Of a stretch of DNA of 58,694 nt, positions 1-58,694 are shown piece by piece (within the stretch, counting starts at the first letter, position 1; every line of letters starts with the position of its first letter). The notes beneath the pieces were generated by a model, which made no database searches, had not been told where the DNA came from, and worked only from the letters and a program-made list of their open reading frames with translations. The position numbers were made by a program, and so were the translations under genes. Source of the DNA: Candidatus Eiseniibacteriota bacterium (GTDB lineage Bacteria > Eisenbacteria > RBG-16-71-46 > CAIMUX01 > WJJG01). Where the stretch lies: contig JAGMBO010000083.1 of the NCBI GenBank assembly GCA_023129715.1, positions 1 to 58,694 on the forward strand, written 5' to 3'.

Positions 1-1
1 C

Positions 2-61
2 TCCCGTCAGATCGAGGATCGCTATGGAGCCTTGCTCGTCGCCCTGGAGAAAGTAGCGTAG
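2..61 (+). CDS. C-terminal end of a gene running in from upstream
   Basis: The second frame of the + strand is open from the first bases and ends with TAG at 59-61. The 19 visible residues (ending GALLVALEKVA) look like an ordinary amphipathic C-terminal helix with GC-rich codons. Nothing in so short a piece identifies a family. The stop codon overlaps the first bases of the 24-nt repeat at 60-83. It could be a chance open frame. Confidence 0.35.
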   Translation, partial: SRQIEDRYGALLVALEKVA

Positions 62-83
62 ACTATTGACCCATTAGGGCTAG
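60..83 (+). repeat. 24-nt repeat, inverted copy at the other end of the window
   Basis: These 24 bases (core ATTGACCCATTAGGG) are the exact reverse complement of the last 24 bases of the window, 58671-58694. Chance is very unlikely over 58.7 kb. It may be a genomic dispersed repeat at which the assembly broke, or a contig-end artefact. Confidence 0.75.
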
Positions 84-89
84 TGTCGA

Positions 90-3000
90 CTATCGCGCCC
101 CATCCTTGGTTTGTTCCAACGGTTCGCTCAGGACATCAGCCCGTCCCAGCAATTGCCTGCATTCTTCGAACAGCGCGGGTTCATCCACCGTGTATACCCA
201 CCACGTCTCCGGGTCGCTCATTATGTCTTCTAGTAGGCTGTAACTGAGCTGCGCCTCCTTGATTCGCCCAAGTCTGAGGAGCGCCATGGTCATGCCAGCC
301 GCATCGCGCGGGACGCTCTCTTGCCCTTGTTGACGTCGCAGCTGATCAGCGCGGGCGAGCGTTGCATTGGCTTCGTCATACAACCGATTCCGATACTGGG
401 CCATGCCAAGCGTGCTCAAGAAGACGAAGTTCTCCGGTTCAGCGGCGACGGCCGCCTCGGCTCCCCGCAACGCGATTTCATAGGATTCGGGATCGCCGCC
501 GGGAGAGCGAACCAAGTTCCAGCTGTCACGGTTGAGCCGCAGCCCCTCGTCACCTATCGCCCGAACCCTCTTGACCGCCTTGTAGCGGAGGCCCGGGTCA
601 AGCGAGTCGTCGATCTCCAAAGCTGCCACGACATTGTCGGCAAACATCATGCGTGCAAGAAGATCGTTGACATGTTCTTGGAACTGGGCCGATGTGTGGA
701 GCAGCAAGTCCAACGCCACCCGAAGCTGCACATCAGTTAGTGAAGTGTTCTCACGAAGCTGCCGGGCTATCGACTTTGCATCAATAGGCCGCTTCCAGAG
801 CCTCTCGACGATAGGTTCCACGGTTGGTCGCGCCGCGAGAATGGCCTGACGCCTCTGATCTCGGATCCGGAATGGCTCCGTGTGCCAGATGTGCACGGTC
901 CCGTCCCGAGACGCCGAGACCAGGCGCTTGCCGTCGGTGTCGAACGCGACAGAGGTGACAAGCCCCTGATGTCCTCGGAGAACACGCAGGTGTTCCCCGG
1001 TGTTCGCATCCCAGATGCGCACGGTCTTGTCACGCGATGCTGACGCAAGGCGGCTGCCGTCCGGGCTGAATGCCAGAGACAAGACGTAGTGTTCATGCCC
1101 ATGGAGAACGGCCACTTCTCTTCCACTGGACGCATCCCAGAGGCGGATCGAATGGTCGTCCATTGGCGCGGATGCCAAGCGCGTGCCGTCCGGGCTAAAG
1201 GTCACCGTCATGAGCCGGGCCTGATGCCGAAGAACAAGCAGCTCTTCGCCGGTGGACGTGTCCCATATACGGACGGTCTTGTCATACGATGACAACGCAA
1301 GGCGGCCACCGTCCGGGCTGAATGCCACGATCGGCCAATCCGAGCCCTTGGGCACTCGCAGAACCCGCAGTTCTTCACCGGTCGACGCATCCCAAATACG
1401 TACTGTCTCGTCGGACGAGGCCGAGGCCAACCACTTGCCGTCTGGGCTGAAGGCAAGAGACTTGACGCCCTCGTCATGTCCTTTCAGGACCAGCAGGCAT
1501 TCGCCGGTGTTGCCGTCCCAGACACGGATAGTCTTGCCATCCGCCGGCGTCGCCAAGCGCGCGCCGGTCGGATCGAAGGCAATGGACTGGCTCCAATTCC
1601 CATGTCCCGTGAGGACGGCCAGCTCCTCGCCAGTCGCTGTGTCCCAGATGTGGGCCGCGTTGTCGGCGCTGTGGTCGGATCCGTTGATCGCTGCCAGGCG
1701 GGTGCCGTCCGGGCTGAAGGCCACCGCCTCATAGCACTCATAATGGTTGGCGTGCCCTCTCAGAATCGTCAACCTGCTGGCGGTTGCGTCCCAGACACGC
1801 AGAGTGTTGTCTCGCGATCCCGATACCAGGCGGGTGCCATCCGGGCTGAAAGCGACCGACTCAACGTGTCCTTCGTGCCCTCGGAGAACGTCTAGTTCCT
1901 GGCCGGTCGACGCGTCCCACAGGCGCACGGTTCTGTCCTCCGACGCGGACGCCAGGAGCTTACCGTCCGGGCTGAATGCCACCGAATTCACAGCGTCTCT
2001 GTGCCCATGCAACACGGCCAGCTCTTCGAAAGTAGAGGCATCCCACACACGTACGGTCGCATCTATCAACGCCGCCCCCGCCAGGAGCTTGCCATCCGGG
2101 CTGAATACCACAGAAAACACAGCGCCCATACTCCCGGGCAAAGCGCGCAGCTCTTCACCGCTGGCCACGTCCCAGATGCGCACGGCGCCTTCGTATTGGG
2201 ATGTCGAGGCCAGTAGCGTACCGTCCGGACTGAAGGCAACAGAGAAGATGCGATTCCCGTGCCCCAACAAGACGGCCAGCTCCTCGCCGGTGGACGTGTC
2301 CCACAGGCGTACAGTCTGGTCTTGGGATCCCGCTGTCGCCAACCGCGTTCCATCCGGGCTGACCGCCACATATAGGATCTCGTCCTCGTGCCCCCTCATG
2401 ATTGCCAGCATTTCCCCGGAGGAGATGTCCCAGAGGCGTACGGTCTTGTCGCACGATGCAGAGGCCAAGTGGTTGCCATCGGAGCTGAATGCCACTGACG
2501 TGACCACGTCTTCATGTCCTTGCAGGACGGCAAGCTCCTCGAGCGTAGACGCATCCCATAGACGGACGGTTTTGTCCTGCGATCCTGATGCCAGGTATCT
2601 GCCGTCCGGGCTGAACGCCACGCCAAAGACTCTGCCCTCATGTCCCCGCAAGACATCCAGGCTGCCTTCGGTCTCGGCATCGAGGTTGTGCCATTCCCAG
2701 TTGCGGAATTCGTGCGGTACCGCGGTGAGGTGCCGTCGGACTGCCGAGATCTCGTTCGTGGACAAGGCCGCGTCCGCAGCGGCTATGTTGGCAAGGAACG
2801 CCTGCCGTTTGGCATGTTGCTCGGCTTCCATTGCTCGATCGCGCTCACGGTTGGCCTGCACGAATCCGATCGTCGAGACTACGAGTCCCAACACGACCGC
2901 CGCTGCTACCAGCGAACCTGCCGCTACCGCAACTCGGTTCCGCTTGACGAACTTCCGTGCCCGATAGGCTACGCTGGGAGGGCTGGCCAGCACTGGTTCG

Positions 3001-4142
3001 TCTTGAAGGTGTCGATTGATGTCGTCCGCGAATCCAGATGCCGAGGCGTACCGCCGAGTCCGATCCTTCTCGAGCGCCTTCATCACCATCCAGTCAAGAT
3101 CCCCGCGCACCAATCGCGTCAACCCGCCCGGATCGGTTCTGCGATGTTTCGCGACGTCTGTGAGACTACCGCCGAGCGTGCTGAGACGTGTCGATGGTTT
3201 CGGAGGCTCCTCCTCGCGGATAATTCGCTGAACCTCCCCGTAGCCCGCCTGACGTAAAGCCTCGACATCGAACGGTGTCGTGCCGGTGAGTAATTCGTAC
3301 AGCAAGACACCGAGCGAGTAGATGTCGCTACGTGTATCGACGTCCAGACCGCTCATCTCCGCCTGCTCAGGACTCATGTACGCTGGCGTGCCGATGAACT
3401 GGCCGTACTGCGTGAACAGGGTCTTCTCTGTCAGACGCTGGTGGGTGGCCTTCGAGATCCCGAAGTCGATCACCTTAGGCACCGGCTCCCCGTCGTGCAG
3501 CGTCACCATCACGTTCGACGGCTTGATGTCACGATGGATGATCCCTCTCTGATGCGCGTGCTGCACTGCACCGCACACTCTCATGAACAAACCGAGGCGC
3601 TCGCGGGTGCTCAACCGGTTGGTATCGCAGTACTTGGTGATGGGAATGCCCTTGACCAGCTCCATTACGAAGTAGGGGCGGCCGGTCTTGGTGGCACCAG
3701 CGTCGAACACTCTGGCGATATTCGGATGCTCCATCATGGCCAGTGCTTGACGTTCGGCCTCGAAGCGGGCGATGACCTGCTTCGTGTCCATGCCCAGCTT
3801 GATGATTTTCAGCGCCACGCGGCGGCGCACCGGCTGGTCTTGCTCCGCCATGTACACTGAGCCGAAGCCGCCTTCGCCAATGAGTTGGAGGAGTTTGTAG
3901 CGACCGATCTTGGTGCCGGGCCCGTCAGTGAGGGAGGAGCTGGCTTCTGTTGCTGTGGTTTGCGTTGGTTCGTCGAGGAAGCTCCCCACATTCTCGTGGG
4001 CCTGGAGGAGAGCTTCAACCTCTGCGCAGAGACGGTCGTCTCCGTGGCAAGCGCGTGCGACATAGCTCGAGCGCTGCTCTGCCGGCTGGGAAAGTGCGTC
4101 GTTGAAGATCTGTTTCACCCGATCCCAAGTGTATCCAGGCAT
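90..4142 (-). CDS. Membrane Ser/Thr protein kinase with C-terminal WD40 propeller(s)
   Basis: This is a Hanks-type kinase fused to a long WD40 region, about 1350 residues. Order: an N-terminal [12 protein letters not shown] region typical of kinases paired with ECF factors; the kinase domain at about residues 80-330, with [10 protein letters not shown] glycine loop, VALKIIK lysine, HRDIKPSN catalytic loop, DFGIS and [11 protein letters not shown]; one membrane helix near residue 420; then at least twelve WD40 blades (VAFSPDG...[13 protein letters not shown]) and a helical, TPR-like C-terminus. The kinase should face the cytoplasm and the propeller the other side, where it may sense a ligand (inference). 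ATG at 4142 was chosen because GGAGG lies 7 nt upstream. It begins 13 nt after the stop of the ECF sigma gene, so the two are almost certainly an operon. All catalytic motifs look intact. Confidence 0.95.
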
Positions 4143-4155
4143 GCTCCTACCTCCG

Positions 4156-4728
4156 TTAACGATCCTCGGCGAGATTCCGGTAGAGCCATGCACGTGCGAG
4201 TGCCCATTCGCGGCGAACCGTTCGGTCAGTCACACCAAGAAGGGCCGCCGTCTCGTGGACGCTCAACCCCGCGAAGAATCGGAGCCGGACGATCCTTGCC
4301 ATTCTCTCGTCTCGCTCCTCTATGCGCTGAATCGCCTCGTCGACGGACAGGATTTCTTCGATGGGGGTGTCTTTTCCGGCCAGGTTGACCGAGTCGAGGG
4401 TGATGCGCTTCCAGTCGCCACCCCGTTTCTGGCGACCCCGCTTTCGGCCGTGCTCGATAAGGATTCGTCTCATCGATTCGGCGGCGGCAACGTAGAAATG
4501 GGCCCGGGTCTCCCAGGTTGTGTCACCTTGACCGACGAGCCTGAGATACGCCTCGTGAACGAGTGCTGTTGGCTGGAGTGTGTGATCGGGGCGCTCGGCG
4601 GCCATCATCTGGGCTGCGCAGGCGCGAAGCTGCATGTAAATGAGGGGGAGCAGTTCGCGAGCAGCGGTCGGGTCGCCCGCGGTTGCGCGATCGAGGAGAC
4701 GGGTGAAGTCGTGTGAGGATCCCGGCAC
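4156..4728 (-). CDS. ECF-subfamily RNA polymerase sigma factor, kinase-linked type
   Basis: This protein redirects RNA polymerase to a regulon, probably under control of the neighbouring kinase. The start [12 protein letters not shown]...[14 protein letters not shown] matches region 2 of the planctomycete/acidobacterial ECF group (TIGR02999-like), followed by [14 protein letters not shown]. Region 4 is present ([37 protein letters not shown]). I chose GTG at 4728 because AGGGAG lies about 8 nt upstream and the N-terminus then fits the family. The frame could also start at GTG 4752, adding 8 residues. No anti-sigma factor is visible; in this ECF group the linked kinase is thought to regulate the sigma factor. 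Confidence 0.92.
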
Positions 4729-4856
4729 GTGGAGTCTCCCTGACAGGTGCACTGGACTCGATTCTGAGGTAGATCTCGATTCTGACTCGGGTGGCTAGGA
4801 GAATGCTAGCAGAATGCTATTGACAAGGTTCTCGGGAGAGCCAGGAAGTATACGTG

Positions 4857-5108
4857 TCCATCCCGAGAATCCGTCCACCGCCCTAATCGTGGACTAGATC
4901 GGCCAGATCAACGCTGCTGTCGGGGCCGGGTTTTTCAGGAGGGCCGCGCCCTCGCCCCTCGCCCGTCTCGGGGGGGGCGAGGTGGGGGGGGCGAACGCGG
5001 GGCGGGAGGCATACCTGGTGCAGCGGGTGTCAAGCCCATCGATTCGGCTGATTCTCGGACCGGAGCAACTCCAGCGGTTGAAGGGCGATGCCGCTTTCGG
5101 GACCCACA
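4857..5108 (+). repeat. Dispersed repeat R1, copy 1 (about 250 bp)
   Basis: A composite intergenic repeat: a TCCATCCCGAGAATC start, a conserved stretch around CTAGATCGGCCAGATCAACG, a C-run/G-run block (CCCTCGCCCCTCGCCC then runs of up to eight G), and a tail around TTGAAGGGCGATG...CGGGACCCACA. It aligns over its whole length with 9315-9570. Partial copies lie at 6090-6180, 6578-6724 and 6952-6997. It is non-coding, and the G-runs could form a quadruplex. Confidence 0.8.
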
Positions 5109-5488
5109 ACTCTTGAAGCCTGATTGGCGGAGCATGCGACCGTTACCCACACGGGTACAGGTTCGTACTCGTCTCGGGGAGGTGAGGGGAGGTGGGGGCT
5201 CCGCAGGCGGCGTGAGTGGGTGACGGATGGGCCGGTGCCGGGGGCCGACGAACCCGCGCATATCCCGCACGGGGGCAGATAGTTGCGAGGGAGTGGGTCG
5301 GGTCGGGTTCTCTGGTCTCGGCTCTCGATTCGCAGTCAACGCCGCCAACCCACGGGTTCCTCGCCGGACCGCCCCAAGTTCTCCGCGCTCCCCGTTCTTA
5401 AGGCCGAAGTGGTTGACGCTCACCACCGTCTCGGGGGGTGAGGGGAGGGGGCGGGAGCTCGGGGCCGCAGCCTGAGAAGCTGAACGGC

Positions 5489-5674
5489 GTGGCGAACCAA
5501 GCCATGATGCTGGTATCCTGGTGTTGCTCGACTGCGGACCGGGAAGCTGAGATGTGAGGATCGTGGCGCAGTTGCTTCGGAGGCAAGCGGGACCTCTGAC
5601 AGCTCAGTGTGTGCGAACGCGCCCGCTAGACAACTCTAGGAACAACAGGCCGATCGAGTTCTCGGGATGTACAG
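5489..5674 (+). repeat. Dispersed repeat R2, copy 1 (no gene inside)
   Basis: The left part holds CCATGATGCTGGTATCCTGG (5503-5522). The right part holds GGCAAGCGGGA...GACAG, followed by CTAGACAACTC and a TCGGGATGTACAG tail. The same order and spacing occur at 9614-9798. The left part recurs at 13276-13310 and the right part at 14618-14667, on either side of a lipoprotein gene. The TATxCT within TGGTATxCTGG resembles an extended -10 box, so the left part may act as a promoter. Confidence 0.7.
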
Positions 5675-5737
5675 GGTCCGGAGAATACAATCACCTGCGG
5701 CCACGTGCCTCGCGGGAGCAAGAGTCTGGTAGGGCAT

Positions 5738-5935
5738 ATGGACTATTGGCTCGATAAGTGTCCTTGGTGCCACTTGATACCCGTTGAAGATCACGAGGTG
5801 CCCAGTTCCTTCCCGCCGGAGGAAAGGGTTCCCGTTGATTGCCATCACTGCGGTGCGCGGCTGTGGGCCGTCATTCTTGCTGGCAGTCAGGGGAGCCGAC
5901 CTCGTGTTGTATTTCTGCTTAGACGAGACGAGTAG
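5738..5935 (+). CDS. Small zinc-ribbon protein, unknown function
   Basis: A 65-residue protein starting MDYWLDKCPWC. Two Cys pairs (CPWC near residue 8 and CHHC near residue 37) are spaced as in a zinc ribbon. A hydrophobic stretch (LWAVILAG) and a basic C-terminus follow. ATG at 5738 has only a weak purine-rich upstream stretch (GGTAGGG). It lies 64 nt after repeat R2 copy 1, whose promoter-like left part could drive it. It may be a real small regulator or metal-binding protein, or a chance frame; the paired cysteines favour a real gene. Confidence 0.5.
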   Translation: MDYWLDKCPWCHLIPVEDHEVPSSFPPEERVPVDCHHCGARLWAVILAGSQGSRPRVVFLLRRDE

Positions 5936-6089
5936 AACTCCGGCATCGTTCCGCCAGCGGTTTGTGGTAGCGACCGCATGCTTCGCGAGGGAGGTGCAGG
6001 GCAGATGGAGGCATCAGACGACGGGTGGTCGGAGGGGCCAGGCTCCACCTACCGACGCTTGCCTCACCTGGCGCGCCCGACAGCGCCCG

Positions 6090-6180
6090 GCCCTCGCCCC
6101 TCGCCCGTCTCGGGGGGGGGAGGGGGGGGGCGAAGTCGGGGCACGGCCTTGGCAAGAAACGAGTCAAGCCCGTCGATGAA
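6090..6180 (+). repeat. Partial copy of repeat R1
   Basis: Contains the CCCTCGCCCCTCGCCCGTCT block, long G-runs and the TCAAGCCCGTCGATGA stretch seen in the full R1 copy at 4857-5108. The conserved head and the GGGACCCACA tail are missing. Confidence 0.65.
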
Positions 6181-6233
6181 GCGCAGGGAATACGCGTGCC
6201 GCTTGCTCGGCGCGGCGACCGGGCTTTTGGCAC

Positions 6234-6398
6234 TCAGCTCTTCTTAGATGTCACCGCGCAGAATGTGGACACCCGCGACACGACCCGAAGGCTGTTGCAC
6301 TTCGGGCAGCGGATCCGTTTCGACTCGCGCTCGCCGATCGACATCATTACTGCGAACTTCTTTCCGCATTTCTTGCAGGCAAATTCATAGGTTGGCAT
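6234..6398 (-). CDS. FmdB-family zinc-ribbon protein
   Basis: A 54-residue protein starting MPTYEFACKKCGKKF, the hallmark N-terminus of the FmdB/CxxC_CxxC_SSSS family, with a second pair in CPKCNS; together they form a zinc ribbon. FmdB-like proteins are called regulatory by annotation but most have no proven role. ATG at 6398 fits the family start and has a GGGTGGGA stretch upstream. The length is at the short end of the family. It is a lone gene on the minus strand between repeat copies. Confidence 0.85.
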   Translation of the reverse strand: MPTYEFACKKCGKKFAVMMSIGERESKRIRCPKCNSLRVVSRVSTFCAVTSKKS

Positions 6399-6577
6399 GA
6401 TCCCACCCTCAGCGTCGGTAACACCGTACGCAGACCACAACATCGACTGGCACCGCCACCCACCGTTCCCGCGTCGGCAACCTCAGGCTACCATACGCAC
6501 CGACCTGCCCCCTCCGGAAAACGTATCCGCTGCCCTCATAGTGCCTTGCCCGGCTGGGGCGAGGAGGTCGGTGCGCG

Positions 6578-6724
6578 ACCCTCGCCCCTCGCCCGTCTCG
6601 GGGGGGGCGAGGGCAGGGGGGGGGACTCGGGACGAGAGGCGTCCTAAGCCCGTCGATTCAACTGATGATTCGATTGAGGCAACTCCAGCGTTTGGTGGCC
6701 GATTGGAGTTTTCGGGACCCACAC
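6578..6724 (+). repeat. Partial copy of repeat R1 (G-run block plus tail)
   Basis: Shares the CCCTCGCCCCTCGCCCGTCT/G-run block and the tail (AAGCCCGTCGATTC, GCAACTCCAGCG, TTTTCGGGACCCACA) with 4857-5108. The head of R1 is absent. Confidence 0.7.
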
Positions 6725-6951
6725 CCCACTCTTCGTACCACGTTCAAACTTACACCGCCAAGGCCACAGGAACGGGCCGGATGGCCTCCGGTGCTGGCCG
6801 GTCGGTAGCCTAGAGAACTGTGGGGTCGGATCTGATTATGCTCCCGCCGCCATCGCGCCGCCAGCTGTCCGTCCCGCGGGCCCCATCAGCAGGCCACATC
6901 CCGCTTTGCCCAACTGGGTCAAGGATGGCGTTGGCCGCTTCTCAGTCCAGA

Positions 6952-6997
6952 GCAACTTCCGTAGTTGAAGGGCGATGGAGTTCTTGGGACCCACAAC
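6952..6997 (+). repeat. Tail fragment of repeat R1
   Basis: GCAACTTCCGTAGTTGAAGG followed by GGCGATGGAGTTCTTGGGAC and CCACA matches the tail of the R1 copies; no head or G-run block. Confidence 0.65.
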
Positions 6998-7386
6998 GAA
7001 CTCCCCTTGACAGCCATCAGATCCCGCGGTAGCTTACGCTACCAGCCCCACCGGCGCCGCGACCGGCCCCGCATCGGCCGAATACCCCGACGGGCCTACG
7101 TCTTGGCTGGTGTTCAGGAGCCTTCGATGGCGCATCGCAGCCTCGATCGCACCGATTCCTCGGATCTAACCCCCTATGCGCCTCACCAGGCAAACGATTG
7201 CTTCACTACTCATACGTCGAATGCTCTAGAGAATCGCAAGAGACGCGTTTCATCAGATGCCGCCTCTCGAGAGCAATCAAGCAGTCCGACTCCTGAGCAG
7301 CGAAAGCCTGCTTGCATTCATGACGGGACAACTCAAGCCATCGCTCTTCTACTGTCGTCGCACAAGCAAGGAAAGGAGCCTGAGCA

Positions 7387-8508
7387 ATGACCCATCCACG
7401 TTATGAAACACTGCTCAGAACATTATTGGACCTTGCTGGAGTCGAAATAGACGGCAAGAACCCCTGGGATATCCAAGTGCACGACGAACGCTTCTACAAA
7501 CGTGCAATCTCGGAGGTGGAACTCGGTATCGGCGAATCGTACATGGACGGCTGGTGGGACGTCGGGAAAGTCGATGAGTTGGTCTTTCGTCTCGTAAGAG
7601 CGGACTTGCAGAGGAAAGTACGCCGGAATTGCAGAGTCGCCCTGCAGCTTGCCGGATTCTGGCTGACAAACATACAAGCGCGTCACCGGTCGTTTCAAGT
7701 CGGCCAAAGACACTATGACCTCGGCAACGAGCTTTTCCGCACTATGCTCGATCAGCGCATGAATTACAGTTGCGCCTATTGGAAAGACGCCGATACTCTC
7801 GACGAAGCACAGGAGAGCAAGCTCGAGCTGATTTGCAGGAAACTGGATCTCCAACCCGGAATGACAGTTCTCGATATCGGCTGCGGCTGGGGGGCCTTCG
7901 CTAAGTATGCCGCCGAGAAGTATGGTGTGCGAGTGGTAGGTATTACGGTATCCAAGGAGCAGATTGAACTCGGCCATGAACTTTGCAGAGGTTTACCCGT
8001 CGAATTCAGACTGACCGATTATAGGAATCTGAACGAGAAGTTCGATAGACTAGTCAGCGTAGGAATGATCGAGCACGTCGGCTACAGGAATTACAGGGAG
8101 TATTTCCAGATAGCTGCTAGATGCTTAGAGGACGATGGAATCCTCCTTCTTCAGACAATTGGTGAGATCCGTTCTGTAAGAAGCACCGATGCATGGACGC
8201 ACAAGTATATTTTTCCGAACGGGATGCTCCCTTCCATCGCCCAATTGAGTAAAGCCGTCGAGGGTCTATTCGTTATTGAGGACCTACATAATTTCGGCAG
8301 CGATTACGATAAGACGTTGATGGCGTGGTACAAGAACTTTGCCGAAGGCTGGGATCGAATTATACACGACTACGGCGAACGGTTTTGCAGGATGTGGGAG
8401 TACTTTCTCCTATCGAGTGCAGGTTCTTTCCGTGCAAGACATAATCAAGTGTGGCAGATTGTTCTTACGAAAAGCGGCTTGTTGGGGGGATATAGTTCAA
8501 TTAGGTAG
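7387..8508 (+). CDS. cfa: Cyclopropane-fatty-acyl-phospholipid synthase
   Basis: This enzyme transfers a methylene group from S-adenosylmethionine to double bonds of membrane phospholipid acyl chains at the inner membrane. The 373 residues align end to end with E. coli Cfa: LGIGESYMDGWW near residue 47, YDLGN at 110, NYSCAYWKDAD with C129, SAM motif VLDIGCGWG at 161-169, VSVGMIEHVG, YIFPNGMLPS, HNFGSDYDKTLMAWY, and a C-terminal FRARHNQVWQ. It is complete with no missing key residue. The DNA is distinctly less GC-rich than its neighbours and the protein is unusually close to the gammaproteobacterial type, so lateral transfer is likely. A transposase remnant follows directly downstream. It is a lone gene with its own ribosome-binding site. 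Confidence 0.96.
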   Translation: MTHPRYETLLRTLLDLAGVEIDGKNPWDIQVHDERFYKRAISEVELGIGESYMDGWWDVGKVDELVFRLVRADLQRKVRRNCRVALQLAGFWLTNIQARHRSFQVGQRHYDLGNELFRTMLDQRMNYSCAYWKDADTLDEAQESKLELICRKLDLQPGMTVLDIGCGWGAFAKYAAEKYGVRVVGITVSKEQIELGHELCRGLPVEFRLTDYRNLNEKFDRLVSVGMIEHVGYRNYREYFQIAARCLEDDGILLLQTIGEIRSVRSTDAWTHKYIFPNGMLPSIAQLSKAVEGLFVIEDLHNFGSDYDKTLMAWYKNFAEGWDRIIHDYGERFCRMWEYFLLSSAGSFRARHNQVWQIVLTKSGLLGGYSSIR

Positions 8509-8518
8509 CAGTGCGCGA

Positions 8519-8665
8519 GTTCGTTCTGATGTTCCGCGAAGCGGACGCGTGCATCAGCTGCATCGGAAGCTGCGTTGGCCGCGGGGTTTTGTGTGCCCGA
8601 GTTGTGACGCGATGGGGCAGGGGTGGCGGCAGAGGCGGGTGACCTAACCTGTCCGTCCCGAAAAA
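8519..8665 (+). pseudogene. Frameshifted N-terminus of an IS1595-type transposase
   Basis: Two adjacent frames together read FREADACISCI and then KLRWPRGFVCPSC, then WRQRR and LTCPSRK. This matches the N-terminal zinc ribbon of IS1595-family transposases (pattern F.DE.AC..YL..LRWP.GFVCP.C). At least one frameshift separates the first two pieces and a stop (TGACCTAA) follows, so the gene is dead. No DDE catalytic part or terminal repeats were recognised. Its position just after the low-GC cfa gene fits past mobile-element activity. Confidence 0.55.
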
Positions 8666-9314
8666 TCCATCCGTCGCTCTCGCGTGGGCTGGTGCGGCGA
8701 TGATCGCCGAGTTGCCGTGGCAGGCGCAGCCAAATAGGTTGGCTGGGGTGATGAGACGGGTGGGCGGTGGAGCTGTACCTGTCTGAGGTGGGGAGAGGTG
8801 TGGTCCGACTACGAAGACAGGGACCCGATGAGTGGGGCGTCGCGACTTCAGGCCGCAATGCGTTCGTAGTGATGGTGAAGACCGACAACCTCAGGAATCT
8901 CGATCACGGCCCCACGATGGACGGCGTGGGCTTCCCGAGGCTCGAGGCAGTGCATATCGAGGGCGTGACCGCCTTCCTGGTCTTCTGAGCCTGGCCCGCA
9001 TCCGCGGGCTCAACAATCAGCGCCTGCCTCTTCCCTCGACTCCAGAATGCCATGACGTCCCTCCATTCCCTCATCTTGTCCAGTTTCGGAATGGAGAACA
9101 TGTCAACCAATTGATCGGGGAAATCACGGACAGGATTAGTTAGACGCTACACTCGATCCTATCAGCACTGACGATCCCGTACAGCGTTTTATACCAGTGC
9201 TTCCCGGAAATCAAGACATGTCTGAGGACGGGCAGATGGAGAGGCATCGGCAACCGTAGTCCGCCAGAACTCCATCGCGTGATCTCCCGAGCCAGGTCAG
9301 GGGTCCATCGGGTG

Positions 9315-9570
9315 TCCGTCCCGAGAATCAGTCCGTCCGCCGCCCTAATCGTCGACTAGATCGGCCAGATCAACGCTGCTGTCGGGGCCGAGTTTTTCAC
9401 GAGGGCCGCGCCCTCGCCCGTCGCCCGTTTCGGGGGGGCGAGGGGGGGGAGGGGGAACTCGGGCGGAAACAACAGCGGGCACGCCGCCCACTCAAGTCCG
9501 TCCATCGCGCTGGTTCTCCGTCTGGCCCAACTCCGGTAGTTGAAGGGCGATGGAGTTCTTGGGACGGACA
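9315..9570 (+). repeat. Dispersed repeat R1, copy 2 (about 255 bp)
   Basis: Collinear with 4857-5108: TCCGTCCCGAGAATC head, CTAGATCGGCCAGATCAACG core, GTTTTTCACGAGGGCCGCGC, C-run/G-run block, and the TTGAAGGGCGATGGAG tail. It differs by scattered substitutions and small indels, so the copies are not recent duplicates. Confidence 0.8.
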
Positions 9571-9613
9571 GGATGCTCGGGATCGGAGGACTCCAGTGAT
9601 TGCGCAGAGCAGA

Positions 9614-9798
9614 GTGGCGAGCCAAGCCATGATGCTGGTATACTGGTATCCGCGAGAGTTAACGGGGATCGTGAGCCGAGAAGCTCGCGGAGCGGCTCCC
9701 CGATTGGCAAGTGAGAACTGTAACAGGCCATTCGCGGCTGTCGCTACTCCTAGACAACTTCCGGGATTGCAGGGCGATGGAGGTTTCGGGACCCACAG
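9614..9798 (+). repeat. Dispersed repeat R2, copy 2 (no gene inside)
   Basis: The left part is CCATGATGCTGGTATACTGG (9628-9647). The right part is TCGCGGAGCGGCTCCCCG, GGCAAGTGAGA and ACAGGCC, followed by CTAGACAACTTCC and a tail ending CGGGACCCACAG. The right part is about 66% identical to 14618-14667 downstream of the lipoprotein gene. Here the two halves lie only about 30 nt apart. Confidence 0.7.
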
Positions 9799-9889
9799 GC
9801 GGCGCACGCGCTGGTGCAAACCGCAGTAGTGCTTGCCGGCGAGCGAGACTGAGCCTCAGAGACCAGAGAGGCAGACCGCATCTCGCCGC

Positions 9890-11140
9890 TCATTCCTGAT
9901 GAGCAAGAAACCTTCTGACTTCAGTAAGAAACGATTCAGGCTTCTCCAGCAGCAGGAAGTGTCCCGCGCCGGCAACCGCCACCAGCTTGGCATCGGGAAA
10001 CGCATCTACGTAGTCAGCCGCGATACCTTCGTTCGCATAATCGCAGTCGCCACGAAGCACCAACACGGGAAACTGAGCCGCCACCAATCCGTCGAGATGA
10101 TCCGACAACTCGTTCTTCAGGCTGAGTCTAATCATCTGAGCGACGCAGAGATTGAGGAATGGCTCGGAGTGGGCTGACAGAACGTCCGGGTTGCAGACCG
10201 CCCCCGGCGAGAGGGCCGTCAGGAGGGCGGCTCCATACCGCTCGGCTTCAGCTTCCGGCAGAAAACGGAATGCGGCTTGCGGATTGACACGTAGCAGCAA
10301 CATCGCTGCGACGAAGCGAGCATCGAGGACATCGTTGAACGCGCGCTCTTGGTCGTCGGTAATGCGGTCGCGGGCGCTTCCCCTTTCGCGGTTGGCCCAG
10401 TCTGCCAGGCGAAGGGGCCCCGGTGACACAAGTACGGCGGCCGAGATCTCCTGCGGATACTTTGCCGCATACCGGGCGATCAGCTGTGCTCCCCAGGACT
10501 CACCGATCAGCACTGGCCGTTCCCAGCCTAGACGTTGTCGCAGGATTTCCAGATCAACCACTTGTCGAGCCGCGGTGTAGTCTTCGGGATTGGCCAGGCG
10601 TGCCGACAGACCACAGCCGATCTGATCGTACAGACAGACGTCGAATCCTGCGTCGGCGAGAGGGGACAGCGCGGCAGCGATTGGATCATTCGTTACTGCA
10701 TTCGCACCAGGGCCACCGTGCACGAAAATCACCGCACCACGCGGGACCGCTGTGCGGGCCGAAAAGACCCGGCACGCGAGACGACTTCCGGTCGTCAGTG
10801 ACTCGAACCGGACCCAGCTGCGATCGACTGGGTTCGGCTCGTCGAATCCAGGGGACCGGAACAGAAAGACCACGCCTGCAACCGTGAGCAGAAGCGCCGT
10901 GAGCGATCCCAGCGAGACGGTGAGACACCGCCGATGATTCCTTGCGAACCACCGTCCCAACAGGTGCGCCAAGCCACCCGTTACAAGCCCGCCGGCCACC
11001 ACTGCGCCGATCCCCAGTGCCACGGGATCGGTGAGAACAAACGCCAGGCCAAGAAAGGCCGCCATTCCGCCGACGATTCCCACCATCGCCGCAAGCAAGA
11101 GCAGAGTTGATCCCAGCGTCCACTTCAGGATTGCGATCAT
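9890..11140 (-). CDS. Membrane-anchored alpha/beta hydrolase (proline iminopeptidase-like)
   Basis: A 416-residue protein. The first about 95 residues carry three hydrophobic segments (near 8-36, 40-62, 76-94) that anchor it in the membrane. The rest is an alpha/beta hydrolase with the oxyanion-loop motif HGGPGA (141-146), nucleophile elbow GESWGAQ (Ser215), an acid in LRGDCDY and the catalytic His in GAGHF near the C-terminus. HGGPG plus GxSWG is typical of the proline iminopeptidase (S33) branch, so it may be an aminopeptidase or esterase; the substrate is unknown. ATG at 11140 has GGGGG upstream. It is a lone gene between repeat-rich intervals, and the triad appears complete. Confidence 0.85.
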   Translation of the reverse strand: MIAILKWTLGSTLLLLAAMVGIVGGMAAFLGLAFVLTDPVALGIGAVVAGGLVTGGLAHLLGRWFARNHRRCLTVSLGSLTALLLTVAGVVFLFRSPGFDEPNPVDRSWVRFESLTTGSRLACRVFSARTAVPRGAVIFVHGGPGANAVTNDPIAAALSPLADAGFDVCLYDQIGCGLSARLANPEDYTAARQVVDLEILRQRLGWERPVLIGESWGAQLIARYAAKYPQEISAAVLVSPGPLRLADWANRERGSARDRITDDQERAFNDVLDARFVAAMLLLRVNPQAAFRFLPEAEAERYGAALLTALSPGAVCNPDVLSAHSEPFLNLCVAQMIRLSLKNELSDHLDGLVAAQFPVLVLRGDCDYANEGIAADYVDAFPDAKLVAVAGAGHFLLLEKPESFLTEVRRFLAHQE

Positions 11141-11815
11141 CCGCCATCCCCCTCCCGCACGCCTTCTGCGGGTAACACAATCGACGTCCGGTGCCAGAAA
11201 GGTGGCCCCACTGCGGCAAGGGCCGGCAGCAGGAGCTCCGGCACTCAGAGCGCACCCTCCGCCCTTCTCACAATTCCACGACTGCGAGGAGCATCGACGT
11301 CTTGCTGCCGAGACATCGAGGCAATGCCCCTCGCTCTACCTCATACGCAAGAACCAGCCCCCCTGGTTCGCACTTGTTCGATCCTCGCCCTAGTGTCCTA
11401 ACTCCCTGGAATCGGCCTAGGTCGTGAGCTGCACTCTCGGCCGCCGATCGGCCTATCCATCCCGAAAGGCGCGCCACGAAGGCGCTGAAAGGTCGGGTTG
11501 ACCGACTGACAGCAGCCATGCTGCATGGAAGATGGGGCTTGGCCCCCCGCCCCCCCGGGGACCGGGTTGCAGGATCAGTTCTCAGACCACCCGGTGCTAC
11601 GTGGGGATGAGATCCCGGGTGGTGAGCGGACCGGGAGAAGGCGGGGAAGACAGGAAGATCCTACGGGCCACGGCGCCAGTCCTCGACCTGACCAAGCCTT
11701 GACGCGCACTACGCATCCTACTAGGCTGAGAAGTACGAGACCGTACCCGATGTCACGACCGTCGGCGGTTACGCGATGTCGGCGAGGAATGGCGAGAGGG
11801 CCCTGGAGGTGTGCG
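11141..11815. other. Intergenic region and leader of the serpin gene
   Basis: No gene recognised. It holds an R1-head-like stretch (ATCCATCCCGAAAGGCGCGC, 11457-11476) that recurs on the other side of the serpin gene near 13160, and a set of mutually exclusive stems at 11561-11632, listed separately. Confidence 0.5.
11561..11632 (+). promoter_or_regulatory. Alternative stem-loops in the serpin leader (attenuator-like)
   Basis: Segment 1 (ACCGGGT, 11561-11567) can pair with segment 2 (ACCCGGT, 11589-11595). Segment 2 (ACCACCCGG, 11586-11594) can instead pair perfectly with segment 3 (CCGGGTGGT, 11615-11623). Segment 3 could also pair weakly with a fourth segment (ACCGGG, 11628-11633). This 1-2/2-3/3-4 layout resembles an attenuator about 190-250 nt before the start codon. 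No U-tract or leader peptide was seen, and high GC makes chance pairing plausible. Confidence 0.3.
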
Positions 11816-13069
11816 ATGCGCTTCAGTAGCACGAGCGTTCTGCTACTGGCCAGCCTGTCTGTGCTCCTGCTGACCGCTTGTGAAAGCGCTGATCCGGTGG
11901 GCAGCAAGAACAACGGCGGGGACGGCGTGGTGACGCCCGAAGCCTTTGCAGAGCGCGTGTCGGCCACCAACGAGTTGGCCTTCAATCTCTACCACCGCCT
12001 GGCCGGAGGTGACGACAACCTCATGGTGTCGCCCCACAGTATCGCGGTCGCCTTTGCCACGGTCTATGCGGGGGCCCGGAGTACCACGGAGGAGGAGATT
12101 GCCGAGGCCCTGTGCTTTCCTTGTCCGCAGGGTGGTTTCCACAGCGCCATGCAGGCTTTGAACGACAGCCTGACGAGCCGCGGTCGCGATCAGGGCGCCG
12201 ACGTTTTCAAACTCAACATTGCCAACAGCTGCTGGGGGGATGAGGACTGGCATTATGAGCAGGCCTATCTGGACACGCTGGCGCGATTCTATGGCGCGCC
12301 GATGCGTCTCGTTGATCTAGCCGGTCAGCCCGAACAGGCTCGCCTGGCGATCAATCAGTGGATGGCCGATCAGACCGAGGACCGCGTGCCGGAGCTGATT
12401 CCCCCAGGCGCTCTCTGCGGTGGAAGCTATCTCGTGCTGGCCAACGCCATCTACTTCCGTGCTTGCTGGCTGAAGCAGTTCAAAACCGAGTACACGCACG
12501 ACGAAGGCTTCATGCTGCTGGACGGCACCACAATTCAGGTGCCGACCATGACGGGCATGGACGAATTCGACTACTGCAGCGGCGACGGGTATCGCGCGGT
12601 GGACTTGGCCTATGTCGGCGAGCAGGTGTCCATGTTGGCCGTCCTGCCCGACTCCGGGCAATTCGCAGCCTTCGAGGCCGGGTTCGACGAAGCTCGTCTG
12701 GAAGAGATCCAGGCTCAGCTCGTACCAACCGACATCTTCATCCAACTGCCGCGCTTTTCCTTTGAGACGCCGCTTGATCTCAAAGAGACGCTGACGGCGA
12801 TGGGAATGACGGAAGCCTTCGGCGTGGGGGCCGATTTCACAGGCATGGATGGCACCGACGACGGAATGCCCTGGATCAACGGAGTGTGGCACCGGACCTT
12901 CATCTCGGTTGACGAGTACGGGACCGAAGCCGCTGCCGGCACCGGCATCGAAATGTACCTTTCGATCATGCCCTACTTCTCTGCCGACCGGCCCTTCCTG
13001 TTCGTCATTTGCGACCGTCCGACAGGCACGGTTCTTTTCATGGGGCGAGTCCTCGATCCGCGAGGGTAG
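11816..13069 (+). CDS. Lipoprotein serpin (serine protease inhibitor family)
   Basis: A 417-residue serpin with a lipoprotein signal (hydrophobic segment, then LTAC with Cys22). The serpin fold signatures are present: NLMVSPHSIAVAFATVYAGA near residue 75, LANAIYF, the FISVDEYGTEAAAGTG hinge at about 362-377, and the DRPFLFVI and GTVLFMGRVLDP C-terminus. The small-residue hinge is of the inhibitory type. By counting from the hinge, the scissile bond should lie near YLSIM, which would suit chymotrypsin- or elastase-like proteases rather than trypsin-like ones (inference). An insert with CFPC occurs near residue 100. ATG at 11816 follows GGAGGT by 5 nt; upstream in-frame starts have no such site. 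It probably sits on the envelope and protects against secreted proteases. Confidence 0.95.
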   Translation: MRFSSTSVLLLASLSVLLLTACESADPVGSKNNGGDGVVTPEAFAERVSATNELAFNLYHRLAGGDDNLMVSPHSIAVAFATVYAGARSTTEEEIAEALCFPCPQGGFHSAMQALNDSLTSRGRDQGADVFKLNIANSCWGDEDWHYEQAYLDTLARFYGAPMRLVDLAGQPEQARLAINQWMADQTEDRVPELIPPGALCGGSYLVLANAIYFRACWLKQFKTEYTHDEGFMLLDGTTIQVPTMTGMDEFDYCSGDGYRAVDLAYVGEQVSMLAVLPDSGQFAAFEAGFDEARLEEIQAQLVPTDIFIQLPRFSFETPLDLKETLTAMGMTEAFGVGADFTGMDGTDDGMPWINGVWHRTFISVDEYGTEAAAGTGIEMYLSIMPYFSADRPFLFVICDRPTGTVLFMGRVLDPRG

Positions 13070-13275
13070 CAGAGGCGCTCAACACTGTCCTTGGCCGAGA
13101 GGTCGTCCACCCCGCGGAGAGGGCCGAAGGAGCGGGCAATTGGATATCCATCCCAGTGACCGTCCCTCCCGAAAAGCGCGCCACGGTGGAAGCTTCCATC
13201 CGACACAGCCTTGCCCGCAGCGTCCCTTTTCCTTGTCCAATTCAGAATCCCGGGTCAATTGCTGAACAGCAGAGA

Positions 13276-13310
13276 GTGGCGGGCAACACCATGATGCTGG
13301 TATTCTGGTG
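13276..13310 (+). repeat. Left half of repeat R2 upstream of the lipoprotein gene
   Basis: Contains CACCATGATGCTGGTATTCT and matches the left halves at 5489-5523 and 9614-9648. It ends about 50 nt before the lipoprotein start codon, so its TGGTATTCTGG could be the -10 region of that gene. Confidence 0.7.
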
Positions 13311-13360
13311 CTGACCGACGCTTGACCAGGTGCACGGGCTCAGAGAGTGTGGAGGGACAC

Positions 13361-14617
13361 ATGCGAATCCCTAAGGGTTTCTGCGCCATCGGTCTCGCGT
13401 TGCTGATCTTCTCGATCTCGGCGTGCGATGACGACTCAGGCCCGACCCCGGACACATCCCCACCGGCAGCGGTGACGGATCTTTGCGTCACGGCGACGTC
13501 CGACTCCTCGGCAGTCCTGGCATGGACTGCCCCTGGAGACAATGGTATGGACGGGCAGGCATCTACGTATGATATTCGATACTCGACGGACAGCGATTCC
13601 CTGGCAGCCTGGGCGGACACGTCCATGGTCGTCGTCTCAGTCCCCAATGCGCCGCCGCCCAGTTCTCCGGGCAGCACAGACACAGTCAGGATCAGCGGCC
13701 TCACGCCGATTACCTCATACTACTTCGCCTTGAAGACAGCCGATGAGGCCTCGAACTACTCGGATCTCTCCAACATTGCCGACACCTTGACGACAGGAAA
13801 CAGGCCGCCCACTGCTTGCATTGGCGCCGATCCTACGACTGGGGCCTATGGAACCCCCATTACGTTCGATGCTGCCTGCACGAACGATCCGGACGATCCG
13901 TTTGGCAGTCTGTTCTTCCAATGGGACTGGCAGGGGGATGGGACTTTCGACGCCGAGGCAACCGGAGACCCCAACGCTGTTCATCAGTTTTCTGAGCCCG
14001 GATCACACCAGGTTATCCTCCGCGTCACAGATCCTCATGGCGCTAGTGACACCGATTCCGTGGAGATCTATCAGTCTCCCTTTGCGCTACGCGACTCACC
14101 TGAGAACGTCATGCACAACCTCAAGATGGCATATGCTGAGCGGGCTGTCGCCGAGTACGAGAGCCTGCTGGCGATTGATTTCACCTTCTTGCTCTGCCAA
14201 GAGGATGCCTCCCAACCCGGGATGCCCGACTTCTGGGGGCAACAGGACGAGATCGGGATCCACATGAACATGTTCGACTCCGACCGCGTGCAGACCCTGA
14301 CGCTGAGCTTCGATTCCTGGGACCGCGTCTTCGATCCGACCGATGGTCTCTGGACGATCACGATCATCAATGTGCGGCTGCGCCTCTATGGAGAGACACC
14401 GGGGAACGAGGGTGAGGGGCCCGAGGAATACAAGGTCGACAGAGGAACCTCTAAGTTCTGGTTCCGCGAGAATGATTGGACAGAACCCGGCACAGAATCG
14501 AACGTATGGACGATTGTCAAGTGGGAGGATGAGCCCATTGGCACATCGCTTCTTGTGCATGAAGGACGTCCATCACAGTTTACGAGCTGGGGAGCTGTGA
14601 AGAACATGTTCAGGTAA
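13361..14617 (+). CDS. Lipoprotein with FN3 and PKD domains
   Basis: A 418-residue exported lipoprotein: signal with ISAC lipobox (Cys22), a fibronectin type III domain at about 33-135 (PAAVTDLCV...TSYYFALKTADEASNYSDLSN), a PKD domain at about 145-235 (GTPITFDA...FQWDWQGDGTFD...HQVILRVTD), and a C-terminal region of about 180 residues (ENVMHNLKMAYAER...YESLLAIDFTFL) that I do not recognise by name. The last part resembles conserved C-terminal regions seen in FCB lipoproteins. ATG at 13361 follows GGAGGG. The gene is bracketed by the left (13276) and right (14618) halves of repeat R2. Its role is unknown; a surface adhesion or ligand-binding protein is plausible. Confidence 0.85.
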   Translation: MRIPKGFCAIGLALLIFSISACDDDSGPTPDTSPPAAVTDLCVTATSDSSAVLAWTAPGDNGMDGQASTYDIRYSTDSDSLAAWADTSMVVVSVPNAPPPSSPGSTDTVRISGLTPITSYYFALKTADEASNYSDLSNIADTLTTGNRPPTACIGADPTTGAYGTPITFDAACTNDPDDPFGSLFFQWDWQGDGTFDAEATGDPNAVHQFSEPGSHQVILRVTDPHGASDTDSVEIYQSPFALRDSPENVMHNLKMAYAERAVAEYESLLAIDFTFLLCQEDASQPGMPDFWGQQDEIGIHMNMFDSDRVQTLTLSFDSWDRVFDPTDGLWTITIINVRLRLYGETPGNEGEGPEEYKVDRGTSKFWFRENDWTEPGTESNVWTIVKWEDEPIGTSLLVHEGRPSQFTSWGAVKNMFR

Positions 14618-14667
14618 GAATCGCGGAGTGGTTCCCCGGCGGGCAAGTGGGATTCTCGACAGGCCGT
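14618..14667 (+). repeat. Right half of repeat R2 downstream of the lipoprotein gene
   Basis: TCGCGGAGTGGTTCCCCG, GGCAAGTGGGA and GACAGGCC match the right half of R2 at 9682-9733 (about 66% over 50 nt) and 5553-5602 (about 62%). It begins directly at the stop codon of the lipoprotein gene. Confidence 0.65.
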
Positions 14668-14730
14668 TCCCGCAGACCCCCTTGCGGCCCGCGTCAGCCA
14701 ATGCCCTGGTGGAGATCCAAGCGCAGGGAA

Positions 14731-16026
14731 TCACTTGCTCGAGGCGAGAGCCACCACCGAGACGATCACTGCCACCACGGTGCCCAGGGGGGTCAGCAGG
14801 CTGGCGATCTTGTGGGATCGGCGTTCCGGCACCCAAATGCGCTCGCCCGCCAGCAGCGTGTCGGTGGGCGCCAGCGGGATCTCCGCACCCTGGGCATCGA
14901 AGCGCTTCCAGTCCTTGCTGCGTCCGATCGCACTCGGGCCTCCCGCGAGGAAGACGTAGTCGGCGGCGCGCTGTCCCGGCAGGAAGGGATAGACGCCCGG
15001 GCGGCCAACGGCTCCGCCGACGGCAATCCAATCGTGGCAGAAGGGAATCTCGATGACATCGGCGGCTGCCAGGGCCGTCTCTGGGAGATCCTTCCGCGCG
15101 ACCCACCGCCGCGCCTCCCCCGGGCGCAACAGCCAGACCCCGAGATCACACGTCTGGTCTCCCGGCCAGCCGGACGCCCGCAGGGCGAAATCGAGCCGGT
15201 CGCCGGTGCGGAAGGGGATCAATCGGCTCTCTGTCTGGAATGGCCGGTCGAGCAGGCGGCCGGCGGTCGCGGCGCCGCCGTCGGGGGCGAAGACCCCTCG
15301 CACGCGGAAGCCGGCGCGAGTCGCGGGAACATGGATGTGGTCTCCAATGTGCAGGCGAGGATTCCCATCGATGCGTCCATCGACGAGCCAGGCCAGCACG
15401 TCGTGGCATGTCGTCTCCCCGGAGCGGCGCAGCTCGACATGGCGCGCATCCGCGCTCGCGAGAAATCCCCCCGCGCGGGCGATCCAATCGCAGAGTCGGG
15501 ATGTCGCCGGGAGCGTGTGGCTGCCTGGGGAGGCGACCTGCCCGGTGACCGGGATGCGCAAGAGGCCCGGGCGGACCAGGGCAAGCGAGATCGAGGAGTG
15601 CGGGTAGGCCTCCGCGGCGGCCGCCGCCAGGGTCGTCCGCGCCTCGGCGAGCGTCGCCTTCCCGACGGATACGGCTCCGATCGAGGGGACCACCAGCATG
15701 CCGTCGGCGGTAACCCGCAACGCCAGGGTCAGGTCGACCGCGCCCCCGATCGAGAGGATCAGCTCGTCGCCCGGCGCTAGCCGGTAGCTCCGCGGGTCGA
15801 CCAGCTCGCTCAGCCCGACCTCGTCACGGTTCGGCCCCCATGCTGCGGTCTTGCTCTGGTCCTCACCGACATGGAGGCGAGGGCTGGAATGCGGCGGTTG
15901 AGCGTAGATGGATTGGGCGGCGCAGGGTCGGGCGAAGCCCCCGCAGACGGCCCAGAAGAAGGCGATGCCGATGATCGTCGCCGGGCCCCGGCATCGCCGG
16001 GCCAGATCGTTGACGGCTGCGCGCAT
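14731..16026 (-). CDS. Polysaccharide export protein with SLBB domains (Wza-like)
   Basis: An outer-membrane/periplasmic export channel component of about 431 residues. It has a signal peptide (FFWAVCGGFARPCAAQ), the Poly_export motif YRLAPGDELILSIGG near residue 80, VTADGMLVVPSIGAVSVGKATLAEA, then SLBB-type folds (IPVTGQVASPGSHTLPA... and VGGAVGRPGVYPFLPGQRAADYVFLAGG), and a C-terminal hydrophobic helix (LGTVVAVIVSVVAL). ATG at 16026 has AAAGG 6 nt upstream; an ATG two codons earlier (16032) is also possible. No glycosyltransferases, Wzc kinase or polymerase lie nearby, so it is an orphan member. It is in the same direction as the hybrid kinase upstream, 281 nt away. Confidence 0.9.
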   Translation of the reverse strand: MRAAVNDLARRCRGPATIIGIAFFWAVCGGFARPCAAQSIYAQPPHSSPRLHVGEDQSKTAAWGPNRDEVGLSELVDPRSYRLAPGDELILSIGGAVDLTLALRVTADGMLVVPSIGAVSVGKATLAEARTTLAAAAAEAYPHSSISLALVRPGLLRIPVTGQVASPGSHTLPATSRLCDWIARAGGFLASADARHVELRRSGETTCHDVLAWLVDGRIDGNPRLHIGDHIHVPATRAGFRVRGVFAPDGGAATAGRLLDRPFQTESRLIPFRTGDRLDFALRASGWPGDQTCDLGVWLLRPGEARRWVARKDLPETALAAADVIEIPFCHDWIAVGGAVGRPGVYPFLPGQRAADYVFLAGGPSAIGRSKDWKRFDAQGAEIPLAPTDTLLAGERIWVPERRSHKIASLLTPLGTVVAVIVSVVALASSK

Positions 16027-16307
16027 CGTCATCCTTTCGTCCCGCCGGCTGCTCCCGGACGCCCTGAGCAGGGGAGGCCTCGGACACCTGAGGTAGATGC
16101 AGTCTCATGGAGGGAGCCGGATGGCGTCAAGGGGCGATCCCGAGTTGCTCTCCACAGCCCGTGCGCTGCTGCTCGATCCGGGGGCGGGACCGGGGGCCGG
16201 ATGGTCCTCCGGCGGAGGGCCGGCCGGCAGACACAGATTCGGAACGCGGTCTAAGTCGCTTCGCACGAGTTTCGGCCCATTGGGCTGTGCCGAATCGCGC
16301 GAGGTGA

Positions 16308-18968
16308 TTAGTGCGCTGTTCGGGAAGGGAGCCAGCGGACCAACGCCGCCCGCAAGGCCGGGACCGTGATCGGCTTGCCGATGTGATCGTTCATGCCGGC
16401 CATCCGGCACCGTTCCATCTCTTCCGGCTCGGTGTGGGCGGTAATCGCCAGGATCGGGATCTGTCCGCGCTCGCCATGCAGCGCGCGGATCTCGCGAGCG
16501 GCCGCCACGCCGTCCATGACCGGCATTTCGCAGTCCATCAGAATCAGATCGTAGGGGAACATGGCGAGCATCTCGACCGCCTCGCGGCCATTGGCGGCCA
16601 CGTCCGCCCGGCAGCCGATCTTCTCGAGCATCATCACCGTCACGCGCTGGTTGAGCGGATTGTCCTCCGCCACCAAGACGCGTCCCCGGATCGGGGCCTT
16701 GTCCGCGGCTGCGGTGATGGGGGCCTCTGCCGCAGGGGGCGCGAAGAGCTCCGGACGATCGCACAGGGACTCCTTCGCCTCGACGGAACAGGGGAGCGGC
16801 AGGGTGAACCAGAAGGTGGAGCCCACGCCGAGTTCGCTCTCGGCGCCGATCTCTCCGCCCATCAGACGAACCAACTCGGCGCAGATCGCCAGGCCCAATC
16901 CGCTGCCGCCATACCTGCGCGTCGTCGAGGCGTCAGCTTGGGAGAACTTTTCGAAGACGGCCGTCAGCTTGTCCTCGGCGATCCCGATGCCGGTGTCCCG
17001 GACGGTAAAGCGGAAATCGGCACGGCCCGGCGAGCACATCTCACTATGCACCTCGACACGGACGCTGCCCTGGCCGGTGAACTTGATCGCATTTCCGAGC
17101 AGATTGGTCAGGACCTGACGGATCCGCCCGCTGTCGCCGACCACGCTCCGCGGAGCGTCCGCATCGTACTCCAGCTCCAGGGCGAGGCCCTTCTGTTGTG
17201 CCTGGGGGGCGAAGAGAGCGACGGCTTCGCGCAGCGCGGAACACAGGTCGAGGGGTGTCGGCTCGAGCGTGAGCTGCCCGGCTTCGATGCGCGAGATGTC
17301 TAGGATGTCATTGATCAAGGAGAGCAGTAGATCGCCCGCCTCCTGGGCCATCTCGACATGCTTGCGCTGCTCAGGGCTCAACCGGGTATCGAGCAGCAAG
17401 CCGGAAATGCCGATGATGACATTCATCGGCGTGCGGATTTCGTGGCTCATGTTGGCCAGGAACTCGCCCTTCGCGCGGCTGCTCGCCTCGGCAGCTTCCA
17501 TGGCCTGACAGAGCTCGATCTCCGCTTCTTTCCGGTCACTGATATCGAAGATGATGCCGCGCACCCCCGCCGGGCGGCCATGCCGGAAGATCGGCGTCGA
17601 GCGAGCAAGTATGGGGAAGGTCCTGCCGTCTGTGCCCACGGCCCGGTACTCGTAGCTCTCGGCCGCCTCGCCGCGCATGACCTTGGCGATGTCCCGCATT
17701 AGCCGCTCGCGATCCTCGGGCACGAATATCTCTTGTACGTTGAGGCCGCGGGCGAAGTCCTCGGCCGTGTAGCCGGTGGTCCTGAGCCCCTGGCGGTTGA
17801 CGAAGGTCACCCGGCCTTGAGTGTCGATCTCGTAGACGATTTCCGGCAGCAGCTCGGCCAGCTCGCGGAAGCGCTCCTCGCTCTCACGCAGCTCCTCCTC
17901 GGCCCTGACGCGCGCAATGATCCCCCCGAGCTGGGTCGCCAGCGCCTCGAGTTGCGCCCGCGTGTTGGCGGGGATCTCATCGTCGGTGTGGGAGGCGACA
18001 TTGAGGATCGCGATCAGGGAAGCACCTTGGAGGATCGGGATCACGGTGATGGCCTGCAGTCGTTCGATCACGTTGCGAGGGGAGGGGTGAGGGAGAAGAT
18101 CGTCGTAGCGCGCATGGATCGGGTGTCCCTTGGCGACCAGCTTCATGTGTGGCGAATCGGAACGGAAGCGCTTCGCCTCTTCAGCGAATCGGGGAGAGAG
18201 CCCCCGATGGGCGGCCATATCACAGTTGCCATCTTCGTCGACCAGGTAGACGCCCCCGCAATCGATGCCCTCGAGTTGGGTCGCCAGTTCCAGCAGCCGG
18301 TTCAGCGTCTCCTCGAGATCACTCGATGCGGCGGCAGCGATGCCCACGTCTCGCTGGAGCGCCAACGCCCGCTCGGCCCGCTGCCGGGCCTCGTTGGTCA
18401 TGGCCAGGGCGAGCTGGTCGGCGATGCCCCCGGTGAAGATGACCTCATCGGAGGACCAGCGCCGCAGGCTGCCGACCTGTTCGTGGCAGATGACACCGAC
18501 CACCTCGCCGGAGAGCCTGATCGGTGCATCGAGCATCGAGTAGATGCCGAGGGGGACGAGATAGCCCTCGGCGAACTCCAGGGTACGGGGATCCCGGCGC
18601 GCATTGGAGGCATCGAGGACGCGGCTTGCCTGCAGGGCTTCGAAGTACTTCGGGTATTCCCTGGCGTGGAGGGTCAGGCCGGCGCTGTGAGTGGCGGCGG
18701 GCAGCTCGAAGAGATCGAGACAGCGCAACTCGGACCTGTCGTCGTTGAGAAGCCAGACACTGACGCGATCGACCTCGAGTGCCTCGGCGGCGATCGCCGT
18801 GATCGCCTGCGCCGCGCCGCTCACGTCGCCGGTGGTGACCGAGGGATGCATCGCCACCGCGACGAGGGCCGCCTGCTGCCGCCGGACGCGTTCGAGGAGG
18901 GTGCGCCGTCCGCCGGCGCGGCGCGCGCGTGGCGGACGCCCCTTGCGCGTCTGGTTCTGAGCAGACAT
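16308..18968 (-). CDS. Hybrid sensor histidine kinase (GAF-GAF-PAS-HK-REC)
   Basis: A soluble 886-residue hybrid kinase; no membrane helix was seen. Two GAF domains (about 45-195 and 205-350), a PAS domain with its C-terminal motif (about 362-485), HisKA with FLANMSHEIRTPMN (His509), HATPase with NLLGNAIKF, DTGIGI and GGSGLGL, and a receiver domain with VLVAEDN, phospho-acceptor Asp812 in LILMDCEMPVMDG and Lys in GKPI. It senses a cytoplasmic signal and must pass phosphate onward through a separate Hpt protein or regulator, neither of which is nearby. I chose ATG 18968 because GGAGGA lies 5 nt upstream; in-frame starts at 19055 and 19175 lack such a site. Confidence 0.95.
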   Translation of the reverse strand: MSAQNQTRKGRPPRARRAGGRRTLLERVRRQQAALVAVAMHPSVTTGDVSGAAQAITAIAAEALEVDRVSVWLLNDDRSELRCLDLFELPAATHSAGLTLHAREYPKYFEALQASRVLDASNARRDPRTLEFAEGYLVPLGIYSMLDAPIRLSGEVVGVICHEQVGSLRRWSSDEVIFTGGIADQLALAMTNEARQRAERALALQRDVGIAAAASSDLEETLNRLLELATQLEGIDCGGVYLVDEDGNCDMAAHRGLSPRFAEEAKRFRSDSPHMKLVAKGHPIHARYDDLLPHPSPRNVIERLQAITVIPILQGASLIAILNVASHTDDEIPANTRAQLEALATQLGGIIARVRAEEELRESEERFRELAELLPEIVYEIDTQGRVTFVNRQGLRTTGYTAEDFARGLNVQEIFVPEDRERLMRDIAKVMRGEAAESYEYRAVGTDGRTFPILARSTPIFRHGRPAGVRGIIFDISDRKEAEIELCQAMEAAEASSRAKGEFLANMSHEIRTPMNVIIGISGLLLDTRLSPEQRKHVEMAQEAGDLLLSLINDILDISRIEAGQLTLEPTPLDLCSALREAVALFAPQAQQKGLALELEYDADAPRSVVGDSGRIRQVLTNLLGNAIKFTGQGSVRVEVHSEMCSPGRADFRFTVRDTGIGIAEDKLTAVFEKFSQADASTTRRYGGSGLGLAICAELVRLMGGEIGAESELGVGSTFWFTLPLPCSVEAKESLCDRPELFAPPAAEAPITAAADKAPIRGRVLVAEDNPLNQRVTVMMLEKIGCRADVAANGREAVEMLAMFPYDLILMDCEMPVMDGVAAAREIRALHGERGQIPILAITAHTEPEEMERCRMAGMNDHIGKPITVPALRAALVRWLPSRTAH

Positions 18969-19476
18969 CCGGTTCCTCCGGCTGGAAGCAACAATTGGTC
19001 CGTGCCCGGCGAGAACTGAATCGCTAGGTGTTGTCTCCAGTTCATCTTCGGCCATGGCGGGCCGTTTCTTTGGCGAAGGTTCTTGGGGGGGCGGGCGGAT
19101 TCGGGCGCGCGCGGGGGGGGGGACACGCTTCCGGGGCACCGGGAGGCCCGTCGCGCCCGATGGCCGATAAATCACTGGACACGCAACCTGCCTATTGGCT
19201 TATCATTGCGCCGGTTTCCCCCCGGCGGTGGTCTCTGCCGGGGCTGAGGTGTTGTCTGAGGTCCAGATTCGGGAGACGTTGCATCTTCGGCCATCCGTCC
19301 CACCAGTGGAACTCTCGGGTGTGATCGCAAGAAGGGGGAGTCGTGACCGCGCATCGCGGCACGCTTCCCGACGATCCCGTTCTGCAGCGGGTCCGGCGCG
19401 CCGATGCGCGCGGGGCAGGGGGCAACTGCCGGCTGGAGCGTAGGCGCGGCAGCGGCCTGCAGTCAGAGGTTCAGGT
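18969..19476. other. Divergent intergenic region (sensor kinase / EF-G)
   Basis: About 500 bp between two divergent genes, so it should hold promoters for both. A G-run of about eleven G (near 19111-19121) is the only striking feature. No clear -10/-35 pair or RNA gene was seen. Confidence 0.45.
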
Positions 19477-21573
19477 ATGGAACAGGGACTCCAATACATC
19501 CGCAACATCGGGATCAGCGCCCATATCGACTCGGGCAAGACGACGCTGACCGAGCGGATCCTCTATTACGCGAAGCGCATCCACCGCATGCACGAGGTGC
19601 ACGGTCGCGACGGTGTCGGCGCCACGATGGACTCGATGGAGCTGGAACGCGAGCGGGGGATCACGATTGCCTCTGCGGCGACCCATGTCGAGTGGGACGG
19701 CCACCAGATCAACGTAATCGACACGCCGGGCCATGTCGACTTCACGATCGAGGTCGAACGGGCACTGCGTGTCCTCGACGGCGCGGTCCTCGTCCTATGC
19801 GCGGTGGCAGGTGTGCAGTCCCAGTCGATCACTGTCGATCGCCAGATGCGCCGCTACCGGGTTCCGCGGCTCGCCTTCGTCAACAAGTGCGATCGCGCGG
19901 GCGCCAATCCGATGCGGGTCACCTCGCAGCTGCGCGAGAAACTGCACCACAACGCGGTGATGATGCAGATTCCCCTCGGATTAGAGGCGGACCACGTCGG
20001 TGTCATCGACCTGGTGCGCATGCAGGCCTGTCGCTTCGGCGGCGAGCAGGGCGAGGCATTGATCTGGGAGGAGATTCCCGCGCCCGTGATGCACGAGGCC
20101 ATTGCCCGCCGGGAGGTGCTGCTCGACGCCGCCTCGCTCTTCAGCGATGAATTGGCCGAGGCGGTGCTGGCGGAAGAGGTCACATCCGAACTGATCCACC
20201 AGGCGGTCCGCCAGGGCGTGTTGTGCCGCCAGCTGACCCCGGTCTTCATGGGCAGCGCTTATAAGAACCGCGGCGTGCAGCTCCTGCTGGACGCGGTCGT
20301 GCGCTATCTGCCCGCCCCGACCGACGTCGTCAACGAGGCGCGCGATCTCGACGACGAAGGCAGCACGCGCGTGCTCTCGAATGATCCTCAGGATGGACTC
20401 GTGGCGCTTGCCTTCAAGCTCGAAGAGCGTCCCTACGGCCAACTCACCTACGTGCGCATCTACCAAGGCACGCTGGAAAAGGGGGTCAATCTCTACAATA
20501 CACGCACCGCCCGGCGCATCCGAGTCGGCCGGCTCGTGCGCATGCACGCCGATCAGATGGAAGAGATCGAGGCGGCCTCGGCCGGAAGCATCGTGGCGCT
20601 GTTCGGCGTCGAGTGCAGCTCGGGAGACACCTTCACCGACGGCACCCGGATTGCGCTCTCGGCGATGCATGTGCCCGAGCCGGTCGTCTCGCTGGCGGTC
20701 AAGGCTGCCGATCGCGCCGGTTCCGAGCGGCTTGCCAAGGCGCTGCAGCGCTTCGCGCGCGAAGATCCGACCTTTCAAGTGCGCAATGATCCGGAGACGG
20801 GAGAGACGCTCGTCCAGGGCATGGGGGAGCTGCACCTCGACGTTTATCTCGAGCGCATTCGCCGGGAGTTCGGGGCGGAGGTGAGCACCGGACAACCGCG
20901 GGTCGCCTACCGCGAGACGATTGCCCGCCGCGCCGAGTTCACCTACACGCACAAGAAGCAAACCGGAGGATCGGGGCAATTCGCCCGCATTGCCGGATAC
21001 ATCGAGCCGTGCGCCGATGAGGTATTTGTCTTCGAAAGCCGGATTGTGGGGGGGCGTATTCCCACGCAGTTCATTCCCTCCTGCGAGAAGGGGTTTCGCT
21101 CGGTGCTCGGGGAAGGGGCCCTGGCCGGCTTTCCGGTGGAGGGGTTGCGGGTTGTCCTGGAAGACGGCGCCTATCACGCGGTCGATTCCTCCGACCTCGC
21201 CTTCCAGACCGCCTGCCGGGCGGCCCTGCGTGAGATCTATCCACGGGCACAGCCGCTGGTGCTCGAGCCGCTGATGTTGGTCTCCGTCGAGGGGCCGCCC
21301 GAGTTCCAGGGAGAGGTGATGAGTTCTCTGATGCGCCGGCGGGGCATCATCATGGGGACCACGGAGGACGAGGGCTTCGTGCGGATCGATGCCCATGTGC
21401 CGCTGGTCGAGATGTTCGGCTATGCGACCCAGCTTCGTTCGGGGACCCAAGGTAAGGCGGAGTTCACGATGGAGTTCGCCCGCTACGCGCCGGCCCCCCG
21501 GGACGTTGCGACCGAGTTGGCGGAGACCTATGCGCGGCGGCGCGCGGCAGGCAGGGATGCGGGGGGACGCTGA
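19477..21573 (+). CDS. fusA: Translation elongation factor G, mitochondrial/spd-like type
   Basis: A 698-residue EF-G GTPase that drives ribosomal translocation. G1 is AHIDSGKTT (15-23), switch region RERGITI, G3 DTPGH, G4 NKCD, then domains II-V with [23 protein letters not shown] and VDSSDLAFQ. The HIDSGKTT serine, [45 protein letters not shown] and the [21 protein letters not shown] end resemble mitochondrial EFG1 and the spdEFG1 factors of planctomycetes and spirochaetes more than standard bacterial EF-G. It may be the translocation-specialised member of an EF-G pair; the partner is not here. ATG at 19477 follows CAGAGGTTCAGGT; no closer strong Shine-Dalgarno was seen. No ribosomal protein genes are adjacent. 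Confidence 0.93.
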
Positions 21574-21630
21574 GACACCGAGTGCTGCGGGCCGATAGCC
21601 CGGGGGCGCTGAATCGCTGCGCGCGGCAGA

Positions 21631-21706
21631 CGAGAAGAAGCGGGCGACGAGCTGCCAAGCGCGGCGGCCGAGAAGAGGCGGGCGACGAGCTGCCGAGCGC
21701 GGCGGC
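21631..21706 (+). repeat. Two 38-bp tandem repeats between EF-G and the ATPase
   Basis: Units 21631-21668 and 21669-21706 differ at two positions and a third unit begins (CGATAAGAA). Core CGGGCGACGAGCTGCC. They lie in the gap between the EF-G stop and the ATPase start. Confidence 0.85.
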
Positions 21707-21770
21707 CGATAAGAAACTGGCGCCAGGGCGTCGGAATACCCATGGGGATCCAGTGCAGCGGGAGGAGAGG

Positions 21771-22478
21771 ATGACACCTGCGGAAGTACTCAAGCGGAGT
21801 CCGGTGCGGGTTTTCGAGGGGGCGACCGGTGGAGGGCTGGGGCGCGGGCAACTTGGCGCCGTGCTCTCGCCCCCCGGTGTGGGCAAGACGGCCTTCCTGA
21901 TCGGTCTCGCCCTCGATGCCTTGCTCCAAGGGCGCCGCGTGCTGCATATCTCCACCCAGGAGACGGTCGAGCACCTGAACGACTTCTACGGCCACATCTT
22001 CCAGATGCTCGCCGACTATCTGAAACTCGACCATCGCCTGGAGCGGCTTCTCGAGGTCGAGCGCAACCGGCACATCCTGGTCTACAATCGCAAGCAGTTC
22101 TCCCTGGAGAAACTCGAACGCTCGGTTGGCTTCCTGCGCCAGTCGACCGGGTTCGTGCCCTCCTTCGTGATCATGGACGGCACGCCCCGGTTCGGGAAGA
22201 CCGAGACGTGGGAGATGGAAGGGGTGCGCCGGCTGGCACGGGATTGGGATGCGGAGATCTGGACTTCCTCACACACGCACCGGGAAGGCCAGCAATTCGA
22301 TGCCCGGGGTGTGCCGGTCGAAATCGCCCGCTTCGATGATTTCCTGTCCCTGATCGTCTCGTTGGAACCGATGGCCGACCACATCCGCGTGCGGATCCTG
22401 AAGGACCATGATCGGAAAGAGCTGGCCGACCTGCATCTGGAACTCGATCCCAAGACGCTCCTGATTCGCTGGCGCTAG
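21771..22478 (+). CDS. RecA/DnaB-like P-loop ATPase, unknown role
   Basis: A 235-residue protein with a Walker A-like loop LSPPGVGKTAF (about 32-42), a beta strand RVLHISTQETVEHL as in RecA/KaiC/DnaB-type folds, a Walker B candidate FVIMDGTP near residue 135, and IWTSSHTHREGQ. The first Gly of the classic P-loop is Ser here, which is tolerated in AAA_25-like proteins. ATG at 21771 follows GGAGGAGAGG; the longer upstream frame crosses the 38-bp tandem repeats and is not believed. It follows EF-G in the same direction at 197 nt, possibly co-transcribed. No helicase or clock-protein partner is nearby, and the function is unassigned. Confidence 0.75.
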   Translation: MTPAEVLKRSPVRVFEGATGGGLGRGQLGAVLSPPGVGKTAFLIGLALDALLQGRRVLHISTQETVEHLNDFYGHIFQMLADYLKLDHRLERLLEVERNRHILVYNRKQFSLEKLERSVGFLRQSTGFVPSFVIMDGTPRFGKTETWEMEGVRRLARDWDAEIWTSSHTHREGQQFDARGVPVEIARFDDFLSLIVSLEPMADHIRVRILKDHDRKELADLHLELDPKTLLIRWR

Positions 22479-22610
22479 GACGCCTGTCGCACTCGGTTCT
22501 CGGCCCCCCTTCCTCGGACCAGAGCATCCGCGGCGGAGAGACCACACCCCTGGCCGGCACCGCCCCCCTCGACCCGCGGGTCGCCGGGGCGGTCCCCGAG
22601 CAGCCCGCGA

Positions 22611-23120
22611 TCACCACGTCTCGTGACGGACGAGTTCGTCGAGTTCCTTGCGTTTCTTCGGCCGGGGCTCATCGGCGGCATAGCCGAGCGGGGTGAAGGC
22701 GATCGGCTCGGCCTCCGGGGGCAGGCCCAGAACCTCGCGGGCCGCGGTGGGATCGAAGGCTCCGATCCAACAGGTTCCAAGCCCCTGATCCGCCGCCGCC
22801 AGGATCAGATGGTCCATGACGATGGCGACATCGACATCGACGTAGTTGTGTCCATCCCGGCGCACCCAGTTCTCCTGCGGCAGGCCGGCCGCGGCGATCA
22901 CCAGCGGTGCCTGGACAAACCAATCCTTGGGATAGACGCGCCGCAACGCCTCTTCCCGCCCGGCGGTTGGGATCACGATCAGACGGAAGGCCTGTCGATT
23001 GGCCGCCGTGGGCGCCAGGCGGGCGGCTTCGAGGATGCGTGCCAGCTTCTCCTCCTCGACGGGCTGGGCGCGGTAGGCGCGCACGCTGTAGCGAGCGGTA
23101 ATTAGCTCTTGGAACTCCAT
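22611..23120 (-). CDS. Nitroreductase-family FMN oxidoreductase
   Basis: A 169-residue single-domain nitroreductase. RYSVRAY near residue 10 and LAPTAANRQAFRLIVI near 36-51 are the FMN phosphate- and ring-binding signatures; ADQGLGTCWIGAFD and LPPEAEPIAFTPLGYA are the usual C-terminal motifs. It should reduce nitro or quinone compounds, or act as a flavin dehydrogenase, using NAD(P)H. ATG at 23120 follows a GGGGG stretch. It is divergent from the peptide/radical SAM locus 220 nt away. Because nitroreductase-fold enzymes occur in several RiPP pathways, a link is possible but unproven. Confidence 0.9.
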   Translation of the reverse strand: MEFQELITARYSVRAYRAQPVEEEKLARILEAARLAPTAANRQAFRLIVIPTAGREEALRRVYPKDWFVQAPLVIAAAGLPQENWVRRDGHNYVDVDVAIVMDHLILAAADQGLGTCWIGAFDPTAAREVLGLPPEAEPIAFTPLGYAADEPRPKKRKELDELVRHETW

Positions 23121-23340
23121 GGATCCCCCTTCCAGCGCTGCGGCCGATGGCGGTCCGAACCAGTGCCCGCCGGGTTGGCCTCGTGCGAGCGTTTCATCGC
23201 CGATTCTGCCCGCGGATGCGCGGGACTACAAGCCGCCCGGTCTGCCTGGAACGCCTCGCGCTAGTCATGAAGACGCCGACGCGTCCTCATCGCGCGGCAG
23301 GGTAGCTTGTCGATCACGGAAGAAGGAAAGGAGGATGTCC

Positions 23341-23499
23341 ATGCCTGAGAAGAACGGCCACCACGCAATCGCCGAGCGGGCCTACGAGTGTCCGCGCCTC
23401 GAGCCGGTGGCGTCGCTGCGCGGTCCGCACCAGCGGACCACGGGCACGACGGCCGACTCGTGGAACCTCGTCTGCGCCGCCTGCTCCAACGCCAACTAG
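23341..23499 (+). CDS. Probable RiPP precursor peptide (52 residues)
   Basis: A short gene directly in front of a radical SAM/SPASM enzyme, 42 nt away, with a strong ribosome-binding site (GGAAAGGAGG; ATG at 23341 is 6 nt from it, while ATG 23335 abuts it). The N-terminal half holds YECPRLEPVASLRGP, which has the Y-x2-P-x-L pattern used by RRE/PqqD-type recognition domains in other leader peptides. The C-terminal half is polar and Gly/Thr/Ala-rich, followed by SWNLVCAACSNAN with two Cys (45, 48) and one Trp (41), a likely modified core. There is no match I recognise to a named precursor family. The role is inferred from size, position, leader motif and the two neighbouring maturation-type genes. 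Confidence 0.75.
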   Translation: MPEKNGHHAIAERAYECPRLEPVASLRGPHQRTTGTTADSWNLVCAACSNAN

Positions 23500-23541
23500 G
23501 CGCTGGGGACGGGTGGCCACTCTCCGGAGGGAAGCGCGCGG

Positions 23542-24633
23542 ATGACGACCGTCTACTGGGATCTGACCTCCGAGTGCAACGCGAGCTGCCGCTACTGCTC
23601 GGCGGCGCGTTCGCGCCGCGGACGCGTCGCATCCCCGACTTCCCCCGGGGAGGCCCCGGCCACTCTCGACCGGCTAGCGCAGGCGGGCGCGCGGCGCCTC
23701 GTCCTGCTTGGTGGCGAGCCGACCCTCTATGCCGGCCTGCCCGGCTTGATCCGCAGGGCCCTCGGGCGGGGGATGCAGATGGGCATGGCGACCAACGGGC
23801 AGGCGCTCACGGCACGCCTGCGGGCCGAGCTGCTGGCGATCGAGGGGTTGTCGATCAATGTCAGTCTCGACAGCTTCTTTGCTGAGGAGAACGATGCGAC
23901 CCGCGGAGCGGGATACCATCGGCGGGCCATGCGCCACTTGTGCGCCCTGCTCGAGGAACGCAGGCGCCTACGCGCCGCGGTGCGGGTCACGATCCAGGTG
24001 ACCTTGACCTACATCAACCTGCCGCGGCTCGAGGAATCGCTTCTGCGGATGGCGGCGTTGGGCGTCGACGGCATTCTAGTTGATCGCATGCGCAGTTTCT
24101 CGTGGCAGTCCTCCGCCGTTCGGCGGCTCGCGCCTGCGCCGGCGGGCTGGGTGTGTGGGGCGGAGCGCGTCGCCCGATCGGCGCGGAAGTTGCCCGGCGG
24201 ACCACCGCTCTTGCTCAACTACGGCAATGCCCGCCTGCGGGCGGCGCTGGGTGAGGCCTATGGGTACCCGGGCGATCCCGGGCGGGTCTGTCCCGGGGGA
24301 CTACAAGCCGCCGTGCTCGATGCGAGTGGGTGGCTGCATCCCTGCCGTCTGATCACCGAACGGCCCGTGCCCCGCCGTGCGGACGGCCGCCCCTGGTTTC
24401 GCGCGCGTCCGGTGCGCGCCTGTACTCCCGCGGGGGGGCGGTTCCTGGCCAGTCCCTACTTTGTCGAGTTCTTCAACTTCGCCCACTCGGCGCGGGTCTA
24501 TGAGCGCATCTCTCTCTGCCGGCGCTGCCCTCACTACGAGGTCTGCGAACCCTGTCCTCTCGACGTAGTCGACCATGGCGAGCGGACCGTGGCCGAGTGC
24601 CGGCATCTTGTCGAGCACGGCTTGGAGGGCTAG
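23542..24633 (+). CDS. Radical SAM/SPASM peptide-modifying enzyme
   Basis: A 363-residue radical SAM protein starting MTTVYWDLTSEC. C12-x3-C16-x2-C19 binds the catalytic [4Fe-4S] cluster, and GGEPT (57-61) contacts SAM. The C-terminal Cys set C250, C268, C294, C326, C329, C335, C338 and C353 fits a SPASM/twitch domain with auxiliary clusters (CPGG...HPC, then SLCRRCPHYEVCEPCPLD). This architecture is typical of enzymes that form thioether or carbon-carbon bonds in ribosomal peptides. A GGAGGG precedes the ATG. It sits between the 52-residue peptide gene and the PqqD-like gene, all on the + strand. The bond made cannot be told from sequence. Confidence 0.93.
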   Translation: MTTVYWDLTSECNASCRYCSAARSRRGRVASPTSPGEAPATLDRLAQAGARRLVLLGGEPTLYAGLPGLIRRALGRGMQMGMATNGQALTARLRAELLAIEGLSINVSLDSFFAEENDATRGAGYHRRAMRHLCALLEERRRLRAAVRVTIQVTLTYINLPRLEESLLRMAALGVDGILVDRMRSFSWQSSAVRRLAPAPAGWVCGAERVARSARKLPGGPPLLLNYGNARLRAALGEAYGYPGDPGRVCPGGLQAAVLDASGWLHPCRLITERPVPRRADGRPWFRARPVRACTPAGGRFLASPYFVEFFNFAHSARVYERISLCRRCPHYEVCEPCPLDVVDHGERTVAECRHLVEHGLEG

Positions 24634-24820
24634 ATCACCTCGCGCGGTTTCGGCACGGTCCAATGGGGCGAGCGGACCGGATGGAACCGGCGGGACCGGC
24701 GCGCACCTTGGGCCCGCTCGCTCCCCCCGGCACGCGCGAGATCCGCGCAAGGCCATTCTGGGAAGGTCGGGGAGGGCCCAGGCCATGGCACAAAGATGCG
24801 CGGGAAGCGCCAGGAGGAAG

Positions 24821-25201
24821 ATGACGACTCGTCTTCGCCGCGCCGCGACGGCGCGTGCCTACGAGGACAAGCAGGGAGGCTGGACGCTGGTGACGGCAAC
24901 GGGGGAACCCCTCCGTCTCGCCAATCCCGCTAGTCTCTGTCTCTGGGATGCGCTCGGGGCGGGGGCCACGCCCTGCGAACTCGTTGGCCTCTTGGGCGCG
25001 CGCTTCCCGCAGGTGCCGCCGGAACGACTACGCCGTGACGTGGCGGGTTTCATCGAGCGGCTGATTGGTTTGGGGTTCGTCGTGGAGCACCCCCGGGGCG
25101 GGGGCGCTCCAGCAGCGGTAGCGCCCGGCCGGAGGGCGCGGCGGCGCCCCGAGGAACAGGAGTCCTCCCCCCGGCGGCGCCGAACGGCCGTGCGGCGCTG
25201 A
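24821..25201 (+). CDS. PqqD-like peptide-recognition protein (RRE)
   Basis: A 126-residue protein; residues about 10-90 fit the PqqD/RRE fold: a short beta hairpin (GWTLVTATGEPLRLANPASLCLWDAL), then helices with CELVGLLGARFPQVPPERLRRDVAGFIERLIGLGFV. Such proteins bind the leader peptide and bring the precursor to the radical SAM enzyme. A basic, low-complexity tail of about 35 residues follows. ATG at 24821 has AGGAGG 3-4 nt upstream; the longer frame reading back into the radical SAM gene has no family support. It is 187 nt downstream of the radical SAM gene in the same direction, probably the same transcript. Confidence 0.85.
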   Translation: MTTRLRRAATARAYEDKQGGWTLVTATGEPLRLANPASLCLWDALGAGATPCELVGLLGARFPQVPPERLRRDVAGFIERLIGLGFVVEHPRGGGAPAAVAPGRRARRRPEEQESSPRRRRTAVRR

Positions 25202-25324
25202 TCATCCGGACCGGTGATTCGCAGGGCCTCTGGAGCATCCGGCTCTGGATTCCGCCCAGGATGCATGGTATCTTCCCAGGTCCGATTCTGGGTGCTCAAC
25301 ATTACGGAATCCAGGGGGTCCGCC

Positions 25325-26359
<1,035 letters not shown>

Positions 26360-26387
26360 GCCACTTCACGCGATTCGGCATGGCCCG

Positions 26388-26410
26388 CTGCACGTTCGAG
26401 ATTCGTGCAG
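26388..26410 (+). terminator. Hairpin after ilvE (shared repeat hairpin)
   Basis: CTGCACG (26388-26394) pairs perfectly with CGTGCAG (26404-26410) around a 9-nt loop. The same hairpin, reverse-complemented with one change, lies just after the hcp stop at 57834-57856. There is no U-run, so it is a structural or processing element as much as a classic terminator. The remaining gap to 26756 holds no gene that I can support. Confidence 0.55.
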
Positions 26411-26756
26411 AGCCGTTTAGACGGATGCCCATGGTTCTCGCGGTGCCGGCAGGTCACTGAAGTAGAACGGGTCCGGGGGCCGCTGCCCGTCTCCCAAGAC
26501 ACTTGAACAAAGGGCGAGGCGCAGGTTTGTTGCGCCATCTATGTGTTTCCTCTCCCGGCCTGCCCGGCGGTCACTCTGACTATTCGCGATCTCGTGCGCA
26601 TGGTCGGTCGCGCCAGCGGAATGATTGCTTCAGTAGCCCTTTTCATGGTACAAGTCAGACGGTTCCCCCCGATTCCCGCCTTATGCATTGGGAAAGACAT
26701 CGTTGCGCTTTCCGGCCCGTCGGCCCCGATGCGTCTTACCCGCCAAGGAGGTCGCT

Positions 26757-29429
26757 ATGATGAGGCGCCGTTCTATGGCCGCGGCCCTATGGGTTATGCT
26801 CGCGCTGATCTGCGTTGCTGCTTCGTTCACCGATGCCATCGCGCGCAATCCCATCCGCAATGACTTCTTCAGCCTTTACTCGGACGCGGAGAATACGCAG
26901 CTCGACGATCTGCCCAGTAACGCCGGCCATTGCGGCGTTTGCCACTTCGACTTCGACGGTGGCGGCGCACGCAATCCCTATGGATTGGGTGTCCAGGTCG
27001 GCATCAACGGGGGGCTCTCCAACACGGAGGCTTTCCAGGCAATCGCAGGCAATGACTCCGATGCGGACGGATTCACCAATCTCGTCGAGATCACCGATGT
27101 CATCAACTTCGCCAATACGCCGACGTTTCCGGGATTGGCCGAGAGCAACAAGGACAACGTCGTCAATATTCCGGTGGGCGAGATCGAGCCTTACCTTACC
27201 CCCTCGGGAGGGAGTGACACGACACCTCCGGACGTGACGGTGCTTGCGCCGAATGGGGGCGAGGTGCTCAACGCGAACGCCTACTACTCGATCAGCTATA
27301 CGGCGACCGATGCCAGCGGTGTCTCCTATATCGACTTCTACCTCTCCGACGATGAGGGGGGGACCTACAAGCCCTTTGCCGCCGGTGTCACGCCGGGCAC
27401 CAGCTACTCGTGGTTCGTGCCCAATCGCCCGGGAGACTACAATCTGGTGCGCGTCGAGGCGGTCGATAACGCCGCCAATCCGGGCAGCGACGAGAGCGAT
27501 GCGGCCTTCACCATTCTCGCCCGCCCACCGGGCTACGTGCCGAGCACAATGCGGGACATGGACATGTTAGGCACCCAGCCGCTCGAGGGGGCGATCCTCG
27601 ACGATCCGGGTGCGGTCTGCGCAAGTTGCCACGGTAACTACGATACGCTCAACGAGCCCTGGTACAACTGGCGCGGCAGCATGATGGGCCAGGCGGCCCG
27701 CGATCCCTTCTTCTTCGCCTGCATGACGATTGCCGAGCAGGACGCCCCCTCGGTTGGAGATCTGTGCATCCGGTGCCATTCTCCGGGCGGCTGGCAGGGG
27801 GGCCGTTCGGTCGACACAAGCGCCGGCTTGCTCAACGAGACGGATCGCCACGGAGTGCAATGCGACTACTGTCACCGCGAGGTCGACCATCAGTACGTCG
27901 AGGGGGTCAGCCCCGCAGAGGACGTCGCGGTGCTGGCAACCGTCGATCCTCTGCCGCTGCAGTATGGGAATGGGCAGTTCATCAGCGATCCGGCGCCGGT
28001 GCGCCGGGGTCCCTACGCCGATGCCGTGGCCGCCCACGCCTTCCTCGATTCTCCGATCCATCGCTCGGCCAACATGTGCGGCATCTGCCACGATGTCAGC
28101 AACCCGGTCTTCACTCAGTCGAGTCCCGGCGACTACGTGCCGACAGCCTTCGACGAGGAACATCCGGATATGGACGTCCGCAACATGTTCCCGGTCGAGC
28201 GGACCTACAGCGAGTGGAGCCAGAGCGAGTATGCGACCAGCGGGGTCTATGCACCCCAGTTCGCGGGCAACAAGCCCGATGGCATCGTCTCGACCTGCCA
28301 GGATTGTCACATGCGCGATGTCGAGGCCAGCGGCGCGGATGGCGGTCCAGTACGGACCGACCTGGGATTGCATGACTTGATGGGGGGCAACACCTTCGTG
28401 CCCGACATCATCGCCTCCTTCTTCCCGGACGAAGTGGATGTCGCCCAACTCCAGGCGGCCAAGGGTCGCGCCGAAGAGATGCTGATCAAGGCGGCCATGC
28501 TGGAGCTGACGCCGGAGGACTTCGGCGTGACCGTCCGGGTGACCAACGAGACCGGGCACAAGCTGCCGTCGGGTTATCCGGAGGGCCGGCGGATCTGGCT
28601 GCATGTGGAGGCGTTCGACGAGGCTGAGCAGACGGTCTTCGAGTCGGGGGCCTACGATCCGGGGACCGCCGAGCTGATCGACGACGAACAACGCAAGGTC
28701 TATGAGATCCATCCGGGCTTGAGTCCGGGACTGGCGGTGGCGCTGGGGATCCCGGGCGGGAAGTCGTTCCACTTCGTGCTCAGTGACACGGTCTACTTCG
28801 ACAATCGGATCCCGCCACGGGGCTTCAGCAATGCCGGCTTCACGGCGGTGCAGTCGCCGCCCGTCGACTACAGCTATGCCGATGGGCAGTACTGGGATGA
28901 GACGGCCTATACCCTGCCGGTCACGGCGGTGACGGCGGAGGTGACGCTCTACTACCAGTCGACCAGCAAGGAGTACATCGAGTTTCTGCGCGATGAGAAC
29001 ACGACCAACTCCGCGGGGCAGGATCTCTACGATGCCTGGGTTGCGCAGGGCAAGGCTCCGCCGGTCGCGATGGCAACGGCGAGCACGCCGGTGACGATCA
29101 TCCCGAGTGCCATCGGCGGGGACGAGGGCTCGCCGGGTGAGGGCGAAGGCCTGAGCTATCGCCTCAGTGCGGGATTCCCGAACCCCTTCGCCGGTGAGAC
29201 GCGGATTCGCTATGCGTTGCCCCGCGAGGAACCGGTCCGTCTGACCGTTCATGATGTTGCCGGCCGCCTCGTGCGGGTGCTGTTCGATGGGACGCAGCCC
29301 GCGGGGGTCCACGACGTGACCTGGGACGGCTCGGCCGAGTATGGCGAACGCGTATCATCCGGAATTTACTACGTGCGCTATCGGGCAGGATTGCGGGAAC
29401 TGCGACGTCAGCTCCTGCTGCTGCAGTAG
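26757..29429 (+). CDS. Exported six-heme cytochrome c with sorting tail
   Basis: An 890-residue secreted redox protein. Order: signal peptide (LWVMLALICVAASFTDAIA), a first CxxCH (CGVCH, residue 59), an EF-hand-like DSDADGFTNL, an Ig-like domain (PPDVTVLAPNGGEVL), then CASCH, CIRCH, CDYCH, CGICH and CQDCH in a central heme region, a beta-rich region (LPSGYPEGRRIWLHVEA), and a C-terminal FlgD-like/type IX-type tail (RLSAGFPNPFAGETRIRYAL ... VSSGIYYVRYRAG). This gives six c-type hemes. The tail suggests outer-surface delivery, which would place the hemes for extracellular or intercellular electron transfer (inference). The start at 26757 follows AAGGAGGT; ATG 26760 is equally possible. Confidence 0.9.
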   Translation: MMRRRSMAAALWVMLALICVAASFTDAIARNPIRNDFFSLYSDAENTQLDDLPSNAGHCGVCHFDFDGGGARNPYGLGVQVGINGGLSNTEAFQAIAGNDSDADGFTNLVEITDVINFANTPTFPGLAESNKDNVVNIPVGEIEPYLTPSGGSDTTPPDVTVLAPNGGEVLNANAYYSISYTATDASGVSYIDFYLSDDEGGTYKPFAAGVTPGTSYSWFVPNRPGDYNLVRVEAVDNAANPGSDESDAAFTILARPPGYVPSTMRDMDMLGTQPLEGAILDDPGAVCASCHGNYDTLNEPWYNWRGSMMGQAARDPFFFACMTIAEQDAPSVGDLCIRCHSPGGWQGGRSVDTSAGLLNETDRHGVQCDYCHREVDHQYVEGVSPAEDVAVLATVDPLPLQYGNGQFISDPAPVRRGPYADAVAAHAFLDSPIHRSANMCGICHDVSNPVFTQSSPGDYVPTAFDEEHPDMDVRNMFPVERTYSEWSQSEYATSGVYAPQFAGNKPDGIVSTCQDCHMRDVEASGADGGPVRTDLGLHDLMGGNTFVPDIIASFFPDEVDVAQLQAAKGRAEEMLIKAAMLELTPEDFGVTVRVTNETGHKLPSGYPEGRRIWLHVEAFDEAEQTVFESGAYDPGTAELIDDEQRKVYEIHPGLSPGLAVALGIPGGKSFHFVLSDTVYFDNRIPPRGFSNAGFTAVQSPPVDYSYADGQYWDETAYTLPVTAVTAEVTLYYQSTSKEYIEFLRDENTTNSAGQDLYDAWVAQGKAPPVAMATASTPVTIIPSAIGGDEGSPGEGEGLSYRLSAGFPNPFAGETRIRYALPREEPVRLTVHDVAGRLVRVLFDGTQPAGVHDVTWDGSAEYGERVSSGIYYVRYRAGLRELRRQLLLLQ

Positions 29430-29481
29430 GGTCTTCACATACGGATCGTGCGGGGTGCGCCACGACCCCGACAGAGATTCA

Positions 29482-29517
29482 CGGCGGCCATCCTCAACGT
29501 GGTGAGGGTGGCCGCCG
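29482..29517. terminator. Strong hairpin between convergent genes
   Basis: CGGCGGCCATCCTCA (29482-29496) pairs with TGAGGGTGGCCGCCG (29503-29517), 15 bp with one wobble, 6-nt loop. It lies between the cytochrome stop and the end of the converging gene at 29565, so it can serve both strands. The same stem core recurs at 34408-34442. Confidence 0.75.
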
Positions 29518-29564
29518 GTATTCTGCCAGCCGCGACCGGGCGCGCCCGGGAAGGCTGTCCGGTC

Positions 29565-30131
29565 TCAGTCGAAGAGCGACTTGATCCGTCCCCAGGTCGG
29601 AGAGCGCTGATCGTCTTCGTTCGGCCCGGCGGAATCGGGCACCGACTGCGCTTCAATGCAGCCCGAGCTGTACGTCTCGCCGACCGCCGGCAAGTCTGCC
29701 TGGCCGGCATCGGGGACGCTTACATCGAGCAACCGTACGAGCCAATCTCTCTCCTCGTAGTCGTACCAGGTGAATTCGAGGGTGTAGTCTCCCGGGGGCA
29801 CATCCTCGATCGTCACCGCCAAGTCGAAGCAGCAAATGCAGTAGCAAGGGTTGGAGAGCACCTCGACCTCGCGCACCCGGATGACGTTCTCCTCCAGCAC
29901 GATTTCGTACTCGAAGGGATCAGGACAGCAGTTGTAGACGGTGGCGTCGTGGAAGACCGCGATCGTAGCACCCTCGACCCGGGCGTGAACCTCATCGGCC
30001 TCCCAGCACCAGAGATCGAAGTCCTGCGCATGCGCCGGCGCTGCAGCGGCGGTGAGCGCCGTCACGAGAATGAAAGAGGCGAGGAGATGGCACGAGGCGA
30101 ATGGGGTGGAGTGGGGAAGGTGGACTCTCAT
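29565..30131 (-). CDS. Secreted Cys-rich protein of unknown function
   Basis: A 188-residue exported protein: signal peptide (LLASFILVTALTAAAAPAHA), then a beta-rich domain with YNCCPDPFEYEIVLEENVIRV near residue 65, CYCICCFDLAVTIEDVPPGDYTLEF near residue 95, and a short tail (TWGRIKSLFD). The tight Cys groups (CC and CxCxCC) suggest disulfides or metal binding. I do not recognise a named family; the protein looks folded and conserved, not chance. ATG at 30131 follows AAGGAGG; the GTG six codons upstream would place that site inside the gene. It converges on the multiheme cytochrome gene. Confidence 0.75.
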   Translation of the reverse strand: MRVHLPHSTPFASCHLLASFILVTALTAAAAPAHAQDFDLWCWEADEVHARVEGATIAVFHDATVYNCCPDPFEYEIVLEENVIRVREVEVLSNPCYCICCFDLAVTIEDVPPGDYTLEFTWYDYEERDWLVRLLDVSVPDAGQADLPAVGETYSSGCIEAQSVPDSAGPNEDDQRSPTWGRIKSLFD

Positions 30132-30571
30132 CGACCGGCCTCCTTTCACTCAAGTCGAACGGCGCCGCCCCCCGGTCCCCCCTCCTGGGATGACCCGACA
30201 GCTGCCACCGTTTCATGTCGCACTCCAGTCCAACGACAGTATAGAGCCAAAGCGCGTCTGGGGTAAGGGCCAAGTCGCCGAGGTCAAGTCGCAGAGGGGC
30301 AGGCGGTTCGGCCTCTGTGGCCTCTAGCCCCCTGGCGCGTGCCGCCAAGACGAGCCCTGCCGGGGTGGAGAGCTGTAACACATTGGATGTAATAGTGTTG
30401 CGAGATTCGCCGACAGATTTCTGGTCGGGGCGGGCACACAGATGCTAGAATAGATGGGGGTTGAGACGGCTTGGGAGCAGCAGCGTGCAGACGATCCCCC
30501 TCCCCCCCCTTACCGTTCCGGTACCAGTACCGTCCGCGCCGCAATGCCATGCGATGGAGTGTAGATGCAGA

Positions 30572-30613
30572 TCTTCATCGCCGGGCCGGAGTGTGTCCGC
30601 CGGGCGATGAAGA
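30572..30613 (+). promoter_or_regulatory. Long leader hairpin before the C25 peptidase gene
   Basis: TCTTCATCGCC (30572-30582) pairs perfectly with GGCGATGAAGA (30603-30613). Inside, CGGA and TCCG can pair around GTGTG, giving a nested stem. It ends 46 nt before the start codon and 28 nt before the Shine-Dalgarno, so it is probably in the 5' leader. The rest of the 528-nt gap between the divergent genes shows no gene; TAGAAT at 30446-30451 is a possible -10 box without a clear -35. Confidence 0.5.
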
Positions 30614-30659
30614 CGACCGGGTGGCTCGGGAGGGCCGATTTGAAGGAGGTTGTACATCA

Positions 30660-33600
30660 ATGAGAGCACACAGGGGTCATGCGGCGGTCGGGCCGTTGAG
30701 TGGGATGCTCGCTCTGGCGCTGGTCGCCGGCGTCATGCTGTCGGCGGGGGCGGCCGGGGCCGCGGTCCTGCACGAGCAAGTTACCTTCGCTGCGCCGCAG
30801 ATCGATGAGCGCGACGGCTATCATCATGTGACCATGCCCGGCACCTGGACTCTGGGCGCACCGGGAGAGCCGGCCCTGCCCAAGGCGGGCGTGCAGCTCC
30901 TACTGCCCCCTGGCGAGGAAATCGTTTCGGTGAACGTCATCCCGGGCGAGAGAATCACCTTGGCGGGAGACTACCGGGTAGCTCCGGGGCAGCGGCAGTA
31001 CCCGCTCGGTTTCAGCGGGCCCTTCGAAAAGGACCTCCCGAGTGCGGCGATCTACGCGTCCGCAGCTCCCTTCCCCGAGCGCCTGCATGCTGAGCCCCAC
31101 AGTGGTCTCCTCCGCGGATATCGCATCGTCTCGCTGCCGCTCCATCCGGTCGAGTACCGTCCGGCCGCCGGCGAGCTCTCCTATTATCGGAGCCTGGAGG
31201 TCGAGATCACGACGGCGCCGAGCGCGACGGCACGCGTGCGGACCGAGACGATGATCCGTCACGACAGCCGCACGTTGGCCCGGTTGGCGCGCTTCGTCGA
31301 CAACCCCGCCGCTACTGATGCCTACCAGGCGGTCAGCAAGACCCCCGGGCTCAGCCGCAGCCTCGATCCCTCCTTGGCCTACACTTACCTCATCGTCACC
31401 GGCGATGCCTGGGCAGCCGATCTGACGACCTTGGCCGACTTTGAGACCCAGCGCGGCCACAAGGCGGGGATCTTCACCAAGTCGTGGATCCTGAGCAACT
31501 ACACCGCGGGCAGCGACGATGCCGAGAACATTCGGGCATTCATCCTGGATGCTTACAACACCTGGGATGTCGACTATGTGTTGCTGGTCGGGGACGCGGA
31601 CGGCACCGACGGCATTCCCCACCGCGGACTCTATGCGGTCGCCTATGGCCTGCCCGACGATGATATCGCGGGCGATCTCTACTACGGTTGTCTCGACGGA
31701 ACCTGGAACGATGACGGAGACAGCTATTGGGGCGAGGCAGGCGAAGCCGACCTCTATTTCGAGATCGGGGTCGGCCGCGCCCCCATCGACAGCCAGACGG
31801 AGTTGCAGAACTTCATCACCAAGGCGACGCGGTATCAGTCGGAGCCGATCGTCGGGGAGTGCGCTGAGGCGCTGATGGCCGGCGAGTTGCTTTGGGACGA
31901 TCCGACTTGGGGCGGCGACTACAAGGACGAGATCAAAGACGGCGCCAGCACGCACGGCTATACGACCGCCGGGTTCCCGGCGACGATGAATGTCGGCACG
32001 CTCTACGACCGCGACTACACGTGGGCGGAGAGCGAGCTGCTCAGCCTGATGGAGAACGGTCTCAACATCGTCAATCACCTGGGCCACTGCAATGTGAACT
32101 ACGCGCTGAAGATGACCAACGACGACATCCCGTCGTTCGACAACGATGGGACGGTCCATAGCTACAACTTCGTCTACAGCCAGGGGTGCTACTGCGGTTC
32201 CTTCGACAACCGGGACGCCTCAGGATACTATGGTGACGATTGTTTCGGCGAGCAGTTCGTCGCCGACGACGACGGGGCTGCCGCGGTGATCATGAACTCG
32301 CGCTACGGCTGGGGCGAGCACATGAGCACGAATGGCTCGTCGCAGTACTTCGACCGGCAGTTCTTCGATGCGATGTTCGGCGAGGGGATCTATGCGCTCG
32401 CCGACGCCAACGACGACTCGAAGATGGACAACATCTGGGCGCTCGACTATGGCGCGAACCGCTGGTGCTACTATCAGCTCAACGTCTTCGGCGATCCGGC
32501 GATGCACCTCTGGACCGCCGAGCCCGAGAACCTGACTGCCGACTATCCCGCGGTCGTGTTCGTCGGTGCGCCCGAGATGACGATCAATGTCTCGAGCGGC
32601 AGGATGCCGGTGGAAGGCGCCCGGGTAACGATCTACACCGATGACCTGGCGATTTACGACACAGGCGTGAGCAACGGGTTTGGTGATGTCACCTTGGCTC
32701 CCAACGCGACCGTCACGGGGACGCTGCACGTCGTCGTCGTAGCTCACGACTGCCTGCCCCACAGTGGGGAAGCGGCGATCACCCTGCCTGACGGTCCCTA
32801 TGTGATCTTCGACGCGCATGTCGTCCACGACGACGCCGGGGATCAAGATGGAGAGGGCGATGCCGGCGAGGCCATCGGCTTGGATGTGATGCTCGAGAAT
32901 GTCGGGATCGAGACTGCCACGAACGTCTCGGCCACGATCACCACCACCGATCCCTATGTCGCGATCACGGTCCCGACACGCGGATATCCCGACATCCCGG
33001 CTTCGGGAACGGCTGGACCGCTGGTCGTTTTCGAGCTCGAGTTGGCGGGCGACACGCCCGATGAGCATGTCGTCTCCTTCACGGTCACTGCGGATGCGGA
33101 TGAGGGCGCGTGGGAGTCGACCTTCTCGCTGCCGGTGAGTGCTCCGGTCCTGGCCGCGGGTGCGGTGTTGCTCACCGACGCGCCGCCGCTCGGCGATGGA
33201 GATGCGGGCGCGGATGCGGGCGAGACACTGCGGCTGCAGATCTGGTTGCTCAACAGCGGTCATTCTGACGCTCCCGGGCTGATGGCCACGCTGAGTTGCG
33301 CCGATCCCCACACCGTGATCAACGACGGATCGGCCGAGTGCGCCGGCGTGGTCATCGGGGAGGTGGGACTGCTAAGCACCTTCGAGGTCGAGGTTCTTTC
33401 GAGCTGCCCCGAGCCGGCCACGCTGGTCTTCGATGTCGATCTTGGTGCGGCCAATGGGTTCGCCGCGGGGCTTCAGTTCACCGTGGATGTCGGCGGCTGG
33501 TTCGACGACGCTGAGGGTGATCGCGGCTGGTCCCTCTCGGCGGCGGGCGACGATGCCACTACCGGACTCTGGATCCGCGCCGAGCCGATCGGCACGTCGG

Positions 33601-34355
33601 ATGCCGGGGAGCAAATCCAGCCGGAGTACGATCACTCTGCTAACCCGGGTGAGCTCTGCTTCGTCACCGGGAACGCGACGGCCGGCAGCTCCATCGGGAC
33701 GAATGACGTCGACAATGGAAAGACGACCCTCAGCACGCCGGTTTTCGATCTTAGCGACGCGCTCTCGGCGACGATCGAGTACTGGCGTTGGTACACGAAT
33801 GACCTGGGCAACAACCCCGGGACGGATTGGTGGAACGTCGATATCACCGACAACGGGACGGATTGGGTCAGCCTTGAGCACACGATGGATAGTGGCAATC
33901 TCTGGACTCACTTCTCGTTGAATGTCGGTGATTACGTCGATCTCAGCGATCATGTCCAGATGCGCTTCATTGCCGAGGACGCCTCGCCCGGATCGTTGGT
34001 CGAGGCGGCGGTCGACGACTTCCTGCTCAATGCGGTCCGCTCGCTGCCTTCGGGTCTGAGCATCGACGACGTGCGCCAGGGCTATGGGATCGTCTCGTAT
34101 GGTCCCAACCCCTTCGGTCACCAGGCTTCCCTGGTCTATCGCCTGGCGCAGGCCACCGCGGTCGATCTGGCGCTCTACGACGTGAGTGGGCGCAAGCTGC
34201 GCACGCTCCAGCGGGGAACCGTCGAAGGAGGCAGCCACACGCTCTCCTTCGATGGCCGGGATGATGGCGGACGCTCCTTGCCGTCGGGAATCTACTTCCT
34301 GCGCCTCGAGACGCCCGAGATCCTGGAGGTGCGGCAGGTCACGATTCTCAGATAG
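30660..34355 (+). CDS. Gingipain-like C25 cysteine peptidase with sorting tail
   Basis: A 1231-residue secreted endopeptidase. Signal peptide (LALALVAGVMLSAGAAGAA), propeptide-like beta region to about residue 235, then the C25 catalytic domain: YLIVTGDAW at 243-251, DYVLLVGDADG, IGVGRAPID, catalytic His476 in NHLGHCN and Cys510 (possibly Cys512) in SQGCYCGSFD, followed by FGDPAMHLW. Behind it come Ig-like repeats, a MAM/discoidin-like beta domain (TIEYWRWYTNDLGNN...) and the C-terminal tail GPNPFGHQASLVYRL...LPSGIYFLRLE. Both catalytic residues are present. ATG 30660 follows GAAGGAGGT by 9 nt. It probably digests environmental protein or processes other surface proteins. Confidence 0.92.
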   Translation: MRAHRGHAAVGPLSGMLALALVAGVMLSAGAAGAAVLHEQVTFAAPQIDERDGYHHVTMPGTWTLGAPGEPALPKAGVQLLLPPGEEIVSVNVIPGERITLAGDYRVAPGQRQYPLGFSGPFEKDLPSAAIYASAAPFPERLHAEPHSGLLRGYRIVSLPLHPVEYRPAAGELSYYRSLEVEITTAPSATARVRTETMIRHDSRTLARLARFVDNPAATDAYQAVSKTPGLSRSLDPSLAYTYLIVTGDAWAADLTTLADFETQRGHKAGIFTKSWILSNYTAGSDDAENIRAFILDAYNTWDVDYVLLVGDADGTDGIPHRGLYAVAYGLPDDDIAGDLYYGCLDGTWNDDGDSYWGEAGEADLYFEIGVGRAPIDSQTELQNFITKATRYQSEPIVGECAEALMAGELLWDDPTWGGDYKDEIKDGASTHGYTTAGFPATMNVGTLYDRDYTWAESELLSLMENGLNIVNHLGHCNVNYALKMTNDDIPSFDNDGTVHSYNFVYSQGCYCGSFDNRDASGYYGDDCFGEQFVADDDGAAAVIMNSRYGWGEHMSTNGSSQYFDRQFFDAMFGEGIYALADANDDSKMDNIWALDYGANRWCYYQLNVFGDPAMHLWTAEPENLTADYPAVVFVGAPEMTINVSSGRMPVEGARVTIYTDDLAIYDTGVSNGFGDVTLAPNATVTGTLHVVVVAHDCLPHSGEAAITLPDGPYVIFDAHVVHDDAGDQDGEGDAGEAIGLDVMLENVGIETATNVSATITTTDPYVAITVPTRGYPDIPASGTAGPLVVFELELAGDTPDEHVVSFTVTADADEGAWESTFSLPVSAPVLAAGAVLLTDAPPLGDGDAGADAGETLRLQIWLLNSGHSDAPGLMATLSCADPHTVINDGSAECAGVVIGEVGLLSTFEVEVLSSCPEPATLVFDVDLGAANGFAAGLQFTVDVGGWFDDAEGDRGWSLSAAGDDATTGLWIRAEPIGTSDAGEQIQPEYDHSANPGELCFVTGNATAGSSIGTNDVDNGKTTLSTPVFDLSDALSATIEYWRWYTNDLGNNPGTDWWNVDITDNGTDWVSLEHTMDSGNLWTHFSLNVGDYVDLSDHVQMRFIAEDASPGSLVEAAVDDFLLNAVRSLPSGLSIDDVRQGYGIVSYGPNPFGHQASLVYRLAQATAVDLALYDVSGRKLRTLQRGTVEGGSHTLSFDGRDDGGRSLPSGIYFLRLETPEILEVRQVTILR

Positions 34356-34407
34356 GCGATCGGTTGGACCGATGGGGAACGATGAATCGGTCCAGCAAGG
34401 GGAACCA

Positions 34408-34442
34408 CGGCGGCCATCCTCCGCAGAGGGGGATGGCCGCCG
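34408..34442. terminator. Hairpin after the C25 peptidase gene
   Basis: CGGCGGCCATCC (34408-34419) pairs perfectly with GGATGGCCGCCG (34431-34442), loop 11 nt. The stem is the same as that at 29482-29517. It lies 53 nt after the peptidase stop, between convergent genes. Confidence 0.7.
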
Positions 34443-34460
34443 ACGTTAAGGACCGCGCAT

Positions 34461-34577
34461 CCAGGTTCCCGCGGATCACAGCGTCCGAGCGTCCTACTGC
34501 CAGGTTCCCGCGGATCACAGCGTCCGAGCGTCCTACTGCCAGGTTCCCGCGGATCACAACGTCCGAGCGTCCTACTG
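34461..34577 (+). repeat. Three 39-bp tandem repeats (minisatellite)
   Basis: Units 34461-34499, 34500-34538 and 34539-34577; the first two are identical and the third has one change (ACAGCG to ACAACG). Core TTCCCGCGGATCACA...CCGAGCGTCCTACTG. They are directly adjacent with no spacers, so this is not a CRISPR array. They are intergenic between convergent genes. Confidence 0.92.
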
Positions 34578-34642
34578 CAAGAGCGTTTCTTGATCCCCGT
34601 TCATGCTCACTTCGCAGATGAATTCGGGCGGGCGGCAGACTG

Positions 34643-36076
34643 CTAGCGGTAGGCGCGCAGATAGTAGAGCAGGATCCGGAGGAATTGCAGCGGCGACTGG
34701 CGGTAGGGGAGACACTTCTTCAAGTAGTAGCCGTCCATCAAATCGCCGAACTGACGGAGCAGGGCGTTGGGAGGAAGCGTCAAGAGCGGTTTGACCAGCG
34801 GCCAGAGTCGCGGATGGCGCGCGAGGACACTGAAGAAGGGTCGCAGGTTGGTGATCTTGGTCTTTTCCTTCTCGGAAGCGAATGTGAGCACCGACTTGTG
34901 ATAGTAGTTTGTTCCGAGTGAGGCGAAGTTCCCGTCAAAGTAGCCCTTGTTGATTGCATAGCGCGTCAGCGGCAACCCGGGGTAGGGGGTGAAGATCGAG
35001 CAGTTCGCCAGGGTGGGCCGCACCTCCATGTTGATCGCGAGGGTCTTGAAGGCCTGCTCGAAGGTCTCGCCCGGCGCCCCGATCATGTTCTCGGTGATCG
35101 TGCGGATGTTGCGCTGGTGGAGCAGCTCCAGGGCCATCTTGATCGTCTCGTCGGACATCTTCCGGCCGAACAGCTTGCGGATTGCCTCGTCGCCGGCCTC
35201 GATGCCCACATAGGCCAGGTGACACCCCGAGGCGACCAGCAAGTCGGCGATCTCCTTCGTACAGCTATCGAGGCGGAAGTTGCAGCTGTAGGGCAGGCCG
35301 ACCTTGCGGGGGTAGACCGCGGCAAACCGGGTCAACCACTCCTCGCTGAGCGTGAAGACATCGTCGACGAAGGCGACCATCTCGAGCCGGCTCTTGGCGC
35401 GGACTTCGTTGATCTCGGCGCAGATCTGCTCGGGGCTGCGTGAACGATAGGACGGGGGACTGTCATTGTAGATACGATGGTAGTACTGGTTGAAGCAGTA
35501 GGTGCACTTGTAAGGGCAGCCCCGGTGCGCAATGAAGTGCTTGATGCCATGGTGCTTGAGGATCGGGTGGGCGGCGATGAAGAGATCGCGATCAGGAAAC
35601 GGCAGGCGGTCGAGATCGTAGTTCAGTGGCCGCACGGGGTTGGTGACGATCTCCCCGTCTGCGTTGCGTACGTGGAAGTTGGCAACATCGAGAGGGAGCT
35701 TCCCGATCTCGGCGAAGCGGTTCACGAACTCGACGGCCGCCTCTTCACCCTCCCCGATGCAGAGGGCATCCAGGCCTTCCTCGGCGATCATCTCGGGGAA
35801 GAAGGTGGGGTGCGGTCCGCCCCAGACGGCGGGGATTGGGAGTTGTTCCGTGAGCCGGCGGTGGAAGGCGAGATAGGCGCCCCGTTCGCCCGAGAGCATG
35901 CCGTAGGCCATCAGATCCGGCCGACTGGCGCGCAGCGCCTCGATCGCCCGGTCGGGCGCGGGACCGAAGTGCACCACCGAGACGCGATGTCCCGCCCGCT
36001 TGAGCGCCGCCGCAATGTAGGCGGGTCCCAGCGGGATCGAGAACCGCATCTGCGAGATTCCCAGGGCTACGTGCAT
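34643..36076 (-). CDS. B12-binding-type radical SAM protein
   Basis: A 477-residue protein with an N-terminal cobalamin-binding-like domain (about 1-125, ISQMRFSIPLGPAYIAAALKRAGH, GGPHPTFFPE, CIGEGEEA) and a radical SAM core with C187-x3-C191-x2-C194 in HRGCPYKCTYC. DSCTKEIADLL, GIEAGDEAIRKLFGRKMSDE and MIGAPGETFEQAF are typical of BchE/HpnP-like enzymes. The DxHxxG B12 ligand motif is not obvious, so the mode of B12 binding is uncertain. Such enzymes often methylate or rearrange lipids, cofactors or peptides; the substrate here is unknown. It is a lone gene, divergent from the GH57 gene. Confidence 0.92.
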   Translation of the reverse strand: MHVALGISQMRFSIPLGPAYIAAALKRAGHRVSVVHFGPAPDRAIEALRASRPDLMAYGMLSGERGAYLAFHRRLTEQLPIPAVWGGPHPTFFPEMIAEEGLDALCIGEGEEAAVEFVNRFAEIGKLPLDVANFHVRNADGEIVTNPVRPLNYDLDRLPFPDRDLFIAAHPILKHHGIKHFIAHRGCPYKCTYCFNQYYHRIYNDSPPSYRSRSPEQICAEINEVRAKSRLEMVAFVDDVFTLSEEWLTRFAAVYPRKVGLPYSCNFRLDSCTKEIADLLVASGCHLAYVGIEAGDEAIRKLFGRKMSDETIKMALELLHQRNIRTITENMIGAPGETFEQAFKTLAINMEVRPTLANCSIFTPYPGLPLTRYAINKGYFDGNFASLGTNYYHKSVLTFASEKEKTKITNLRPFFSVLARHPRLWPLVKPLLTLPPNALLRQFGDLMDGYYLKKCLPYRQSPLQFLRILLYYLRAYR

Positions 36077-36308
36077 GCCGCCGGCTCCGTAACTTCTTCT
36101 GGTTCTATCCGTTATCCGCTAGCACTTCCTGGTGCTGGACTTGCCGGCCGGGCCGGAACAACAAGTCTACCACACTCTTGCCGCGGGGACCTATCTTCGG
36201 AGCCCTCCCGACCGAGGCTAGCGCCCTCGGAGACGCGGTTTCGATGCGGCCCGAGCCGGGGGCGAAGCCATCGCCCGCCGACCTTTCCGGGCGGCCGGCG
36301 CGGGCTAT

Positions 36309-36322
36309 GGTAGGATCCTACC
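36309..36322. promoter_or_regulatory. 14-bp perfect palindrome upstream of the GH57 gene
   Basis: GGTAGGATCCTACC, about 90 nt before the GH57 start and within the 334-nt gap shared with the divergent radical SAM gene. It could be an operator; no regulator is linked. No other feature in this gap could be supported. Confidence 0.3.
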
Positions 36323-36410
36323 GGACTCCGTGCGCAATGGGGTCCGGGGCCTGCGAGCGCCCGTGGGCAACGTCGGTCTCACCATGAGAAGCACTGGCAA
36401 TGGAGGTCCG

Positions 36411-39400
36411 ATGTTCCCCTGGTCTGGCCGGATTGGATTCGTACTGCTTGGCTTCCTCGCGGCGGGGTTCTGCGCCGGCGTCGCGGGCGCAGAACCGGTG
36501 CCGGTCGAGTTCCGCTTCCTCCACCCTACGGCGGCCGAGGTCAATCTCGCCGGCACCTTCAACGAATGGTGCCATCCCGGTGGGGGAGGCATCGATACCG
36601 GCATAGATCCGATGATCGGTCCCGATGCCGGCGGTTGGTGGACGTTGGAGAAGCTCCTCGATGCCGGCGACTACGAGTACAAGTTCGTCGCCAACGGCTA
36701 CGAGTGGTTCACCGATCCGCTCAACCCACGTATCGACTACTATGAATACAATAACTCGATGCTCGCGGTCTCCGATCCGTTGGTTTACTACCTCTTGCCC
36801 AATGCGGTCACCGGGTACCAAGGGCCCCTGCCGTTGATCAGCGCCGACTTGGCCAAGTCCGACGGCGCCGCGTTCGATCTCGCGGAACTGCGCGTCTATC
36901 TCGACGGCGATCTTGTTGCCGCCGGCAGCGAGCTCTTCGATCCCCTCACCGGCCGGGCGACCTACGCGGCGGCCGAGAGCCTGAGCGAGGGAACGCACAC
37001 GGCCGTCGTCAGCATCGCCCTCGCCGGTGGAGCGGCGGATGCGGATACGAGCACGTTCGAGGTCATTGCCGACTCTTCTCCACCGCAGATCGTCCACACT
37101 CCGCCGGTGACGGTAGTCGCCCATGCGCTGGTTCACATCACCGCGACAATCACGGATGATCGCGGTGTCGAGAGCGCCGCTTGCTTCTACCGCAACTCCG
37201 GCGATGCCGAGTACCAAATCGCCGCGATGCAAGCGGGTCTGGAGGATCAGTGGATCGCGACGGTTCCGGCGGGCTTCACTGAGGCGGGCGGATCGCTGGA
37301 ATACGTTCTGCATGCTCAAGATCTGCTCAATGTCGCCCGGGCGCCCGAGAGCGATGTCTATGCCGTGGCGGTGAGTGACGATGAACAGGCCCCGGTCGTC
37401 TCAGAGGCGTTCACCTCTCCCGGCACGCTGATTCCCAATGGAGACGACGATGAGACCCGGCTCTCCTTCTTCCTCTCCGAGCCGGCGGAAGTCGGCGTGA
37501 CGGTGCAGAGTGCCACCGGGACGCCGGTCCGGACGCTGCTCAGCGCCGCCGGCCTCGACGCTGGGTACCACCAGCTCATTTGGGACGGGCGCAATGGCAG
37601 TGGGGCACTCGTCTCCGGAGGCGCCTACGAGTTCGAGATCACCGCCCTGGATGCTGCCGGGATCCCTGCGGCTCCGGCAACGGCGCCGGTGACCGTCGCC
37701 TGGGGCGTGCCGGCGGCGCCGATCAAGGTCGTGCTGCTCTTCCACGCCAATCAGACGCTCAACTATCAGGGCGACACCGCCAACGACGTCTGTTTCTGGG
37801 GGCTTCTCGACGTCCTGCGGCGGCATCCCGACTCGAAGTTCGCGATCCACTTCTCGGGTACGCTGCTGCACGATCTCGGCTGGTTCAACTTCCGCCACGA
37901 TCCCTCAAGTCTCGAGCTGCTGCAAGCTGGACATGCGGATGCGCAGTTCGAGATCATTGGCAGCACTTACTCGCAGAACATACCTTACTCGACCAACATG
38001 TGGGACAACGCGCGCCAGATCGAAGTCCACCGGGAGGTGATCGAGAAGCTGATCGGCGCAACGCCGACCAGCTTCTGGAATGCGGAGCGGTGCTGGAAGC
38101 AGGCGCTCGTGCCGCTCCTGTCGCAAGAGGACTACCTGGCGACCTGGGTGGAGAGCCACATCCTGTGGGACAGCGGAACCTCACTGCCGGAATATGCAGT
38201 CCGCAAGACGCGGCTCGGCGAGAGTGACCTCGTCGTTTTCAACGACGATGCCGAGATGATATGGCTGCTCGACTCGGCGATCGATTCCGGGAATTCCGCC
38301 GATCTGATCGGCTATCTCGACTGGCTGCGCGGGCAGGACATCTATCGGGATTGGGTCGTTTGCTACGCGCAGGATGCCGAGGCGACCGGGCTCTGGGACT
38401 ACGAGGGGGGATCGAACCCGCAGGAGGATTGGACCAACCTCGATCAAGTGCTCACCGACCTCGAGGCAACCGGCTGGATCGAGTTGACCACGTTCCGTGA
38501 CTACCTTGCCGAGCGTCATCCGATCGAGGAGTTGAGCCCGATCGTCGACGGCCAGGCCAACTGGATGGTCGGGCCCTCCCAGGCGGCCGGATACGCCGAC
38601 TGGTTCGACTACAACGAGCGTTCCCCGCTGCTCGCCACGTACCGCGGCTTCTACGACGATCTGCGGAGTCGGATCCAGGCAGTCGCAGCGCAGGTGGCGC
38701 CCGGAACACCGGCCGGGCGGCTCGTCGAACACGCCATCTGGAATCTCGTCGCCCACCAGTTCGAGTTCGGCTGTATCGGATGTGGTTCAATGGGCTGCCA
38801 GGACTGGCAGAAGGCGGAGACCCTCGTGGGTGCCCTGCAGGCAGCCGAGGCTTGCCTGGCCCCGCCGGCCACGCCGCAGATCGCCCATCGGGACGCGAAT
38901 GGAGATGGTCTCTCCGACTGGATCCTGACGACCGCGAACGATTTCTACATCATCGGTGAAACCGGCGGGCGCCTGCTGCGCTGGTTCGATCTCGAGTATG
39001 GCGAGGAAATCCTGGGCAACGAGTTCTTCATGTGGGGATACTACTACTGGGGCTGGCGCGATTGGTATTCGGGCAGCGGCCACAATGACGATGTCCACTA
39101 CATGGAAGACGCTCTTTGGGATGCCCCCCATCACTATCCCGCGGCGCAGCCCTTCTCCCGCGCCTATGCTACTCGCAAGCATGCCTTCAACGACTGGCTT
39201 GCGGTCGATGGCGGCGACGACCGGATCCTGCTCGATCTGGCCTATGACGCCACCGTGGCCGGCGATACGCTCCACTTCGTCCACTATGGATCGGGTTTCA
39301 CGATCGATAAGGGCTGGGCGGCGACCGATTCCACCCTCGCGGTGGTCTATCGGCTCACCAACACGAGCCTGCTGAGCCACGACTACGAGCTGCGCGTCGA

Positions 39401-39995
39401 GAACGCCCTCCATCCGGGCTTGCTCGACGTGATGAACCATGGGCGCGGCTCCCTGATGTACTGGGACGGGGCCGATAGCAGCAGCCAATCCGGCGCCCAG
39501 ACGATCGGAGTGGTCAATGTCGTTACCGGCCGTGGCGTCACCTTCGACTTCTCCGAGGCGCCGGCGACCCTCGCCGGAGGGGAGACGGTCCATGGCCTGA
39601 TCTATGCTCCGGCGTTTGCGTTTACCCTTGCGCCCGGGGAGACTCGGCGACTGACGATCACTGTTGCCTGCGGACCGACCGGACTCGCCGCGGATGAGGA
39701 CTCGACCCACGCGGAGCCCCGACTCCGGCTCCAGCCGGTGTGGCCCAATCCCTTCCAGGAGCGAACCCAGATCGCCTTCGAGCTGCCCGCGGCGGGCGCA
39801 ATCGATCTGTCGATCTACGACATCCTGGGACGCCGTATCCGTACCTTGCGCAGCGGGCGTTGGCCGGCCGCTCGCTATCGTCTCGAATGGGACGGAACGC
39901 GCGACGACGGCAGCATGGTGGGCGCGGGACTCTACTTCTGCCGGTTGCGGGTGGGGAGCGAGGATCGGGTCCGGCGACTGCTGTTTCTGAGATAA
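36411..39995 (+). CDS. Secreted GH57-family glycoside hydrolase with sorting tail
   Basis: A 1194-residue protein. Signal peptide; a CBM48/glycogen-binding-like domain at about 32-105 (VEFRFLHPTAAEVNLAGTFNEW); Ig-like and FlgD-like domains to about 430; GH57 catalytic region from about 438 with KVVLLFHANQTLNY, FEIIGSTYSQ, SFWNAERCW (Glu559, candidate nucleophile) and VVFNDDAEMIWL (Asp612/613, candidate acid/base), then AIWNLVAHQFEFGC; a beta-rich C-terminal region; and the tail VWPNPFQERTQIAFEL...VGAGLYFCRLRVG. It should cleave alpha-glucans such as amylose or glycogen at the cell surface. ATG 36411 follows GGAGGT closely; ATG 36384 is a weaker option. Confidence 0.87.
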   Translation: MFPWSGRIGFVLLGFLAAGFCAGVAGAEPVPVEFRFLHPTAAEVNLAGTFNEWCHPGGGGIDTGIDPMIGPDAGGWWTLEKLLDAGDYEYKFVANGYEWFTDPLNPRIDYYEYNNSMLAVSDPLVYYLLPNAVTGYQGPLPLISADLAKSDGAAFDLAELRVYLDGDLVAAGSELFDPLTGRATYAAAESLSEGTHTAVVSIALAGGAADADTSTFEVIADSSPPQIVHTPPVTVVAHALVHITATITDDRGVESAACFYRNSGDAEYQIAAMQAGLEDQWIATVPAGFTEAGGSLEYVLHAQDLLNVARAPESDVYAVAVSDDEQAPVVSEAFTSPGTLIPNGDDDETRLSFFLSEPAEVGVTVQSATGTPVRTLLSAAGLDAGYHQLIWDGRNGSGALVSGGAYEFEITALDAAGIPAAPATAPVTVAWGVPAAPIKVVLLFHANQTLNYQGDTANDVCFWGLLDVLRRHPDSKFAIHFSGTLLHDLGWFNFRHDPSSLELLQAGHADAQFEIIGSTYSQNIPYSTNMWDNARQIEVHREVIEKLIGATPTSFWNAERCWKQALVPLLSQEDYLATWVESHILWDSGTSLPEYAVRKTRLGESDLVVFNDDAEMIWLLDSAIDSGNSADLIGYLDWLRGQDIYRDWVVCYAQDAEATGLWDYEGGSNPQEDWTNLDQVLTDLEATGWIELTTFRDYLAERHPIEELSPIVDGQANWMVGPSQAAGYADWFDYNERSPLLATYRGFYDDLRSRIQAVAAQVAPGTPAGRLVEHAIWNLVAHQFEFGCIGCGSMGCQDWQKAETLVGALQAAEACLAPPATPQIAHRDANGDGLSDWILTTANDFYIIGETGGRLLRWFDLEYGEEILGNEFFMWGYYYWGWRDWYSGSGHNDDVHYMEDALWDAPHHYPAAQPFSRAYATRKHAFNDWLAVDGGDDRILLDLAYDATVAGDTLHFVHYGSGFTIDKGWAATDSTLAVVYRLTNTSLLSHDYELRVENALHPGLLDVMNHGRGSLMYWDGADSSSQSGAQTIGVVNVVTGRGVTFDFSEAPATLAGGETVHGLIYAPAFAFTLAPGETRRLTITVACGPTGLAADEDSTHAEPRLRLQPVWPNPFQERTQIAFELPAAGAIDLSIYDILGRRIRTLRSGRWPAARYRLEWDGTRDDGSMVGAGLYFCRLRVGSEDRVRRLLFLR

Positions 39996-40007
39996 GGGCA
40001 TATGCCC
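39996..40007. terminator. 12-bp palindrome directly after the GH57 stop
   Basis: GGGCATATGCCC starts at the base after the stop codon. A second possible stem (CCCAC, 40009-40013, with GTGGG near 40024) follows. No U-run. The rest of the gap to 40255 shows nothing else I can support. Confidence 0.35.
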
Positions 40008-40255
40008 TCCCACGTTACGTTGAGTGGGGTGGGACAAAGGGCCAGGAATTCCGCAATCCAATGACTGGCAGCCTCATAGGCCGTCGCCTGGCGGGCGGCG
40101 CCGCTGCCTCCGGACTCACCCGATGCCGGCGGCGGTCCCCCGCGGCGTTCCCGAGGCAGGTTCCCCTCAATCCGACCCTCCGAATGCCGATATTTACTTC
40201 AGTCACACTAAGGAGTTAGGCGTATCGGGGCCAATGACCGCCGGAGGCGTTGGGC

Positions 40256-41746
40256 ATGCAGGACCGTGACCGACGGGCGACGGAACAAGATCCATATGCT
40301 GCTTCCGCGGCGCAAGGGCGGGTGCACATTGAGGACGACCGCCGGATGGTGCCGGCCGTTGGGAAGACGTCGGGAAATCCTCCGATGAAGGTGATCCAGG
40401 AGGTCTCCGAGGTCACCCGTGCCTGCTCCTTTCCCGGCGCCCTCCTGCACGTTCTCGAGGTCACCAGCGACAGTCGCAGTGACAAGCATGGCCTGGCCAG
40501 GGCGATCGCGGCCGACCCCGACCTCGCCAAACGGATCGTCAGCGTGGCGCGCAGTCCGCTCTACCTGACCTATGGCGACCGGATCGATCAGTGCGGTCTT
40601 GAGACGGCCAATCTGCCGAATGCGGTCATGAAAATCGGCTTCTCCGGCGTGCGCAATATCGCCTTCACCCAATCGATCTGTGTACTCGCACGCGAAGGCC
40701 ATCGTCTCGGCGCGGACATCGTTCGCCACCTGATCGTCACCGCCGAGATCGCCCGTTCGCTCGGATGGCAGGAACACGTTGCGGTGGGAGAGGATGCCTA
40801 TCTGGCCGCGTTGCTCCACGACTACGGCAAGCTCGCCCTGCTGCGTGTGCTCGGCACCGAGTATCTGAACGTCGCGACTTGGTGTGACGCCCAGGGGATC
40901 TCCACCCGGGAGGCGGAGATCGATATCGTCACGCCTGCTCAACGGCATCTGCGCGATCACATCAACGTGGGGGCCGAGGTGCTTCGCGAGCAGGGTATGC
41001 CGGACGCGATCATCGGCAGTACCCGGCATCACCATGACGACCCCCGCGATCACATCGATGGCTGGAATTCCTGGAGTCTGACTGGAATCGTGATTGCGGC
41101 AGACCGGCTCGCCTACCTGGTCGGCCAGCACGACGGGCTCTCCCGCAGGCATCCGACCGCCGAGGCGACGCAGGAACTGATGACTCGCTTGGGCAGAACA
41201 CCCGAGGATCTGGATGTCATCGTGCGCGATGCGCTCGTTCGCGCCAAGGTGACTCTGGCGGCGGCGCAGATTCATCCGCAGACGAAGGTGCTCAGCCGGA
41301 TCGGAGAGCTCCAGCGCACGACGCCGGCCGGCTTGCGCACGCTGCCCAATTTGCCGCAAGCGCTCAGTGCCGAGTATTCCGCCTGCCTGACGATCATCGA
41401 TCTCGCGCGGCACAGCGAGCAATTCGGCTTCGCCGAGGCGGCAGGGCCGGTCTCGCTCGAGGCCGACGAACTAGCGACACTCCTCGACCGGTTCGTGGAG
41501 CGCGATTACTTGGAGAAGAGCGCGCTGCCCGACGGAGCGGAGGTCTTTGCGGCCACCGCGCAGCTCCATGATGAGAGCCCCGAAGCCACCCTGACCGCGC
41601 TCGGCCTTGCTCCGGACGAATGGGACGCGCATCGGCGGGCGGCGGCCCACTCCCCAGCGGAGCAAGAGGATCACCCCCCGGCGGAGCAAGAGGGTCGCCC
41701 CCCGCGGGAGCAAGAGGATCGCCCCCCGGGGGAACAGGCGGCCTGA
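40256..41746 (+). CDS. HDOD-domain signalling protein
   Basis: A 496-residue cytoplasmic protein with an HDOD domain at about 50-270: MKVIQEVSEVTRACSFPGALLHVLEV, ADPDLAKRIVSVARSP, AVMKIGFSGVRNIAF, and HD-like residues LLHDYGK and HHHDDPRDH. HDOD proteins act in bacterial signalling, often with cyclic-di-GMP or chemosensory systems, mostly without proven catalysis. The C-terminus ends in about four copies of an eight-residue repeat (PPAEQEDH / PPREQEDR) encoded by 24-bp DNA repeats at about 41653-41739. ATG 40256 follows GGAGG by 8 nt. No linked signalling partner is present. Confidence 0.85.
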   Translation: MQDRDRRATEQDPYAASAAQGRVHIEDDRRMVPAVGKTSGNPPMKVIQEVSEVTRACSFPGALLHVLEVTSDSRSDKHGLARAIAADPDLAKRIVSVARSPLYLTYGDRIDQCGLETANLPNAVMKIGFSGVRNIAFTQSICVLAREGHRLGADIVRHLIVTAEIARSLGWQEHVAVGEDAYLAALLHDYGKLALLRVLGTEYLNVATWCDAQGISTREAEIDIVTPAQRHLRDHINVGAEVLREQGMPDAIIGSTRHHHDDPRDHIDGWNSWSLTGIVIAADRLAYLVGQHDGLSRRHPTAEATQELMTRLGRTPEDLDVIVRDALVRAKVTLAAAQIHPQTKVLSRIGELQRTTPAGLRTLPNLPQALSAEYSACLTIIDLARHSEQFGFAEAAGPVSLEADELATLLDRFVERDYLEKSALPDGAEVFAATAQLHDESPEATLTALGLAPDEWDAHRRAAAHSPAEQEDHPPAEQEGRPPREQEDRPPGEQAA

Positions 41747-41851
41747 TCTTCTCGCCCGCCGGCGAAGGGGGCGCGATCGGATCACGGTCATAGAATGAGC
41801 CGGTGGCCGTGTCGGCAATGGTTCATGAAGAACCACTTGGATCGCGAGTGG

Positions 41852-44143
41852 TCACCGGACGATCACGATTTTCTTCGTGCCGCGACGTTCCCCAGCCTGC
41901 AGCAGATAGAAATACACACCCGCGGGAGCGCGCTCGCCCGCGCCTGTGCGACCGTCCCATGGAACAGTGAACCCTCGAATCTGCGGCGACTGCGTTTCAT
42001 CGACCAGTGTCCGCACCCGCTGTCCCGCCACATTGTAGATGCGCAGCGTGACATGCGCCCGCTCGGATAGGAAATAGCGCATCGTCGTCCCGGTCGCCGT
42101 CTCGGGGCTGAAGGGATTGGGGAACCCTTGCTCCAGTCGCAGATCCGGACCCGTCACGGGAGACTGCAGAACCTCGCCAGAGACCGCCTGATTCAAGAAC
42201 ACCGCCTTCTCGCCACAGATGTCGATGTCACCGTCATTGTCGATGTCGACGAAGTAGACGTCGCCGAGATCGCCCGCCCGATCGACGAGCAGCGCGGATG
42301 CCTCGACATACGCTGCCCCATCCAACAAGCGAAGATGCCCCGTAGAGAAGACGAGAGCCGGATAGCCGCCGCCGGTGATGTCGGCGGCATCGACATGGAA
42401 CCCGCTCGGCAGGACGCCGACCTGTGACGACATTTCCTCGAAGACAAGGTTGCCCATGTTGCGGTAGAGGAGCGAGGGTCCCCGAGCTGAGTCGCGCAGC
42501 CAGAGAATGTCCATTCGCGAGTCGTTGTCGTAGTCGAAGATGAGTGCCCCCCGACCCAAGGGGACACCCCAGGTCTGGCATGTGAGCTGCCGGAAGGTGC
42601 CGTCGCCATTGTTGAGGAAAACCTCCCCGTCGCCCCCCGTGGACCAGGTCGTCAAGGCCAGATCCGGGAAGCTATCTCCGTTCACATCTCCGACCGCGAT
42701 GTGCTCTGTCTGGTTCGGCGACACGAGACCCGATACGGCCGTCACATCGGAGAATACTCCGGTGCCGTCGTTCTCCATCACCGTCTCTTGGCCGTGCGAT
42801 TGGAATATCAGGTCCAGGTCTCCGTCCTTCTCCTTATCGAAGCTCACGGCGTGCCAACGGCCGAGAACGGAAGAAAGACCGGCCGCACTCGTTCCATCTC
42901 GAAAGGCGCCGGTTCCATCGCCCAGGAGGAGCTGGGGAGGAAGTCGATAATAGATGATCACAAGATCCAGGTGGAGATCGCCGTCGAAATCGCCGGCAAG
43001 CGCGTGGCGCGGGTGGTGTGGCAGGGGAACATCCGAACCTTCACTGATGTCCGTGAAGTGTCCGAAGCCGTCGTTCTGCCAGAATCGCAGGGTGACATCC
43101 CGTTGCAAAATGTCGGCGTCGCCGTCGCCATCGAAATCCAGGGGAATCCCTCTGAGCGGCACATTCGTGGTTCGACGGAAGACCGGTAGCGAGGTCACAA
43201 CCAGGTCCTGTCGCCAGGAGTCGTTGTCGGGGAAGGCGTCCGCCCACGTGGATCCGTCGGGGGAGAGGATGTCGAAGTGCAGAGCCATCGAGTCCAAACC
43301 CAGATCCGTGATCGCATCGAAATCGACGACGCGCGTCTCGTCGGCGGCGAGTGGATCGAGATGAGCAGGGGCCTCGAATACGACACCGTCCGAAGATTCG
43401 ATGGCAAGGCGAAGATCGATCTCGACCCTCTCATCACTGAAGTTGTGAACCTCGATCTGGGGAACGACTGGAACGCCCGTCATGATGAGCGTGCGCGGCC
43501 AGATCATGTCGACCAGGCCGGCATCGATGGGAGCGGTTGGGCGGGTGAAGACCACCACGATCCATTCCGCCGTTGACGGATCCTGCAAGCCCACAGTGTA
43601 GAAGTGATCGAAGAGGAATGCCTCGTACTCACCGTGGCTGGCCAGGCGATGGACGACGTCCGTATCCCGGACCGTCTCCCAGGCGAACTCCGCACTGGCC
43701 GAGTCGGCTCCGAAGAACGAGTGGAAGATGATGCTCGCCGGTGCGGGATGTTCGAGACCATGGTCTACGGTCGGGTCAAAGAGTTCCTGGGGGGGGAAGC
43801 TGAATCGGCCTCTGCCCATCCAGACCGTCTCGGCCAGCACGAGCGGCTCGCCCGTCAGGCGGCTGCGGATCTCGGTGTAGCCGAAATCCCCGGCGGCCCG
43901 GTAGTGCCAGAAAACATCGCCCTCTTCGGTAAAGCTCGCTGGAGGAAGCGACTTGTGGAAGGGGGCCGAGAACTCGTAAGCCCCCTTGATGGAGAAGGTC
44001 AAGTAGTCGAGTCGAAGAACCGCGAAGTGGACATCGGGGATGGATTCCGCAGCGCCGCCCGCCGGCGCGAGAAGGGAGACGAGCAGAACCAGGGCGAGGG
44101 AGATTGCCAGCCGGGTCAAGATGCCGCGGGGGTCACCCAGCAT
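41852..44143 (-). CDS. Secreted FG-GAP/VCBS-repeat protein with sorting tail
   Basis: A 763-residue exported protein. Signal peptide (LAISLALVLLVSLLAPAGGAA), an N-terminal beta domain of about 300 residues, then a seven-bladed FG-GAP-like propeller from about 320, with calcium-binding loops DFDGDGDADIL, DFDGDLHLDLV, DKEKDGDLDLI, DVNGDSFPDLA, DYDNDSRMDIL and DIDNDGDIDIC. The C-terminal tail is LEQGFPNPFSPET...APAGVYFYLLQAG...KKIVIVR. It is probably a surface adhesion or binding protein; no enzymatic motif is seen. ATG 44143 follows GGGAGGT. It is 139 nt downstream of, and in the same direction as, the C10 peptidase gene, so co-transcription is possible. Confidence 0.9.
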   Translation of the reverse strand: MLGDPRGILTRLAISLALVLLVSLLAPAGGAAESIPDVHFAVLRLDYLTFSIKGAYEFSAPFHKSLPPASFTEEGDVFWHYRAAGDFGYTEIRSRLTGEPLVLAETVWMGRGRFSFPPQELFDPTVDHGLEHPAPASIIFHSFFGADSASAEFAWETVRDTDVVHRLASHGEYEAFLFDHFYTVGLQDPSTAEWIVVVFTRPTAPIDAGLVDMIWPRTLIMTGVPVVPQIEVHNFSDERVEIDLRLAIESSDGVVFEAPAHLDPLAADETRVVDFDAITDLGLDSMALHFDILSPDGSTWADAFPDNDSWRQDLVVTSLPVFRRTTNVPLRGIPLDFDGDGDADILQRDVTLRFWQNDGFGHFTDISEGSDVPLPHHPRHALAGDFDGDLHLDLVIIYYRLPPQLLLGDGTGAFRDGTSAAGLSSVLGRWHAVSFDKEKDGDLDLIFQSHGQETVMENDGTGVFSDVTAVSGLVSPNQTEHIAVGDVNGDSFPDLALTTWSTGGDGEVFLNNGDGTFRQLTCQTWGVPLGRGALIFDYDNDSRMDILWLRDSARGPSLLYRNMGNLVFEEMSSQVGVLPSGFHVDAADITGGGYPALVFSTGHLRLLDGAAYVEASALLVDRAGDLGDVYFVDIDNDGDIDICGEKAVFLNQAVSGEVLQSPVTGPDLRLEQGFPNPFSPETATGTTMRYFLSERAHVTLRIYNVAGQRVRTLVDETQSPQIRGFTVPWDGRTGAGERAPAGVYFYLLQAGERRGTKKIVIVR

Positions 44144-44282
44144 TATGTACCTCCCTGGCGCAGGCACCGAACGAGCACACAATTACATGACCATTCACAA
44201 GGGTAGCCATGAAGCAGTCATTCGTCAATCGAGCCGGGCCCGATTCCCAGAGCCGCTAAACCGCCCCCGCAGGCGCTCCTCG

Positions 44283-47200
44283 TCACCGAATCAGCAGGAT
44301 GCGCCGCGTGAGCGACCGTTCCTTCGAGTGCAGGCGGGCGAAGTAGACGCCGCTCCGCAGAGGCATACCCGCGCGATTCCGTCCGTCCCATTGGATCGTG
44401 TAGCAGCCCGGGGACCGGGATCCCGCGTAGATCAGCGCGACCTGCCGTCCGGTGATATCGAAGAGGCTGAGGTGAACGTCGCGCGCACGACCCGCCGGCA
44501 CGCCGAAGTGGATCGCCACCGGCCCGCCGGCCGCGGCGGGCGAGGCGGCCGCGAGCGTCCACTGCGCCGGAATCGCGGGGCGGGTCTCGATCCCGGCGGG
44601 GTCGTCGCAACCGACGTCGTTGGCCCCGATTCGCCCGCAGCCGGGGGGCGCATGCTCCGCTGCACAGGGAGAAGTGTTCATCAAGGTGAAGTCACCCGCC
44701 GCGGGCGCGCAGAACGCGGGATCGGCCTCCAGATTCCCGTCGATCCCGGCCTGCGCGGCGATGCAGCCGGTCCAATCGCCGCCGACGTTGCCGAAGAGAT
44801 CGCAGCAGCCGAGGGTGACGCTGCTGCCCACGCCACAGGTGACTGCGGCGCCTCCCGGTGAGAAGGCGATGATCGTGTTGTCGAGATTCGCCGTGGCATA
44901 CCACTCGGCATGCAGGCCTCCACCGGCACCGGCATGGTTCTCCACGATTGTGGAGTGGTCGATCCAGAGCGTCGCATGGTCGTGACAGGCAAGCCCGCCA
45001 CCTTCAGCGGCGAGATTGCCGATGAAGGCGCACTCGCTGATGATCGGGGCGGCATACTGATCGCAGAGCAGGCCCCCGCCCCAGATCCCGGCCGTATTCT
45101 CCTTGAACACGCAATGGGCGATGGTCGGCGAGCTGCCCGAGCAGTAGATGCCCCCTCCATTGGACGTGTAGCCCTGGGTGACCGAGACCCCCTCGAGCCG
45201 GGCGGCGGGGGTCTCGCCATTGACAAAGAGGAAGCCGCGATGATGGTCTCCGCCTGCGCCCTGACAGTCGATGACGCACAGGGCGGGGTCGCCGTTCTGT
45301 GAGCGGATCGTCAGATCCTTGCCGAGATAATCGACGTCGCGGTTGCCATCGCCGCTGAAGACGCCGTCAGCCAGTTCGATCGTGTCGATGGTGCGAGCCG
45401 CTGTCACCGCCGCCTGGATGGTGGGGAAGTCGCCCGACCCATCCGGAGCGACCAGGTAGGTCTGGGGTGGCAGGCAGGGACTGGGATCACAGCCGAGCAC
45501 ACCCTCCTGCCAGGTGCCCCCGGCCGAGGCGCAATCGAGTGCATTGAGCACGAGGCAGTCCTGGCCGATGCAGCAGGCGTAGCTGAGACAGGGATTGGGA
45601 TCGCAGGTTTCCAAATCGGCGCGCCACGTGCCTCCCGAGAGCAGACAGCGATCCTCGGTGAGAATGGTGCACACCGTGTCGACGCAACAGGCGGCCAGGG
45701 GGGCCGGATAGCAGGCGACGCCATCGGTGTGGACCCCGAGGGTTCCGAGGCAGTCGATGTCGAATCGCCAGCTTGAGCAATTGCCGAACCCCCGCATGCC
45801 GTCCAGTTCGGCGGCGGTGAAGGGGACCTCTTCGGGGCCATAGGCATAGCCGGCGAACCAGTAGATCGGCTCGATATCGCCCGACCAGCGATCGGCGTGC
45901 ATCACCACTGTGCCCTCACCGGGGCCGGGCCAATCCGGGGTTTCCTGCACCAGCCCATTCCCATTGCAGCCGCCCCATTCACCGAAGACGAAGAGGGCGG
46001 GATCGTAGCTCCCCAGTCCGAAGCTGACCCAACGCCACTCCTTGGGCTGGTCCCAGGCGGCGAGCAGGAAGAAGACGGCCGTCTCCTCGCCCAGCTCGGG
46101 GTCGATGCGCGTGATCTGTTCGGCACTGCTGCCGATTCGTAGTCCGTCTTCGTAGCGTTGGCACCAATCCTCATGGATCGTGTATTGAAGTCCGGGTGGG
46201 GCGTGGACGATCAGCACTCCGCCGAAGAGGCGGCTGGAATCGGGCAGTGTGCAGATGCTCGGATCACAGCCGGCCACATCGGGATACCAAACGCCGCCCT
46301 CCAACTGGCACATCTCCAGGGTCAGGACCTCGCAGCCCGTCACCATGCAACAGGCGCCGTAGGGCATGCAGGGATTGGGGCTGCAGTCGGCCGCCTCGGC
46401 GCGCCAGGTGCCGCCTCCGTCAGCGCAGTCGTATTCGCTCAAGACCTGGCACGTCTCTCCAAAGCAGCAGGCGGCCTCGACACAGGGATCGGGGTCGCAG
46501 GCGTCGATGCCGGAATGCCAGACCCCTTCCGCGGTCGTGCAGGCGAGTTCCGTGGCGACCTGGCACGCGCCCTCGACACAGCAGGCCCGCCAGGCGCACG
46601 GGTCGGGCGTGCACGCCGTCAGACCGTACTGCCAGGCGCCACCGGCGGCGAGGCAGTCGGCGTAGGTCATGATCTGACAGGCGTCCCCGACGCAGCAGGC
46701 GAACGCCTCGGTGCCGCAGCCCGCCGGCCAGGCGCCCATGCGCTCACACTCGGGATGACTCCAAGGTAGGCAGGGAGAGTCGGTCTGCAGGGCGAAGTCC
46801 CCCGCCGGCTGGTCGCAGAAAAGGGGATCGCTCCAGAGATTGTCGTACCCGGTCTGTTGCGTCGAGATCAGTCCGACCCAGTCCCCGCCGTCATGGCCGT
46901 AGATGTCCGTACAGAAGATCGTCGGCACGCTGCCCGAGACGCACGCGACTGCGGAGCCGAGCGGGCTGTAGGCGAGAATGCAGCGCTCCAGGATCGGACG
47001 CGCTCCCGATCGGCAGGCGAGACTTGCGCCCAAGGGGGCCTCGTTGTCGGCCAGCGTGCAGGCTTCGAGGAGGGGATAGCCGCCCTCGGCGCAGTAGACG
47101 GCGCCGCCCGAGTCGGGTGCGGCATTGCCCCAGAAGGTGCATTCCGAGAGCGTCGGCTGCGACGCGCGGCAGAGCAGGCCGCCTCCGTCGACCCCCAGGC

Positions 47201-49049
47201 CCTCCCCGAGATTATCGACGAATCGGCAGCCGCTCAGTTCCGGATCGCTGCCCGCCAGGCAGGCGAGCCCGCCGCCCCCCGAGATCGCGCGATTCCCGAG
47301 CAGAACGACCTCCACGAGCCGCGGTGCGGAAGCCGAATCGCAACAGATGCCGCCTCCGCAGCCGGCATTGCCAGCGCCGGTCGCATATCCGGCCGTAATC
47401 GTAAGCGCCTGCAGGAGCGTCCCGCCGTTCTCACCCGAGTGGAAGGTGCACCCGCGATCGAGATCCTGGCAATCGATGACGACCGAGCCGGGGTTGTCAC
47501 TCTGTGAGCGCAGCGTGATCGGCTTCCCGTGGAAGTCGAGACCGCGGTTGCCGGCGCCGGTGAAGGTCCCGTCCGCCAATTCGATGATATCCCAATCGGC
47601 GGCGTCGTCGATCGCCGCCTGGATGGTGGGGAAGTCCCCCATGCCGTCGGCGGTGATGAGATGAGTCTGCGGCTGGCAGGGGTTATTGCTGCAGCTGACG
47701 ACACCTTCCATCCAGATACCGCCCGCGGCGAGGCAGTCTGTCTCCTCTTCCATGATCTGGCAGGCGCTGCCGACACAGCAGGCATAGTGGTAGCTCGGCC
47801 GGATGCGGCGGTAGAGGTGATCGCTGCGCGGGTCGACATCGTGGTAGATGCCGTCTACCGCGAACCAGCCGTCGTAGGTTCCGCCCCATCCGTAGTTGAT
47901 GTGGATTTGTTGTTGCTCGCCCGTGTCGCGCCAGCCGTCGCAGACTATCGCGTGACCCGAGACTGCCGAATAGACATAGTCGTAGAGCATCGGGCGGCCG
48001 TAGTCGACTTCCTGCTGAATGATGGAGAACCAGGAGGCCGCGGTGTGGTTGGCGCGGTTCTGCTTGTTGATGCCTTGAACGTAGCCGAAGTGGTCCGGAA
48101 GAATCTGCATGCAACTGCCGGTATGGGCGCCGGAGCCGCAGCGTCCATAGTACATCTCATAGGCGACGCCGACTTCATAGCACAGCTCGGCGAGTGCATC
48201 CGCCTGTTCGCCGGAATACCCCCCCGAGCAATGATTCGGCATTGCCGCCCAATCGTAGGGATCGCTGAAGTCGGCGACCAGCAGCTCGCCCGGCGTACTG
48301 CCGCCGCAGGAAGTGTCTCCGCCCCAATTGTAGCTATGGGAGCCCGTCCCCGCGGGCGGCCAGCGGTAGTAACGCATCACCTGCACCGTGGCGGTCGCGA
48401 CACAGCCGACGACGCAGCGGCCGCCGTCCCCCATGGGGCAGAAGTTGTTGTAGGGTGACCCCTGATTCCAGGCCGTCGTCATCAGCGGACCGGCCTGCTC
48501 GAGCGGACCGAGACGCCCCTCACGCAGGAGGCGGGTGAATTCCTCGGGGGCGATGGCGAGACTGTTCCATTCGGTGCGATGCCGGGGGTCGAAGACCGCG
48601 GTGCGTTTTTCGGCCTGGACGGCGTCGAGGTCACCATAGTGCTCGATGAACAGCTTCGCGCGCTGATCGAGCATGTCCCGCACCAGTTGCCCGACCCCGC
48701 CGGCGGCCTGTGGGTCGAAGGCGCACTGTTCAGAGTAGATCTTTATCGGGGGCAGCTCTTTCAAGACCGGCACGACGATCTGGCCCTGGGGCTCGATACG
48801 GAAGGCATAGGCAAGGAGAATCCCATCGACCCGGATCTCCTCCATCGCCTGGATCGCGGGATGGGCGGCTCCTCCCCAAGCGCCGGCGCGGTCGACGACG
48901 TAGGTCAGCCAGTTGCGGCAGGCCTGTTCCGCCTCGACGATGGTCGCGCGTTCCGCAGCGGCCGGCCGCGGCGACCCCAAGGCGGCCGCCAGACAACAAG
49001 CGCAAGTGAGCCAAAGACCCAGCGTCCTCGTTCCACTCCGTGGATGCAT
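44283..49049 (-). CDS. Giant C10 (streptopain-like) peptidase with Cys modules and beta-helices
   Basis: A 1588-residue secreted protein. Signal peptide; a streptopain-type propeptide (ILLAYAFRIEPQGQIVVPV...IYSEQ); the C10 catalytic domain with Cys in GRCVVGCVATATVQVMRYY, His in VSGHAIVCDGW and INYGWGGTYDGWF. Then mosaic repeats: one six-Cys module (ACCVGSACQIM...CLAAGGIW...C...C), a parallel beta-helix (DFPTIQAAIDDA...), four modules, an unrecognised domain of about 190 residues, two modules, a second beta-helix (DFPTIQAAVTAA...) and a C-terminal tail (MPLRSGVYFARLHSKERS). This makes seven modules in all. ATG 49049 follows GAGGAG; the frame upstream of it is not credible. It probably digests protein while the helices bind glycans or other surfaces (inference). 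Confidence 0.9.
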   Translation of the reverse strand: MHPRSGTRTLGLWLTCACCLAAALGSPRPAAAERATIVEAEQACRNWLTYVVDRAGAWGGAAHPAIQAMEEIRVDGILLAYAFRIEPQGQIVVPVLKELPPIKIYSEQCAFDPQAAGGVGQLVRDMLDQRAKLFIEHYGDLDAVQAEKRTAVFDPRHRTEWNSLAIAPEEFTRLLREGRLGPLEQAGPLMTTAWNQGSPYNNFCPMGDGGRCVVGCVATATVQVMRYYRWPPAGTGSHSYNWGGDTSCGGSTPGELLVADFSDPYDWAAMPNHCSGGYSGEQADALAELCYEVGVAYEMYYGRCGSGAHTGSCMQILPDHFGYVQGINKQNRANHTAASWFSIIQQEVDYGRPMLYDYVYSAVSGHAIVCDGWRDTGEQQQIHINYGWGGTYDGWFAVDGIYHDVDPRSDHLYRRIRPSYHYACCVGSACQIMEEETDCLAAGGIWMEGVVSCSNNPCQPQTHLITADGMGDFPTIQAAIDDAADWDIIELADGTFTGAGNRGLDFHGKPITLRSQSDNPGSVVIDCQDLDRGCTFHSGENGGTLLQALTITAGYATGAGNAGCGGGICCDSASAPRLVEVVLLGNRAISGGGGLACLAGSDPELSGCRFVDNLGEGLGVDGGGLLCRASQPTLSECTFWGNAAPDSGGAVYCAEGGYPLLEACTLADNEAPLGASLACRSGARPILERCILAYSPLGSAVACVSGSVPTIFCTDIYGHDGGDWVGLISTQQTGYDNLWSDPLFCDQPAGDFALQTDSPCLPWSHPECERMGAWPAGCGTEAFACCVGDACQIMTYADCLAAGGAWQYGLTACTPDPCAWRACCVEGACQVATELACTTAEGVWHSGIDACDPDPCVEAACCFGETCQVLSEYDCADGGGTWRAEAADCSPNPCMPYGACCMVTGCEVLTLEMCQLEGGVWYPDVAGCDPSICTLPDSSRLFGGVLIVHAPPGLQYTIHEDWCQRYEDGLRIGSSAEQITRIDPELGEETAVFFLLAAWDQPKEWRWVSFGLGSYDPALFVFGEWGGCNGNGLVQETPDWPGPGEGTVVMHADRWSGDIEPIYWFAGYAYGPEEVPFTAAELDGMRGFGNCSSWRFDIDCLGTLGVHTDGVACYPAPLAACCVDTVCTILTEDRCLLSGGTWRADLETCDPNPCLSYACCIGQDCLVLNALDCASAGGTWQEGVLGCDPSPCLPPQTYLVAPDGSGDFPTIQAAVTAARTIDTIELADGVFSGDGNRDVDYLGKDLTIRSQNGDPALCVIDCQGAGGDHHRGFLFVNGETPAARLEGVSVTQGYTSNGGGIYCSGSSPTIAHCVFKENTAGIWGGGLLCDQYAAPIISECAFIGNLAAEGGGLACHDHATLWIDHSTIVENHAGAGGGLHAEWYATANLDNTIIAFSPGGAAVTCGVGSSVTLGCCDLFGNVGGDWTGCIAAQAGIDGNLEADPAFCAPAAGDFTLMNTSPCAAEHAPPGCGRIGANDVGCDDPAGIETRPAIPAQWTLAAASPAAAGGPVAIHFGVPAGRARDVHLSLFDITGRQVALIYAGSRSPGCYTIQWDGRNRAGMPLRSGVYFARLHSKERSLTRRILLIR

Positions 49050-49296
49050 CGTGCTCTCCTCTCCGTGGACCGGCGGACCGGGGTCCTCCGATTTCCTAGG
49101 CACACCTACCTTCTTATTATACAACAAGTTCTCACGTTGCAACAGGGGCGCCGGAAGCGGTTGAGAGCGTTTGGACGCAAGCAGCTACCCGGTATGGCCA
49201 TCCCGAGGGGATCGCCGAGCGTCTCGGGAATGTGTCGCCGGCGAGTGACGGCCGTGTCTGCCCATGGTGCGCGAGGGTGTCGCTTCCGGGAGAGTG

Positions 49297-50055
49297 CTAG
49301 GCCAACACGCTGTAGCCCCCATCCACGATGACCGTCTGGCCGATCACCATCTTCGCCAAGGGACTAACGAGGAAAAGCACGACATCGGCGACGTCGCGCG
49401 GTTCGGTCAGGCGCCCCGCCGGTGTCTTGGTCCGCGAGCCGTTGAGGAGTGAATCCCGGTGACGGAAGTGCTTGAGCGCATCGGTGTCGACCAGGCCGGC
49501 GCTGACGGCGTTGATCCGGATGCCCTCGGGGGCAAGCTCGATCGCCAAGTGGCGCACCAGCGACTCGAGGGCCGCCTTGCTGGCTCCCACCGCGGCGTAC
49601 ATCGGGATGGCTCGCAGCGCGCCCAGGGAACTGACCGCCACGATGGAGCCCCCAGCACTCATCATCGGCCGGGCGTGCTGGGCGAGCGGCAGGAGCGTGG
49701 CGGCGTTGATGCCCATCGTCCAGTCCCAGTGGTGCCAGTTCAGTTCCATCGCCGGCTTGATCACCCCCGAGGCGGCATTGCTGACGAGCACATCGAGTCG
49801 CGGACCCCACGCTTCCTGCAAGGCGGCGAACATCGAGTCGATCTGCTCGAGTTTGCCGACATTGGCTCGCAGGGTGAGGGCCTCGCCGCCGGCGCGCCGG
49901 ATCTCGGCCGCCGTCTCCTCGGCGGCTTCCGTGTGACGCACGTAGTTGATCGCCACGCGGGCGCCGCACTCGCCGAGTCGGATGGCGATCGCCCGCCCGA
50001 TACCCCGCGACCCGCCCGTGACCAATGCAGTCTTCCCAGCGAGATCGATCTTCAT
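49297..50055 (-). CDS. fabL: Enoyl-ACP reductase III (FabL)
   Basis: This enzyme reduces trans-2-enoyl-ACP in fatty acid elongation, using NADPH. 252 residues of the short-chain dehydrogenase fold with TGGSRGIGRA nucleotide loop. It matches B. subtilis FabL closely: NAASGVIKPAMELNWHHWDWTM, SSLGALRAIPMYAAVGASKAALE, DTDALKHFRHRDSLLN, TPAGRLTEPRDV and GQTVIVDGGYS. The catalytic pair is Y153-x6-K160, the spacing of FabI/FabL enoyl reductases rather than the Y-x3-K of ordinary SDRs, which argues against FabG. ATG 50055 follows GGAGGG. No other fatty acid genes are adjacent. Confidence 0.9.
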   Translation of the reverse strand: MKIDLAGKTALVTGGSRGIGRAIAIRLGECGARVAINYVRHTEAAEETAAEIRRAGGEALTLRANVGKLEQIDSMFAALQEAWGPRLDVLVSNAASGVIKPAMELNWHHWDWTMGINAATLLPLAQHARPMMSAGGSIVAVSSLGALRAIPMYAAVGASKAALESLVRHLAIELAPEGIRINAVSAGLVDTDALKHFRHRDSLLNGSRTKTPAGRLTEPRDVADVVLFLVSPLAKMVIGQTVIVDGGYSVLA

Positions 50056-50076
50056 GCATCCCTCCGTGGATAGCCA

Positions 50077-50158
50077 AGAACCGTCGCGCGCGTCTTTGTG
50101 CACTTGCCGGACGGACTAGAACCGTCGCGCGCGTCTCTGTGCATTTGCCGGACAGACT
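50077..50158 (+). repeat. 41-bp tandem duplication at the end of the C39-like gene
   Basis: Units 50077-50117 and 50118-50158 differ at three positions; core ACCGTCGCGCGCGTCT. The second unit codes for the last residues of the C39-like protein and its stop codon falls at the unit junction, so the duplication has probably altered the C-terminus. Confidence 0.9.
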
Positions 50159-51399
50159 AATGCAAACGCAGCATGCTGCCCGTGGTGATTGTGGTGCCGA
50201 CAGCCAGGTGGATCACAGGTCTCGATGCCCTCTTGCCACTCGCCGCCCGAGAGTAGGCACGATCGCAGGTTGCGCAGGTAGCATTGCCCGTCGATGCAGC
50301 AGGCGTAGTTGGGGCAGGGATTCGGCTCGCAGAGTTGGATGCCATCCTGCCAGCTGCCACCGAGCGCAACGCAGTCCGAGTAGAAGACCACTTGGCAGCT
50401 GCCGTCATCGAGGCAACAGGCATAGTCGGCGCATGGGTTGGGGGCGCAGGAGCTGTGCCCCTCGTGCCAGACACCGCCCGCCGCGAGACAGTCATCGGCG
50501 GAGAGAATCTGGCAGTCCTCTCCGATGCAGCAGGTGAATTGCGGATTGCTGATTTCGCAGGCGACAAAGCCGTAGATGCCCCAGGGCTGCCCGGCGGCGA
50601 GTCCGTGCCAGTCATACCAATGGATGCTGTGGTCCCAGGTGTGGTAGACGCCATACTCGGATGCCGCATCGTCGTAGCCGATGGCGGTGACGAAGTGGTC
50701 GGTGGCGCCGTCTCCGTCGTTGTCGACGAGCAGAACCAGCGGCCGCTCGGCGTCGATCTCGGCCTTGTACTGCTCCCACGAGAATGCCGCGAAGCTGCGT
50801 GCCAGCGTCGTAGCCACGGATTCAGGTGAGATGAGGGTTACGTAGTCGCGGAAGGCGTCGTCGACATCGGATAAGTAGCTCCAGCCATAGTAGTTGTTGC
50901 GCAGACTGAACGAGGTCTTCATGAAGTCGCCGAGGCAATCGCTGGCGTGGGCACCGCCGAGTTCGGAGCGGTCGGGCTCGAGGGGCCCGGATGAGTTGTC
51001 GATCGGGCAGGAGTAGTCCTGATAGTGATCGCCGTCGGTGAGGCTGCAATCGGCCGGGCCGCTGTCATCGGCGATCATCGCATTGACGGCCGGCGTCTGC
51101 GTGGTTGCCGATCCGGAAACGATGTCGGGGAATCCCTGACCGTCCCAATACCCGACCACCATTCCGAGCGCGGTCGGGCCGCATCCGTGATGCCAGAGGT
51201 AGGCGGGGATATCGGAGATCACTACCTGGGAGCGGGATGGAGGCCCCAGCCCCTGATCGAGATCGGGGGGCGGCACCGGCCCGGTCGTGCTCTGCTGGGC
51301 GAACACGGGCCCGGAGGTGAGGAGGGCCAGGAGACACAACAGCAGAGAGCGACGGCGTCGGTCGACGATCGGGTGGGAGTGCGCGCGTCGATCGCTCAT
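50116..51399 (-). CDS. Secreted C39-like cysteine peptidase with three Cys modules
   Basis: A 427-residue exported protein. Signal peptide (SLLLCLLALLTSGPVFA), then a papain-like C39_2-type domain: catalytic Cys in WHHGCGPTALGMVVGYWD near residue 75 and His in DHFVTAIGYD near residue 235, with YGVYHTWDHSIHWYDW behind. Three six-Cys modules follow (TCCIGEDCQIL..., ACCLDDGSCQVV..., ACCIDGQCYLR...), of the same type as the seven in the C10 protein. The end reads CRHHNHHGQHAAF... across a duplicated 41-bp unit, and there is no sorting tail, so the original C-terminus may be lost. ATG 51399 follows AGGAG. It is upstream of fabL in the same direction. Confidence 0.82.
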   Translation of the reverse strand: MSDRRAHSHPIVDRRRRSLLLCLLALLTSGPVFAQQSTTGPVPPPDLDQGLGPPSRSQVVISDIPAYLWHHGCGPTALGMVVGYWDGQGFPDIVSGSATTQTPAVNAMIADDSGPADCSLTDGDHYQDYSCPIDNSSGPLEPDRSELGGAHASDCLGDFMKTSFSLRNNYYGWSYLSDVDDAFRDYVTLISPESVATTLARSFAAFSWEQYKAEIDAERPLVLLVDNDGDGATDHFVTAIGYDDAASEYGVYHTWDHSIHWYDWHGLAAGQPWGIYGFVACEISNPQFTCCIGEDCQILSADDCLAAGGVWHEGHSSCAPNPCADYACCLDDGSCQVVFYSDCVALGGSWQDGIQLCEPNPCPNYACCIDGQCYLRNLRSCLLSGGEWQEGIETCDPPGCRHHNHHGQHAAFALVCPANAQRRARRF

Positions 51400-51809
51400 T
51401 GGATGCTCCTTGGATGAGGGGCCGATTGAAGCAGATCCGACTGATGCCCGAGCTTGGATCGGTGCCGGGCTGCAGACCCACCGATTGTATCCACGCCGAT
51501 CATACCCGCAAAGGGAGCATTCCGGCAAACGCAGTCATGTTGCGGCAATTCGCCGCAACACATACCTCGACGCCCGCCACGACATGCGCGGCTACGTGCG
51601 CAACACGGCACTTTGCTGGGTCGGCTGTGATGGGCCGCACTGTGATGGGTCACACTGTGATGGGCCGCACCGTGATGGGCCGCACTGTGATGGGCCGCAC
51701 TTGATCTCCGGCGACGAGACTCGTACGATGCGCGTGTCCACCTTCTGGTGTCGTTTTCTTGCTTTCGGGCGCCGGAAGCCACCGCAGTCCCTCACGGAGG
51801 AGACCTCTG
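51400..51809. other. Divergent intergenic region before the nitrogen-oxide module
   Basis: About 410 nt between the C39-like gene (-) and the HAO-like gene (+). It contains five 15-bp tandem repeats (51626-51700). A + strand frame runs through them as CDGPH repeats, but it overlaps the real gene out of frame and is not coding. Promoters for both flanking genes must lie here; I could not place them. Confidence 0.5.
51626..51700 (+). repeat. Five 15-bp tandem repeats upstream of hao
   Basis: Units start at 51626, 51641, 51656, 51671 and 51686; consensus TGTGATGGGCCGCAC. The second unit reads TGTGATGGGTCACAC and contains a TGTGA...TCACA inverted pair (51641-51654). Each unit is about one and a half helical turns, so bound proteins would alternate faces. 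They lie 110 nt before the HAO-like start. Confidence 0.9.
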
Positions 51810-53162
51810 ATGCGTATCCGAGTCCTCCTACTCTCATCCGCGTTCGTTCTCTTGGCGGGCTCTCCCTGCCTGGCACAAGTTGCGCCCGCCGCCGGCAGCG
51901 TTGCCGACTCTATGGCCGGCAAGTGCATGACCTGCCACAAGAAGGAATCCCCCGGTCTCTACCGCCAGTGGTACATGTCCGAGCACGCCAAGCACAATGT
52001 GACCTGCATCGGCTGCCATGGCGCGCCCCGCGGGGATGCCGACGCATACCTGCACGAGGGGGCCTACATCGCCACACTGGTCACGCCCAGAGACTGCGGG
52101 CGGTGCCATCAGAAGGAGACCCGCGAGGCAGAGCACTCCTATCACGCCACCGCGGGCGAGATCCTCGAATCGGCGGATGCCTACTTGGCACATGCGGCCG
52201 GCGGCCATCCGGTGGCGATCGCCGGATGCGAGAGCTGTCACGGCGCCAAGATCCAGATCGACGCACAGGCTGAGAACCGACTGGCGCGCGTCAGCTGGCC
52301 CAACTCTGGAATCGGGCGACTCAATCCCGACGGCAGCAAGGGCGCCTGCAACGCCTGTCATACGCGCCACAGTTTCTCCAAGGCGCAGGCGCGCCGGCCG
52401 GAATCGTGCGGCAAGTGCCACCTGGGTCCGGACCATCCCCAGAAGGAAGTCTACGAGGAATCGAAACATGGCAATGCGTACTACACGCACATCGACGACA
52501 TGAATCTGGCTGCCGACCGCTGGGTCGTCGGCATCGACTACTACGAGGCGCCGACGTGCGCGACCTGCCATATGTCGGCGACGAGCAAGCAGCCGCTGAC
52601 CCACGACGTCGGCCAGCGCATCTCCTGGACACTGCGGCCGAAGATCTCGCATCTCAAAGAGGACTGGGAGGTGAAGCGCAAGAGCATGCAGCAGGTCTGC
52701 GCCGCCTGCCATCACGAGGAGTTCATCGCTGGACACTACTTCCAGATGGATGGGGTTGTTCAGGTCTACAATGAGAAGTTCGCCCGGCCGGCGGGTGAGA
52801 TCATGGGGATGATCGAGCAGAAGGGCTTGCGCGAGAACCCCTCCGCCTTCGGCAACAAGATCGACTGGATCTACTGGGAACTCTGGCATCACGAAGGGCG
52901 TCGCGCGCGCCATGGGGCGGCGATGATGGGACCCGACTACACGTGGTGGCATGGGATCTACGATGTGGCTCAGAACTTCTATTTCGAGTTCTTGCCGGAA
53001 GCCCGCCGCTTTGAAGACCCGGAGATCAACGCCCATATCGACAGACTGCTCTCCGAGGATCCCATGCATCAGTGGATACGCACGCCGACCGCGGAGACCA
53101 AGGCGGCGATACGCAGCGGCGAGCTCCAGGAGAACTACCGCGGGATATTCAAACCCGAATAG
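51810..53162 (+). CDS. hao: Octaheme cytochrome c, hydroxylamine oxidoreductase family
   Basis: A 450-residue periplasmic multiheme enzyme. Signal peptide (VLLLSSAFVLLAGSPCLAQ), then eight CxxCH motifs starting at C39, C66, C96, C140, C180, C200, C250 and C297. The C-terminal WELWHHEGRRARHGAAMMGPDYTWWHGIYDVAQNFYFEF is the HAO-family signature. In aerobic ammonia oxidisers HAO oxidises hydroxylamine; in anaerobes (Nautilia, Campylobacter) related enzymes reduce nitrite. Whether the Tyr that cross-links heme P460 is present needs an alignment. The company of Hcp and a NapC-type partner favours the reductive direction. ATG 51810 follows GGAGGAG by 8 nt. It is the first gene of the module. Confidence 0.93.
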   Translation: MRIRVLLLSSAFVLLAGSPCLAQVAPAAGSVADSMAGKCMTCHKKESPGLYRQWYMSEHAKHNVTCIGCHGAPRGDADAYLHEGAYIATLVTPRDCGRCHQKETREAEHSYHATAGEILESADAYLAHAAGGHPVAIAGCESCHGAKIQIDAQAENRLARVSWPNSGIGRLNPDGSKGACNACHTRHSFSKAQARRPESCGKCHLGPDHPQKEVYEESKHGNAYYTHIDDMNLAADRWVVGIDYYEAPTCATCHMSATSKQPLTHDVGQRISWTLRPKISHLKEDWEVKRKSMQQVCAACHHEEFIAGHYFQMDGVVQVYNEKFARPAGEIMGMIEQKGLRENPSAFGNKIDWIYWELWHHEGRRARHGAAMMGPDYTWWHGIYDVAQNFYFEFLPEARRFEDPEINAHIDRLLSEDPMHQWIRTPTAETKAAIRSGELQENYRGIFKPE

Positions 53163-53186
53163 GGGTACGCCGATTCCGGCGGCTCC

Positions 53187-53312
53187 CTGCAGTGAGGCGA
53201 GTTGATGCGGGGGAGTGCCCGCGGCAGGACGGGTTGATGGCATGGGGCTCCTGCCGTAGGACGGGTTGGTGGTAGGGGCTCTTGCAGTAGGGCGGATTGA
53301 TGGTGAAGTGCT
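53187..53312 (+). repeat. Four degenerate 31-32-bp tandem repeats ending in a start codon
   Basis: Units at about 53187-53218, 53219-53250, 53251-53281 and 53282-53312, sharing CTGC(A/C)GTAGGACGGGTTGATGG. The last unit supplies GGGCGGATTGATGG, whose ATG (53300) starts the NapC/NirT-type gene. Earlier units carry look-alike GTTGATGG starts. Confidence 0.75.
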
Positions 53313-54859
53313 TTCGACTCCTCTTGCGTGGGTTGGCGACGAATTGGGTCGGCACCGCCGGAGTCGTTCTGACCACGAGCGCCTTCCTGCTCTTCCTGTT
53401 CATGGAGCTGCTCCGGCTGCTCCAGGTGGTCACGAACGCGTATGTCGGTCTGATCAGCTATCTCTTCCTGCCGGCGTTCTTCATTCTGGGCTTGCTCCTG
53501 ATTCCGATCGGCTGGCGGATCTACCGGCGCGCGCGCGGGCGATCGACCCAAGAGCTGCTCGCCGAGCGTTTCACTCCGTTGCTGACCGAGAGAACCAGGC
53601 TCTACGGTTCCAATCTCTTCGGGCTGATTGTCCTGCTGACTCTGATCAACCTCCTCTTCCTTGGAGCGGGTGGTGCGCGCGTGTTGCACTTCATGGACGA
53701 GCCGGTCTTCTGCGGTACGGCTTGCCACGGCGTCATGCACCCCGAATGGGCCACCTATCAGCAGTCGCCGCACGCGCACGTCAAGTGTGTCGACTGCCAC
53801 GTCGGGGAGGGTCTGGATGGGTTGGTGGACGCCAAGCTCAACGGCCTCTGGCAGATGATCAGCGTGACGTTCGATCTCTACGAGCGCCCGATCCCGACGC
53901 CGGTACACAATCTGCGTCCGGCTCGGGAGACGTGCGAGAGGTGTCATTGGCCGGAGAAGTTCTACGGCGATCGCCTGGATGTCCAGACGCGCTATGGCCT
54001 CGACCGCAGCTCGCGGCCCCACTACACGACGCTGGCGCTCAAGGTGGGATCGGGAACCGGGGAGCAGGGCGGTACGATTCACTGGCACGTCGCTCCGGAG
54101 AACGAGGTCCGCTATCTGCCGGCTGTCGAGGATCGCACCGAGATGCGCTCGGTGGCGATCCAGCAGGGAGATGGCAGCTACCGGCAGTATCGCAACCGCA
54201 AGTACCTCGGCTGGGCGGGGCCTAATTCGGCGGCGGCCGCGGGGGAGGCGGCCGGATCCCCGGAGCCGGGCGGGGAATTGAGCGGGTGGGCAACCGAGGA
54301 ACGAGTCCTCGACTGCATCGATTGCCACAACCGGGCGACCCACATCTACGAGGATCCCGCGACGGCGGTCGATCGCCGGCTCGAGGCGGGTGAAATCGAT
54401 CGGGCGATCCCCTTCATCAAGCGCGAGGGGCTTGGGAGCCTTCTGGGCAGCTACGCCGGCACTGCTGCGGCGATGACCGGGATTGCCCGTGGCCTCTACG
54501 GAACCTATGCGCGTGAGTATCGGGCCGAGACGCTTGGTCTGCAGGAGTCGCTCGACCGGGCGGTGGTCTCCCTCCAGGAGGTCTACCAGCGCAATATCCA
54601 CCCGCGGATGGAAGTCGGCTGGAATCCCTATCCCGATCACAGTGGGCACGAGCACGAGGGGGGATGCTTCCGCTGCCATAATCGCGACATGGTCGATCTC
54701 GCCGGGAACCCGATCGCCTACGACTGCACGCTCTGCCATTCGATTCTCGCCTTCGAGAGTCCCGAGCCCTTCCAGTTCTTGCTGCCGGTGGCGGAGAAGG
54801 ATCCCGAACGCAGCATGCATCAGTATCTGCAGACGGAGTTCCTGCGCACGCGTCCCTGA
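53300..54859 (+). CDS. NapC/NirT-type membrane multiheme cytochrome
   Basis: A 519-residue membrane protein that should pass electrons from quinol to the periplasmic HAO-like enzyme. Three hydrophobic segments lie within the first 130 residues (VGTAGVVLTTSAFLLFLFMELL, YVGLISYLFLPAFFILGLLLIP, LFGLIVLLTLINLLFLG). The heme region follows: FCGTACHGVMHPEW, where the first site is an unusual Cx3CH, then CVDCH, CERCH, CIDCH, CFRCH and CTLCH, six hemes if all are used. NapC/NrfH/cM552 proteins usually have four hemes and one helix, so this is a larger variant. ATG 53300 is the second codon after a TTG. It is 137 nt after the HAO-like gene in the same direction. Confidence 0.88.
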   Translation: MVKCFRLLLRGLATNWVGTAGVVLTTSAFLLFLFMELLRLLQVVTNAYVGLISYLFLPAFFILGLLLIPIGWRIYRRARGRSTQELLAERFTPLLTERTRLYGSNLFGLIVLLTLINLLFLGAGGARVLHFMDEPVFCGTACHGVMHPEWATYQQSPHAHVKCVDCHVGEGLDGLVDAKLNGLWQMISVTFDLYERPIPTPVHNLRPARETCERCHWPEKFYGDRLDVQTRYGLDRSSRPHYTTLALKVGSGTGEQGGTIHWHVAPENEVRYLPAVEDRTEMRSVAIQQGDGSYRQYRNRKYLGWAGPNSAAAAGEAAGSPEPGGELSGWATEERVLDCIDCHNRATHIYEDPATAVDRRLEAGEIDRAIPFIKREGLGSLLGSYAGTAAAMTGIARGLYGTYAREYRAETLGLQESLDRAVVSLQEVYQRNIHPRMEVGWNPYPDHSGHEHEGGCFRCHNRDMVDLAGNPIAYDCTLCHSILAFESPEPFQFLLPVAEKDPERSMHQYLQTEFLRTRP

Positions 54860-55028
54860 GTTCGTTGCTTGCGCCCTCCCCCTGACCCCGCTTCCACCGC
54901 CCTTGCGGGGCCTCCTCTCCGCCCCCACCAAGGCGCGTTCCCTGCGACCTTTCTGGGGGCCGCCCGGTCCACCGGCCCAGCGCGCATGGGACCTGTGGGC
55001 AGCGGCTTCTCGAAAGACACCCGGCTCA

Positions 55029-55044
55029 CTTGACCTAGGTCAAG
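55029..55044. promoter_or_regulatory. 16-bp perfect palindrome, candidate Crp/Fnr-type operator
   Basis: CTTGACCTAGGTCAAG. The TTGAC-N4-GTCAA half-sites resemble FNR/DNR operators (TTGAT-N4-ATCAA). It lies 189 nt before the ferredoxin-domain gene and in front of hcp and the Crp/Fnr gene, whose recognition helix (PETLSR, residues 191-196) has the E-x2-S-R pattern of FNR. The link is inferred. Confidence 0.6.
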
Positions 55045-55140
55045 GCACGGGTGGTCCGAGGCACCGATACTGCCGGTCAGAAGAGACCGGGCGGGTGCTG
55101 TCGGCGTTGGTTCGCAGCACGTCATCGCCGCCGCGCAGGG

Positions 55141-55229
55141 AGACTCGCAGGAGGACTTGCAGCGGGACTCGCAGGAGAACTTGCAGCGGGACTCGTAGGG
55201 GGACTGCAGCAGGACTCGCAGGAGGAGAG
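55141..55229 (+). repeat. 23-24-bp tandem repeats carrying ribosome-binding-site-like cores
   Basis: Units at 55141-55163, 55164-55187 and 55188-55210, plus a partial unit 55211-55229; consensus GGGACTCGCAGGAGGACTTG. Each holds an AGGAG or AGGGGG purine core. The last partial unit provides the GGAGGAG that serves the ATG at 55233. The remainder of the 54860-55232 gap holds the palindrome at 55029 and no gene. Confidence 0.8.
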
Positions 55230-55232
55230 ACA

Positions 55233-56039
55233 ATGGTCGGAAGACGGATGCGCGAGATCGTGTACATCGATGAGGAGAAATGTGACGGATGCGGGGTCTG
55301 CATTCCGAGCTGCCATGAGGGCGCCATTCAGATCATCGATGGCAAGGCGCGTCTGGTGGCCGACCGTCTCTGTGACGGCCTCGGCGACTGCCTCGGCGTG
55401 TGCCCGCGGGGCGCGATTCGGGTCGAGCGCCGTGAGGCCGAGGAATTCGACGCCGCGGCCGTCCGCGCTCGTCAGGCGCCGCAGGCCACGCCGGCAGCGT
55501 GTGCTTGTCCCGGCGCGCTCGCGCAGCGGCTGCCCGCCGCCGACTCGCCGATGCCGGAGGCACGGGTGAACCCGTCGGGCGCGAGCCAATCTGCCGCGAG
55601 CCGGCTCGGTCACTGGCCCGTGCAGCTGCATCTTCTGCCCGTACACAGCGAGCTGTGGGAGAACGCCGACGTCCTGATTGCCGCCGACTGTGTCGGTTTC
55701 TCCCTTCCCGATCTCCACTCGCGCCTGCTCGCGGGTCGCACCGTCGCCATCGGCTGTCCCAAGCTGGATGCCCTTGAGGTCTACGTCGAGAAGCTAACCG
55801 CGATCCTGCGAAATCACGAGATCCGCTCGCTCACCGTTGCGCACATGGAAGTGCCGTGCTGCACTGGTCTGGCGACCGCCGTCCGCGAGGCGCTCACCGC
55901 CGCGGGCAGGAATGATCTCGAAGTGGAAGATCTCACCGTCACCTGCGACGGACGCATCCGGGAGAGGCCGGCCGCGAATGTCCCCCGGGAGAGCCCGGGA
56001 GTGGGGCGCACGGCATGCGGGTTCACCGGGAAGATCTGA
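55233..56039 (+). CDS. 4Fe-4S ferredoxin-domain protein linked to Hcp
   Basis: A 268-residue cytoplasmic protein. An N-terminal ferredoxin domain has one complete motif, C17-x2-C20-x2-C23-x3-C27 (CDGCGVCIPSC), and a second with three Cys (C47, C53, C57 in CDGLGDCLGVC). A Cys/Pro/Ala-rich linker follows, then a conserved region: LGHWPVQLHLLPV, ADVLIAADCVGFSLPDLHSRLLAG, IGCPKLD, EKLTAILR and VAHMEVPCC. This family is commonly found next to hcp in anaerobes and is a good candidate electron donor or partner for Hcp. ATG 55233 follows GGAGGA; the open frame continuing upstream overlaps the cytochrome gene and is not coding. hcp starts 123 nt downstream. Confidence 0.9.
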   Translation: MVGRRMREIVYIDEEKCDGCGVCIPSCHEGAIQIIDGKARLVADRLCDGLGDCLGVCPRGAIRVERREAEEFDAAAVRARQAPQATPAACACPGALAQRLPAADSPMPEARVNPSGASQSAASRLGHWPVQLHLLPVHSELWENADVLIAADCVGFSLPDLHSRLLAGRTVAIGCPKLDALEVYVEKLTAILRNHEIRSLTVAHMEVPCCTGLATAVREALTAAGRNDLEVEDLTVTCDGRIRERPAANVPRESPGVGRTACGFTGKI

Positions 56040-56162
56040 GGCCCGGAGGGGGCGTGAGCCCAACGACGGGGTCCAGGGTGCGGACCGCGTGCCGTCTCAT
56101 TGAAGATGCTTGAGTACGAGATCGGGATGGTGCCGAAGAGAAGAAAGGAAGGAGTCAGTCCC

Positions 56163-57827
56163 ATGAACATGTTCTGTTACCAGTGCGAGCAGACCGCTCA
56201 GGGAAGCGGGTGCACGAAGCAGGGAGTTTGCGGCAAAGACCCGGATGTGGCCGCATTGCAGGATCTGCTCGTGCATGTCGCCAAGGGTATCGCCCAGTAT
56301 GCACATCGCAGCGCCGGACTGGGCAAGCGTGATGCCGATGTCGACCGCGGAGTCATTGAGGCGCTCTTCACCACGGTGACGAATGTCAACTTCGATGCCC
56401 GGCGCATGGCGGCGAAGATCGGCGAGGAGGTCGTCTTGCGGCGCCGGGCCCGCGAAACCTATCAGCGCGCGCTCGCCGACGCGGGGCGTCAGGCAGAGCC
56501 GTTGGGCGGGCCGGCGGTCTATGAGTCAGGGGATGACTTGGCGGGGATGATCTCGCAGGGCCACAAGCTGCGCCTGAGTCAGAGAATCGAGAATCAGGGG
56601 CGGGATGTCGCCGGACTTCAGGAGCTGGCCCTCTATGGAATGAAAGGGGCGGCGGCCTATGTCGACCATGCGCAGATCCTGGGCGTCGAAGACGCGGCGA
56701 TCTACGCCGACTTTCATCGTCTCCTGGACGACCTGGCGGGCGATCCGACCGATGCGGGGCGGTTGACCGCACTCGCCCTGGAGGTCGGTGAACTGAACCT
56801 GCGGGCGATGGAGATTCTCGATCGGGCGAATACGGGCGCCTATGGCCACCCGGAGCCGACCCGAGTGCGGGTCAGTCCGGTCAAAGGCAAGTGCATTCTC
56901 GTCTCGGGCCACGACCTCAAGGACCTCGATGAGCTCCTCGAGCAGACGGCGGGCAAGGGGATCAATGTCTACACCCATGGAGAGATGCTGCCCTGCTTGG
57001 CCTATCCTCGGCTGAAGCGCCATCCGCATCTGGTGGGCAACTACGGTGGAGCCTGGCAGGACCAACGCCGGGAGTTTGCCGCGTTTCCCGGCGCCATTCT
57101 GATGACGACCAACTGCATCCAGCGCCCCAAGGAAGACTACCAGGGGCGGATCTTCACCAGTGGTTTGGTCGCCTGGCCCGGGGTGACCCACATTGACAAT
57201 CGCGACTTCACTCCGGTCATCGAGGCGGCCTTGGCGGCCGAGGGATTCAGCGAAGATGCGCCGGAGAAGATGATCACGATCGGTTTCGGACACCAGGCCG
57301 TTCTGGGCGTGGCCGACCAGGTGATTTCCGCAGTCAAGAGCAAGGCGATTCGCCACTTCTTCCTGATCGGTGGGTGTGACGGGGCCAAGTCGGGACGCAA
57401 CTACTACACCGAGCTGGCCGAACAAGTGCCCGATGACTGTGTCATCTTGACGCTAGCGTGCGGCAAGTTCCGCTTCAACAAGCTCGAGTTCGGGGAGATC
57501 CAGGGGATCCCGCGGCTCCTGGACGTGGGGCAGTGCAACGACGCCCACTCGGCGATCGAGATCGTCAAGGCGCTGGCCGGCGCGTTCGACTGCGGCGTCA
57601 ACGACCTGCCGCTCTCTCTGGTGCTGAGCTGGTACGAACAGAAGGCGGTCGGCATCCTGCTGTCCTTGCTCCACTTGGGCATCCGGGGCATCCGGATCGG
57701 ACCGAGCCTCCCGGCGTTCACCCCGCCGGAGGTGTTGGAGGTCCTGGTGGCGAACTTCGATCTTAAGCCGATCACGACGCCGCAGGAGGATCTCGCCGCG
57801 ATGCTGGCGGGGCAGCCGGCCGGCTAG
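56163..57827 (+). CDS. hcp: Hybrid-cluster protein / hydroxylamine reductase
   Basis: A 554-residue Hcp. The N-terminal C5-x2-C8-x8-C17-x5-C23 (MFCYQCEQTAQGSGC) binds the proximal [4Fe-4S] cluster and is the anaerobe-type spacing. Ligands of the hybrid cluster are visible in GHDLKDL, THGEMLP, NCIQRP, GGCDGAKSGRNYY, LACGKFRFNK and VGQCNDAHSA. It reduces hydroxylamine to ammonium in vitro and NO to N2O in some organisms. Together with the HAO-like enzyme upstream, reduction of hydroxylamine made from nitrite is the likely job. ATG 56163 is the family start and has AAGGAG 9 nt upstream. It is followed at once by a repeat hairpin and then the Crp/Fnr gene. Confidence 0.97.
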   Translation: MNMFCYQCEQTAQGSGCTKQGVCGKDPDVAALQDLLVHVAKGIAQYAHRSAGLGKRDADVDRGVIEALFTTVTNVNFDARRMAAKIGEEVVLRRRARETYQRALADAGRQAEPLGGPAVYESGDDLAGMISQGHKLRLSQRIENQGRDVAGLQELALYGMKGAAAYVDHAQILGVEDAAIYADFHRLLDDLAGDPTDAGRLTALALEVGELNLRAMEILDRANTGAYGHPEPTRVRVSPVKGKCILVSGHDLKDLDELLEQTAGKGINVYTHGEMLPCLAYPRLKRHPHLVGNYGGAWQDQRREFAAFPGAILMTTNCIQRPKEDYQGRIFTSGLVAWPGVTHIDNRDFTPVIEAALAAEGFSEDAPEKMITIGFGHQAVLGVADQVISAVKSKAIRHFFLIGGCDGAKSGRNYYTELAEQVPDDCVILTLACGKFRFNKLEFGEIQGIPRLLDVGQCNDAHSAIEIVKALAGAFDCGVNDLPLSLVLSWYEQKAVGILLSLLHLGIRGIRIGPSLPAFTPPEVLEVLVANFDLKPITTPQEDLAAMLAGQPAG

Positions 57828-57833
57828 ATGGTT

Positions 57834-57856
57834 CTGCACGGATCTCGAACGTGCAG
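57834..57856 (+). terminator. Hairpin after hcp (shared repeat hairpin)
   Basis: CTGCACG (57834-57840) pairs with CGTGCAG (57850-57856) around a 9-nt loop, 6 nt after the hcp stop. It is the reverse complement of the hairpin after ilvE at 26388-26410 with one change in the loop. No U-run. Confidence 0.55.
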
Positions 57857-57987
57857 GGGGTGAGCGGATGGATGGGATCGATGGGATGTGCCCGGCTGCC
57901 CGAGAGCCGGGCTTTCCCGCTTCCCGATCGAGTCCGGGGCGCAGTTAGCGGTGGATTGGAGGCGGCCGCTTCCGCCAGAATCGTGCC

Positions 57988-58674
57988 GTGAAACGCATGA
58001 CCCGGAATGAGACCTTGACGGTCCTGGAACGGGTGCCGCTATTCTCGGCGCTTCCCCGCAAGGACCTCGAGCACCTGTTGGCCGACTGTCGTTTACGATC
58101 GGTGCGCGCGGGAGCCGAATTGGTATCGCCGGGCGAACCGGCCGACCGCTTCTATGTGATTCTCACCGGACGGGTGAACGTCTTCCAGCTCTCCGCCAAG
58201 GGAGACCAGCAGATCCTGCACGCCTACGGCGCCGGGGCAACCTTCGGCGAGGCGGCGATGTTGAGGGGCGAGGGGTTTCCCGCGCATGCCGAGGCGCTGG
58301 AAGATGCGACCCTGCTGGTTGTCGATCGCGAGACGTTGGCCGCGGCGATCCGTCGCCAGCCCGAGATGGCCCTCGGCATGCTGGCGGGTCTCTCGGGCAA
58401 GCTGCAGGAGTTCGCCAGCCTGATCGAGAAGCTGGCCCTCAAGGATGTCCCCGCCCGCTTGGCCGCGATCCTCCTCGAACTCTCGGGCGAGGCGGGAGCG
58501 GTCTCCTTTGTGCTGCCGCAGTCGAAGCGCGAGTTGGCCGCCCAGATCGGGACGATTCCCGAGACCCTCAGCCGGTCCCTGGCAAAGCTGCGCCGCGCCG
58601 GCTGGATCAGTGTCGACGGGCGACGCATCCGGATCCTCGATGCCGAGGCGCTCCGGGACCTGGCCGAGTCCTAG
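57988..58674 (+). CDS. Crp/Fnr-family regulator, probable control of the nitrogen-oxide genes
   Basis: A 228-residue transcription factor: cyclic-nucleotide-binding-like domain (about 12-120, LFSALPRKDLEHLL, GEPADRFYVILTGRVNVF, GATFGEAAMLRG), dimerisation helix, and a winged helix-turn-helix with SKRELAAQIGTIPETLSRSLAKLRRAGWI (179-207). Recognition residues E192, S195 and R196 are of the FNR type. The N-terminal Cys cluster of FNR is absent (only Cys34), so it probably does not sense oxygen by an Fe-S cluster; heme-based NO sensing, as in DNR or HcpR, is a candidate. Start GTG 57988 or ATG 57997; neither has a strong Shine-Dalgarno. Its stop lies within the 24-nt repeat at the window end. Confidence 0.92.
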   Translation: MKRMTRNETLTVLERVPLFSALPRKDLEHLLADCRLRSVRAGAELVSPGEPADRFYVILTGRVNVFQLSAKGDQQILHAYGAGATFGEAAMLRGEGFPAHAEALEDATLLVVDRETLAAAIRRQPEMALGMLAGLSGKLQEFASLIEKLALKDVPARLAAILLELSGEAGAVSFVLPQSKRELAAQIGTIPETLSRSLAKLRRAGWISVDGRRIRILDAEALRDLAES

Positions 58675-58694
58675 CCCTAATGGGTCAATAGTCT
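58671..58694 (-). repeat. 24-nt repeat at the window end (inverted copy of 60-83)
   Basis: Exact reverse complement of 60-83. It includes the stop codon of the Crp/Fnr gene. Confidence 0.75.

Follow-up and report, generated by a model that had tools for sequence, protein, structure and literature searches.

A duplicated lipoprotein gene between insertion sequence fragments in a Candidatus Eiseniibacteriota genome

Introduction

Mobile insertion cassettes (MICs), such as MIC231 and mic-qnrD, hold a gene unrelated to transposition among sequence derived from an insertion sequence (IS). In the published description, two inverted repeats enclose an MIC and a target duplication is usually present (PMC3913671). 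Transporter ISs and passenger-gene ISs likewise combine an IS with an unrelated gene, and the genes of passenger-gene ISs travel with the element. Partial IS copies have been presented as scars of ancestral recombination (PMC3129680).

We analyzed a stretch of 58,694 nucleotides from a Candidatus Eiseniibacteriota bacterium (assembly GCA_023129715.1, contig JAGMBO010000083.1, positions 1 to 58,694; hereafter the window). An initial annotation, made from the letters alone, had placed a lipoprotein gene between the halves of a repeat, R2, and proposed either that the gene was gained within the repeat or that precise gene losses had left promoter plus terminator scars elsewhere. The locus is like MICs, transporter ISs and passenger-gene ISs in combining IS-derived sequence with an unrelated gene. 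It is unlike MICs in that inverted repeats were not found around the lipoprotein gene, and unlike passenger-gene ISs in that the relic appears interrupted and no second copy shares its junctions. Here, we describe the origin of R2, the structure of its interrupted copy and the explanations that compete for it.

Results

R2 is, with near certainty, debris of an IS 5' end in - strand orientation. On that strand it comprises the left terminal repeat, the leader and the start of a DDE (rve_3) transposase, whose first codons lie at the 'CATGATG...' core. With the second copy in the window as query, further copies were recovered on other contigs of the same genome (contigs are denoted by C and relatives by G), where the repeat runs unbroken, on the opposite strand, into an ORF starting MACLAILFRILSETFRSRASLQIENLALRHQLAVLRR. 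Downstream of the leader on C31, the ORF encodes 341 aa and matches Pfam rve_3 (PF13683, E 3.7e-15); the apparently intact element on this contig (C31:13625-15017, 1393 bp) lies between terminal repeats that resemble each other. Because R2 is continuous with the transposase ORF, the motif 'CATGATGCTGGTATCCTGG' pointed out in the initial annotation can be read, by eye, as the antisense of the transposase start codon and the preceding AGGA-type ribosome site. The single rve_3 transposase ORF, the length of 1.39 kb, the TG-starting terminal inverted repeats, the many decayed copies and the MITE-like derivatives are all like those of IS3/IS481-type elements, but the C31 transposase scored only 85.1 bits against the NCBIfam IS3 family (cut-off 160) and 84.7 bits against IS481 (cut-off 224). 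Since both scores fall below their cut-offs, we describe the element as IS3/IS481-like with a DDE transposase, as its sequence suggests, and leave the exact family name open. The left-terminus pattern had 39 matches genome-wide (reversed control: 0), and the genome contained 33 transposase matches, mostly fragments. A related copy, its protein 77% identical, was present in the family relative G004 and in a record named Candidatus Eisenbacteria, and the leader was conserved in other genera (G001 and G004). RNA folding of four stretches was not convincingly above shuffles (z from -1.79 to +1.07), and an Rfam scan of window positions 1-30000 returned no match at R2.

Copies 1 and 2 are uninterrupted. 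Copy 1 (5447-5673, - strand) contains the IS left terminus, the leader and the first transposase codons and is truncated beyond them. Copy 2 (9571-9797, - strand) contains the left terminus, the leader and about 20 transposase codons, and is part of a decayed IS (8650-9797, - strand) with its right terminus at 8650 and a relic of the transposase C-terminus at 8851-8964. The halves of R2 had been noted as lying about 30 nt apart in both copies; those ~30 nt are the continuous middle of one element. Nested in the decayed IS is a 258-bp MITE-like element (9313-9570, no strand assigned) with the ends TGTCCGTCCCGAGAA and TTCTTGGGACGGACA. This element and another at 4855-5108 have IS-terminus-like ends and are 89% identical over 132 nt. 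R1-like termini were located at 5066, 5631, 6953, 9528 and 9755. R1, the repeat next to R2, has terminus-like sequence and on that ground would be debris of the same IS family, which also accounts for most of the flanking repeats recorded in this region. A G-rich stretch resembling CCGTCTCGGGGGGGGCGAGG recurs at 4963, 5426, 6105, 6593 and 9424, at least two of these within MITE-like elements. Upstream of a serpin-like lipoprotein gene, the sequence matches the Rfam group-II-D1D4-2 intron (11533-11655, + strand, 50.5 bits with gathering at 36, E 1.4e-7).

Copy 3 is split by the lipoprotein gene. The 20-nt core CATGATGCTGGTATNCTGGT has exactly three exact occurrences in the window, at 5503, 9628 and 13290 (0.02 expected from shuffles). 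A mapping model, built from five copies that all lie outside the window, placed the left half at 13348-13259 (- strand, model positions 113-197) and the right half at 14671-14617 (- strand, model positions 63-117). The left half (13259-13348) corresponds to the second half of the IS leader plus about 10 transposase codons (IS about 112-201), and the right half (14617-14671) to the first half of the leader, the portion nearer the left terminus (IS about 63-117). A single-sequence search with the C31 element assigned IS 112-195 to the left half and IS 66 onward to the right half. Alignments against six reference copies outperformed dinucleotide shuffles in most cases, as the initial annotation had proposed to check: for the left half (13250-13360), 0/1000 shuffles were as good against five of the six references, with the sixth (C38) at chance level (520/1000), and for the right half (14600-14720), 0/1000 were as good against four of the six, with 14 and 4 of 1000 for the other two. 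The picture of a complete gene enclosed by two halves of a repeat that is elsewhere uninterrupted is thereby confirmed. The gene and the three repeat copies lie where they had been annotated, and the right half does start at the stop codon (14617 onward). The left half, annotated at 13276-13310, was correctly located but is longer; it reaches to just upstream of the Shine-Dalgarno, in agreement with the likeness to the gene's 5' leader that had been suspected.

The interrupting segment (13348-14616, + strand, about 1.27 kb) is built around a single ORF and holds a Shine-Dalgarno-like GGAGGG (by eye), the ORF for a lipoprotein of 418 aa and little more. When both flanks were joined, the alignment to the IS spanned the junction with 2 extra nt and reached 72 bits, versus 30.5 and 27.1 bits for the separate halves. 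With regard to a target-site duplication, the only overlap seen was one of 2-5 nt at the edges of the insert itself. The outer edges of the IS relic lack definable limits, and beyond 13259 on the left and about 14671 on the right IS similarity does not exceed chance. A segment of another contig (C185:4467-4562) matches window positions 13186-13283 at 75%, a stretch that adjoins the left half from outside and overlaps its edge.

The lipoprotein CDS (13361-14617, + strand) encodes fn3 and PKD domains and a lipobox, ISAC, recognized by eye. It has a paralogue with 81% amino acid identity (C38:6095-7351) and a partial paralogue on C126. Nucleotide similarity to the C38 paralogue covers 13349-14539, starting at the insert edge. 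The gene is a duplicate, and a dN/dS of 0.24 against the C38 paralogue (418 codons) indicates that it is under purifying selection. Its last 23 codons have strongly diverged from the paralogue (dN 0.62 versus 0.07-0.17 elsewhere), and similarity to both C38 and C126 ends at 14538-14539. We rejected an IS origin of this C-terminal tail, as positions 14540-14616 compared with five leaders at chance level despite a weak nhmmer extension into the gene. On C38, the stop codon of the paralogue nearly coincides with the start of an IS 5' end that extends to a left terminus at 7561. The gene-IS junction there differs from that of the window gene, and the DNA upstream of the two genes is unrelated.

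The census of R2 in the own genome used a sequence-only model and admitted matches with E up to 1; in 12 relatives the limit was E up to 0.05. In each genome 150 first-look candidates were scored, a limit that weak split copies may escape. The junction was taken as about positions 39-44 of the R2 model, and crossing as about 5 positions or more on either side. The own genome gave 22 matches: both halves of copy 3 and 20 others, 17 of which cross the junction uninterrupted, while the remaining three either start just before it (C172) or fall short (C184, C46). At E up to 1e-4 there were 15 matches, including 14 other copies, all of which cross (14/14). A later search identified an internal deletion across the junction region in C112. 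Five of the 12 relatives contributed eight matches, seven crossing the junction and one, G003:C417, with an internal deletion that joins IS 1-117 to IS 981. Right deletion endpoints lie close together in this copy and in C156 (IS 981 and 973), internally deleted copies from two genera. In C25 and C130, the IS is retained from position 1 to about 120-132 only and gives way to other DNA; after the first about 120 nt of the IS the two contigs share a non-IS sequence and stop at an identical point. They probably represent a different kind of element that has this left end in common with the IS and was broken by assembly. Like C38, they are short contigs that terminate in or close to IS sequence. 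The initial annotation had raised the prospect of other R2 copies enclosing different genes, but no other copy encloses a gene among the 20 own-genome matches and the eight in relatives (150 candidates scored per genome), which gives no indication of a repeated gene-cassette system.

At the 3' flank of the SLBB gene, no lipoprotein match was found in the three readable family relatives (G001, G003, and G004). The serpin-SLBB synteny is not kept in relatives: G003 has both genes adjacent but divergent, and the G002 contig is short. For this reason, no orthologous empty site was readable among the family relatives, all of which belong to other genera.

Discussion

Our preferred reading is that R2 is an IS 5' end and that copy 3 is one relic interrupted by a segment with a duplicated gene. 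We assign this statement as a whole a probability of about 0.55, and hold its central step, a single insertion into a single relic, to be likewise somewhat better than an even bet. The leader of one IS relic would have been interrupted near IS position 112-117 by an incoming segment of about 1.27 kb, which brought the duplicated lipoprotein gene together with that gene's Shine-Dalgarno and stop codon. Entry would have occurred by illegitimate recombination with a 2-5 nt overlap at the junctions, presumably with no dedicated cassette or transposition system involved; the relic would have no role evident from its sequence, and the gene would be kept by selection. A single insertion is favoured because the two halves are complementary in IS coordinates and their joined alignment runs through the junction, because most other copies in the genome cross it without an insert, because similarity to the C38 paralogue starts at 13349, the insert edge, and because the readable relatives have no lipoprotein match at the SLBB 3' flank. 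It is weakened by the recurrence of breaks near IS 117-122 (G003:C417, C25, and C130), by the chance-level IS similarity beyond the outer edges, and by the paralogue, whose gene also abuts an IS end, which is unexpected for random insertion. Ranking both halves against 11 other copies gave a Spearman correlation of 0.52, versus a mean of 0.65 for artificial chimeras, and does not indicate an origin from one copy. As between the two options of the initial annotation, gain of the gene within the repeat is favoured as the better supported, given that the uninterrupted state is general and continuous with the transposase gene; precise gene losses are not supported.

The same recurrence of breaks near position 117, together with a ranking that fails to show a single source copy, makes a serious rival of two independent fragments of one IS family that flank a pre-existing gene and end near IS 113 upstream and IS 117 downstream. 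We regard this as possible, though clearly the less probable account. The window is dense in IS debris, fragment ends near IS 117-122 are known from other copies, and the stop codon of the C38 paralogue is followed immediately by an IS 5' end, with a different junction. However, two fragments would need to share one orientation and to have ends complementary within about 5 nt, and each half is 80% identical to C31 over its best pieces, as expected of one relic. It is quite improbable that the lipoprotein is instead the passenger of a non-autonomous IS derivative (a mobile insertion cassette) that the transposase mobilizes in trans. The genome does have an apparently intact transposase, and each paralogue adjoins a left end of this IS family, the two being oriented alike relative to it, but their gene-IS junctions differ, no other copy contains a gene, copy 3 is not bracketed by inverted repeats and the region upstream of the C38 gene lacks a right terminus. 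When the flanks of copy 3 and the DNA preceding the C38 gene were compared with the IS ends, scores stayed at chance, the best being 27/300 shuffles (13100-13259, one right end). A candidate right terminus at 13161, a pattern match, was discarded, as its support was no better than these 27/300 shuffles.

We consider it scarcely credible that the halves serve the gene as promoter and terminator and that the uninterrupted copies are gene-loss scars. The left half stops directly ahead of the Shine-Dalgarno and the stop codon marks the start of the right half, as such a reading would have it, yet the same sequence forms the transposase leader and start in intact and truncated IS copies, and the upstream DNA of the paralogue is unrelated. 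The 'promoter plus terminator scars' of the initial annotation are contradicted by the left half, which is the antisense of the transposase start region, and by a search of 13060-14800 that found neither a promoter of the sigma-70-like type, the only type covered, nor a terminator.

R2 is ordinary transposon debris, neither a gene cassette nor a regulatory element, and a would-be regulatory repeat or cassette is thereby removed from consideration. Since the ORF edges of both close paralogues adjoin one and the same IS end, with matching gene-to-IS orientation, one might suppose that ends of this IS family repeatedly pick up or duplicate neighbouring genes, an IS-assisted copying of single ORFs without a classical cassette. 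We think this unlikely, but the fact that both members of the lipoprotein pair lie at this IS end is the one feature that deserves a later look. For this Eisenbacteria-like genome, R2 and, by its terminus-like sequence, probably R1 are debris of one IS family, and copy 3 would provide a small example of a duplicated gene that settled inside a dead transposon.
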